Shown piece by piece: positions 1-36,672 of a DNA stretch of 36,672 nt. The notes under the pieces are model-generated. The model was not told the origin of the DNA. It searched no databases and saw only the letters and a program-made list of their open reading frames with translations. Position 1 is the stretch's first letter; the number at the start of each line of letters is the position of its first letter. This DNA is from a virus, in the IMG/VR virus record IMGVR_UViG_3300025674_000148, positions 1 to 36,672 of that record; one strand, written 5' to 3'. A program made the translations under genes and the position numbers.

Positions 1-7
1 AACTGGT

Positions 8-391
8 GGGGGCGATAGCATAATGGCATTTCTGCATTCTGACGATGGCCCCCTGTGATTGGTTGGGAAGGGTGTAGCAAGGTTGGTATTTCTGCGATAT
101 TTACTTGACCCTTCCCTTTGGTGCGCCAACAGGTTGGCATTTCTGCGGACCTTGTGCGGCACCATGTAAAAAGTTGGGGGCGTATCCTCGATAGCATTTC
201 TGCGATGGCACCTTGACCCCCTGTGATTGGTTGGGGAGAGTGAACAGGCATTGACATTTCTGTATCTTTCCTTTGGCTCTCCCCAATGGTGCGAACCTTT
301 AGTAGCATTTCTGCGTATCCTATATGGCACCATGTGATTAATTTGGGAGTGACCGGCTCTTGGCATTTCTGCGTGTGATGCGTGACCCCCA
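8..391 (-). ncRNA. Array of seven GAAA-capped hairpins, candidate structured RNA
   Basis: Seven stem-loops follow each other. Outer stems (plus coordinates) are 8-13/48-53, 65-73/108-116, 119-124/159-164, 176-181/216-221, 231-241/276-286, 286-292/327-333 and 344-350/385-391. Every unit has exactly 34 nt between its outer stem halves: 12 nt, a 10-nt core, 12 nt. The core reads GCATTTCTGC on the plus strand, so on the minus strand it is GCA-GAAA-UGC, a 3-bp stem with a GNRA tetraloop. Unit 5 carries ACA/TGT in place of GCA/TGC, a compensatory change. Outer stems differ in sequence yet stay paired (GGGGGC, GGGAAGGGT, TGGTGC, GGGGAGAG types). Stem types alternate A-B-C-A-B-C-A with a ~168-bp period. 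The first base inside each stem half is G on both sides in all seven units. The array starts 6 nt after the stop at 398 and may continue beyond the left edge. Strand is inferred from the GNRA loop and neighbouring gene direction. G-U versus A-C pairs do not settle it. Function unknown. Confidence 0.7.
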
Positions 392-397
392 TAAACA

Positions 398-937
398 TCA
401 TGACACCATGACGTCTGTGTGAATTGCTTCTACGTCTTCGATCCTCCAGACATCCCGAACAATTTTATCGTCAGGCATTTTCTCTAAGATCGCAGACAGA
501 AACTTATGGTTGCGGCGATGCGTGTTCGCCTTCAAACCTTCTTTGTGCACGACGTGCTCCAGATCACTCTTCATCGCATCGCCAAGGCAGATGCCCAAGT
601 CAGGTAGCGCGAAGTAATCAAAGATGTTCTTCGCATAGAGCGCCGCCGTGTTTTTGAGCGACACGCTTGGAACGGAATGCTCGCCCTTTTGCAAGAGTAC
701 CTGCTTGGAAATCTTCTCAGCTTGCTTTCTGAAGCTGGCACGATTTCCCCGCGACCTTGCGCTTACATCCTCAGACGCAATGCGCTGCAAGTAACGTGCG
801 GTCGCCGCATCGCGTAATTCCTTGTCGCTGCGTAACATCTGAAGATATTTTTCCGCAGCTTCTTTCTGAGTTTTAGAGCCATCCCAAGCCTTCTCAATGG
901 CCTCCAGAACAATCGGGTTTCTCATTTGATAGGTCAT
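398..937 (-). CDS. Hypothetical protein, last gene before the hairpin array
   Basis: A 179-residue soluble, mostly helical, charged protein that I do not recognise. The ATG at 937 is chosen over the GTG at 946 because it overlaps the stop of the preceding membrane-peptide gene as ATGA, so translation is probably coupled. It is Lys/Arg/Glu-rich in the first 90 residues (EKISKQVLLQKGE), has a middle part with NIFDYFALPDLGICLG, and ends in HTDVMVS. No catalytic motif is visible. It is the third gene of a three-gene unit that begins at a promoter-like element near 1312-1340, and its stop lies 6 nt from the first hairpin of the array. The protein may therefore be linked to the RNA, but that is inference from position only. 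Confidence 0.7.
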   Translation of the reverse strand: MTYQMRNPIVLEAIEKAWDGSKTQKEAAEKYLQMLRSDKELRDAATARYLQRIASEDVSARSRGNRASFRKQAEKISKQVLLQKGEHSVPSVSLKNTAALYAKNIFDYFALPDLGICLGDAMKSDLEHVVHKEGLKANTHRRNHKFLSAILEKMPDDKIVRDVWRIEDVEAIHTDVMVS

Positions 938-1029
938 AGCCACCACCCCGCGCTGATACCTGTTACGAAAATCATTGCCATAAGTATGACGATGGTAAAG
1001 ATAATCCAGTCTTGCTTGTCGATATTCAT
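934..1029 (-). CDS. 31-residue single-span membrane peptide
   Basis: A very short gene encoding a 31-residue peptide that begins MNIDKQDW and then has one hydrophobic stretch (about residues 9-31, IIFTIVILMAMIFVTG and on) ending in GWWL. Its reality is supported by a GGAGG ribosome site 7 nt before the ATG and by ATGA overlaps at both ends: with the stop of the upstream gene (1026) and with the start of the downstream gene (937). The charged start and hydrophobic remainder predict an inner-membrane peptide with a short N-terminal cytoplasmic or periplasmic tail. The main lysis genes are on the other strand 34 kb away, so this is not obviously a holin. A role in membrane signalling or superinfection exclusion is possible but unsupported. 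Confidence 0.7.
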   Translation of the reverse strand: MNIDKQDWIIFTIVILMAMIFVTGISAGWWL

Positions 1030-1286
1030 TTGCCCTCCTCCCAAGGTGCGCGGTCCAGTGTGACCTTCATGTTTTGCTGATGTTTTTTCGCGCTGCCCAG
1101 CGCGACCTTTGTGTTGAAGTCAACGCGCCGCGCTGCGGCTGAACGCTCGTAAATTTTTACTGAGCTACGCTTGGCGGGATATGGCCGGCCATAGAGCAAA
1201 GTGTCCAATTCTTCGAGGGTGTCGGCGTTAACCGACAGCCTCTCGTTTGTGCCTGTTTGAATAAATTCTGCGCAGAAGCGTTTCAT
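1026..1286 (-). CDS. Small basic hypothetical protein
   Basis: An 86-residue protein of unknown function. The ATG at 1286 is preferred to the one at 1298 because GGAG lies 6 nt before it. It starts MKRFCAEFIQTGTNERLSV and ends in APWEEGK. The N-terminal third has a beta-strand pattern (AEFIQTGTNERLSVNADTLEELDTLL), and the remainder is rich in Lys and Arg, so it may bind nucleic acid. It is the first gene after the promoter-like element at 1312-1340 and the terminator at 1341-1370, and it overlaps the membrane-peptide gene by ATGA. No family is recognised. Confidence 0.7.
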   Translation of the reverse strand: MKRFCAEFIQTGTNERLSVNADTLEELDTLLYGRPYPAKRSSVKIYERSAAARRVDFNTKVALGSAKKHQQNMKVTLDRAPWEEGK

Positions 1287-1311
1287 GTGTTTCTCCATTC
1301 CTGATACCCCC

Positions 1312-1340
1312 TGTTAACATGTGGTGAACAGGCGGTCAAC
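1312..1340 (-). promoter_or_regulatory. Promoter/operator element P3 (three 11-bp-spaced GTTNAC boxes)
   Basis: On the minus strand this reads GTTGAC, five bases, GTTCAC, five bases, GTTAACA. TTGACC and TAACAG sit 17 bp apart like -35 and -10 boxes. The same frame TTG-N7-GTYMAC-N5-GTTAACA occurs at 33760-33788 and 34112-34140, each before a minus-strand gene start (21-30 nt away). Here the ATG at 1286 follows after 25 nt. The T-run of the preceding terminator touches the element directly. Confidence 0.55.
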
Positions 1341-1370
1341 AAAAAAATGGCCCCGCTCGAAAGCAGGGCC
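1341..1370 (-). terminator. Rho-independent terminator ending the late transcript
   Basis: On the minus strand GGCCC and GCGGGGCC-type arms form a hairpin (1366-1370 with 1349-1353, and 1362-1364 with 1355-1357, around a 4-nt loop, with one mismatch), followed at once by seven T residues (1347-1341). It lies 260 bp downstream of the last late structural gene (stop at 1631) and just before the promoter-like element P3, so it separates the structural operon from the left-end unit. Confidence 0.8.
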
Positions 1371-1449
1371 AGTCCAACAGGGAGGAGAAGTAAAAGAACA
1401 ACCTTCTACACCAATAGCTTTACACATACTTCACAAGAAGCACAATAAT

Positions 1450-1467
1450 GTTTAAAACAAGTTAACG
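1450..1467 (+). promoter_or_regulatory. Partial match to the GTTAAC element before the plus-strand gene
   Basis: GTTTAA and GTTAACG stand 11 bp apart, the same spacing as boxes two and three of the elements at 1312, 33760 and 34112. The ATG at 1489 follows 21 nt later, similar to the other copies. The upstream TTG is missing, so this is a weaker match and may be chance. A TTTACA at 1419-1424 is a possible unrelated -35 box. Confidence 0.3.
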
Positions 1468-1488
1468 TAATATTTTTAGGAGGATACG

Positions 1489-1677
1489 ATGGGTGAAGAC
1501 CAGTACAGAGAGCTCATTGATAAGCTGAAGCGCCCGCATCGCGTGATGAACCAGAACGCGCTTCACCGCGCGTGCGAGGAAGCCGCCATGCTCATAGAAC
1601 AAATGGAGATGCGCATTAAGGAGTTGCAGTCTACTGAACAGAAAGCAGCCCGCCGGTCTGGCGCAAAGCGCGCTTAG
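1489..1677 (+). CDS. Small helical protein, plus strand, convergent with the late operon
   Basis: A 62-residue protein with an excellent ribosome site (TAGGAGG, then 4 nt, then ATG). It is the only plus-strand gene in the left half. It begins MGEDQYRELIDKLKRPHRV and continues as a long amphipathic helix (EEAAMLIEQMEMRIKELQS), so it probably forms a coiled coil. The last 47 bases overlap the 3' end of the convergent virion gene that stops at 1631. Because the late transcript runs through it in antisense before ending at 1341, the gene would be silenced late in infection. It is therefore likely early or constitutive. Function unknown. Confidence 0.65.
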   Translation: MGEDQYRELIDKLKRPHRVMNQNALHRACEEAAMLIEQMEMRIKELQSTEQKAARRSGAKRA

Positions 1678-3274
1678 CAAGCTCGGTTGGGATCGTCCCG
1701 CCGGCTTGCAGTGGTAACGTGCTCTGCATAGTCGCCGCTGCCGTTCTGGAAATCGGCGATGTAATCTGATCAAGCAGCCCAGACCGCACGCCTCCTGCGG
1801 ACACAGTGGGCAGCGGGGATAGCACTTCCTCCGCAGCCGCGCCTATCTTTGCCAATTCGGTGCCAGTGCCGCGAAGGAAACTTGTGCCTTCGCGTCTGCG
1901 TAAGGCGCCCGCCAAAGCCGTAGGCGACAATATTCCAGCGCGCGCATCTGAGCCCGCTCTATTCATTGCACGTTCAATTGTAAGGTGCGCCCTATATTGA
2001 TTTCTGGCGGTAGAAAGTTGCGCCGCTAAATCTGGGTCAGCTTGGGTCACGCTGCGCATTACCATGTCGTCAAGTATTTCGTTTAAGTCATGCGCCAATT
2101 CGTATCTGATCTGGTCGTTTGTATTTATGCCTTTTACCGATAAATCCATTTCCTTGCGAAGATCGGATCTGATGCGCGAAACCTCTTTTGGATTTAAGGC
2201 TTTACGATTGCCCGCGGCGTCTATAATTGCGTCGCCAATCCCCGTCAGGCGAGGAAATGCATTAAAGTCTCGCACCTCTAAGCTGTTTAAAGCCTCGTCG
2301 AGCGCCAAAGATGCACGGCTTGCCTCTTCGGTCGTCGGAGGTAACGTGATGGCATCATCTGCTTTATCAAATACTTGCCCAAGCCTGTCTCTGTTTTTCT
2401 TTAAAGTTCCCGACGTCAAAAGCTGAGCATCCATACCGGCTTCTTTGGCAACCGCACTTGTTAGCTGCCGCTGACTTGCCAGAGACGGCGCCATCGACCC
2501 CTCAAGTCGCATAAGTTGCTCTGAGCCAAGTTGCTGGCCTGCGGATATGTCTTCGATGCCAAGGCGCTGAAGCAAATTCACGCTTTGCGCACGCTCACTT
2601 TCTGGCATATATGCGCGCACCTCTGATGGGTCGCCAATGGCCATGCGCCGTAGCGCCGGTGTTGCAAGAGCCTGCGCGACGGGTATGCCTAGTGCAGCGG
2701 CCATGCGTGCGATGCTTTCGTACTCTGGGGCGTATTCCTGCGCAACTTGGCCAGCGGTTTCACTTGCAAACGCCGGCAACATGACACTAGCAAAAGAGCG
2801 CAACGGTCCGCCTATAGGCATGGCCAAAGCGCCGCCGCCAAACTCCATGCCGGTTTCAACGTATTGTGCTAAAGGGTTGTCAGCGGGCGCCGTTCTTTCT
2901 GTATATCCACCGGTGAGCTCAGACATGGCTTCAGTGAGGGTGCGTTGCTCCTCCGGCGGCGGTAAAGATGCGTCTTCTGGGGCCATGCCTAAAAGTTTTA
3001 ATACCTGCAAGCCACCACTTTCTAGCATTCTACTTAAAGCGTCTGGCGCTTGCCCCATAAAATCTACAGTTTCCGTAAATCCGCGAGATAAAGCCGGCAG
3101 CGCAACGCCCGCAGCCTCTTCTAATTGAGACGGGCGCTCGGCGCGTGCCTGCGCGGCTAATTCAGCCTCAAGCCTTTGCGCCCTTGCAATAAAATTGCGA
3201 GCGATGTCTGGCTTGCCATCTGCCGCCGCGCGCCGCGCGGCGTTCTTATAATCCTCTACGGTGTATTCGGCCAT
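1631..3274 (-). CDS. Large internal virion (DNA ejection) protein candidate
   Basis: A 547-residue, Ala-rich, mostly helical protein. The N-terminus (DYKNAARRAAADGKPDIARN) has a repeated-helix pattern often seen at the start of podovirus internal or ejection proteins. Residues about 130-215 contain Gly/Ala-rich hydrophobic stretches (FGGGALAMPIGGPLRSFASV) that could insert into membranes, and the remainder is helical with DLRKEMDLSVKGINTND in the middle. It is the last gene of the late operon, right after a transglycosylase-bearing virion protein and two other virion proteins, matching the position of ejection proteins in P22- and T7-like phages. The assignment rests on composition and position, without a specific motif. 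Confidence 0.65.
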   Translation of the reverse strand: MAEYTVEDYKNAARRAAADGKPDIARNFIARAQRLEAELAAQARAERPSQLEEAAGVALPALSRGFTETVDFMGQAPDALSRMLESGGLQVLKLLGMAPEDASLPPPEEQRTLTEAMSELTGGYTERTAPADNPLAQYVETGMEFGGGALAMPIGGPLRSFASVMLPAFASETAGQVAQEYAPEYESIARMAAALGIPVAQALATPALRRMAIGDPSEVRAYMPESERAQSVNLLQRLGIEDISAGQQLGSEQLMRLEGSMAPSLASQRQLTSAVAKEAGMDAQLLTSGTLKKNRDRLGQVFDKADDAITLPPTTEEASRASLALDEALNSLEVRDFNAFPRLTGIGDAIIDAAGNRKALNPKEVSRIRSDLRKEMDLSVKGINTNDQIRYELAHDLNEILDDMVMRSVTQADPDLAAQLSTARNQYRAHLTIERAMNRAGSDARAGILSPTALAGALRRREGTSFLRGTGTELAKIGAAAEEVLSPLPTVSAGGVRSGLLDQITSPISRTAAATMQSTLPLQAGGTIPTELAKRALRQTGGLLSVQ

Positions 3275-3278
3275 TCTA

Positions 3279-4649
3279 TTATTCCTTTGGCTCTTTTAAA
3301 TACTCTAATTCTTCATCGCTAAGATCTTGGTTCTTTTTAAACATTGGGTTTTTAGATTGTGCCTCTAAAAATAAGTCTCTAACGTCAAGAAGAGCAATGC
3401 GTAAGTCTTCTGGAGTTCCTTTTAGCGCCGCGTCTAAACGTGATCTTGCCGCAGTGGCCTGCTTGCCTTCAATATCGGTAATTGGCCCGCCACCTTTTAA
3501 TTGCTGATATGCTTCCAAAAAGTTCAAGCCTTTGACTTGGTCAACATACCCCATTAGAGTTGCGTACTCTGGCGCCATTCCATATTGGTTCATAAATTCA
3601 TTAAAAGTTCCACGATATTCTGTGATTTTACTTAGGTTTGGAGAGTTCAATAAACTATTTAAGGCGTTAATTGCGCTTTCCTGAGAAACCGATGCCGTTT
3701 GTTGTTGGGTAAGTCTTATGATGTCATTCTCAATTCTATCCATTTCCAACTTTAACGCCGGTGCCAGAGATGGGTTATAAGCAGCAAGGGCTGCAATTTT
3801 CTTCTGCCTATCTCGTAAAGTTTCAATTGGATCTGCGCCTTCGGTGATCGCGCCTATGCCGCTCATCGCATCGCCGCCAAACATTTGCTGCATCATCTGT
3901 TGCCGCGCCTGCGCCGCCTGCGCCTTACGCGCCTGATCGGCGCGCGTGGTGAAGTCTGACAGTAAATTCTGTACGCTTTTGCCCTCAAGACCCTGCAACG
4001 CCATCCCAGCGTCCTTGATAGCTGCGAATGAAAGCATTCTGCGCTGCGTCTTGGAAAGGTTTGCATATGGGTCATTAGGATCTGGCGCCGCCGCTTGAGA
4101 TGCAGCTTTTGCCGCTTCCTCTTCACGTATTCTCCGCAAGAGCGCCGGCGTTACTGGCGTTCTCTCTCTCATGTACTCAGGCACAATGTCTATGGGTGCG
4201 TTGACAGGTTCGCTTGAAGAAATGCCGGTTTGAGAAACTATAGTCTTTTGATTGGGGTTCATGGTATTATTTCCCATTATTTTTTCAATATAGGCTTGAG
4301 TTTCGGGATAATTAGGTATTCCACCTTTATCCCTTACCGTTTGAGGCCCAGCATTATAAGCGGCCAAAGCCAAAGGATAGCTGCCAAACTCATCAAGCTG
4401 CATTTTCAGATATTTTGCAGATCCTTCGATATTTTGCCTTGGATCAAATCTGTCTGTGATGCCAACGTCTTGTGCAGCCGCCGCGCCAAGCTGGCCATAA
4501 CCAACGTAATCCTTTCCGCGAACCACGCTCTTTGCATTTGGGTCGAAGCTACTTTCGGCGAAAAGCATTTTAGTGAATATGTCAGGATCGACCCCATATT
4601 CAGCCGCCATTTGCCTTGCATACACTCGTGGATCAAAGCTCTCAGCCAT
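3279..4649 (-). CDS. Virion protein with lytic transglycosylase domain
   Basis: A 456-residue protein whose first ~130 residues are an SLT-type lytic transglycosylase. Catalytic Glu32 is in FAESSFDP, followed by YVGYGQLG (48-55) and AAYNAGP (96-102), the usual three motifs in order. The enzyme cleaves peptidoglycan glycan strands. The other ~320 residues are helical and Gln-rich, which suggests a virion-borne ejection protein that opens a path through the cell wall and not an endolysin. The gene starts at TAATG, overlapping the stop of the preceding virion gene, and is followed by the large ejection-protein candidate. Domain call is firm; virion location is inferred from the neighbours. Confidence 0.88.
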   Translation of the reverse strand: MAESFDPRVYARQMAAEYGVDPDIFTKMLFAESSFDPNAKSVVRGKDYVGYGQLGAAAAQDVGITDRFDPRQNIEGSAKYLKMQLDEFGSYPLALAAYNAGPQTVRDKGGIPNYPETQAYIEKIMGNNTMNPNQKTIVSQTGISSSEPVNAPIDIVPEYMRERTPVTPALLRRIREEEAAKAASQAAAPDPNDPYANLSKTQRRMLSFAAIKDAGMALQGLEGKSVQNLLSDFTTRADQARKAQAAQARQQMMQQMFGGDAMSGIGAITEGADPIETLRDRQKKIAALAAYNPSLAPALKLEMDRIENDIIRLTQQQTASVSQESAINALNSLLNSPNLSKITEYRGTFNEFMNQYGMAPEYATLMGYVDQVKGLNFLEAYQQLKGGGPITDIEGKQATAARSRLDAALKGTPEDLRIALLDVRDLFLEAQSKNPMFKKNQDLSDEELEYLKEPKE

Positions 4650-5509
4650 TATGGTACCCCGCTAAATCCGCCTAATCCGGTTGGGCCGCCAAACGCAAGA
4701 GAGCCAAATGCGCTCAGCCCTTTGCCAAGCCCAGACATCATAGTGCCTAAGCCACCCGTCGTTGTGGTCGTCGTGCCAATACCCGCTGGGAAGCCCGCAT
4801 TGGCTCCAGAGAGCACGCTAAACTGTGTCAAAGGATAAGCGCGCGCCAAGCTGAACTCTCTATACAGAGCATCCAAGTCAGCCTGTCCCAAGCTCCGCGC
4901 CGCCTCGCCGGCAGTCATTTGAGCGCCAAGGATGCCAAGTTGATTGCTGAGGCCCGTTTGGCCTGTGCCAGCCAGCAAGCCCGCCGCCTGCATGCGCTGG
5001 GCGTCTTCCGCCGCCTTTCTGGCCACGGCGCTTTGGTAACCTTGCGTCTGTAACTGCCCCAAAGTTTCTGCCATACCGACGTCATACGCGCCAAGCTCGG
5101 CGCCGGCGCGCGTTTCAAACGCGGTGTTGCCAAATCCCTTGCCGCGGCGCTGCGCGAGATCCACCATCCGCTCTTTGCGCTGCCGCTCCATGCGCGCCAT
5201 AGTTGGGTCAATGATGTTTTGTGTATACTGTTGTGTATACGCATCGATGTCTGCGGCGCGTTGCTCTGGCGTCTCAGTGGCAAACCTGCGGTATATGTCT
5301 GCGGCTTCAGTTAGCTCGCTGGGTAATGTGAGGGCGCCGTAGCCGGCGTATGCAGTTTCTTGTAGCGGGTCAAACGGCTGGACAAACTCGCCCGTGTATT
5401 CCTCGAAGGGAGTTTCCGCTATGTTCTTTGCAAAGGGGATGAGCGTTTCTGTAATGAACTCCTTCTGGATCGGGTCCATTTCGCTTTTTGTTGTTTGCTT
5501 ACTGCCCAT
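4649..5509 (-). CDS. Virion/DNA-transfer protein candidate
   Basis: A 286-residue protein preceded by a good GGAGG site. It is helical and Gln/Ala/Arg-rich (TMARMERQRKERMVDLAQRR, GYQSAVARKAAEDAQRMQAA) and ends in a Gly-rich tail with a Thr run and GLGTMMSGLGKGLSAFGSLA, which resembles membrane-active tails of ejection proteins. It sits in the block between the GNAT-like protein and the transglycosylase protein, where internal virion proteins are expected. I recognise the general type from marine podoviruses but no named domain. Confidence 0.65.
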   Translation of the reverse strand: MGSKQTTKSEMDPIQKEFITETLIPFAKNIAETPFEEYTGEFVQPFDPLQETAYAGYGALTLPSELTEAADIYRRFATETPEQRAADIDAYTQQYTQNIIDPTMARMERQRKERMVDLAQRRGKGFGNTAFETRAGAELGAYDVGMAETLGQLQTQGYQSAVARKAAEDAQRMQAAGLLAGTGQTGLSNQLGILGAQMTAGEAARSLGQADLDALYREFSLARAYPLTQFSVLSGANAGFPAGIGTTTTTTGGLGTMMSGLGKGLSAFGSLAFGGPTGLGGFSGVP

Positions 5510-5511
5510 CT

Positions 5512-5958
5512 CTAAACCTCCGCCTCGAAGTGTCTATACATTTCCCTAAAGCCCGCCTTCTTGGCAATCCTCGAAAAGCCAATACGCCCGTCCGCTTCAA
5601 TCGCGTCGAGCTTTCCAGCCTTTGCAAATTCTCTCAAGATACGCACCGCGTCCTCAATCCATAATTTCATGTCCATGCCGCCTACATATTCTAGCAGTAA
5701 GGTGTTTCTTTGAGGGTGCTTCACGACGCTCGTTATGAACGCGGCAACCAGCGTGTCCTCCATGTGGACGGTCCAAAGTAAAGACAACCCACTCATAATA
5801 TCTCCAACGACATCCTCTTTGCTGGCGTTGCGCTCGTTCACCCCAATCGCGGGAAGTAGCAATGGCAATGCCTTTACCAGCACCCTCTCAGGTTCGTCAA
5901 CAACGGGCAGCACAGTGATCCGTGGCCTTGCTCTCAATTGTACAACATTATCAATCAT
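5512..5958 (-). CDS. GNAT-like (degenerate acetyltransferase fold) virion-associated protein
   Basis: A 148-residue protein. The C-terminal half has the look of a GNAT fold: TLLLEYVGGM, a helix IEDAVRILREFAKAGKLDAI, then EADGRIGFSRIAKKAGFREM followed by YRHFEAEV, similar to the RxGFxRxAKKxGFxE-type ending of acetyltransferase-like proteins. The acetyl-CoA loop Q/RxxGxG/A is not visible, so it may be catalytically inactive and structural. GNAT-like proteins are frequent in the ejection-protein block of podoviruses. The start overlaps the stop of the upstream jelly-roll protein by ATGA. Confidence 0.6.
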   Translation of the reverse strand: MIDNVVQLRARPRITVLPVVDEPERVLVKALPLLLPAIGVNERNASKEDVVGDIMSGLSLLWTVHMEDTLVAAFITSVVKHPQRNTLLLEYVGGMDMKLWIEDAVRILREFAKAGKLDAIEADGRIGFSRIAKKAGFREMYRHFEAEV

Positions 5959-6608
5959 CCGTGAAGCCTTACGATTGAAATGGTTGCGGCAGGCGCAGCG
6001 GGAGCAAACGCGGTAGCCGCAGCGGCTTGCAAAGAACCGTCTGTGCTATCAACCGCCCACATCGTTTCTAAGTAATCGCCTGCGTTCAGTTGAAATATTG
6101 CGGAACGTGATGTAATAAAAACCGCACCATTATTATGTAACGAATTTTTCATAGTTGCCTTCGAAACATCTACACCATTAACGCGGGGCCAGAACCAAAA
6201 TGTGACGGTCGAGGCAGAAGATGACACGATTTGTGAAGAAAATGATACAAAGTATTCGCCAGCCTCGTCAACAACAAGTCGTGACGCAGGGGTTCCGTTT
6301 GTTATTCCATCAGAAACGTCTGGAGAAAAAGTTAACGCATATGCCGTATTGGCCGAGGCGGCAGTTTGGTTTGTACTTACAGTTCCATCATAATGCCCGT
6401 CTTCTAGGACGATCTGTCGAAACTCATTATTTTTTGACACAACGGGATACCCGTTCACATCATCCCACAAGATCACGCCGTTCTCCGACGGGTTATCGTC
6501 CGCCGTTTTAAAAGACAGCTTGGCCAAGTTTCTTTGCAGGTACAAAGAAATCTGTCTGCCCCATTGGCGTAAGTCAGGACCAATTGGAGGTAGGGCGGGT
6601 ATAGGCAT
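5955..6608 (-). CDS. Tail-associated protein with TNF/C1q-like jelly-roll domain
   Basis: A 217-residue protein. The N-terminal helix (LRQWGRQISLYLQRNLAKLS) likely trimerises or attaches to the virion, followed by ILWDDVNGYPVV. Residues about 95-215 are beta-rich in the order seen in TNF/C1q-like jelly rolls: YALTFSPDVSDGI, GEYFVSFSSQIVSSSASTVT, FWFWPRVNGVDVS, FQLNAGDYLETMWAVDS. Such domains form trimeric receptor-binding or spike tips. It overlaps neighbouring genes by ATGA on one side and a single base on the other, so it is cotranslated with the nozzle protein. Fold assignment is by pattern. Confidence 0.6.
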   Translation of the reverse strand: MPIPALPPIGPDLRQWGRQISLYLQRNLAKLSFKTADDNPSENGVILWDDVNGYPVVSKNNEFRQIVLEDGHYDGTVSTNQTAASANTAYALTFSPDVSDGITNGTPASRLVVDEAGEYFVSFSSQIVSSSASTVTFWFWPRVNGVDVSKATMKNSLHNNGAVFITSRSAIFQLNAGDYLETMWAVDSTDGSLQAAAATAFAPAAPAATISIVRLHG

Positions 6609-8119
6609 TATCGTTTACCTGCGGGAAACGCATCGACACGCATGTTGCCTACGCGCCAGTCTTTGCCCGCGGTGCCATCTACACGCATGCGGAATTGACG
6701 GCCAGCAAAACGCACGCCGGTTGGGTTAACTGGTGTATACGGGCCATGCGTTGTTTCGGTGTCGTTTGGATAAAATCTCGTCTTGAATTTTAAGCTGACT
6801 TCACCCTGAGTTTTTTCGTCCGGTATAAGCTGCATCACGTTCATTGTCTGGTCGCCGTTGCCCAGTGATATTGGGCCAGTCTCAGCAAAAACGTCTGCGC
6901 CATCATAGCTCAGGCTGCTTTCATGCTCATATACAGTTTTATTCGTTGCTATTAGAAGCGGGTGTTTAAAGACGCCGCGAGGGACGCCGGCTGTTCTAGA
7001 TAAGTTTCCAGTCATCCAGAAATTTTCGTTATAATTGTACGCCACATAACGGTCTACTTCTTGGCTGCTTGAAGATGGGTAAAACCACCAAATCTCTCCA
7101 AACTCTACATTTGACCATGCCCATATTTGGCTTTGCTGGTCACGGTTAAAGTCATCGAAGACGTAGTCGTGCACGGCGCACGGGAGTTGCTGCACGGTGT
7201 TACCTTGAAAGCCAAAGAACCCCCTTTGACCCATCCAGAAGGCGCCCATGTCAACATCGACCGCGGCTTTACGGGATATGGCGCCGCACGCGGTGCCCAC
7301 CCTCTCAAACCCAAAGATAAACGGACTGCCAACAAAGCGCGCGACGTGGGCGTCTATGTCTGTAAGAATTAACGTCTGGCCGCGCGTCCGCAAGCCCTGC
7401 ATTATCATTCCGCTTGTCTGAAGCTCCTGACTGCCCGCTTGGTTCGTAGTAGCCGCGGTCCATGTCGTATTGTCCTCTTGGTCGCACCAGTACACTTTGC
7501 GCGGGTTTGCGTAGCTTTCCGCCGGAAACCTGCCTCCAAGAGCAAACAGAAAGCGTTCTTCCGTCACAACTAGACCAAGACAATCTATCGGCGCATTGCT
7601 GATTGCCGCCGCGTCCGCCGCAGATCCAAGTTGCCACTCAAGAAGCCGTCCATCTCCATTGCCGGACACCTTGGCGCTGCAAGCAACGAGATACTCGCCA
7701 AAGTTGTCTAATGACCACACTGTCGCTTCTGAGTAGTTTCCGTAATTGGTACGCTCTCTGCCATAATCTTCTGCGCCATAATCGCCGTATCCGTAGCCGG
7801 TAATTAAGGAAGCCTTTTCCAAACCTGCGTTTAAGTCGGAAGGCGTGATATCATAAAGAGTGTTAGAGCCCACCATCGCCTTGAGCTCGTTATATGATCC
7901 TCCAGCAAGATATACAGACCCGTCTAAACTCTCCCACGCATGCATTCCGCGAATAATATTTGTGCTAAATGACGTTTTGCGCTCGCTCCATCCCTTTACG
8001 GGGCGCAAGCTGCCATCACGCCAACGTACCAAGCTGCCATCGCGCCAGCGGTTTGACTGTTCAAGGTCTGTGCCGTTACGGTAGAACCCCGCGGGGATGT
8101 CTAAGGCCAAAAGTGTCAT
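6608..8119 (-). CDS. Tail nozzle/DNA-stabilisation protein, P22 gp10-like beta-propeller
   Basis: A 503-residue protein starting MTLLALDIPAGFYRNGTDLE, with RWRDGSLVRWRDGSLRPVKGW near residues 23-44. That repeated WRDGSL segment is characteristic of the propeller start in the packaged-DNA stabilisation (P22 gp10-like) family. Further blade-like Gly/Trp repeats follow (GYGYGDYGAEDYGRE, WSLDNFGEYLVACS, FFGFQGNTVQQLP). The C-terminal ~100 residues are a separate beta domain (GVRFAGRQFRMRVDGTAGKD). The protein would close the portal/adaptor tube and carry the tail. Length fits the family. It is embedded among tail genes with ATGA overlap at its start. Confidence 0.72.
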   Translation of the reverse strand: MTLLALDIPAGFYRNGTDLEQSNRWRDGSLVRWRDGSLRPVKGWSERKTSFSTNIIRGMHAWESLDGSVYLAGGSYNELKAMVGSNTLYDITPSDLNAGLEKASLITGYGYGDYGAEDYGRERTNYGNYSEATVWSLDNFGEYLVACSAKVSGNGDGRLLEWQLGSAADAAAISNAPIDCLGLVVTEERFLFALGGRFPAESYANPRKVYWCDQEDNTTWTAATTNQAGSQELQTSGMIMQGLRTRGQTLILTDIDAHVARFVGSPFIFGFERVGTACGAISRKAAVDVDMGAFWMGQRGFFGFQGNTVQQLPCAVHDYVFDDFNRDQQSQIWAWSNVEFGEIWWFYPSSSSQEVDRYVAYNYNENFWMTGNLSRTAGVPRGVFKHPLLIATNKTVYEHESSLSYDGADVFAETGPISLGNGDQTMNVMQLIPDEKTQGEVSLKFKTRFYPNDTETTHGPYTPVNPTGVRFAGRQFRMRVDGTAGKDWRVGNMRVDAFPAGKR

Positions 8120-9135
8120 GAGTTTAACTCGTAATAAGTTACAAAGATTGCGCCTTGCGAGCCTGCGCCGCCTCCCACGTAACGGGTCGCGTCGCCGCCG
8201 CTTTCCGTTGCCGCGCCGCCTCCACCGGCTCCGTAATTTGCTCCGTCGGTGCCATAGACGGGGTAATTAACGCTGGCATTCCCGCCGCCGCCACTGAAAG
8301 ATCCAGTAACATCAGATCCCCACTCGGTCGGTTTTACTGTAATACCGTAACCGAAGTTTGGCGAGCCACCGGCGCTTGCTGCTGTCTGATCGCCGCCAAC
8401 ATTAAGTCCAGAACCCCCTGTGCCTGTGTAATTACTACTGCCGCCGGACCCCGTGCCGCCCGCGGAAGGCGAACATTGCCCCCAAACTGCTTCCGTTACG
8501 TCTGTGCTACCTTCGCCAACGGGCGTCGTAGTTGTTGGTGTAGTTGTGGCCAAACCCTGCCTACTTCCAAACCCGCGCAGACCGCCTGTGGCGCTTATTG
8601 TGGTGCCGTCTCCGTCAGGGTTAAACGACGTTGTGCCTCCATTATTGCCGGATATGGCACCTTGACTGCTATTTGATTGTCTTGAAGTTTGGGCGCCTCC
8701 AGCGCCAATAGCAATGACTGCGCTTGTGATATTGTCATTTGAAACACTAAAGCTGCGAAAAGCAACTCCGCCACCGCCGCCACCGCTTCCAACATCCTCT
8801 CGCCCACTATCTTGAGCCGCGGCGCCACCTGACCCGCCGCCGCCCAGAACGTACACATTGTACTGAAGACATCCTGATTGCGCTGGGGTCCATGAGGTGC
8901 CAGAGGTAATTGTTTCAGTTGTCCCCTTCTTTTTTAAAATACGGTTTTGGCTGCGAAAGTCAGAAAAAGACGTTTCAGCGCCAGAAGCGGGGAGAGTGTC
9001 AGGAACAGAAGCAATGCCGCCATTAAAAGATCCATTAAGCGAAATAGGATTTGTGCCGCCAAAGTAAGTGCGTAATTCGCTCATGGACACGGGAGTATTG
9101 CCATGACCGAAGTTATCTGAAGATGTAATCGTCAT
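8116..9135 (-). CDS. Glycine-rich distal tail protein / adhesin candidate
   Basis: A 339-residue protein with a tail-attachment-like N-terminus (MSELRTYFGGTNPISLNGSF) and a middle and C-terminal part packed with Gly runs (YVLGGGGSGGAAA, GSGGGGGGVAF, AIGAGGA, GAGGGGAATESGG). Such glycine-rich sandwiches act as receptor adhesins in other phages and usually vary fast at the loops between Gly runs. A Thr/Pro stretch (ATTTPTTTTPVGEG) splits the domain. It starts by overlap with the preceding fibre gene and ends by ATGA overlap with the nozzle gene. Role by composition and context. Confidence 0.65.
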   Translation of the reverse strand: MTITSSDNFGHGNTPVSMSELRTYFGGTNPISLNGSFNGGIASVPDTLPASGAETSFSDFRSQNRILKKKGTTETITSGTSWTPAQSGCLQYNVYVLGGGGSGGAAAQDSGREDVGSGGGGGGVAFRSFSVSNDNITSAVIAIGAGGAQTSRQSNSSQGAISGNNGGTTSFNPDGDGTTISATGGLRGFGSRQGLATTTPTTTTPVGEGSTDVTEAVWGQCSPSAGGTGSGGSSNYTGTGGSGLNVGGDQTAASAGGSPNFGYGITVKPTEWGSDVTGSFSGGGGNASVNYPVYGTDGANYGAGGGGAATESGGDATRYVGGGAGSQGAIFVTYYELNS

Positions 9136-9626
9136 TATGCACTTCCAAATGCTGTAATGTCACCCTCTGCGGTCACTTCGCCCGTAGTCGATAGCTTGAA
9201 AACATCAACGCTATTGTATTGAAACTTTAAATCTGTACCGGAAACGTAGATCTTCCAGTCTCCAATTTCAAAGCTGGTTCCTGTAACAGAGCTTGTTGCT
9301 GTAATCGCTCCGCTGGCTATTTCACCCGCTGACCCATAAATGACCGCTTTTGAGTTTACGACTGTATTACTGACGGCAGTGCTAAGTAGGTCAAGCTCTG
9401 CGGTAGTTACAGACGCAGTGTTCAACTTATTTAATTCAGCCGCCGTCGAGGCAACCGCGGTGCCATTGATTGACCATGAGCCTTCCGTGAGATCCGGTTC
9501 AATTTTTACTTTTCCCGTTCCACTACCGTTTAGCGTGCTTTCAATAGCTTGAAGACCCGTATTGAGGGTAGTTCCCCATGTGTCAGTTGATGCCCCCACC
9601 GTCGGACGAGTAATCGAAATAGCCAT
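9135..9626 (-). CDS. Short tail fibre protein
   Basis: A 163-residue protein with AAGGAG-type ribosome site. The N-terminus (ISITRPTVGASTDTWGTTLN) is a common short-fibre start in marine phages. The middle holds the repeat AAELNKLNTASVTTAELDLL, typical of trimeric fibre shafts, and the C-terminus (DWKIYVSGTDLKFQYNSVDV...FKLSTTGEVTAEGDI) is a small beta module that is also present in diverged form at the end of the fibre gene at 13972. Shared ends suggest recombination among fibre genes. Confidence 0.7.
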   Translation of the reverse strand: MAISITRPTVGASTDTWGTTLNTGLQAIESTLNGSGTGKVKIEPDLTEGSWSINGTAVASTAAELNKLNTASVTTAELDLLSTAVSNTVVNSKAVIYGSAGEIASGAITATSSVTGTSFEIGDWKIYVSGTDLKFQYNSVDVFKLSTTGEVTAEGDITAFGSA

Positions 9627-9655
9627 GCCAAACTCCTTTTGAGCAAATTATCACA

Positions 9656-10060
9656 CTACGCGGCTTCCGTCCATATTTCCGCGCTTACAGTTTGATCCGT
9701 CCAAGTCTCGGCTCCGATTGGTTGCTCTTCCCAGACAAACCGGACAAGCCCGTCAAGCGTCATTACGCCAGCCAGTATATTATTGCCGCCTAAAACATGA
9801 TTTTGAGTAATAGCTGGCAACCCGATAACTGGAGCGCCAGTTGTAATATTAGCTCCCTCAAATGTCTCGCGTTCAGACATGTTGCAGATTTGAACATCTG
9901 GATTGCCTGAGTATAAATTACTTGTTGTAAGAATATGTGTTTGGTTAAGCGTACCGCTTGCCACGCTTGGAACGCCAGAGATAATAGACGAAGCCGCCAG
10001 CCAGTAATTTGGGCCTGCATCAGCAAAAGAAACTGATGAAAGTGGATTTAAACCAAACAC
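9656..10060 (-). CDS. Small repeat-containing tail protein
   Basis: A 134-residue protein starting with GTG, preceded by TAGGAGA at good distance. It contains two ~50-residue imperfect repeats: IISGVPSVASGTLNQTHILT and ITTGAPVIGLPAITQNHVLG, each followed by an Asn/Gly stretch. Repeats of the TGxPxxxxPAxTQxHxL type occur in tail and fibre proteins of many phages. The C-terminus is Trp/Glu-rich (WEEQPIGAETWTDQ, AEIWTEAA). It lies between the fibre genes, so a structural tail role is likely. Confidence 0.6.
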   Translation of the reverse strand: MFGLNPLSSVSFADAGPNYWLAASSIISGVPSVASGTLNQTHILTTSNLYSGNPDVQICNMSERETFEGANITTGAPVIGLPAITQNHVLGGNNILAGVMTLDGLVRFVWEEQPIGAETWTDQTVSAEIWTEAA

Positions 10061-10069
10061 AAATCTCTC

Positions 10070-10132
10070 CTACGTTTCTGCTTCTTCCAATTTATCTTCT
10101 TCGTACTCAATTCCATCTATTGTAACAGACAT
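10070..10132 (-). CDS. 20-residue acidic micro-protein
   Basis: A 20-codon reading frame beginning MSVTIDGIEYEEDKL and ending EEAET. It starts at TAATG, overlapping the stop of the gene at 10132, and the ribosome site of the next gene (TAGGAGA) overlaps its own stop. Short phage proteins starting with VTIDGxEY are common next to tail genes, which supports coding. It may equally be a translational relay that keeps ribosomes on the message. No function is known. Confidence 0.45.
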   Translation of the reverse strand: MSVTIDGIEYEEDKLEEAET

Positions 10133-10671
10133 TATGCCGCATCCTTAACTGCTTGTGGGGTAGCATCGACAACCTCTTGCGCGGCTGCACGTTCTGCATT
10201 GTCCACTGTAATTAGTGGGTTCTCAATGGTTTCCTCTGTAGGCTCTGCGTCCATGTCATCAGAGTACACCATGCGTGTGACTGTAGCCTCAACAGGTTCA
10301 ATGGCTGTGACTGTGATAACCTCATGCATCACATCTTCCATCTCCATTGTTTCTTCGTTGAACACCTGTTCACCTGTGGGCTGCATCTCCCGTACTTCTT
10401 CACGTCCATCTGCAACGATGTATTGTGCTAGTCGAGCCTTGGCAACCTTGTAGTCTGCAAGCTGTTGGTTGAACTTCTTGCTTTCAGCCGCAGTGCGCAG
10501 AGCCTCGGGGATGTCGTCATAGGTTGCAACCGTGTCATCCCATGCGTCTGCACCGTCAGTGTTGATGCTGTCTAGGACTGTTTGGTACATACGGTTTCCT
10601 GACTTTGCAGGAATAAAGGTGTTAGTCGTTGTGTCATGAATAACACCAGTATCAATAAATTTGTACGCCAT
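10132..10671 (-). CDS. Acidic tail-region protein, possible fibre chaperone
   Basis: A 179-residue protein. The ATG at 10671 (MAYKFIDTGVIHDTTTNTFI) is preferred to the one at 10695 because GGAG lies 8 nt before it and the upstream gene stops in between. It has a Thr-rich beta start, a Lys/Ala helix (ADYKVAKARLAQYIV), and a very acidic C-terminal half (EETMEMEDVMHE, SDDMDAEPTEETIENP). Acidic helical proteins directly after a fibre gene are often fibre-assembly chaperones, but no family motif is seen here. Confidence 0.6.
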   Translation of the reverse strand: MAYKFIDTGVIHDTTTNTFIPAKSGNRMYQTVLDSINTDGADAWDDTVATYDDIPEALRTAAESKKFNQQLADYKVAKARLAQYIVADGREEVREMQPTGEQVFNEETMEMEDVMHEVITVTAIEPVEATVTRMVYSDDMDAEPTEETIENPLITVDNAERAAAQEVVDATPQAVKDAA

Positions 10672-10673
10672 GA

Positions 10674-11738
10674 TTATAACTCCGCATCTACCCAAATATA
10701 AGCACTAGAAGAAGCTGTTAGCCTTCCAACTATTGCATGTCCTCCTGTAAAAGGTGTCCCACTATCAGCATTGAACCTGCCTCGCACACTCAGTTTACTT
10801 GGATCAAGAATGGCAGCTAAACTTGCACTAGCAGCAACGCCATAACCAATAATTTCAACTGATGCTTCACCTACACCTGTCCCAATCGTTGTTGACGGTA
10901 CATCCCTCATTTCAACAGGAAAAAACAATGTAACCTGTGCGGAGTTTGTATCTTCTGAGTACCCATTGCCAAAAGTTGTTTGGTCACTAGCACTACCAGT
11001 AATCTGCCAGAAATACCTCTGACACAACGCCAGTTCTTCCCCGTAAGACCGATGCTCGAAGGGGGTGGCGACTTTGCCTAGTTCTAGTTGGACACCTGTG
11101 AACTCAATGTAGTCATTTGCAGACACAGAGACAGCACCAGCAGAGCTAGTCGATATTCTTGGTGAAAGTGTTAATCCTGTTGCAGATGCACTAAGCGTAA
11201 TAGTTCCTGTGATGAACTCCCAATCTCCACTACCACTGTGAGCATCACCTACTGCGTTCCATGCTGCATTATCTGAAACTAAAAACCTTGCATTTGGGTT
11301 TGTGGACTTTATCCAACCACTAACTGTTAATTCCTTGCCGACAAAGAACTGATAGTCCTCGATTATTTGTGAAGCCCCCAATGCTATTGTACCGCCAGAC
11401 GAACTAAGAATTTTAATACTTTTACTTCCCGCCAGTGAAGATGGTTGACTTGAAGTTACTTGCTGTATTGTATTTGTTCCGCCAGATGAATAAGCCTTCC
11501 ATCTATCAATATAATAATTATTTACGGTCATTGACGTTGCTGAAGTATAGTCACCTCTTTGGCTTACCTGTGCCAAACCATTGATGATAAAGTTTCGACG
11601 ACCTACCCCAATCAACGCCTGTTGTTCCTGCGGTGTCTCAGCCCGTAGCATTGCCTCACCAGCTATGCCTGTGGGCTTGTCTAGTTCTGCCAGTTTTTCC
11701 CGTAGGTTCACTGACGGCTTTTCTGCACGAACTGTCAT
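10674..11738 (-). CDS. Tail fibre with carbohydrate-binding-like domain
   Basis: A 354-residue fibre. The N-terminus (SVNLREKLAELDKPTGIAGE) is a virion-attachment segment. From residue ~47 the pattern RNFIINGLAQVSQRG...YYIDRWKAYSSGG starts a CBM-like beta sandwich that ends with GVQLELGKVATPFEHRSYGE and LCQRYFW, a module widespread in phage fibres and thought to bind sugars. A C-terminal ~110-residue beta domain follows. A GGAG site precedes the ATG, and the gene lies 1 nt after the large fibre gene. Likely receptor-binding. Confidence 0.75.
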   Translation of the reverse strand: MTVRAEKPSVNLREKLAELDKPTGIAGEAMLRAETPQEQQALIGVGRRNFIINGLAQVSQRGDYTSATSMTVNNYYIDRWKAYSSGGTNTIQQVTSSQPSSLAGSKSIKILSSSGGTIALGASQIIEDYQFFVGKELTVSGWIKSTNPNARFLVSDNAAWNAVGDAHSGSGDWEFITGTITLSASATGLTLSPRISTSSAGAVSVSANDYIEFTGVQLELGKVATPFEHRSYGEELALCQRYFWQITGSASDQTTFGNGYSEDTNSAQVTLFFPVEMRDVPSTTIGTGVGEASVEIIGYGVAASASLAAILDPSKLSVRGRFNADSGTPFTGGHAIVGRLTASSSAYIWVDAEL

Positions 11739-11739
11739 A

Positions 11740-13956
11740 TTATTGCTCCACGATTAAGCCATTGGAGGCACTGATTGATGTTGTTACGCCTGTTGTCGTA
11801 TTGTTCACACGGCGTAGACCTTGGAAGTCGCTACGACCAGCACTGGTGCCTACCGACAGAATGTTTGTGCTATCGTCATAGGCCAAAGCTGTTACCGCAT
11901 CAGAGGAGCCGTATAGCGTGGCTTGTGATCCCTCAGTGAACAAATGCTTCTCATCGTTATATATACGGGCAATCTGTTCGGGGGATGGGGCTGTGGCTGA
12001 GATGCGAGCCAGTGCGATTGACCCAGAATACAGATTACCTGTAGACGATGCATAATCCTTACCAATTACTAATTCTGCATCAGTAGAAGATATGTTTGCT
12101 GTACTGGTTTCTGTACCAAGCAAAACACCGTTTACCCAGATTTCTTTAGTGCCACTTCTTCTTAGAGCAACAACTTGGTGCCACACATCTGTTGCTGAGT
12201 AGTTCACGTCATCATACTCAACAGAACCTTCCTGTGTTAAAAATCTATATTTATCCGATGAGGGTACTTCTAAGGCATATCTGTTGTTTCCTACGCCATC
12301 AGGGCGGTGAATAGATATAATGTACGCATCCGCATCACTGTGTTTTAACCATGCCATGATGCAAAAATCGCCAGTACCTACCTGTGCTAAGTCGCTATTA
12401 TACGGCTGTTTCAGATAGTTGCTTGCGTTAAACCCACTATACGCCACCAGATCAGCACCAGTAGCCACAGGGTTCTTGGTCACAGTGCCAAACACCTGTA
12501 AGCCATTGCCGTTCACGCTGCGGTCTTCTTCGGCTAGGCGTACTGAGATGTTGTCTAATGTTGCGCTTGTGAAATAATCGCCAAAGCGAATGACAGACGT
12601 GGTTGATGTTGCAGTAAAAGTTAAAGTATGTGTACCAACAGCACTAAAATCTTGAGTAGCTAGCGTAGTTCCAAAAACACTACTATCTTTAATCTGAGTT
12701 TGAACAGCAGTCCCATTGAATGAAACTATATCATATGACAAGACATATGTTTTTCCTGCAACCGTAGTAATAGATTGATGCAAGAGTTCGCCATTACCAC
12801 CTGTCGTGTTGGTAACATTGTTTGTTCCATAAACCCAACCGCTTCCAGTTTGCGACCATCCAGATATATCACTATCAAACGTACCATTCGTCACCAACTC
12901 ACTGCCAGTAACGTCAGTATCATCCGTGTCGGACAGGGTGGCTAGTTTGATTGCGCCGTTCATCCAGCCTGTGTTGTAGTCTGAGGTGATGAAATTAACC
13001 ATGCCGTTTAAGAAAGCACCCTCTCCATCAGCCACATGTACTTTAGTTAAGCCCGCAGAGCTACCCGCCGCATCTATTGTGCAAGTTGTGTTAAGCCCTA
13101 CGGAAGACAAATGGCTAGTGCTGGCTGCTGGGTAAAACATACCACCATTGATATCTCCTCCAACATTAGAACCCGTGCCTTCAGTCCAATCCGCTGACCA
13201 AATTTCGCCAAGGAAATACGGCCCATTTTCGTGTGTCCAAGCAATCTTACCGTTGCTGCTTAGTGCGACTGTATGGCTATCAGCACTGCCGCCAAGGTAA
13301 ACCCCATCAACAACAGTCCCATCATCCTTGATAACACTAACACCATTATCAGTCGCCACTGCAATCGTAGGCACAGGTAAGCCCGTAGCTGCATCAATCG
13401 GGGCGTTGGGTAGCACGGTCATGGCTACGTCGTTGACTGTGTTGTTTACGATTCCAGCCGTTGCATCAATAGTAACAAAGTTTGAACCTGTTACATCCCT
13501 AGTCCATAGCTGAGATTGCTTCCCAGACGTAACATAACGCAACAGTGTTTCATCAACAAAACCCCAGATACTAACGCCACCAGAAGTGCCTACGCAAACA
13601 AATCCGTTAAGAGCAAAAACGCTGTAGAATGTTGAGTTAATATCAAGAACTGCCCACATAGGTAGATCAGGATCATCACCATCGTAGATCGTAACCTGAT
13701 TACTCTCAGCCACAATCACAGCAACCGCAGGGAACTCCTTACGGCTACCACGGGTGGCAGTGTTCAAGGTTTCGTTATACCAAGAGGTATGCTGTGTGCG
13801 CTTACGCCATGCACCGCCATCGCTGTCCTTGCGGGTGTCGTACACGAACACGTCTACGGCTGTGTCTGCGATAGACGAATTGATTTCTGTGAGTTTAGCA
13901 AGCACCAGTTCACGATTATCATTGATAACCTCTGTGCCAGCAATCTTAATAGCCAT
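11740..13956 (-). CDS. Large tail fibre with CBM-like and LamG/ConA-like domains
   Basis: A 738-residue protein. Residues 1-25 (IKIAGTEVINDNRELVLAKL) resemble a fibre attachment start. Residues ~35-300 look like a propeller with dispersed WAVLDINSTFYSVF-type blades. Residues ~355-470 form a carbohydrate-binding-type beta sandwich (NGTFDSDISGWSQTGSGW...LDNISVRLAEE). Residues ~500-660 match a LamG/concanavalin-like lectin fold (GDFCIMAWLKHSDAD, WHQVVALRRSGTKEIWVNGV, ISSTDAELVIGKDY). It should recognise surface glycans. AGGAG lies 9 nt before the ATG. Domain calls are by pattern. Confidence 0.75.
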   Translation of the reverse strand: MAIKIAGTEVINDNRELVLAKLTEINSSIADTAVDVFVYDTRKDSDGGAWRKRTQHTSWYNETLNTATRGSRKEFPAVAVIVAESNQVTIYDGDDPDLPMWAVLDINSTFYSVFALNGFVCVGTSGGVSIWGFVDETLLRYVTSGKQSQLWTRDVTGSNFVTIDATAGIVNNTVNDVAMTVLPNAPIDAATGLPVPTIAVATDNGVSVIKDDGTVVDGVYLGGSADSHTVALSSNGKIAWTHENGPYFLGEIWSADWTEGTGSNVGGDINGGMFYPAASTSHLSSVGLNTTCTIDAAGSSAGLTKVHVADGEGAFLNGMVNFITSDYNTGWMNGAIKLATLSDTDDTDVTGSELVTNGTFDSDISGWSQTGSGWVYGTNNVTNTTGGNGELLHQSITTVAGKTYVLSYDIVSFNGTAVQTQIKDSSVFGTTLATQDFSAVGTHTLTFTATSTTSVIRFGDYFTSATLDNISVRLAEEDRSVNGNGLQVFGTVTKNPVATGADLVAYSGFNASNYLKQPYNSDLAQVGTGDFCIMAWLKHSDADAYIISIHRPDGVGNNRYALEVPSSDKYRFLTQEGSVEYDDVNYSATDVWHQVVALRRSGTKEIWVNGVLLGTETSTANISSTDAELVIGKDYASSTGNLYSGSIALARISATAPSPEQIARIYNDEKHLFTEGSQATLYGSSDAVTALAYDDSTNILSVGTSAGRSDFQGLRRVNNTTTGVTTSISASNGLIVEQ

Positions 13957-13971
13957 CTTCGGATACTCCTA

Positions 13972-15054
13972 TTAGCTAATGGTTGCGTTTGCTTCGACGT
14001 TACCGACCACCTGAAGGTTGCCTGATGCGTCCAGTTTCATCTTGTTTGTGCCGCCTGTGGCGAAATAAAGGGAGCCGCCGCTTTCAGTAATTGTCCAGCC
14101 GTTGAGTTCTAGGGCAACGCCAGAGGCAAGCTGTAGTTCTTCATCAGCGGCTGACCACGTTAGTTTTGCCGTGGTGCCTGTGTCCTCGTAGAAGCTGATG
14201 TCGCCACCGTTAGATGCCTTAAAGACGTTTAAGTTGTTCCCTTGAATGATGTAATTGCGACCAGCATTTATGGTATCAAAATCAAGAGTCACATTACCAT
14301 TTATGTTAGAAAGCGTTGCAGGGTTTGAGCCGTTGTCTAGCGTTAGTAGTGACCCATTCCCATCCACAGTCAGCCCATCAGCCGTGACAGTGCCAGTTAC
14401 GTCAATACCTGTGGAGAGCGTTTTTAGCTTCACATTATTTGCATATCTGAGGTCAACTTGTCCAGTTGACGCAATGCAATTCACAAATGCGTTTGTATCG
14501 GCGTCATCCTTTAAAACAATACCAGCCCCAAGTATTTTTAAATTACCAGTGCCTTGATCGCTGATAAAACTATTAGACCCATCATGGTAAATCTGTAGGT
14601 CAGACCCTGCGCCGAAGGTCATTTTATCGTTGTCACCAAGAACAATATTTTGCGCTGTAGCACTGTCTACGGTAATGGTGGTGCCTTGTACGGTCAGATT
14701 TCCCGTGACAGTAAGGTCGCCATCTTGAGTAACGTCATCATTGGCGTCGAGCAATAAAGTCTTACTTGCTGGCAAAGTGACAAAAATACTCTTTTCCCCA
14801 GCGCCCCAATTTACAGCGGCGTCACTGTTGGAGCTTTCAATGATTGTAGTACGCGCAAGCGTAGTCCCTGACGCAGTATAGGTTCCAAGGCCGACCTCGT
14901 AATCCACCCCATCCGTACAGGCATAATAAGTCGTATTACCATTACCAACAGCCGCAAAGGACTGGAACCCAGTTTTAGCACCTGTTAAGGTATAGGTTCC
15001 TGTTCCTGTTGTTGCGGTAGTTTCAAAAACTCTGTCAGCTATAATGAGCGCCAT
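13972..15054 (-). CDS. Tail fibre/spike with marine-phage-type attachment domain
   Basis: A 360-residue fibre. Residues 1-85 (IADRVFETTATTGTGTYTLT, GFQSFAAVGNGNTTYYACTD, YEVGLGTYTASGTTLARTTI) are a very common N-terminal attachment domain in marine phage fibres. The shaft (LTVTGNLTVQGTTITVDSAT) and the motif GSDLQIYHDGSNSFISDQGT are also typical. The C-terminal part GWTITESGGSLYFATGGTNK resembles the end of the short fibre at 9135. It is the first fibre gene after the capsid/adaptor block. Confidence 0.78.
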   Translation of the reverse strand: MALIIADRVFETTATTGTGTYTLTGAKTGFQSFAAVGNGNTTYYACTDGVDYEVGLGTYTASGTTLARTTIIESSNSDAAVNWGAGEKSIFVTLPASKTLLLDANDDVTQDGDLTVTGNLTVQGTTITVDSATAQNIVLGDNDKMTFGAGSDLQIYHDGSNSFISDQGTGNLKILGAGIVLKDDADTNAFVNCIASTGQVDLRYANNVKLKTLSTGIDVTGTVTADGLTVDGNGSLLTLDNGSNPATLSNINGNVTLDFDTINAGRNYIIQGNNLNVFKASNGGDISFYEDTGTTAKLTWSAADEELQLASGVALELNGWTITESGGSLYFATGGTNKMKLDASGNLQVVGNVEANATIS

Positions 15055-15064
15055 AATTTACCCC

Positions 15065-15436
15065 TTATGCTGGGTCAGGAATGCCAATTTTAAAAGTTGC
15101 AAGCGTAAATGTATTTCCGCTCGTTACCGATTGAGGAGCGTTCAAGCTGCCTGTTGCAAGCAAACGAGAATTTACTGTATCCACAATCGCATAATGCGTC
15201 GCGGTTCCGGTCCCTGACACGCTGCCATCAGAGATTGCGCTCACAGTTACCTCACGGCCACCGCCGGAACGGTCGGAGGGTGCGCCTATCGACAATGACG
15301 TGCTAGAGCCTAAAGAATATGTGGCATTAGCTTCCGTATAGGTTGTGGCTTCTTGTGAAGTGATTGTGATTTTGTTTGCTTCAGTATCAAGGGTATTAAG
15401 GCCCGCATCAAAAACACGATCTCCTAGACTTGCCAT
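15065..15436 (-). CDS. Small virion/tail protein
   Basis: A 123-residue, Ser/Thr/Gly-rich beta protein starting MASLGDRVFDAGLNTLDTEA and ending TLATFKIGIPDPA. AAGGAG precedes the ATG. It sits between the second adaptor gene and the first fibre gene. The composition and position suggest a small tail or fibre-connecting protein, a type I associate with marine phages, but no named domain is recognised. Confidence 0.65.
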   Translation of the reverse strand: MASLGDRVFDAGLNTLDTEANKITITSQEATTYTEANATYSLGSSTSLSIGAPSDRSGGGREVTVSAISDGSVSGTGTATHYAIVDTVNSRLLATGSLNAPQSVTSGNTFTLATFKIGIPDPA

Positions 15437-15437
15437 G

Positions 15438-16055
15438 TTAGTAGCTCCTTATTTTTATGCGATGGCCGGAGCCACCAAATTTTGCCTTATCGCTGTCTGC
15501 GTTAATACCATCAATTGCCTTTTCGTACAACGCAGACCAAACCTGCATTCTGGCATCTTCGCCTAAGTATGGCGCGCTGTGCATAAGCGTACCGTAAAGA
15601 TAGGCATCTGGAAAATATGTTAGCAGCCAGTTGCTTGTGTTAATGTTATCCAGCGGAACAATTTTTGAGTAATACACCATTTCCACGGTATATGTTGTAT
15701 CCGGCGTGGGATACACCTCAATCGTACCATCTGTTAAAGCGTAGTATTTTGGACGCGCGGCAGTGTTTAATCCGCGCATCCGTTTGTCCATCATCTCGCC
15801 CTGACTGACCAACTCCAAGCGGTGTGTGTTGCCGCTCGTAATACTAAGCCTGATCGGCTCGTAAAAGTCAGTGGGCGGAGCGCTATATTGCGTGTCCAGA
15901 TTTGCCGTACTACGCTTTTCCATGCGCCAATGGCGCACGCGACGCGACATGTCTGCCTCTGCCAAGTCAATGAACGTGTCAACAGTTTGCTCTGCCGCCA
16001 TGTTATTTAGGAAGTTTATAACTTGGTCTTTTAGCTCTGAATAAGTAGACGGCAT
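15438..16055 (-). CDS. Head-tail adaptor protein, copy B (SU10-adaptor-like)
   Basis: A 205-residue protein that is a paralogue of the next upstream gene. Shared plan: helical start (YSELKDQVINFLNN / YAELKTAIGDWLNR), LAEADMSRRVRHW, KYYALTDGTIEVYPTPD, YYSKIVPLD, NWLLTYFPDAYLYGTLMHSA, then ARMQVWSALYEKAI. This is the layout of the ring adaptors that dock under the portal in SU10-like podoviruses. It lies directly downstream of copy A, with ten-odd bases between them. Confidence 0.72.
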   Translation of the reverse strand: MPSTYSELKDQVINFLNNMAAEQTVDTFIDLAEADMSRRVRHWRMEKRSTANLDTQYSAPPTDFYEPIRLSITSGNTHRLELVSQGEMMDKRMRGLNTAARPKYYALTDGTIEVYPTPDTTYTVEMVYYSKIVPLDNINTSNWLLTYFPDAYLYGTLMHSAPYLGEDARMQVWSALYEKAIDGINADSDKAKFGGSGHRIKIRSY

Positions 16056-16063
16056 TGCGCACC

Positions 16064-16756
16064 TTACATGTTATTTGCAGCGTTGCTGACAGCGGCTTTT
16101 GCGTCCATCGCCTGCGCGGCAAGATCAGTTGGCGCCCGTAGGCTAAAGCCCGCTGACTTCATATCATCAAGAGATAGAGTTTGCTGAGACTTGACGGATG
16201 CCATGACTTGCTGGGACACAGTGTTCTGGAAAACCGCATAGCGCGCATCGTCCATCAGGAATGGCGTTGCATGCAATAAACTTGTGTACAAGTAAACGTG
16301 CGGCGCGTCAGTCAAAAGCCAGTTTGTCCCGCTTTCAGATCCACCCACAAGCGTTGGGATGCGCTGGTAGTAGTCAATATCCAAAGTGCCAGACGCAGGT
16401 GTCGGAGTAACTACAATCTGGCGTCCAATTATTGCAAAGAAACGCGGGTTTGCGGCGTCGCGGGTGCGCGTTCTGCGGAGCATCGTAAGTTGTTGTGGAG
16501 AAATTTGCTCCAGCGGTTCGTCTTCCGTAGATCCAACCTGCGCATAAACAACCTCAAGCGCATCCGCTGGTAGGGTTGCCCGACCAGACGTAATGGTAAC
16601 GCCGGTTGACTGTGTGATCATATCAGCTTGCCGCAAAACGTCGTTTAGCGTGCTCTCCGCGAGGCTGATGAAGTCAGGTATTTTTTGGTCGAGATCGGCG
16701 CGGTTCAACCAATCCCCAATTGCAGTCTTTAACTCTGCATATGTTGTTAGTGCCAT
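16064..16756 (-). CDS. Head-tail adaptor protein, copy A (SU10-adaptor-like)
   Basis: A 230-residue protein with an AAGGAG site 6 nt before the ATG. Motifs shared with copy B are YAELKTAIGDWLNRADLDQK, FISLAESTLNDVLRQADM, RFFAIIGRQIVVTPTPASG, YYQRIPTL, NWLLTDAPHVYLYTSLLHAT and ARYAVFQNTVSQQV. Connector rings of this type join the portal to the tail. Two tandem copies suggest either two different rings or duplication with divergence. The extra ~25 C-terminal residues (AQAMDAKAAVSNAANNM) are a helix missing from copy B. Confidence 0.75.
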   Translation of the reverse strand: MALTTYAELKTAIGDWLNRADLDQKIPDFISLAESTLNDVLRQADMITQSTGVTITSGRATLPADALEVVYAQVGSTEDEPLEQISPQQLTMLRRTRTRDAANPRFFAIIGRQIVVTPTPASGTLDIDYYQRIPTLVGGSESGTNWLLTDAPHVYLYTSLLHATPFLMDDARYAVFQNTVSQQVMASVKSQQTLSLDDMKSAGFSLRAPTDLAAQAMDAKAAVSNAANNM

Positions 16757-16793
16757 GCCTATCTCCTTGACGGCTGTCTATAATGTAGCTTCA

Positions 16794-17096
16794 TTACAGC
16801 GTGCCTAATCGCGTTCTGAACGCCTGATTATTGCTATCATTCAGCCACTTCCTAAATGCCTTTGGATCGTCGGCAATCCCTTGGCGTTTGAGCTCATAAT
16901 ACACTGAAAGAGGAATTGACGCCACCTTATTCATGTCGCCGTATTTTTGCGGCGCCTCATTGTATTGGCGTTTGTTCGCCTCAACAATTGACGTAACGTC
17001 CTGTATCTTCTCAATGACGTACTCTCCCTTATCCGTGACGTGCCAATACTCTGTGACGCCAGTAAGTGGATCGTGGCCAAATAAACGCTTCTTCAT
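16794..17096 (-). CDS. Small protein between capsid and adaptor genes
   Basis: A 100-residue protein. The ATG at 17096 (MKKRLFGHDPLTGVTEYWHV) is chosen because GGAG lies 6 nt before it; the in-frame TTG at 17108 has no better site. It combines a small beta hairpin (GVTEYWHVTDKGEYVIEKIQ) with helical segments (SIPLSVYYELKRQGI, AFRKWLNDSNNQAFRTRLG). Genes of this size and position occur in related marine podoviruses. It may be a head-completion protein, but the sequence itself does not show it. Confidence 0.65.
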   Translation of the reverse strand: MKKRLFGHDPLTGVTEYWHVTDKGEYVIEKIQDVTSIVEANKRQYNEAPQKYGDMNKVASIPLSVYYELKRQGIADDPKAFRKWLNDSNNQAFRTRLGTL

Positions 17097-17142
17097 GCCT
17101 ATCTCCAAAGTAACGGGGCGACCGAAGCCGCCCCGCTTAGAC

Positions 17143-18096
17143 TTATGATACGTTGAGGTCTGCCACGACGGCGTGTGCCGCTTCGTTGAGAACCTTCAAG
17201 CCGAACTCCGCGATAACCATAGACTTGGAGGCGTCACCGGTTTTGCTGAGCTCTACGTTCTGGATCGGACGCAGGTAACATACAGATGCATACTCTGGGT
17301 CTAGCAGCCACGCATCGCGTTCACGCGAGAAGCGGTTTGCAACCACATTCAAGGTGCCGAAGTCAGACATGTAAACGTCTGCCGCACCAATGATTGTCGT
17401 TGGGCTGTCGCTTGGCGCCATGTAACGCTGAGCCGCAATACCAGCAAACCCTGATACGACCGTCTTGTTGTGTGGTCCCACCATGAGGATTGTTGGCTGA
17501 CCGCCGGAGACGAATGCTTGCTGCATCGCGTCTTTCAGCATGGCTTCGGTGAAGTCGCGCTGAGTACCGTCGGTGCGCGCGGTTGTACCGTTGCCAGTTG
17601 TCAGTCCACCGCCGGTTCCGACGTTTTCGTTGGTCGCAATCCACGCACCAAGACCACCCGTTTCGCGTGCAGTTGAAGAGTTTCCTGCAACCTGAGCATT
17701 ATTGTCTGTCAGAGTGGCTTCGATGTCACGCTTGAGCTCTTTTCCGCGTTTTGCGATTTGGTAGCTCAATTCGTCGTTGCGGCCGGCAAGGTCTTGCGCG
17801 GCAAGGTTGTCAGCGACAATGGTTGTGCGACGCCGAATGTGCGTGTAGTTACCGACGCGGGTCGTTGCGGATGTCGCGTCAAAAGACGATACATCGTCAC
17901 CATCGATGATGGCGGTTGTGCTTGTTGATGCCAAGCTGTCAGTCTGCCACTCGAAGTATGTGTTGGAAACATTTTCAGATCCGACGTTACTTTGGAATGG
18001 AACTTCTTCTGGAGAGATGGACGAAATGATGTCCGCCAAGCTCTCACGGATACCTACCGCGCTGTGCGAGGTAAATGTGTTAGTTACGATTGCCAT
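17143..18096 (-). CDS. Major capsid protein (SU10/HK97-fold type)
   Basis: A 317-residue protein with a perfect AGGAGG site. The start MAIVTNTFTSHSAVGIRESL, then DIISSISPEEVPFQSNVG, the paired-strand region RVGNYTHIRRRTTIVADNLA, QIAKRGKELKRDIEATLTDN and the C-terminal ESYG-like stretch MSDFGTLNVVANRFSRERDA match the SU10-type major head protein family (HK97 fold). Many copies build the icosahedral shell. The gene follows the scaffold gene by 9 nt, the standard order portal, scaffold, capsid. High confidence. Confidence 0.9.
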   Translation of the reverse strand: MAIVTNTFTSHSAVGIRESLADIISSISPEEVPFQSNVGSENVSNTYFEWQTDSLASTSTTAIIDGDDVSSFDATSATTRVGNYTHIRRRTTIVADNLAAQDLAGRNDELSYQIAKRGKELKRDIEATLTDNNAQVAGNSSTARETGGLGAWIATNENVGTGGGLTTGNGTTARTDGTQRDFTEAMLKDAMQQAFVSGGQPTILMVGPHNKTVVSGFAGIAAQRYMAPSDSPTTIIGAADVYMSDFGTLNVVANRFSRERDAWLLDPEYASVCYLRPIQNVELSKTGDASKSMVIAEFGLKVLNEAAHAVVADLNVS

Positions 18097-18105
18097 AATG
18101 GCCTC

Positions 18106-19086
18106 CTACAAAAGAGATCTAATTGCAGCCGCGGCATCATCGACGCGGCCAGTTTGACGTGCGCGCTGGAGCGCTTGCTCTTGAGGGGCTCTGGGTTTCG
18201 GCTGAGATCCGCGCGATCCTGACTTCATTGTCTTGGTTTTCGGCCTCGGCTTGGCTTTCGCCTGCGTCGCGCGAGTTTGACCTCGACTGTAAAGCATGGC
18301 CTGTCTGGCCAGTTTAACAAGTGATGCATTAGCCAGCCCGCTGACGTCTTCTTCCGTAAATCCCTCTTCCAAGAGAAAATCACGCAATTCTGTCGCCTCT
18401 TTTGCCGCGACCTTACTGTCGCGCCATTCGGGTATCAGATCAGGTAAGACTTCGCGTTGCTGATCAACATACTGTGCTTGCATTTGCTGCATGCGCTGTT
18501 GCTGTATCTGCGCCATTCTTGCCTGTTCCTGTTGCACCGCCTCAAGCTGAGCTTGCCGCTCAGATTGCTGCTTGCGCCACTGACGTTCTGCTTTCGCTGC
18601 CATGGTGGGGTCTGTATCGTACAGCGTATCCCAGTCTGGCTCTCTTTCTGCCGGTTGCTCCAGCCGTTGCTGCAATGCAGGCAATAGCTGGGCGTATTGT
18701 GCCCGCTCACGCTCAAGCTCAGAATACTGTGCCTCGTACTGCCTTCGAGTTTCGGCAAGCTCCTGTGTCTTTCGCGTATAATCTTTCTGTCTCAGGTTTC
18801 CGCGTCGTAACTCTTCAACTGTAATCTCTTCGCCGTCTACTTCGACTAATGCGCCAAGTATGTCAAAGGATTGGTCGTCCTGTTCTTCAGCTTCCGCTTC
18901 AACTTCAAGCTCGCCTTCAGAATATTCCTCATATGAGGCGTCATCTTCCGGCATTTCGGCTTCATCAGCCTCAAGCGCCTCAGTGGTCGTCGCAGTATCC
19001 TCTTCGGGGGCGATCATGGCCCTGATGGCATTTTGTGCAGTGTTCAGATCAATCCCAAGTGGTGACGGGGTGTTGGCTTCTGACAT
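18106..19086 (-). CDS. Capsid scaffolding protein
   Basis: A 326-residue protein with a very acidic first third (EALEADEAEMPEDDASYEEY, SEGELEVEAEAEEQDDQSFD), VDGEEITVEELRRGNLRQKD, long Gln/Arg-rich coiled coils (AERQWRKQQSERQAQLEAVQ, ARMAQIQQQRMQQMQAQYVD) and a Lys/Arg-rich C-terminus that would contact the capsid protein. This is the classical scaffold design. AGGAG sits 6 nt before the ATG. A 36-base stretch within the Gln-rich coil (18544-18579) is nearly identical to the start of the gene at 21475-22734. Confidence 0.88.
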   Translation of the reverse strand: MSEANTPSPLGIDLNTAQNAIRAMIAPEEDTATTTEALEADEAEMPEDDASYEEYSEGELEVEAEAEEQDDQSFDILGALVEVDGEEITVEELRRGNLRQKDYTRKTQELAETRRQYEAQYSELERERAQYAQLLPALQQRLEQPAEREPDWDTLYDTDPTMAAKAERQWRKQQSERQAQLEAVQQEQARMAQIQQQRMQQMQAQYVDQQREVLPDLIPEWRDSKVAAKEATELRDFLLEEGFTEEDVSGLANASLVKLARQAMLYSRGQTRATQAKAKPRPKTKTMKSGSRGSQPKPRAPQEQALQRARQTGRVDDAAAAIRSLL

Positions 19087-19106
19087 CGTTGTCTCCTATT
19101 ATGCAT

Positions 19107-19352
19107 CTACTTAACCTTTTTTTCAATAGATGCGTTATCTACCATAGCGCGAAGAGCCTGACGCACTGTCTCGACCCCTCGCAGTTTCATGTAGATGCCT
19201 TCCCGTACTTCCCCATCTCCCATTGCTGTGGCTTCAAACTCGACCCAGCAATCCTGTTTGATCTCATCCAGAAAACGGCTAAGATCAGTATCGCGCAAAA
19301 GACGATCAGCCGCGTGGCCGTCGTCAATAATTTGCTGCTTGGACTTAGTCAT
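19107..19352 (-). CDS. Small protein between portal and scaffold genes
   Basis: An 81-residue protein whose ATG at 19352 lies inside the end of the portal gene, sharing eight bases, so the two are translationally coupled. It is helical and charged (DDGHAADRLLRDTDLSRFLD, GIYMKLRGVETVRQALRAMV) and ends NASIEKKVK. Genes of this size stand in the same place in related marine podoviruses. No function is known to me; head assembly is plausible from position. Confidence 0.7.
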   Translation of the reverse strand: MTKSKQQIIDDGHAADRLLRDTDLSRFLDEIKQDCWVEFEATAMGDGEVREGIYMKLRGVETVRQALRAMVDNASIEKKVK

Positions 19353-21465
19353 CAATAGACCCCTTGATGACGTCCGCTTGCGCTCTCATGACTTCGCGGT
19401 TAATCGCCAAGTCTGAGCGGATCTTCTCGACGTTGAGTTGCGTGCCATATTTAGCTTTCATCTCCTCCGCTTTGACAAAGAGCTCGGCGTCAAGCTCGTC
19501 GCGTTTGCGGTCGTCTTCCATAATCATCTTCTCACGCTCAAGCTGCAACTCTGCCGCCTTCTTCTGTATGTCGGCTTGGATCTGTTGGATCTGAACGGCG
19601 ATGAGTTGCTCGTTGATGTCCGGCTTGTCCTCTTGTGGTGGAGGCTGGAACTGCGCCGGATCTGACCAAAACTGCGACGCATCCTTGAAGCCGGCAAGCT
19701 CTGTCATTGCCTTCAACGTGTTCGATAGTTTAGCCATATCGGTAAGCGGATTGACCGGCCCCATAGTGGCCATTGCCTCTTTCTGCATTTCCGCGATCTG
19801 GCGCAGCATCATCATGCGCTCGGTATCGGTGCCGCGACCAAGCGCGACGTTGATGCTGACATCCATGTTGGCGTTCCAAACGCGCGGATCAATCGGCACA
19901 AACTCATTGGACAGCCGCACCATACGCGGGCGGTCTTGATGCGTTGTGATCAGGTGAAGCACGATCTTGTATAACTGCTTCATGCCGGTCTCCGCAAAGA
20001 TCCGCGCGATAAGCTCTATGTGTTGCTGAGCGGCGCTGACAGTGGCCTGTACGGCTGACGCGGTGGATGACTGCAATGCACCGGCATCCAAGCCCGCAGA
20101 CGCCTTTGAAATGCCCGTGCGGGCCTCTTTGATCTCATCCATGTATTGCAGAACAGGAAACGCCTGTTGGCCAACGAATGGCATGGACATTGGCTGCACT
20201 TGGCCGGCTGCGCGCTGCCGAATGATGGCGCCGACTTCGTTGTTCATAACGTCTTCGATGTTGACCATGCCCTCGACGATTGCAACTCTAGGGTGAATTG
20301 ACATCGCCAAACTATCCAATGTGTTGCGCATGATCGAAGACTTGATCCGCTGGATGTCCATCACCGCATCCGCGGTGGACATGCCATAGAAGTCGTGCGC
20401 CTCTGGGTCGGGGCAGAACGTCGCAAACGGAACTATCGCGCACGGTTCGTTCATAAGGATCTTGTTGCCGTCGCCGGCGGTGCAGATTTTACGCAACTCC
20501 GCGATGCCGTCTTGGTCGTAGTCAACTTTGATGTAGTTTTCGACGTAAAGCACCTTCTTCATCGCGGGATCGTGGCGCTCGTTCATCTCGTTATTCAGCG
20601 CGCGGTTTCGCGTGGTGCGCTCAATGTTCGTCGCCATATCTTCATGCGCCGAAGACATTTTTACAACCTCATCGTAGTCGTAGCCCATCGCCACAAGCTC
20701 GGAGACGGTCAGAATACGCCGATGCGCAACGTAATCGGCGTCTTCCAGAGACTTCGCCTCACGCGATATAAGGAACTCTTCGGGCGGCACCGCTTCCAGC
20801 TTCACGCGGCCATCTGGATGCGTATATGTTACGCGCACGGCGTGCATCATGGCAGGCGGTAACATCTCGCCGGTCATGGGGTCCATTGAGGGCTCGCCAA
20901 ACGGCTCGGAGGCGAGGATGTCAATTTCCGCCGCCGGATCTGACATCAACGCCGCCAGAGCGTTATCGTCGAGCCCCGTGAGGTCGTGTGTCTCGAATTT
21001 CGTCTGATCGTCCCAATAGCACTTTAGCACGCCCACCTTGCGGATCAGCGCGTCCTTGAACGCGGCGTGCGTGTGCAAGAAGCCGTTGTTGTCACGATTG
21101 ATGATGTAATTTGCGTATTCGGTCGCCTGTTTCGCCGCGGCAACGTCTTCCGGCCCCTGCGGCGCGTATTCCACCGTGCGATCGGTGCTATGGAATATCC
21201 GCATCAGCGACGGCATGATGGCCTGTACGGTATCCCGCACGTCCATGCTGACCACTTGGCTGCGGCCCTCTTCCTCGTCGCCAAACGGGTCGCCGCGATA
21301 ATACTCGGTTGCCGTGGCGCGATATGGCGATACCCAGTTGTCGGAGTAGTCAATCGCGTCTTCGATTTCCTTGCCGACGATGCCCTGTAGCTCGTCGTCA
21401 CCCATTACGTTTGGTTCGAGCTCTTCTTCGAGGGCGCTCACAAGTTGATTTATTTCGTTTTGCAT
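19345..21465 (-). CDS. Portal protein (P22-like)
   Basis: A 706-residue protein. The start (LVSALEEELEPNVMGDDELQ) leads to DYSDNWVSPYRATATEYYRG and DVRDTVQAIMPSLMRIFHST, the typical N-terminal wing of long podovirus portals. VLKCYWDD, LVAMGYDYDEVVKM, YIKVDYDQDGIAELRKICTA, CPDPEAHDFYGMSTADAVMD and LDAGALQSSTASAVQATVSA (crown-stem region) follow in order. The C-terminal ~110 residues are a long coiled-coil barrel-like helix (AVQIQQIQADIQKKAAELQL, DELDAELFVKAEEMKAKYG). It forms the 12-fold DNA channel at one capsid vertex. High confidence. Confidence 0.92.
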   Translation of the reverse strand: MQNEINQLVSALEEELEPNVMGDDELQGIVGKEIEDAIDYSDNWVSPYRATATEYYRGDPFGDEEEGRSQVVSMDVRDTVQAIMPSLMRIFHSTDRTVEYAPQGPEDVAAAKQATEYANYIINRDNNGFLHTHAAFKDALIRKVGVLKCYWDDQTKFETHDLTGLDDNALAALMSDPAAEIDILASEPFGEPSMDPMTGEMLPPAMMHAVRVTYTHPDGRVKLEAVPPEEFLISREAKSLEDADYVAHRRILTVSELVAMGYDYDEVVKMSSAHEDMATNIERTTRNRALNNEMNERHDPAMKKVLYVENYIKVDYDQDGIAELRKICTAGDGNKILMNEPCAIVPFATFCPDPEAHDFYGMSTADAVMDIQRIKSSIMRNTLDSLAMSIHPRVAIVEGMVNIEDVMNNEVGAIIRQRAAGQVQPMSMPFVGQQAFPVLQYMDEIKEARTGISKASAGLDAGALQSSTASAVQATVSAAQQHIELIARIFAETGMKQLYKIVLHLITTHQDRPRMVRLSNEFVPIDPRVWNANMDVSINVALGRGTDTERMMMLRQIAEMQKEAMATMGPVNPLTDMAKLSNTLKAMTELAGFKDASQFWSDPAQFQPPPQEDKPDINEQLIAVQIQQIQADIQKKAAELQLEREKMIMEDDRKRDELDAELFVKAEEMKAKYGTQLNVEKIRSDLAINREVMRAQADVIKGSIDD

Positions 21466-21474
21466 CTTTGCCTC

Positions 21475-22734
21475 TTAATATTGTGAGCCACGTTGACTGT
21501 TTGCGTTTTGACCTATTACGGCGCCAAGCAAGCCCGACGCCATAATTGATTGAGCGTATGGGTCTTTCATGGCTGCAAACCTGCTTCTAATAACTTCGGG
21601 ATCTCCAGCGGTACGCTCCACAAGCATAATGTTACTTACGTTTTCTGGAGTATACTTAAACTCTTTAGCAAAAGTTTCACTTGGCTTTACCCCTTCGATC
21701 ATATTCACGTATGGGATGTTGGTGTACCCCTTATCGGTCAACTCTTGCTTGAAAACCTTTAACCCCTCCTCAAGATCAAGCCCGCGCGCGTCAGCAAAGG
21801 CGTTCATGGCCTCGCGTACACCATCTTCAGAAAGTACAATCTCTCCGTCAATTTCAAAACTACGGGACGATATAGATGGATCGATGTCTATGCCGAACTC
21901 TTCAAGGTCTTTTATGGTAAATGGTTTTTCCGCTCTCACTTTAAGCGGAAGTGTGACGCCGGTTTCCTTGCCAAGTAAAGCTAAATCGCGGTCTATATCT
22001 TCCACTGATCCCGTGCCAACTTGAAATCTAAAGCGATCTTCCGCCTGCCTTGGCGTGCCAACGTGAACGCCCAGACGATCAAACCGCGCACCCTCTGAGG
22101 GTGGCATGAGCTTGTCGCCTATCATCTTGTTGCTCTTCATGAAGTGATAGGCGTCCTCATACGAGATGTCGTCGCTGGAACGACGTGGCAACAACGCCGC
22201 CGGATTGACGTCAAGGGTTTCGTTGCGCGACTTTAAATATTTCAATATGTCTGGCTTGCCCGCATTAATGTATTTTGACGCACCTTTAGCGCCAGAGGCT
22301 TCTAGAAGCCCTAAACCGGCATATCCTAATGCCGCGCCGCGTTCATCGCGAGCGGCGGATGTAAGGGCTTCTCCGCCGGCGAGAGCCGCCGCACTGTGCG
22401 GAAGTATTCCGGCTAAGCCCATTTCCTCAATAAGCCCAAGCTCAGACTGAGGACGTGCAAACGGACGGCCAAATATGCCTTCGCTGGTGCGGCGCGCCAT
22501 GTAGGGAGACATGCCAGCCGTGTCCAGAAGGCTTGTAAACCCGCGGCGCACCTTCTCGGTAAAGCTCGGAGGCGGTGCGGCTTCAATCGTTCCCTGACGC
22601 TGGCGTCTCCATTCATCAAGCTCTCGCAAGCCTTCTTCGACTTGCATCGCGTTCCACGCGTCCAAGTCAGCTTGATTAAGCTGAGCTTGCCGTTCAGATT
22701 GCTGCGTGCGCCAGTATGGGTCTAGGGTTGCCAA
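21475..22734 (-). CDS. Putative ejected protein with ART-like (polyvalent) domain
   Basis: A 419-residue protein with a TTG start preceded by GGAAAG. Residues 1-45 are a Gln/Arg-rich coil partly matching the scaffold gene. Residues 60-150 are a Gly/Ala hydrophobic region. Residues ~190-395 resemble the ADP-ribosyltransferase-like domain of phage polyvalent proteins: LGVHVGTPRQAEDRF (221-235), LPLKVRAEKPFTIKD (262-276), GYTNIPYVNMIEG (336-348) and IRSRFAAMKDP (382-392). In related proteins these elements frame the NAD-binding pocket and an ending of the IRSxFAAFDP type. The first His of the expected HGT motif is unclear (AYHFMKSN at 195), so activity is uncertain. It lies between head genes, so it may be packaged and ejected into the host. 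Confidence 0.55.
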   Translation of the reverse strand: MATLDPYWRTQQSERQAQLNQADLDAWNAMQVEEGLRELDEWRRQRQGTIEAAPPPSFTEKVRRGFTSLLDTAGMSPYMARRTSEGIFGRPFARPQSELGLIEEMGLAGILPHSAAALAGGEALTSAARDERGAALGYAGLGLLEASGAKGASKYINAGKPDILKYLKSRNETLDVNPAALLPRRSSDDISYEDAYHFMKSNKMIGDKLMPPSEGARFDRLGVHVGTPRQAEDRFRFQVGTGSVEDIDRDLALLGKETGVTLPLKVRAEKPFTIKDLEEFGIDIDPSISSRSFEIDGEIVLSEDGVREAMNAFADARGLDLEEGLKVFKQELTDKGYTNIPYVNMIEGVKPSETFAKEFKYTPENVSNIMLVERTAGDPEVIRSRFAAMKDPYAQSIMASGLLGAVIGQNANSQRGSQY

Positions 22735-22737
22735 GAT

Positions 22738-23832
22738 TTACTTTCCTTCTACCGAAGACAGATAGTCAAGAATACCGTTAATATCTACTTTTGGTTCGTT
22801 CATTACCGCTGCGGTAACGCCAAAAATTGGAATAGACCCCTTTACCATTCCTTTTACCACTTCCGCTGGCTTCATTCCTGTAACTGCACTTGTTCGCTCA
22901 ATGGCCTCGTTTACAAACTCAATCATAGGCTTGCCAATCTTGTTAGATCCACCGTGCCAAGTAACCTCTTGAAAACCCATCGGCGTCGTGCGGTTTTTAT
23001 CCGCAAGCTCCATTGCAACTTCCTCAACTGCGCCATAGGTTTTAGGCACAGGGACATTCATGCCATACCCAATACGCATCATTTGCTCGTCCATAGTTGC
23101 ACGATCCGCAGCGCCTTGAAAGTTTGTGGAAAAATTAAATCTTTTAGGGTTCGTCATTGGGTTGATCTCGCCAGCTTTTTCCAGCTTTCTTGCTTGATCG
23201 GCGTTAGTTGACAAAAAACGACCGCCAATGGGGTAAGGGAAATCAAACGCGCGCTCTGGCAATTGGGCGCCTTGTGCCTTTCTAAAGTTGTCATATGTTG
23301 CCATAAGAAGATTTGACGTGGGATCGGCGCCGCCTGTCCACGATGCCATAGGATCAGCAAACATAGCCGTAAACATTTTCCGGCCTTGCTCTTCTCCATA
23401 TTCATCCATGAACTCTTTTTCAAGCTGACCCATAAAATACCAGCCCTGCGTCTCTGGTATATCCAGTCCCTTTAAATATGCTTCTTGAAGCCTTTTTATG
23501 CTTTCTGGGTTGTTGTACAGCTTTCTGTACTTTTCAATAGTTTCACTTTTTGCAGGTAAAACTTGTAAAGTTTGATTTGGCAGAGATGCAATGGGGTATT
23601 TTTGCCTATCAACGGGAAACCTTTTAGAGACGTCAAAATACGGATCATAGTCACCTTCTGCAATTCTTTTAACCGCAGCATCTCTTACCTTTTTTACCTG
23701 CTTGGCCTCAGTTCCTAATTCTTTTGCGAGATATTCGGTATTCTTTTTTTTGTCAAACTTTAAAACTGGAGGCATTACCTCTGGGTAACGCATCTTCATT
23801 GCACTTTTAATTATCGTATCAAGTACACCCAT
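22738..23832 (-). CDS. Hypothetical virion/polyvalent-type protein
   Basis: A 364-residue protein with GGAAG 6 nt before the ATG. It starts basic (LKFDKKKNTEYLAKELGTEA), continues with YRKLYNNPESIKRLQEAYLK and ETQGWYFMGQLEKEFMDEYG, and has a C-terminal part (FQEVTWHGGSNKIGKPMIEF, VNEAIERTSAVTGMKPAEVV) that resembles modules I associate with phage polyvalent proteins. It ends in a hydrophobic GSIPIFGVTAAVM segment. Together with the neighbouring ART-like gene it may form a pair delivered with the DNA. I cannot assign a reaction. Confidence 0.5.
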   Translation of the reverse strand: MGVLDTIIKSAMKMRYPEVMPPVLKFDKKKNTEYLAKELGTEAKQVKKVRDAAVKRIAEGDYDPYFDVSKRFPVDRQKYPIASLPNQTLQVLPAKSETIEKYRKLYNNPESIKRLQEAYLKGLDIPETQGWYFMGQLEKEFMDEYGEEQGRKMFTAMFADPMASWTGGADPTSNLLMATYDNFRKAQGAQLPERAFDFPYPIGGRFLSTNADQARKLEKAGEINPMTNPKRFNFSTNFQGAADRATMDEQMMRIGYGMNVPVPKTYGAVEEVAMELADKNRTTPMGFQEVTWHGGSNKIGKPMIEFVNEAIERTSAVTGMKPAEVVKGMVKGSIPIFGVTAAVMNEPKVDINGILDYLSSVEGK

Positions 23833-24093
23833 CTAACACTTCCATCTTCTACGTGCCGCCTTGCCACGCTCACCCGTCCATCCGCTGGAGCGTGCGCAGA
23901 ACGACTTCTTGCGCGCCGCGTCCTTCTTGGTCTTCGGGTTGGGCGCAGGCGCCTTTAAATTTGAACCAGTCGCGCGGTTGTACTTCGCCCTGCCCTTCGC
24001 GGTCAATCCTCCGCCCTGCTTAACGGATAGCTTCTCGCCGCGGCCCACTGACAGGCTTGGACCAGATTTGCGTTTACGCTTTTTTTCTGCCAT
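23833..24093 (-). CDS. Very basic small protein (DUF6321-like)
   Basis: An 86-residue protein starting MAEKKRKRKSGPSLSVGRGE with the segment QGGGLTAKGRAKYNRATGSN, then KTKKDAARKKSFCARSSGW, and ending KAARRRWKC. The GGLTAKGR...FCARSxGW pattern is one I know from small phage and marine sequence families (DUF6321-type, recalled and not searched). The charge suggests nucleic-acid binding, perhaps on packaged DNA. Its ATG lies inside the end of the gene at 24074-24304, an overlap of 20 nt. Confidence 0.68.
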   Translation of the reverse strand: MAEKKRKRKSGPSLSVGRGEKLSVKQGGGLTAKGRAKYNRATGSNLKAPAPNPKTKKDAARKKSFCARSSGWTGERGKAARRRWKC

Positions 24094-24304
24094 CTTTTTT
24101 CGGTTTCCAACTTATTCTTGCCGGCCCAGTTTTCTTTTTAGCCATTTTTTTAGCCATCGCGCTGCCTGCTTGGCTTTTAGGACGGCAAGCCGGATAAGAC
24201 TTGCGCTTGTCTTTAGGCCCAGATCGACCGCACTTTTTGCCCGTTTTAACATCTCGCCAGTCTTCCTTAAACCACTTCGTCAATCCGCCGCGCGTCTTAG
24301 CCAT
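24074..24304 (-). CDS. Basic small protein (DUF5872-like)
   Basis: A 76-residue protein. The ATG at 24304 (MAKTRGGLTKWFKEDWRDVK) is preferred to that at 24373 because the earlier part shadows the neighbouring 54-aa gene. GGLTKWFKEDWRDVKTGKKC and YPACRPK match the DUF5872-type pattern that I recall from phages and bacteria, with conserved Cys residues possibly binding metal. The C-terminal half is a Lys/Arg tail (KKMAKKKTGPARISWKPKK). It overlaps both neighbours. Confidence 0.7.
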   Translation of the reverse strand: MAKTRGGLTKWFKEDWRDVKTGKKCGRSGPKDKRKSYPACRPKSQAGSAMAKKMAKKKTGPARISWKPKKDGRKKA

Positions 24305-24461
24305 ACGTGCCACCGCGCTTCTTATACTCGCGCACAAGCCATGCATTTGCATACGCGCTGGGGTACACGTCAAACTTCTTCTTTGCCGCCGCCTTCACAC
24401 GCGCGTAGAGCGCAGGGTTCTTTGGCTTGGGTCCGCTCGTCTTCTTTTTCGTCGCCGCCAT
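24297..24461 (-). CDS. 54-residue basic protein with PSAYANAW motif
   Basis: A short gene starting MAATKKKTSGPKPKNPALYA, continuing RVKAAAKKKFDVYPSAYANA and WLVREYKKRGGTYG before the stop. The signature KFDVYPSAYANAWLVREYKK is one I associate with small proteins of marine phages. Its start directly follows the stop of the 61-aa gene (TAG then ATG) and its end overlaps the DUF5872-like gene by 8 nt, so the packing supports coding. Unknown function; basic and probably DNA-binding. Confidence 0.7.
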   Translation of the reverse strand: MAATKKKTSGPKPKNPALYARVKAAAKKKFDVYPSAYANAWLVREYKKRGGTYG

Positions 24462-24647
24462 CTATGCCTCTTCGTCCCAGCTTATGCACTGCCAATCAAC
24501 AGGCGTGTAAGCTGGAAATATTTGTATCGCGTAATCAAAGCCAGCGCGTATGCTGGCAACGCACTGATCCTCGCTCGGCAACACCGGCCCGCCAAATGCA
24601 AAGCATTGCGCGGAGGTATTGCAAAGCATCAGGACCGCGGTCCACAT
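24462..24647 (-). CDS. 61-residue protein with hydrophobic N-terminus
   Basis: A small protein whose first 20 residues (MWTAVLMLCNTSAQCFAFGG) are hydrophobic and could be a signal or membrane segment, followed by PVLPSEDQCVASIRAGFDYA and YTPVDWQCISWDEEA. Four conserved-looking Cys residues suggest disulphides if exported. It starts at TAATG, overlapping the stop of the upstream gene. I recognise the PVDWQCISW ending as recurrent in marine phages but know no function. Confidence 0.65.
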   Translation of the reverse strand: MWTAVLMLCNTSAQCFAFGGPVLPSEDQCVASIRAGFDYAIQIFPAYTPVDWQCISWDEEA

Positions 24648-24778
24648 TACTTCTTGGCCATGCGGCGTTTAGTGGTGGCGCCATACTGCACCTTTTTGCC
24701 ACTTTTTGCCGCTGCCTTCTTAGCCGCTGCTTTCCCTTTTTTCGTGTATGCGTAATGCTTCCCCGCAACCCTAGGCAT
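24647..24778 (-). CDS. 43-residue Lys/Ala-rich protein, first late structural gene
   Basis: A short basic protein beginning MPRVAGKHYAYTKKGKAAAK and ending KRRMAKK. The ATG at 24778 is chosen because AGGAG lies 7 nt before it; the upstream in-frame ATG at 24901 would read through the terminator hairpin at 24835-24868. It is the first gene after that terminator, thus the start of the late operon. Small basic proteins of this type resemble DNA-compacting or capsid-internal peptides, but nothing specific is visible. Confidence 0.65.
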   Translation of the reverse strand: MPRVAGKHYAYTKKGKAAAKKAAAKSGKKVQYGATTKRRMAKK

Positions 24779-24806
24779 ATGTCGTCTCCTTGTGCAACTC
24801 ACACAC

Positions 24807-24834
24807 ATAATACAGGAATTTCGCGCAAAATAAA
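24807..24834 (-). promoter_or_regulatory. Possible late promoter
   Basis: On the minus strand TATTAT (24812-24807) lies ~30 nt before the first late gene and just after the terminator T-run. TTTATT 16 bp upstream is a weak -35 match. A promoter is expected here because the terminator separates the packaging unit from the structural unit, but the sequence support is thin. Confidence 0.3.
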
Positions 24835-24868
24835 CCCCGCGCGGGCGTCGAGCATACCCGCGCAGGGG
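24827..24868 (-). terminator. Strong Rho-independent terminator between packaging and structural units
   Basis: On the minus strand CCCC-T-GCGCGGG (24868-24857) pairs with CCCGCGC-GGGG (24845-24835), 11 GC-rich base pairs with a single bulged T and an 11-nt loop, followed by TTTATTTT. This is a clear intrinsic terminator shape reading in the direction of all surrounding genes. Confidence 0.8.
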
Positions 24869-24933
24869 AGACGTGAAGGAAAACACGCCGTCTGCGGCCA
24901 TGGGGAGGAACGCCGCTACAAAAAGAGTACCAC

Positions 24934-24973
24934 AGAGTTTGCGAAAAACTAAGTGGACTTTTTCGCAAACTCT
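24934..24973. repeat. Perfect 15-bp inverted repeat next to the oxygenase stop codon
   Basis: AGAGTTTGCGAAAAA (24934-24948) and its exact reverse complement (24959-24973) flank a 10-base loop. The stop codon of the oxygenase gene is at 24974-24976, so a minus-strand hairpin forms immediately after it. The T-run is inside the stem and not after it, so it is not a standard terminator. It may protect the mRNA end, block run-through, or be a protein site. Confidence 0.75.
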
Positions 24974-25570
24974 CTAAACCGGCACCTCGGTGAGCCAAGT
25001 CGTCAATATGTACTTGGCTTGCTCCCCCAACGGAGGATTGCCGCGGTGCGTATACGTCCAGTCAGCCGGCCAAATGAGGGCTCTGTTTCTCTTTGGCTTT
25101 ATGCGTTTGGACTGATACAAAAACTCAGTCTCACCCCCCTCGTCCACGTCATTCAGATAAAGCTGCACCACAAGCTGCCTCTGAGGCACCGGCTCAAACC
25201 CCTCGCAATGCCATGAGTGAAACCCGCCGCTGGGCTTAACGCGCTTCATCTTAACCAGCATCGCCGTCATGCGTGGTTGCTTTAATATATTAAACTTATC
25301 GACATACAGCGGATACATCTCATCCCACAAAATCTTGTAAAAGTAGCTCGCAAAATTATCCGGCATACGCTGAACAAGGGCGGGGTCATTAAAAAACACC
25401 TCATCCATATCACGATCCAGCTTATTCTCCGACGACGGCTGCGCAATGCCATCGCGGTCGCACTTCTCAAAGAAGTCAATGACAGCGTCTATATAATTCT
25501 CGTCAAAAAAATTATCGTATATCCCGATAAACTCCTCAATCGTGTAACGCTTCTGCACTTCCTCTGACAT
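24974..25570 (-). CDS. 2OG-Fe(II) oxygenase (prolyl-4-hydroxylase-like)
   Basis: A 198-residue enzyme of the 2-oxoglutarate/Fe(II) dioxygenase superfamily. The second Met codon is taken as start (AGGAGG then 5 nt). The core is FHSWHCEGFEPVPQRQLVVQ (118-137), QLYLNDVDEGGETEFLYQ, then ADWTYTHRGNPP and KYILTTWL. Iron ligands would be His121, Glu123 and His175, with Lys186 in place of the Arg that commonly binds 2-oxoglutarate. Note Glu where HxD usually has Asp. Related phage enzymes are thought to modify proteins or nucleic acids, but the substrate is unknown. It follows the large terminase gene by 9 nt and is last in the packaging unit before the 24.85-kb terminator. Confidence 0.83.
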   Translation of the reverse strand: MSEEVQKRYTIEEFIGIYDNFFDENYIDAVIDFFEKCDRDGIAQPSSENKLDRDMDEVFFNDPALVQRMPDNFASYFYKILWDEMYPLYVDKFNILKQPRMTAMLVKMKRVKPSGGFHSWHCEGFEPVPQRQLVVQLYLNDVDEGGETEFLYQSKRIKPKRNRALIWPADWTYTHRGNPPLGEQAKYILTTWLTEVPV

Positions 25571-25579
25571 CATATCCTC

Positions 25580-26992
25580 CTATACAACGCTCAAACCACG
25601 ACGCAGTGGCTTATTCCAAGATCCCGCGGCGCTCGTTCCAAACGCCATGGTCGTGTGGTCATTCGCCAGCGACAACGCCACCGCATCCGCCCTGTCAGGC
25701 GACGCAACGCCGCGCTTCTTCATGCTATCCTTACTCTCAACTTGCAGCTTGCCCGCGCTGGTAAAGTGATACCGCGGCGCCGCAAGCTCCGCATACAACG
25801 CATCGTCGCGCGGCAGTGACACGTCCATGCCTTCGAGATACATCTTCATCTTAAACCAGATCTCCGCGCGCAAGTTCAAATACGTGTCCTTCGCCATGGC
25901 GCGCTCCGACACGTTCAAACCACGCGCCGGCAAGCCAAGCTCACGCAAGCGGTCGAGCACCCCAGCGCCAAAGCCATTGCTATCCACGATGATCTCCGCC
26001 GGCCGCTTACTCGGCGGCATGGCATCATATTCCGCCTTCACGGCGCCCGTAAGCTGCATCAGGTCCAAGTTGCGCCACACAGTCAGCGGATGTATCACCG
26101 GCCCCTGACGCTTGCACAAAACGCTGGCATCGCCGCCCTGACGCGCGACGTCCAAGCCCCATATGGCAATCGTGTCCTCATGCACCTTGATGTCGTTGGC
26201 CATGGCATGCTCAATAAGCGAAACAGGTATCACCGTGTCCTCTTCGGACGGGGGGAAGTTGCCCAAGACGCGCACATGATACGCGGGGCTGTCCTCACCG
26301 TATCGACGCTTCATATCCTCTACGAAATCCTCGCTCACACGCGGGCTGTCCACGCAAGACACATGCATCGTGTACCAGTCGTCACGCAGGCGATTGTGCG
26401 TGTCGTAAAAGAAACCCGTATTCCGCGTGGGGTTGCCGGTCAGGATCGTCGTCGCAGAGTGGCCAGACATACTGCCAGACGCGGCCTCGAAGACGCTGGA
26501 GGGGATACCGCTGGCCTCGTCGGCGATCAGAAGCACCGAAGGCGAGTGAACCCCAGCGAGCGCCTCCGGCTGCTCCGCGCGCGACGTGCGGCACGATATA
26601 AACGTGCTCTCTGGGTGGCTCTTCAACTCAATCCGATCAGACTTGAGCTCTAGCAAATTGTCAAAGGGCGGCTTCAGCCGCTTGGCAACATTTTTCATCT
26701 CGGCGAAGCAGGCGTCGAAAAGCTGGGACGACGTGGGGGCGGTCACAACGGTCTTGCTCGGCACACGCATCAGAACATGCCATACAGCCGCCAAAGCGAC
26801 CGCCGTGGACTTCCCGACGCCGTGGCCAGAACGCACGCTGACACGCCGTATCGCGGGGGCTGCGACGGCGTCGAGGAGCTCAACTTGCCACTCGTCCGGC
26901 TCGATGCCGGCAACCTCGCGGGCGAAGGCGACGGGGTCGTCGCGGTAGCGCGCCATTAACTTGATAAACGGGTTTTCTTGGGGCTGGGTCAT
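25580..26992 (-). CDS. terL: Terminase large subunit
   Basis: A 470-residue packaging motor. ATPase: RSGHGVGKST (54-63, Walker A, Lys61), LLIADEA (154-160, Walker B with Glu159), and the coupling motif TGNP (185-188). Nuclease (RNase H-like): GLDVAR with Asp281, IIVDSNGFG with Asp337, and SPDRADAVALS with Asp433 and Asp436. Length and order are normal for the family. It moves DNA through the portal and cuts the concatemer. The ATG overlaps a GTTAAC sequence. The small subunit gene lies upstream, separated by the 47-aa gene and ~200 non-coding bases. Confidence 0.93.
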   Translation of the reverse strand: MTQPQENPFIKLMARYRDDPVAFAREVAGIEPDEWQVELLDAVAAPAIRRVSVRSGHGVGKSTAVALAAVWHVLMRVPSKTVVTAPTSSQLFDACFAEMKNVAKRLKPPFDNLLELKSDRIELKSHPESTFISCRTSRAEQPEALAGVHSPSVLLIADEASGIPSSVFEAASGSMSGHSATTILTGNPTRNTGFFYDTHNRLRDDWYTMHVSCVDSPRVSEDFVEDMKRRYGEDSPAYHVRVLGNFPPSEEDTVIPVSLIEHAMANDIKVHEDTIAIWGLDVARQGGDASVLCKRQGPVIHPLTVWRNLDLMQLTGAVKAEYDAMPPSKRPAEIIVDSNGFGAGVLDRLRELGLPARGLNVSERAMAKDTYLNLRAEIWFKMKMYLEGMDVSLPRDDALYAELAAPRYHFTSAGKLQVESKDSMKKRGVASPDRADAVALSLANDHTTMAFGTSAAGSWNKPLRRGLSVV

Positions 26993-27192
26993 GTTAACAC
27001 CTGTTTACGGAAAAAGGGGGCGGGGAGGCGTGGGGAGGTCCTTTGCATTTGCACCGGTCCGCGCTGAGCGAAGGGGGGGGTCAAAAACGCGCCTTTTCTG
27101 CGCCGCAGCGCGAAAATCGGCCAAAATTAACATAATACCGCGCAAAAGGCCGATAATACGTATTATGTTAAATGCAGATCGTTTAAAATCAA
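26993..27192. other. Non-coding segment upstream of terL with dyads and G-runs
   Basis: About 200 bases with no convincing gene. It holds G-rich clusters (27018-27046, and eight Gs at 27073-27080), a hairpin TTTTC-t-GCGC/GCGC-GAAAA (27094-27116), an 11-bp inverted repeat TTAACATAATA/TATTATGTTAA (27127-27137 and 27161-27171), a 14-bp palindrome ATAATACGTATTAT (27153-27166), and ATCGGCC/GGCCGAT (27114-27120, 27148-27154). At 26993-27008 GTTAAC and GTTTAC occur 10 bp apart. A packaging (pac/cos) site or an operator for terL are both possible. Confidence 0.5.
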
Positions 27193-27336
27193 TCACTTAG
27201 CAGATCCACCCCGTTGCTGCGCCTGCACTCTCGCCTCAAACGTGCATTTTGCGTTGACTTTTGCTGCATCTGCGAGCACGCGCGCGCCCGCGCGTGTGAG
27301 TGCGTACCGATGCGTGTTTTCGCACTCAATCGTCAT
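27193..27336 (-). CDS. 47-residue protein between terminase genes
   Basis: A short frame starting MTIECENTHRYALTRAGARV and continuing LADAAKVNAKCTFEARVQAQ to QRGGSAK. Its ATG lies inside the last codons of the small terminase gene (11-nt overlap in another frame), a normal coupling arrangement. It fills what would otherwise be a 330-bp gap. It is helical, with no recognised motif, and might assist terminase, but that is only position. Confidence 0.6.
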   Translation of the reverse strand: MTIECENTHRYALTRAGARVLADAAKVNAKCTFEARVQAQQRGGSAK

Positions 27337-27760
27337 CCTCGAACACTTCGCCCTCTATCACATTGCCAAGCAACTGCGCAGCCTGCGCGTGCAAGTCGTT
27401 GACGCTGATGTTGATTGCCACGTCACGCTGTCGCGTATCGTACTGCGCGTTCAGCTTGCTCGCCATCCACTTATCAGTGTCCACTTGCAAGCGCGCCACG
27501 TTGACGTTGTCACGTTCAGCAAGCTGCGCCGTCTCCAGCGCACGCTCAGCGTAGAAGTGACCAGCCTCAAGTTGCGCAGCCTGATAGCGTCCACGCCGCC
27601 CGTCGCTCGCGTCCAGCCACTTCGCCCACAACTTATGACCTATGTTAAACTCACGCTTAATCGATGCCAGCGACACGCCGCTTGCGATGCGCTCGAAGAT
27701 CTCGTCCTCTCCGAGCTTTTCCAGCGCCATGATCTTTGCCTTGCCGACCTCACCCACCAC
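27326..27760 (-). CDS. terS: Terminase small subunit
   Basis: A 144-residue protein with a GTG start (GGAG 7 nt before it). Residues ~20-50 form a helix-turn-helix (EIFERIASGVSLASIKREFN, IGHKLWAKWLDA) of the DNA-recognition type, followed by a long helical oligomerisation region (YAERALETAQLAERDNVNVA, RLQVDTDKWMASKLNAQYDT) and an acidic end (EVFEDDD) that may contact the large subunit. This is the normal small-terminase layout. It recognises the packaging site. It overlaps the genes on both sides. Confidence 0.8.
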   Translation of the reverse strand: MVGEVGKAKIMALEKLGEDEIFERIASGVSLASIKREFNIGHKLWAKWLDASDGRRGRYQAAQLEAGHFYAERALETAQLAERDNVNVARLQVDTDKWMASKLNAQYDTRQRDVAINISVNDLHAQAAQLLGNVIEGEVFEDDD

Positions 27761-28016
27761 TGACCATCTCCCCTGCCAGCGCAGCGTACCCGCACATGTC
27801 GATCCAGTTATCCATCTTCTGCGGTGACGCGCGTGACCTGCTTACCTTCAACAACACCATCATCGCACAGACGTCCGCCTCGCTGACAGGCTGACCGAGG
27901 TAAGTTGACCACATGCTCGCAATCCTTCCAAAGCTCTCCTTCGCCTCGCCGTAGTCGTTGTTACGATCATGCGTCGTGATGTCTGCCGCCCTCTCAAGTA
28001 ACTCTGTCCTGTACAT
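27750..28016 (-). CDS. DUF6378-like small protein
   Basis: An 88-residue protein. The ATG at 28016 is chosen because GGAG lies 6 nt before it. The sequence RTELLERAADITTHDRNNDY, SFGRIASMWSTYLG, ADVCAMMVLLKVSRSR and DNWIDMCGYAALAGEM is the pattern of a family frequent in phages (DUF6378, recalled not searched), with the DN...D...GYAALA signature at the C-terminus. Function not established to my knowledge. It ends inside the small terminase start region. Confidence 0.75.
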   Translation of the reverse strand: MYRTELLERAADITTHDRNNDYGEAKESFGRIASMWSTYLGQPVSEADVCAMMVLLKVSRSRASPQKMDNWIDMCGYAALAGEMVSGG

Positions 28017-28027
28017 CCTTCTCTCCT

Positions 28028-28627
28028 TCACCATGGTATCTCATCATTGATGTCACGGCTATGCTCTTCGCCGTTACGAATTATACTCTTCACATGCGCT
28101 TTCGGGAAGGCACTGAATGCCTCGTCCAGAAACCGCGCGCTGAAGTCAGCGCACAATACCCTCGCCGCATCGCTGAAGCTGTACACGATCCACTCTGGAT
28201 ACTTCTGCCGCAACGACGCCCAGCCGTCGAGTGCGATGCACACGATGCGCCCGTCATCCATCTCCATGCAGTATGCATCCTCATGCAGCGGATGATGCCC
28301 CGCGTCCAGCGCAGCCTTTTCCAGCACGTCCCACGCACGTAGAAGCTGCGTTGCGATGTCATGCGTCCGCTTCACGTCGTTTGCGTCCACCGCCTCACCC
28401 AGCGCCTCGTATGCCGCCTCGAAGCGGCCAGCGAGATCCGGCGCCACAAGTGACGGCAACCTATCGCCCCACTTGCTCTGCTTCTCCCGCGCCTTCTCGT
28501 CGAGCGGTTTAAGTTGACCCCAGACTGCCGCCTTAATGACCTGCGCCTGATCGTCCACCCGCCCCATTGCGTCCCGCCCCCTCTGCTTTGCTTGCGTAGC
28601 GGTGACCCTTTTCTTTCTGATAGCCAT
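28028..28627 (-). CDS. Hypothetical protein with SSB-like C-terminal tip
   Basis: A 199-residue protein. The ATG at 28627 (MAIRKKRVTATQAKQRGRDA) is preferred to 28663, as GGAGG stands 9 nt before it. A basic N-terminus is followed by helices (DLAGRFEAAYEALGEAVDAN, VKRTHDIATQLLRAWDVLEK) and a mixed C-terminal domain (MEMDDGRIVCIALDG, EWIVYSFSDAARVLCADFSA). The last residues, DINDEIPW, resemble the DDxIPF tip with which bacterial SSB recruits partner proteins. I do not recognise the family. It is the first gene after the iteron cluster. Confidence 0.65.
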   Translation of the reverse strand: MAIRKKRVTATQAKQRGRDAMGRVDDQAQVIKAAVWGQLKPLDEKAREKQSKWGDRLPSLVAPDLAGRFEAAYEALGEAVDANDVKRTHDIATQLLRAWDVLEKAALDAGHHPLHEDAYCMEMDDGRIVCIALDGWASLRQKYPEWIVYSFSDAARVLCADFSARFLDEAFSAFPKAHVKSIIRNGEEHSRDINDEIPW

Positions 28628-28646
28628 GGTAATGATCCTCCTCCTT

Positions 28647-28781
28647 CCACAGTTCGTTTCCACCTAGTCCACAGTTACCACCACAGTTACGTATATATAC
28701 GTAACAACTGTGGTGGAACTGAAAGTGGCCTCTTTTACCACACTTCCGCAGTCTTCCACAGTTGAACTGTGGTAACTGTGG
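28647..28781. repeat. Cluster of seven CCACAGTT iterons with a 20-bp palindrome
   Basis: CCACAGTT at 28647, 28669, 28681 and 28756, and its complement AACTGTGG at 28706, 28765 and 28774 (start positions), within 135 bases. Between the third and fourth copies lies a perfect palindrome GTTACGTATATATACGTAAC (28686-28705) with an AT-rich centre. TCCACA in several copies echoes the DnaA box. The cluster fills the gap between two genes (28628-28791), upstream of the packaging operon. An origin or a multi-site operator would both fit. Confidence 0.75.
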
Positions 28782-28791
28782 AACGTCCCAC

Positions 28792-29061
28792 TCAGTGCTC
28801 CATCTCATCCTTGGCCCACTCCATTTGCTCCAGCATCGCGCTTCCCAGAAGCGACGCTTGCATGACGATGTCCTTGCACATTTCAAGAGTGAGCTCCGCC
28901 TGCTTCCGCCCGTACTGGTTAAAGTTTGACGGCAGATGCGCCTGCGCCCACATGATGCGCGCCATCCCATCCTCCTCGTCCCACACGATCTTGCCGATCA
29001 GAGGCGCGCCTTCGAGACGTTCCATGTCCGGCCACTCTTCGGCGCCAATGTCCACCGCCAT
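28792..29061 (-). CDS. Small acidic hypothetical protein
   Basis: An 89-residue protein starting MAVDIGAEEWPDMERLEGAP. The ATG at 29061 overlaps the stop of the nuclease-like gene (TGATG) and has GGAG 8 nt before it. It is rich in Glu, Asp, Met and Trp, with a helical C-terminal half (AELTLEMCKDIVMQASLLGS, AMLEQMEWAKDEMEH). No family recognised. It ends at the edge of the iteron cluster, so it closes the replication unit. Confidence 0.65.
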   Translation of the reverse strand: MAVDIGAEEWPDMERLEGAPLIGKIVWDEEDGMARIMWAQAHLPSNFNQYGRKQAELTLEMCKDIVMQASLLGSAMLEQMEWAKDEMEH

Positions 29062-29492
29062 CACTTGAGCTCCTTAAATGCAGATATGTTCCAATACGCC
29101 ACTGGCTCCATGTCCTGCGGGTCGTTGCGGTTGTTATGCCCGCCCCAATCCCACCTTACGCTTACGTGTTCCTCCGGCGGTATTCTACATATTCCCTTGG
29201 CGTCGTTCCACTGCACGACGAAGAAACACGGCAAACCGGTCGCCGCAGTCAGGTTATGCGCCGACTGCATTTTATGCATCCCCAGCATCATCGTGTCGTA
29301 GTGGTACATATTGACCTTTCGCCGCCGCATCTCGAAGAAGCCCACGCCCCTGCCGCCTCTCGTGGCAAAGTAGTCGAGGTGCAGCTTGATCGGCATTTTA
29401 TACATCAGCAAGTCGTGACGCTCCGCCAGATAATCCGCCAGCGCCTGTTCGTTTTTACGGTCCTCTTCGCTTTCGTATATTGGCCTGTTCAT
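29061..29492 (-). CDS. PD-(D/E)XK-like nuclease candidate
   Basis: A 143-residue protein. The ATG at 29492 (MNRPIYESEEDRKNEQALAD) is chosen because the upstream gene stops 2 nt before it. The core LHLDYFATRGGRGVGFFEMR with RRKV gives Asp40, then Glu54-x-Arg56 and Lys59, close to the D...ExK site of restriction-like nucleases, followed by KMQSAHNLTAATGLPCFFVV and QWNDAKGICRI, as in small phage nucleases of this fold. Arg instead of Lys in ExK is unusual, so activity is not certain. Location after the primase-helicase suits DNA processing. Confidence 0.6.
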   Translation of the reverse strand: MNRPIYESEEDRKNEQALADYLAERHDLLMYKMPIKLHLDYFATRGGRGVGFFEMRRRKVNMYHYDTMMLGMHKMQSAHNLTAATGLPCFFVVQWNDAKGICRIPPEEHVSVRWDWGGHNNRNDPQDMEPVAYWNISAFKELK

Positions 29493-29494
29493 GC

Positions 29495-31693
29495 TCACCC
29501 TATCTCCGTTCCACTGATCCACTCACCCACGACGACGCACTGCACGTCGCGCCCCGCTCGTTTATCCGGCCACTCCTCCACGCTGAGCACGTTTGTCTCG
29601 ACCCACTTGGCAAGGATTGCCTTGGCCCGCGCCTTTTCGTTTTTCTTGGCCACGTCGAGATCAAGCTGCACCGCCACCGCGTTGCCCGCCCAATGCTTGG
29701 CGCGTGCATCCAGCCGATACGGCTCCTCCCGCGACGCCGCCGCTCCGATCAGGCGCTGCACCTCCTGCGCGTCTCTGGCGCTTACACCGTCGAATAAGTC
29801 GGGCATTTTAAACGGAATGCACACACCCACATATTCCCCGTTTGGTAGCTCCACGCCGTGCATACGTCGATACAGAGCCTTCGCGGCAGGCGGCGCCAAG
29901 TTGGACTTGCCGTCGTCAACGCGGAATATGCCGAGGCTTTCGAGCTCGTTCACGCCCAGCTTCAGCGCGTCTTCTTGGCTGACCTTGTTGATGATGCGCG
30001 CCGCACGCGCCGCCCCGATCAGCGAACCGGCGCCGCGGACGCTGTCGATTGTTGCGTCCTCGCCGTTTGACTTGCGGATGTGATGCGTTAGCACCACCGC
30101 CGCGTCGGTCTGGTCCGCGATCCACCGCGCCTGTGCCACGGCTGCGTTCATGGCGACGTTATCGTTTTCGTTGATGTCGTTGAACCCGACCCACGGGTCC
30201 AGCATGACCAAGCCGATCTTGTTTTGCTTGATCCGCTCTATCATTTTTTCGGCAAGCTGGTCATTCGTCACGATGCCGTCGCGCGTTTGCTTGGCAAACT
30301 GTATCATCAGGTCGCGGCCCGCGTCTAAGAACAGGCGCCCGCGCAGTTCCTCCGGCTTGATGTTGTAGTGGATCATGATTGCCGCAAACCGTCGCTGCAT
30401 TTCCTCGTAGGGATCTTCCCCGTTGATCACCCACACGTTGACCTGTTCATGCACCGGCTCCTCTAGCAGCGGCCGGCAGAGGCATATGCTCGTCGCCTCC
30501 ACGTTCTGCATGGATGTCTTGCCGGCGCCGCCCTGCGATGCCACGACGCTGACGTATCCGCGGATGTAGTGCGCGCCGTAGATCCAGCGCCGGCGTGGAA
30601 TGCTGGCCGGATCGACTGGCTCATATGGCGTCGGCCAATTCATCTCCGCTTCCGCCGCCTCTTGCTGCGCTTGCTCGACCGGCTTAGCCAAGGAGAGCGC
30701 CTCCCGCAGCTTCTCTTCACCGGCTTCGCGCAGGTAGTCGTTTGCGTCGGTGACGTTTTCCACGCCGAGCTCGTTGAAGCGCACGACGTAAACCGACGTG
30801 CTCCCGTCGCCGCGTATTACGTCGGCCACCTTGTCCACGTCGAGGTCAGGGTCCGCGCAGATCGTCACGTCGGACGCGCGTGGCGCGTTGTACGTGGCCA
30901 TGCCGGCCTTGCCGAAGGTGCACACGATTGTCGCCTCCGCGTGCCCCTGCACCGCCTGCCTTACGCTAAGCGCATCCTCTGGCCCCTCGACCAAGATGAT
31001 GGCGCCCCCGTCGTGCTCGTCGCCGATCCTCATTGAGTTGCCGGCGATGACGCCGCGGGAGTATTTCGTGATGCCTCTGTGCTCGCGCTTGTTTCCCTCC
31101 GCCGTGATGAGCACCGCCTGTATGCCCTGCACCTCGCCGGCTTCATCCAACGCGGGAAAGAGTATCGCCGGCCCGTCGTATACGTTTGGACTGAACCTTG
31201 CGGCGCCCACCGCGGCAGACGCGCGCAAGCCGCGATTGTTTAGGTAAAGTAATGCAGGACGCACTGCGTCCTTACTTTCTCTGGAAATCGGGACGCCGCC
31301 CTCCCACGCCTTGCGCGCCTTGTCGATCTTGTCCCTGCGCGTTTCCTCATCGCGTGTGAGCATTTCCTTACTGGCCAGCTTACCTATGAGCCGGTCAAAC
31401 TCGCTGGCCGTGAATGGCTTTGCGTCACTGTCTTCGAGCACCTTGGGGTTTTCCCCGCCGCGCTTGAAGCCGCTGCCGATTGTGGCTTTGATTTCGATGT
31501 CGTGCAGCCCGACCTGCTTTGCCGCTGCGTGCAGATCTATGATGGCCGCGTCTATGTTTGACGGCGCCAAGTGCGCGTGACGCCCCAGCGTGTACGCCGC
31601 CTTGTTGAGCGTCTCGTTGCGCCCACCTTTTATGGTTGTGAGCATTTCGCTGACGGTACTTTCGCGCACCTTACTAAAATATGCTTCACTCAT
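29495..31693 (-). CDS. Primase-helicase (TOPRIM plus RepA-like ATPase)
   Basis: A 732-residue protein with GGAG 9 nt before the ATG. The N-terminal helical part contains GGRNETLNKAAYTLGRHA (23-40), as found next to archaeo-eukaryotic-type primases. The TOPRIM domain is IILVEGPEDALSV (232-244, Glu236) and ICADPDLD (278-285, Asp281, Asp283). The ATPase has VASQGGAGKTS (384-394, Lys392), LVMLDPWVGF (495-504, Asp499) and VVLTHHIRKS (533-542), the RepA/DnaB-like set. It lacks the zinc-binding primase start. It would unwind and prime the phage origin. No polymerase gene is seen nearby, so host polymerase is presumably used. Confidence 0.85.
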   Translation of the reverse strand: MSEAYFSKVRESTVSEMLTTIKGGRNETLNKAAYTLGRHAHLAPSNIDAAIIDLHAAAKQVGLHDIEIKATIGSGFKRGGENPKVLEDSDAKPFTASEFDRLIGKLASKEMLTRDEETRRDKIDKARKAWEGGVPISRESKDAVRPALLYLNNRGLRASAAVGAARFSPNVYDGPAILFPALDEAGEVQGIQAVLITAEGNKREHRGITKYSRGVIAGNSMRIGDEHDGGAIILVEGPEDALSVRQAVQGHAEATIVCTFGKAGMATYNAPRASDVTICADPDLDVDKVADVIRGDGSTSVYVVRFNELGVENVTDANDYLREAGEEKLREALSLAKPVEQAQQEAAEAEMNWPTPYEPVDPASIPRRRWIYGAHYIRGYVSVVASQGGAGKTSMQNVEATSICLCRPLLEEPVHEQVNVWVINGEDPYEEMQRRFAAIMIHYNIKPEELRGRLFLDAGRDLMIQFAKQTRDGIVTNDQLAEKMIERIKQNKIGLVMLDPWVGFNDINENDNVAMNAAVAQARWIADQTDAAVVLTHHIRKSNGEDATIDSVRGAGSLIGAARAARIINKVSQEDALKLGVNELESLGIFRVDDGKSNLAPPAAKALYRRMHGVELPNGEYVGVCIPFKMPDLFDGVSARDAQEVQRLIGAAASREEPYRLDARAKHWAGNAVAVQLDLDVAKKNEKARAKAILAKWVETNVLSVEEWPDKRAGRDVQCVVVGEWISGTEIG

Positions 31694-31769
31694 TCTTCTC
31701 TCTCCGTTGGCTGTTTATACGGCGCCGGACACCTGCTTCGAGCACATGTTCGACGCCGCCCTGCCTTAC

Positions 31770-32339
31770 CTAAAAGCCAAAGTTATCGTCGCTGGACGCT
31801 GGCGCCGCGGGTGCTGGCGCAGGCACTGGCGCTGGTGCTGGCGCTGCGACGGGCTCGCCCGCAGGCTTATTGATCCAAGTGCGGATGTTAAAGCCGACGT
31901 CGTATGACGTGCCCTTGCCGACGACGACAGGTGTGGAGCTTGTGATCTGCACCACCGGCACCTTGCCCTGCGTAAACTCTGGCGCCTCTTCCGCCTTGTT
32001 GTACAGCTTGGCGATAAACTGACCCAAGCCGAAGCTGTTGCCGCTCATGGACGCCTCGCGCCCGTCACTGAGCCAGCATTTAACCTCGAAGCCATTTTTG
32101 TGGCTGTCGCTTGGCTTGGCAATTTGCTGGCTTGGGCTTGGCCACGGCACCCAATCGCGCACGCCGATGTCGATATGCAGCCACCCGAACACAACCTCCT
32201 TGATGTCGATGGCGAAGCCGCGGTCCATGTCGATGGCGACGTCAACGCCGTCGTCCTTATAGTACCAGCGGTTTTGTGGTAGATTTGAGCGGATGAAAAG
32301 CTCGCCGCCCGTGTTGTCACTTCCGAAAGATATTGGCAT
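31770..32339 (-). CDS. Candidate single-stranded-DNA-binding protein
   Basis: A 189-residue protein with a perfect AAGGAG site 6 nt before the ATG at 32339. The first ~150 residues are beta-rich with many aromatics (NRWYYKDDGVDVAIDMDRGF, VVFGWLHIDIGVRDWVPW, FEVKCWLSDGREASMSG), fitting an OB-like fold. A flexible Ala/Pro linker (PVAAPAPAPVPAPAPAAPAS) leads to the tip SSDDNFGF, an acidic end with a final Phe, as in T7 gp2.5 and bacterial SSB. It lies between exonuclease and primase-helicase. Sequence similarity to a known SSB is not evident, so this is from architecture and context. Confidence 0.68.
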   Translation of the reverse strand: MPISFGSDNTGGELFIRSNLPQNRWYYKDDGVDVAIDMDRGFAIDIKEVVFGWLHIDIGVRDWVPWPSPSQQIAKPSDSHKNGFEVKCWLSDGREASMSGNSFGLGQFIAKLYNKAEEAPEFTQGKVPVVQITSSTPVVVGKGTSYDVGFNIRTWINKPAGEPVAAPAPAPVPAPAPAAPASSDDNFGF

Positions 32340-32353
32340 GTTTGTCTCCTTGA

Positions 32354-33148
32354 CTAAGTTGCCTCTGAAAATTTGAACGCATAGGGCGGGATTTGCAGCG
32401 TCTGTAGTTCGCCGTAATCGTAGCCCCACACGCCCGTGTGTTGCGCCGTGGCATACGCCGCCAGCGCGTACTCGACCGCATGATGCCCTTCCTCAAGGGA
32501 CAAGAGGTCCAGTTCGTATACGCCCACTTTGTAGGGCGCTTTCTTTTGCACCGCGATGAAGATGAAGCGGTCTATTTCATGGCCGTCGAAGGCCATGCAT
32601 CTGCGGTAAAATTGATCCTGTATGTGGTAACCAAAGTTCGCCGCCTGCTTCGCAAAGCCCGCCGGTGAGCTATCAACGGTCGTCTTGACGTCGATCAGCG
32701 CCGCGATGTCTTTGCGCCATGCGTCTGGCCGGCAGCGCATGTTGACGTTGGTGTTCGCGTCGATTGCAAACACGCTGGCTTCGCAGACCAAGTCGCCGCT
32801 GAGCAACGCCGCCGCCGCGGCATTTGCCCGCACGGCGTCCGCCATGTTCTTGGCCAAGGCGTAATCGCTTTCGGTCAAAAGTATTGCGCCCGCCGCGTCC
32901 GCTTCGTCCTTGGCGTCGGTCCACGCCTTACCCCTGCGCGTTTCTGGTCCGCACCATACGGTGTTGCTGCGGTGCGGCTCCAAGATCAGCGTGTGCGTGG
33001 CGCTGCCTACGTCTAGGGCTGGACTTGGCTGGTACTCGCCGTACTTGAAGTCGGCCAGACTTTCCATGGCGATCTTCTTGGCGCCTGACGCGCTCAGCGA
33101 TGGGTCGAGGTGATATTCCTCGTTTGACATATCATAGATGACGGTCAT
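32354..33148 (-). CDS. RecE-like PD-(D/E)XK exonuclease
   Basis: A 264-residue nuclease. SLSASGAKKI at the start and DVGSATHTLILEP (46-58) are typical of the RecE-C-terminal/DUF3799-like family. Active-site candidates are Glu123 (VCEASVF), Asp142 (RCRPDAW) and Asp153-Val-Lys155 (ALIDVKTT), followed by AANFGYHIQDQFYRR, the usual Q-rich helix. It digests one strand of DNA ends to make 3' overhangs for recombination, together with the adjacent SSB-like protein. GGAGG precedes the ATG, which overlaps the resolvase stop by ATGA. No annealing protein gene is visible next to it. Confidence 0.82.
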   Translation of the reverse strand: MTVIYDMSNEEYHLDPSLSASGAKKIAMESLADFKYGEYQPSPALDVGSATHTLILEPHRSNTVWCGPETRRGKAWTDAKDEADAAGAILLTESDYALAKNMADAVRANAAAAALLSGDLVCEASVFAIDANTNVNMRCRPDAWRKDIAALIDVKTTVDSSPAGFAKQAANFGYHIQDQFYRRCMAFDGHEIDRFIFIAVQKKAPYKVGVYELDLLSLEEGHHAVEYALAAYATAQHTGVWGYDYGELQTLQIPPYAFKFSEAT

Positions 33149-33591
33149 TGCGTTCCTCCTCCATAGAGCGCGATAAGCAGAGCCTCCGCGCGGTGTTCAT
33201 CTTTCTTGCGCTTCAGTCTTTCCGCTTGCTTTGGGAACCACTGCACCGCCAGACGTCTTGCCGCGTCCTTATCCTTCGGTAAGTTCATAGACCGCTTCCA
33301 CGTTGACGGCGTCACAATCGTGTAAGGTATGTTCGACAGTGCCACGGCTGCGACGATCTGTCCATATGCAAAGCCCAACTTAAAAGTGCTTGACACGCCC
33401 TGCTTGGGCATCGCTTGCTGCTTTTCGATGTAGACGTGATCGACGGTGCCTGCGCTGCTAAGGATTGCGGCAAGCTCATGCACGTCAACGCCGCCCTCGT
33501 CAAACGTGGGCAGGTCGTGCACTTCGGACCAGTCGCCGTTCATCAGCGCCACGCCGCCTGTGCGGTATCCGCAATCAATACCGACGATCAT
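33145..33591 (-). CDS. RuvC-like Holliday-junction resolvase
   Basis: A 148-residue protein of the RuvC/RNase H-like fold: GIDCGYRTGG (4-13, Asp6), YIEKQQAMPKQGVSSTFKLG (54-73, Glu56) and KKDEHRAEALLIA (129-141, Asp131/Glu136). STFKLGFAYGQIV and PSTWKRSMNL are typical of phage RuvC-like enzymes. It resolves branched DNA before packaging. The start lies within the last 17 bases of the upstream ribbon-helix-helix gene, and the stop overlaps the exonuclease start. Confidence 0.83.
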   Translation of the reverse strand: MIVGIDCGYRTGGVALMNGDWSEVHDLPTFDEGGVDVHELAAILSSAGTVDHVYIEKQQAMPKQGVSSTFKLGFAYGQIVAAVALSNIPYTIVTPSTWKRSMNLPKDKDAARRLAVQWFPKQAERLKRKKDEHRAEALLIALYGGGTQ

Positions 33592-33739
33592 CGAAGCTGT
33601 ACCCCGCGTCTGAGAGTAAATCTTTGAGAGCCAATTCGACCAGCAATGACATGCTCATGCGGCTTGTCTCGCTGTACTTCTGAAGCGCCTCGTATACGTC
33701 CTCGCGTATGCGTGGACCAATCTGCTTTAAATCTTGCAT
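33575..33739 (-). CDS. Ribbon-helix-helix regulator candidate
   Basis: A 54-residue protein. The ATG at 33739 has AAGGAG 6 nt before it. KQIGPRIREDVYEALQKYSE followed by TSRMSMSLLVELALKDLLS is the strand-helix-helix pattern of CopG/Arc-type DNA-binding proteins, with G-P-R-I-R-E as the recognition strand. Such proteins bind as dimers to tandem short repeats, often near their own promoter. Element P2 (33760-33788), 21 nt before this ATG, carries 11-bp-spaced GTTNAC boxes and is a natural candidate target. The gene heads the recombination operon. Confidence 0.72.
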   Translation of the reverse strand: MQDLKQIGPRIREDVYEALQKYSETSRMSMSLLVELALKDLLSDAGYSFDDRRY

Positions 33740-33759
33740 GGTGATCTCCTTTAGCACCG

Positions 33760-33788
33760 TGTTAACGTAGTGTTGACGGACAAGCAAG
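33760..33788 (-). promoter_or_regulatory. Promoter/operator element P2
   Basis: Minus-strand TTGCTT, then 17 bp, then TAACAC, with GTCAAC and GTTAACA inside, 11 bp apart. It fits the same TTG-N7-GTYMAC-N5-GTTAACA frame as P1 and P3. It stands right after a hairpin (33788-33805) and 21 nt before the regulator ATG. Confidence 0.55.
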
Positions 33789-33805
33789 GGGCGCCGTAGC
33801 GCCCC
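33788..33805 (-). terminator. Short GC hairpin, possible terminator or attenuator
   Basis: GGGGCGC/GCGCCCC, seven perfect pairs, with a UACG (UNCG-type) loop on the minus strand, followed by TTGCTTG, a weak T-tract. It lies 7 nt before the end of the leftmost stop context of the gene at 33813 and directly before P2. The same layout (hairpin then element) is seen at 1341-1370 with P3. Confidence 0.5.
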
Positions 33806-33812
33806 GTGTTGA

Positions 33813-34082
33813 TTATACCTTGCCGATTGCTTCGATGGCTGCTATTTCATCCCACATTTTTTTTTCTGCTTCGGTGATTGCAATATCTATTCTACGAGCA
33901 ACATCATTACGTGTATTGCCACAAAAGCGCAGAGTTTGGCACAATACCTCACCTTTTGCATACCACTCACCATAAGTAGCATTTGGGCTGGTGATATTAT
34001 GGATTTCTAAACCGCGATAAGCATACACATTACCGCCCCATTTCGTTGTTTTATCAAGTTTTTTAAATTTGTGTTCTGTCAT
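33813..34082 (-). CDS. Small hypothetical protein, first early gene
   Basis: An 89-residue protein. The ATG at 34082 (MTEHKFKKLDKTTKWGGNVY) has GGAG 7 nt before it and is preferred to 34109. It consists of a beta-rich start (NVYAYRGLEIHNITSPN, YGEWYAKGEVLCQTLRFCG) and a C-terminal helix (VARRIDIAITEAEKKMWDEI). No family is recognised. It follows element P1 by 30 nt and is followed by a GC hairpin, so it may be a monocistronic early gene. Confidence 0.68.
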   Translation of the reverse strand: MTEHKFKKLDKTTKWGGNVYAYRGLEIHNITSPNATYGEWYAKGEVLCQTLRFCGNTRNDVARRIDIAITEAEKKMWDEIAAIEAIGKV

Positions 34083-34111
34083 TTTCTCTCTCCTTTGTTC
34101 CTTCCCCATCT

Positions 34112-34140
34112 TGTTAACAAATAGTTAACACATATGCAAG
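34112..34140 (-). promoter_or_regulatory. Promoter/operator element P1
   Basis: Minus-strand TTGCAT, 17 bp, TAACAA, with two perfect GTTAAC boxes 11 bp apart (34124-34129 and 34113-34118). It lies in the divergent space between the early and lysis operons; since GTTAAC is its own complement, a bound protein could affect both. The neighbouring 34150-34180 is a near-palindromic T/A tract (ACTTTTTTTAAAAAAGT), probably part of the plus-strand promoter. Confidence 0.55.
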
Positions 34141-34201
34141 CCCTTTCGAGCACTTTTTTTAAAAAAGTTTTTATGGTAAAAAGGATGAAAGAGAGGCGCA
34201 T

Positions 34202-34417
34202 ATGATTGACATGATAGAACCTGTTTTACGTTGGCTAGTTGCGCCTCTCGTGGCGGTCGTCTGGTATTTGTTTAACCGCACCAATAAGAACACGACTGAC
34301 GTTGCCGTGTTGAACGCCAAGCTCGAAGCACAGAGCCGTAATTTCGACGAAATGCGTGACACGATTAAAGCAATATTCAAGAAGCTCGACAGCATAGAGC
34401 ACTCGCTGCGTAAGTAG
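34202..34417 (+). CDS. Small membrane protein with coiled coil, first lysis-operon gene
   Basis: A 71-residue protein. Residues ~8-25 (VLRWLVAPLVAVVWYLFN) form one transmembrane helix, followed by NRTNKNTTDVAVLNAKLEAQ and a coiled coil (NFDEMRDTIKAIFKKLDSIE). This is a pattern of accessory lysis or membrane proteins, reversed relative to XhlA-type hemolysins. GAGAGG stands ~5 nt before the ATG. The next gene starts within the stop codon (TAGTG). Confidence 0.7.
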   Translation: MIDMIEPVLRWLVAPLVAVVWYLFNRTNKNTTDVAVLNAKLEAQSRNFDEMRDTIKAIFKKLDSIEHSLRK

Positions 34418-34581
34418 TGTGCACGCTGATTGCCATCCTGTGGGGTCACACGTTTGCATACGGGCTGTACAAGGCGTGCTACTATGACTGCGGGTATGAC
34501 AGAGCGCACCATTTATGGTACGATAAAAGGTACGCCGTCCACCCAAATTATGCCTGTCCATTAAGGTTTTATGAGAAATGA
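34417..34581 (+). CDS. 54-residue Cys/Tyr-rich protein
   Basis: A short gene with a GTG start inside the previous stop (TAGTG) and an ATGA overlap with the following gene, which together strongly support coding. The first 18 residues (MCTLIAILWGHTFAYGLY) are hydrophobic, followed by KACYYDCGYDRAHHLWYDKR and YAVHPNYACPLRFYEK, rich in Cys, Tyr and His. The CYYDCGYDR...YxVHPNYxCP pattern recurs in marine phages in my memory. An exported, disulphide-bonded or metal-binding protein at the envelope is possible. No known function. Confidence 0.7.
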   Translation: MCTLIAILWGHTFAYGLYKACYYDCGYDRAHHLWYDKRYAVHPNYACPLRFYEK

Positions 34582-35021
34582 TTGACCCATTCACCGCTCT
34601 AGCCGGCATCAAAGCAGCCGTATCGGCGGGCAAGGAGCTCGTTTCTGTGACTAAGCAGATCGGCGAGTTTTTCGATGGCGTCGATGACCTGCGCAACAAG
34701 CACACAAAGAAAAAGAATAGCGTCTTTAGCACCGGCGACGAAAATGCGATGGAGACGTTTGTACAACTTCAGCGTGCAAAAGACGCCGAGGAAGAGCTAC
34801 GTCAGATTGTAATCGCCACCCGTGGGTTTTCCGCTTGGGGCGAGCTCCAAGAGATCCGCGCGCGCGTCCGGCGTGAACGTAAGGAACGCGAGGCAGCGGA
34901 AAAGCTGAAGCGTCAACAGCGGCTGGAGGCTATCGTGATCTTCGGTGGATCTATTGCAGTGGTTGGATTGTTGACGGGTATCATTGTGGTCGTCGTCATG
35001 GGGTTGCAGGGAAAGATATGA
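34578..35021 (+). CDS. Membrane-anchored coiled-coil protein, possible spanin-like
   Basis: A 147-residue protein. It starts MIDPFTALAGIKAAVSAGKE and has a long charged helix (FVQLQRAKDAEEELRQIVIA, IRARVRRERKEREAAEKLKR) and a C-terminal transmembrane segment (AIVIFGGSIAVVGLLTGIIV, then VVVMGLQGKI). The type is common in lysis operons of marine phages. The topology (C-terminal anchor) could suit a pore or envelope-spanning helper. Overlaps on both sides by ATGA. Confidence 0.65.
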   Translation: MIDPFTALAGIKAAVSAGKELVSVTKQIGEFFDGVDDLRNKHTKKKNSVFSTGDENAMETFVQLQRAKDAEEELRQIVIATRGFSAWGELQEIRARVRRERKEREAAEKLKRQQRLEAIVIFGGSIAVVGLLTGIIVVVVMGLQGKI

Positions 35022-35251
35022 TGCTTGAACCAGTTGGCAATCTCCCCTTCGCCATAACGCCTGAGAGAGCGCGTGAGAGCATAGAGAACCATCAGGCGCA
35101 GCAACGTGTGCAGGTAGAGCATTTGCGCGCCCACAAGCTCGCCAAGGCGCTGGAGCGCGCACAACTTGATTTAATGCTGTCATATGATAGGTTTGGGGCG
35201 CACAATACTGGGCTGCAACCGCAGGGTCAGATTGTGGATATGGAGGTATGA
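35018..35251 (+). CDS. Small helical hypothetical protein
   Basis: A 77-residue (or 76, from the second of two Met codons) soluble protein. ITPERARESIENHQAQQRVQ and VEHLRAHKLAKALERAQLDL form a long amphipathic helix, and the end (SYDRFGAHNTGLQPQGQIVD) is loop-like. No family is recognised. It overlaps the preceding gene by ATGA and stops 1 nt before the holin candidate start. Confidence 0.6.
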   Translation: MMLEPVGNLPFAITPERARESIENHQAQQRVQVEHLRAHKLAKALERAQLDLMLSYDRFGAHNTGLQPQGQIVDMEV

Positions 35252-35252
35252 T

Positions 35253-35462
35253 ATGACCATAGCAATGGAGCGCATCCTTGAGTGGAAAATAATGCCGCGC
35301 CTAATGATGCTCGTTATGACGATAATGTATGTGCGTGTGATCGAGTGGTTTATGACTTTACCGCAAGATACTGTAAGCACTCAAGCAACGGCGCTTACTG
35401 CAACCGTAACGGGAGCGATGACGGGAGCTTTCGCCGTGTGGTTGGGGAGTGAGCGCAAATGA
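35253..35462 (+). CDS. Holin candidate with two membrane spans
   Basis: A 69-residue protein. The ATG at 35253 has GGAGG 7 nt before it; the longer frame from 35184 shadows the previous gene. MERILEWKIMPRLMMLVMTI leads to MYVRVIEWFMTL (span 1, ~14-34) and ATALTATVTGAMTGAFAVWL (span 2, ~46-66). Small, two-span, in front of a lysin gene: the profile of a class II holin, which forms the membrane lesion that lets the endolysin out. The second holin-like gene follows directly by ATGA. Confidence 0.7.
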   Translation: MTIAMERILEWKIMPRLMMLVMTIMYVRVIEWFMTLPQDTVSTQATALTATVTGAMTGAFAVWLGSERK

Positions 35463-35845
35463 TACAGGCACTCATAGGACCACTCGCAGAGCTTGCCGGC
35501 GGCTGGCTCAAAGGCAAAGCGGACAAGCAGGCAGCGGCTGCAAACCTCGCGCTAGTAGAGGCGGAAGCGAAAGCGACCATAATGAAAAGCGCGGCGACCA
35601 GCGAAGCGGACTGGGAGCGCATCATGGCGCAAGGAAGCCAGTCAAGCTGGAAAGACGAGTGGCTAACAATTTTGTTTTCAATTCCACTTGTGCTTGTTTT
35701 TACAGGAGACAAGGGAAGAGAAATCGTCGCAAACGGCTTTGCTGCTTTGGAAACTATGCCTGAGTGGTATCAATACACGCTGGGCGTAATCGTCGCAGCA
35801 TCATTTGGAATTAGGTCAGCAACTAAGTTTTTCGGAAGGAAGTGA
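35459..35845 (+). CDS. GTA-holin-like membrane protein
   Basis: A 128-residue protein. An N-terminal hydrophobic/amphipathic segment (MIQALIGPLAELAGGWLKGK), a helical Ala/Glu linker (ALVEAEAKATIMKSAATSEA), then SSWKDEWLTILFSIPLVLVF and YQYTLGVIVAASFGIRSATK, the WKDEW...SIPL...GIRxAxKF features of the three-span holin family known from gene-transfer agents and marine phages. It could be the main holin or a pinholin partner of the preceding gene. GGAG precedes the ATG. Confidence 0.75.
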   Translation: MIQALIGPLAELAGGWLKGKADKQAAAANLALVEAEAKATIMKSAATSEADWERIMAQGSQSSWKDEWLTILFSIPLVLVFTGDKGREIVANGFAALETMPEWYQYTLGVIVAASFGIRSATKFFGRK

Positions 35846-35846
35846 A

Positions 35847-36233
35847 ATGGGTTTTAAGTTTGGCAAACGCTCGCTGGAGCGGCTGGAGGGCGTGCATGAG
35901 GATCTTGTGCGCGTCATGAAGACTGCGATTGATTGGAGCGACGACGTTGACTGGTGCATCATCGAAGGCATGCGTACCGTCGAACGCCAGAAGGAGCTCC
36001 TCGCCAAAGGCGCCTCGACTACCATGCGCTCGCGGCACCTGACCGGACACGCCATCGACATGGCACCCTACGTGGACGGGGCGATACGCTGGGACTGGCC
36101 GCTGTACCACAAGATCGCGCCAATCATTAAGGAAGCCGCTGACCATGAGAAAGTCAAAATTGAGTGGGGCGGCGACTGGCGGAAATTCCCAGATGGCCCA
36201 CATTGGCAATTGCCATGGAAGGATTATCCGTAG
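35847..36233 (+). CDS. Endolysin, M15-type peptidase
   Basis: A 128-residue enzyme. The ATG at 35847 (MGFKFGKRSLERLEGVHEDL) has GGAAGGAAG before it. IIEGMRTVERQKELLAKGAS (38-57) and SRHLTGHAIDM (62-72) followed by GPHWQLPW (117-124) give the zinc ligands His64, Asp71 and His119 of M15 (VanY/Ply-like) peptidases, with Glu106/Asp110 as candidates for the catalytic acid. It cleaves the peptide part of peptidoglycan. No signal sequence, so holin-dependent. Last gene of the plus operon; its end overlaps the HNH gene by 10 nt. Confidence 0.87.
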   Translation: MGFKFGKRSLERLEGVHEDLVRVMKTAIDWSDDVDWCIIEGMRTVERQKELLAKGASTTMRSRHLTGHAIDMAPYVDGAIRWDWPLYHKIAPIIKEAADHEKVKIEWGGDWRKFPDGPHWQLPWKDYP

Positions 36234-36586
36234 TGCTCGTTCCAATGCAGGATGCGGTGACAGTTTGCGCATAAACACACGCACTTTGTCTCCGCTTCTT
36301 TAACCGCCGTGTTGTACTGCCCGCCTTTGACAAGCTGATAAATGGCACGGTTTTCTGGGTCATCTTTATTTATGTGATGAAAGTCTAGCGCAGCGGGGTG
36401 GCTGAAGCCGCAGTCGTTGCACGCCTGTTGAGCCTTCCACTCAATCCACTCTTTCTTTTGTCTCTTTCTGCGCTGCCGGTTCTTGGCGATAACTTTTTCT
36501 TTGTTTCTCTGATACCACTTTGAACCGTACGCTTTAGCGTACGCGACGCGCTTTTCTTTATCTTTGTATGGCAAAAAACTTCCCAC
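36224..36586 (-). CDS. HNH endonuclease
   Basis: A 120-residue protein, basic in the first half (NKEKVIAKNRQRRKRQKKEW), with the HNH core CNDCGFSHPAALDFHHINKD (57-76) and KCVCLCANCHRILHWNEH (101-118): two CxxC zinc pairs around the HH catalytic centre. It nicks or cuts DNA. The start is uncertain: the frame opens at GTG 36586 without a good ribosome site, and a TTG at 36574 preceded by GGAAG is an alternative. It is convergent with the lysis operon, overlapping the lysin by 10 nt, as expected for a free-standing homing or cos-linked nuclease. Confidence 0.82.
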   Translation of the reverse strand: MGSFLPYKDKEKRVAYAKAYGSKWYQRNKEKVIAKNRQRRKRQKKEWIEWKAQQACNDCGFSHPAALDFHHINKDDPENRAIYQLVKGGQYNTAVKEAETKCVCLCANCHRILHWNEHYG

Positions 36587-36604
36587 TTTGGCTGCGGGAA
36601 GTTT
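36576..36604. repeat. 9-bp inverted repeat at the HNH gene start
   Basis: AAACTTCCC (36576-36584) and GGGAAGTTT (36596-36604) around an 11-base loop, followed on the plus strand after five bases by a T5 run. It could end plus-strand transcripts or fold over the start of the HNH message. The remaining bases to 36672 hold no gene that I can support. Confidence 0.45.
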
Positions 36605-36672
36605 ATCACTTTTTACAGATACTTAAAACCAAGTTTTAATTTTATTATGCAGGGGCTTGGTTCTGCGCGGTC

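What the first reader, a model, noticed from the sequence alone, without database searches (positions are those of the whole stretch)
8..391. Seven-unit array of GAAA-tetraloop hairpins with constant internal geometry
Seven consecutive outer stems of different sequence each enclose exactly 34 nt, split 12 + 10 + 12, with the 10-nt core GCA-GAAA-UGC on the minus strand. Stems covary (GGGGGC/GCCCCC, GGGAAGGGT/ACCCTTCCC, TGGTGC/GCACCA, TTGGGGAGAG/CTCTCCCCAA), and the inner stem of unit 5 changes both partners (ACA/UGU). Exact length conservation with free arm sequences indicates selection on RNA (or single-stranded DNA) shape. I know no described phage RNA with this plan; a decoy or sponge for a host defence or regulator protein, a packaging RNA, or a 3' processing array are possible roles.
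Basis: seen in the sequence. Interest (0 to 1): 0.88.

Follow-up and report, generated by a model that had tools for sequence, protein, structure and literature searches.

The report
Phage guide-RNA array (TIGR type)
The seven hairpins are a phage-borne array of paired 9-letter RNA guides of the recently described TIGR-Tas kind, thought to steer a DNA-binding protein to matching DNA; this version carries an undescribed partner gene and an unreported pairing rule between its two guides.

Summary
In detail: seven hairpins with fixed 12-10-12 geometry lie at window 8-391, read on the minus strand. The suggested roles (sponge, decoy, packaging RNA) and "no described plan" are not. Each 12-nt arm is box C (CA), a 9-nt hypervariable spacer and a box D pyrimidine, around a constant hairpin: the grammar of TIGR stem-loop arrays, the dual-guide RNAs of TIGR-Tas (Faure 2025). 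Forty other viral contigs carry the same array. Where they extend far enough, a 235-aa nuclease-less Tas protein (TasA) follows; its profile matches solved TasR (9MTY, 3.6e-11) and NCBIfam TIGR_Tas (8e-23, below cut-off). Our contig ends 7 nt past the array, so tasA is cut off. Two things go beyond the TIGR-Tas main text. A ~180-aa unannotated protein precedes the array in 49 of 49 testable Tas loci. The last bases of spacers A and B are complementary in 49% of 261 distinct units (26% by chance; 7/7 in the window; 13/23 in a distant clade), suggesting one shared base pair in a 17-bp target. No natural target was found. The biological role (RNA-guided, non-cutting interference with rival or host DNA) is inferred.

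The parts
398..946 (-). Accessory protein gene, 182 aa from GTG 946 (or 179 aa from the ATG at 937); first gene of the accessory - array - tasA module
   Evidence: Homologues directly upstream of the array in the family; accessory ORF in 49 of 49 Tas loci with >1.6 kb upstream; no Pfam, PHROG, NCBIfam, PADLOC or PDB match
344..391 (-). Stem-loop unit 1 (RNA order): spacer A CGCATCACA, spacer B AGAGCCGGT; predicted target CGCATCACACCGGCTCT
287..333 (-). Unit 2: A TATAGGATA, B CTAAAGGTT; predicted target TATAGGATAACCTTTAG
231..286 (-). Unit 3: A AAGGAAAGA, B ATGCCTGTT, inner stem ACA/TGT; predicted target AAGGAAAGAACAGGCAT; closing outer pair is C.A
176..221 (-). Unit 4: A AGGTGCCAT, B TCGAGGATA; predicted target AGGTGCCATATCCTCGA
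119..164 (-). Unit 5: A CACAAGGTC, B ACCTGTTGG; predicted target CACAAGGTCCAACAGGT (unit also in L009)
65..116 (-). Unit 6: A AGTAAATAT, B ACCTTGCTA; predicted target AGTAAATATAGCAAGGT (spacers also in L005, L074)
8..53 (-). Unit 7: A TCGTCAGAA, B TTATGCTAT; predicted target TCGTCAGAATAGCATAA (unit also in L005, L009, L055, L074)
1..7 (-). Contig end inside the linker after unit 7; in relatives more units and then tasA follow, so tasA lies beyond the window

Best explanation
This is a TIGR (Tandem Interspaced Guide RNA) array of the stem-loop type, part of a nuclease-less TIGR-TasA system of a tailed phage. SHOWN by sequence here: a module on one strand in the order accessory gene - array - tasA; units built as [variable stem] CA N9 Y [constant hairpin] CA N9 Y [stem]; a downstream protein homologous to TasR/TasH; spacers that turn over between close relatives. 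FROM PUBLISHED WORK on relatives: the precursor is cut at linkers into single stem-loop tigRNAs, a Tas dimer binds box C/D motifs, spacer A pairs with one DNA strand and spacer B with the other. INFERRED: in this family the two 9-nt spacers read one contiguous site of about 17 bp with a shared central base pair, and TasA, lacking a nuclease, binds and bends that DNA and so blocks its transcription, replication or maintenance; likely targets are competing mobile elements or host genes.
For: Unit grammar equals that published for TIGR stem-loop arrays, down to 9-nt spacers and box C/D pairs that covary. The protein after the array hits TasR 9MTY at 3.6e-11, NCBIfam NF052498 TIGR_Tas_endo at 8e-23 and IS110-type profiles only after the catalytic domain. 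On the same NCBIfam model published Salicola TasH scores 118.9 bits and phage Tas homologues 193-232. Spacers are hypervariable and replaced between phages whose accessory proteins are 97-100% identical. A9-B9 complementarity: 49% vs 26% in 261 units, 46% in 78 clusters, 13/23 in a distant clade, p 0.0012.
Against: tasA itself is not in the window (contig end). The NCBIfam score is below the equivalog cut-off. No natural target found in 1 Mb of family genomes, viral contigs or genomes. No transcript data. The AlphaFold model of TasA was too poor for a fold match. The A9-B9 rule fails in half the units, in the few actinophage stem-loop units read and in small dual-repeat sets. Non-cutting interference is an inference.
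Confidence: 0.9

Rival explanations
1. Protein-binding sponge, decoy or packaging RNA: the hairpin shape is the functional part and the 9-nt arms are free because they do not matter.
For: Constant shape, seven copies, phage-borne.
Against: The free stretches are exactly 9 nt and sharply bounded by box motifs on both sides, show covariation with each other at one position pair only, and the array is followed by an RNA-guided-protein homologue.
Confidence: 0.04
2. A9-B9 complementarity is an RNA-internal base pair of the guide (structure), not a shared base pair of the DNA target.
For: Both spacers end next to a box D, and the tigRNA folds as a pseudosymmetric figure eight in TasR, so the two ends could meet.
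Against: G.U combinations are not enriched at A9/B9 (GT 15, TG 8 of 261), whereas G.U is common in the true stems. Only Watson-Crick pairs are enriched, as expected for two strands of one DNA pair.
Confidence: 0.25
3. Orphan IS110-type bridge RNA or a degenerate transposon remnant.
For: TasA and IS110 share the RNA-binding domain; PHROG labels the TasA family 'transposase'.
Against: No DEDD transposase domain in the 235-aa protein, tandem single-loop units rather than one two-loop RNA.
Confidence: 0.02
4. The TIGR system regulates the phage's own genes or replication rather than attacking rivals.
For: TasA has no nuclease domain; arrays are constant in position in the phage genome.
Against: No dual-spacer match above chance within family genomes, 1.0 Mb with arrays masked; spacers differ between near-identical phages.
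Confidence: 0.15

Closest known systems
TIGR-TasA stem-loop arrays (Faure et al. 2025, PMC12045711, section 9 and Fig. 7; gut contig of Peromyscus leucopus)
   Different: Here all loops keep one constant hairpin (RCAGNAATGY), spacers are exactly 9 nt, the array lies between an accessory gene and tasA, and A9-B9 are complementary above chance; the accessory gene and that rule are not in the paper's main text (its supplement could not be read)
Dual-repeat TIGR arrays (TasR, TasH of Salicola phage CGphi29; Microcystis phage Mvi-JY20 here)
   Same: Two 9-nt (8-9) spacers per unit between box D/box C motifs with a compact loop; homologous Tas protein
   Different: Dual-repeat arrays have constant edge repeats and 36-nt period; here edges are variable stems with 51-60-nt period; TasR/TasH carry nucleases
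IS110 transposase and bridge RNA
   Same: Homologous RNA-binding domain; internal-loop guides read both DNA strands
   Different: No DEDD domain, no transposon, many units instead of one RNA with two loops
TasParB-TasA operons (Faure 2025, section 44)
   Same: A second gene encoded with tasA and the array
   Different: Those have dual-repeat arrays; our accessory protein shows no ParB match in Pfam; HHpred-level similarity was not testable

Membership tests
TIGR-Tas | Tas protein with a Nop-type RNA-binding domain beside the array | tested here: met
   In relatives, 235-aa protein directly after the array: 9MTY (TasR) 3.6e-11; NF052498 8e-23, 81.5 bits, under the 100-bit cut-off. In the window itself tasA lies beyond the contig end.
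TIGR-Tas | Array of units with two 8-12-nt hypervariable spacers | tested here: met
   Two 9-nt blocks at 0.01-0.16 bits per position; 261 distinct units
[quoted passage not shown]
   CA before and Y after both spacers; the adjoining R-Y closing pair occurs as G-C, A-U and G-U
TIGR-Tas (stem-loop type) | Variable palindromic stems in place of edge repeats | tested here: met
   Outer stems of several types (GGGGGC, TGGTGC, GGGAAGGG, TTGGGC, GAGGC) at fixed distance
TIGR-Tas | Transcribed and processed into single tigRNAs | not testable with these tools
   No RNA data for these phages
TIGR-Tas | Spacers A and B pair with opposite strands of a target | tested here: inconclusive
   A9-B9 complementarity fits it but no natural target was found
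IS110 / bridge RNA | DEDD transposase domain | tested here: not met
   The 235-aa protein aligns to the IS110 profiles only from about position 116 on
CRISPR-Cas | Cas genes and direct repeats of 25 nt or more | tested here: not met
   No such repeat in the array region; the flanking proteins give no PADLOC match
Known Rfam RNA family | Match at the gathering score | tested here: not met
   0 matches in the window

The most novel reading that the evidence does not exclude
In these phage TIGR-TasA arrays the two spacers overlap by one base pair on a contiguous 17-bp target (A9 and B9 read the two strands of the same central pair), and the array-upstream ~180-aa protein is an obligate third component of the system. 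Both would be new features of TIGR-Tas.
Probability: 0.5. Interest if true: 0.75.

Novelty: new variant of a known kind. Interest (0 to 1): 0.62.

Why it matters
TIGR-Tas was described in 2025; natural targets, spacer origin and biological role are open questions. This family adds 261 distinct natural guide units in phages, a partner gene present in every testable Tas locus, and a statistical sign from natural spacers of how spacers A and B are registered on one target. That gives an exact 17-bp formula for searching hosts and rivals. Relatives in an isolated Rhizobium phage and in phages of the laboratory strain M. smegmatis mc2 155 make experiments feasible.

Tried and rejected
(1) An apparent target geometry (spacer B - 2 nt - revcomp spacer A) was homologous copies of chance matches; after de-duplication it equals background. 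(2) Family contigs, 1.0 Mb: no geometry stands out beyond chance. (3) 17-mer scans: 2, 0 and 1 hits in viral contigs and 8 scattered hits in genomes, about chance level. (4) AlphaFold of the accessory protein (pLDDT 67) and of TasA (pLDDT 59) gave no usable fold match. (5) The accessory protein as the Tas itself: dropped once the Nop-type protein was found downstream. (6) A coding reading of the array: open frames run through it (tas 'extensions' to 377 aa), but unit spacings of 51-60 nt break frame and spacers are hypervariable. (7) A9-B9 in dual-repeat arrays (Microcystis phage, Acidianus tailed spindle virus): no signal, few units. (8) tasA in GTDB genomes: none found.

Full report
Observation. 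The window is a whole IMG/VR record of 36,672 bp from a tailed phage (portal, large terminase, scaffold, primase-helicase). Positions 8-391 hold seven hairpins on the minus strand, just 3' of the ORF at 398-946. In each, a 10-nt core (RCAGAAATRY) sits 12 nt from an outer stem on both sides. No Rfam family or tRNA matches. The closing pair of the unit at 231-286 is C.A.

Relatives. A pattern scan for two spaced cores in viral contigs gave 79 stretches; 40 contigs other than the window carry at least two units of the same geometry. Of 186 distinct exact cores, 168 have a stem of 5 bp or more at exactly (12,12). In 291 distinct 46-mers the five inner outer-stem pairs are 97-100% paired, with three to six pair types each, against 44-62% for slid partners (that percentage is partly circular because units were picked by having a stem).

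Reading the unit. Information content resolves each 12-nt arm into CA, nine nearly random positions (0.01-0.16 bits) and a pyrimidine; the box positions carry 1.2-1.8 bits. This is the box C / 9-nt spacer / box D frame of TIGR arrays. [quoted passage not shown]). In TasR arrays both repeats start with UG and end with CCA, with base pairs between them. The helix-closing pairs here (R of YR with the first Y of YCA) show the same arrangement.

The effector. In relatives with enough sequence a 235-aa protein follows the array on the same strand. Its alignment (A2) hits one PDB sequence, 9MTY, at 3.6e-11, which is the TasR complex of the TIGR-Tas paper. It hits NCBIfam NF052498 TIGR_Tas_endo at 8e-23 with 81.5 bits, under the 100-bit cut-off. 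On the same model the published Salicola TasH scores 118.9 bits and other phage Tas homologues 193-232. PHROG and IS110 matches cover only the part after the catalytic domain, so the protein fits TasA. The window ends 7 nt past unit 7, so its tasA is cut off. L005 and L074, which share several units with the window, carry the start of tasA.

The accessory gene. The ORF at 398-946 has homologues immediately upstream of the array throughout the family. In 49 of 49 Tas loci with more than 1.6 kb upstream, including four divergent ones (L245, L249, L250, L251), an accessory ORF ends 284-878 nt before tasA. Apart from accessory and tasA no gene cluster within about 5-6 kb occurs in more than 19 of 48 loci, so the three parts look like a transferable module. 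The protein matches no family or solved structure. Homology between the main clade and the Rhizobium-phage clade is weak (hhalign E 2e-4, probability 44%), and that to actinophage ORFs in the same position is only suggestive (best E 0.0014, ranked above decoys). Identity of accessory ORFs across distant clades therefore rests largely on position and size.

Spacer register. Among 261 distinct units the last base of spacer A is Watson-Crick complementary to the last base of spacer B in 49%, against 26% with spacers re-paired at random (maximum 36% in 1000 shuffles); the other 80 position pairs lie at 18-34%. With one unit drawn per cluster from 78 similarity clusters the value averages 46% (z 5.7); one fixed draw gives p = 1e-4 by 10,000 shuffles. 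In a separate set of 23 units from the divergent Rhizobium-type clade it is 13/23 (p = 0.0012), again the highest of 81 cells. All seven window units obey it. G.T and T.G are not enriched. The simplest reading is that A pairs with one strand and B with the other, overlapping by one base pair: a 17-bp site, A followed by the reverse complement of B without its first base. It is not universal: the few actinophage stem-loop units and small dual-repeat sets do not show it.

Targets. An early apparent geometry was an artefact of homologous copies and is withdrawn. Neither 1 Mb of family genomes nor 17-mer scans of viral contigs and bacterial genomes gave matches clearly above chance.

Turnover. The window, L005, L009 and L055 have accessory proteins 97-100% identical, yet share only some units while others are replaced. 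Stem types recur in a cycle of three (GGGGGC, TGGTGC, GGGAAGGG; about 169 nt). This suggests growth by three-unit blocks and fast spacer replacement, as in an arms race; that is inference.

Isolated phages. Rhizobium phage RHph_X2_25 carries an accessory ORF, stem-loop units and TasA; the deposited TasA start codon lies inside the array. Mycobacterium phage Scowl, Gordonia phage Morrissey and Rhodococcus phage Peregrin have the same order with stem-loop units in the gap. Tas homologues occur in 76 Mycobacterium phage records. These offer laboratory models.

Verdict. The feature is real and is a TIGR stem-loop guide array of a TasA system: a known kind, but a variant with a fixed hairpin loop, a constant upstream partner gene and a spacer pairing rule that the main text of the TIGR-Tas paper does not mention. 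I could not read its supplement, so these features may partly appear there.

Noticed in passing
L130:3749-4804 (MW960032.1 24663-25718): The annotated start of the TasA homologue in Rhizobium phage RHph_X2_25 lies inside its stem-loop array; units at about 3816-3930 fall within the deposited CDS.
   Followed up: partly
L131:3470-3850: Microcystis phage Mvi-JY20 carries a canonical dual-repeat TIGR array (ATGCGAGCC / ACGAAACCC, 36-nt period, 9-nt spacers) right after a Tas homologue annotated as hypothetical.
   Followed up: partly
L257:1643-3154, L258:1509-3184, L256:1979-3690: Actinobacteriophages (Scowl, Morrissey, Peregrin; Tas homologues in 76 Mycobacterium phage records) keep the order small protein - stem-loop units - Tas, annotated as hypothetical, transposase or DNA-binding protein.
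   Followed up: partly
window 8-391 and arrays of relatives: Stem types recur in a cycle of three with a 169-nt super-period, suggesting that arrays grow or shrink by blocks of three units.
   Followed up: no
L250:1474-1727 and 2336-2800: Stem-loop units lie on both sides of the accessory gene in this divergent phage.
   Followed up: no
L255:4017-4931: In Acidianus tailed spindle virus the repeat_region directly after the Tas homologue is a dual-repeat TIGR-like array with some units duplicated; a second repeat_region at 6488-6777, annotated 'possible viral CRISPR locus', was not examined.
   Followed up: no
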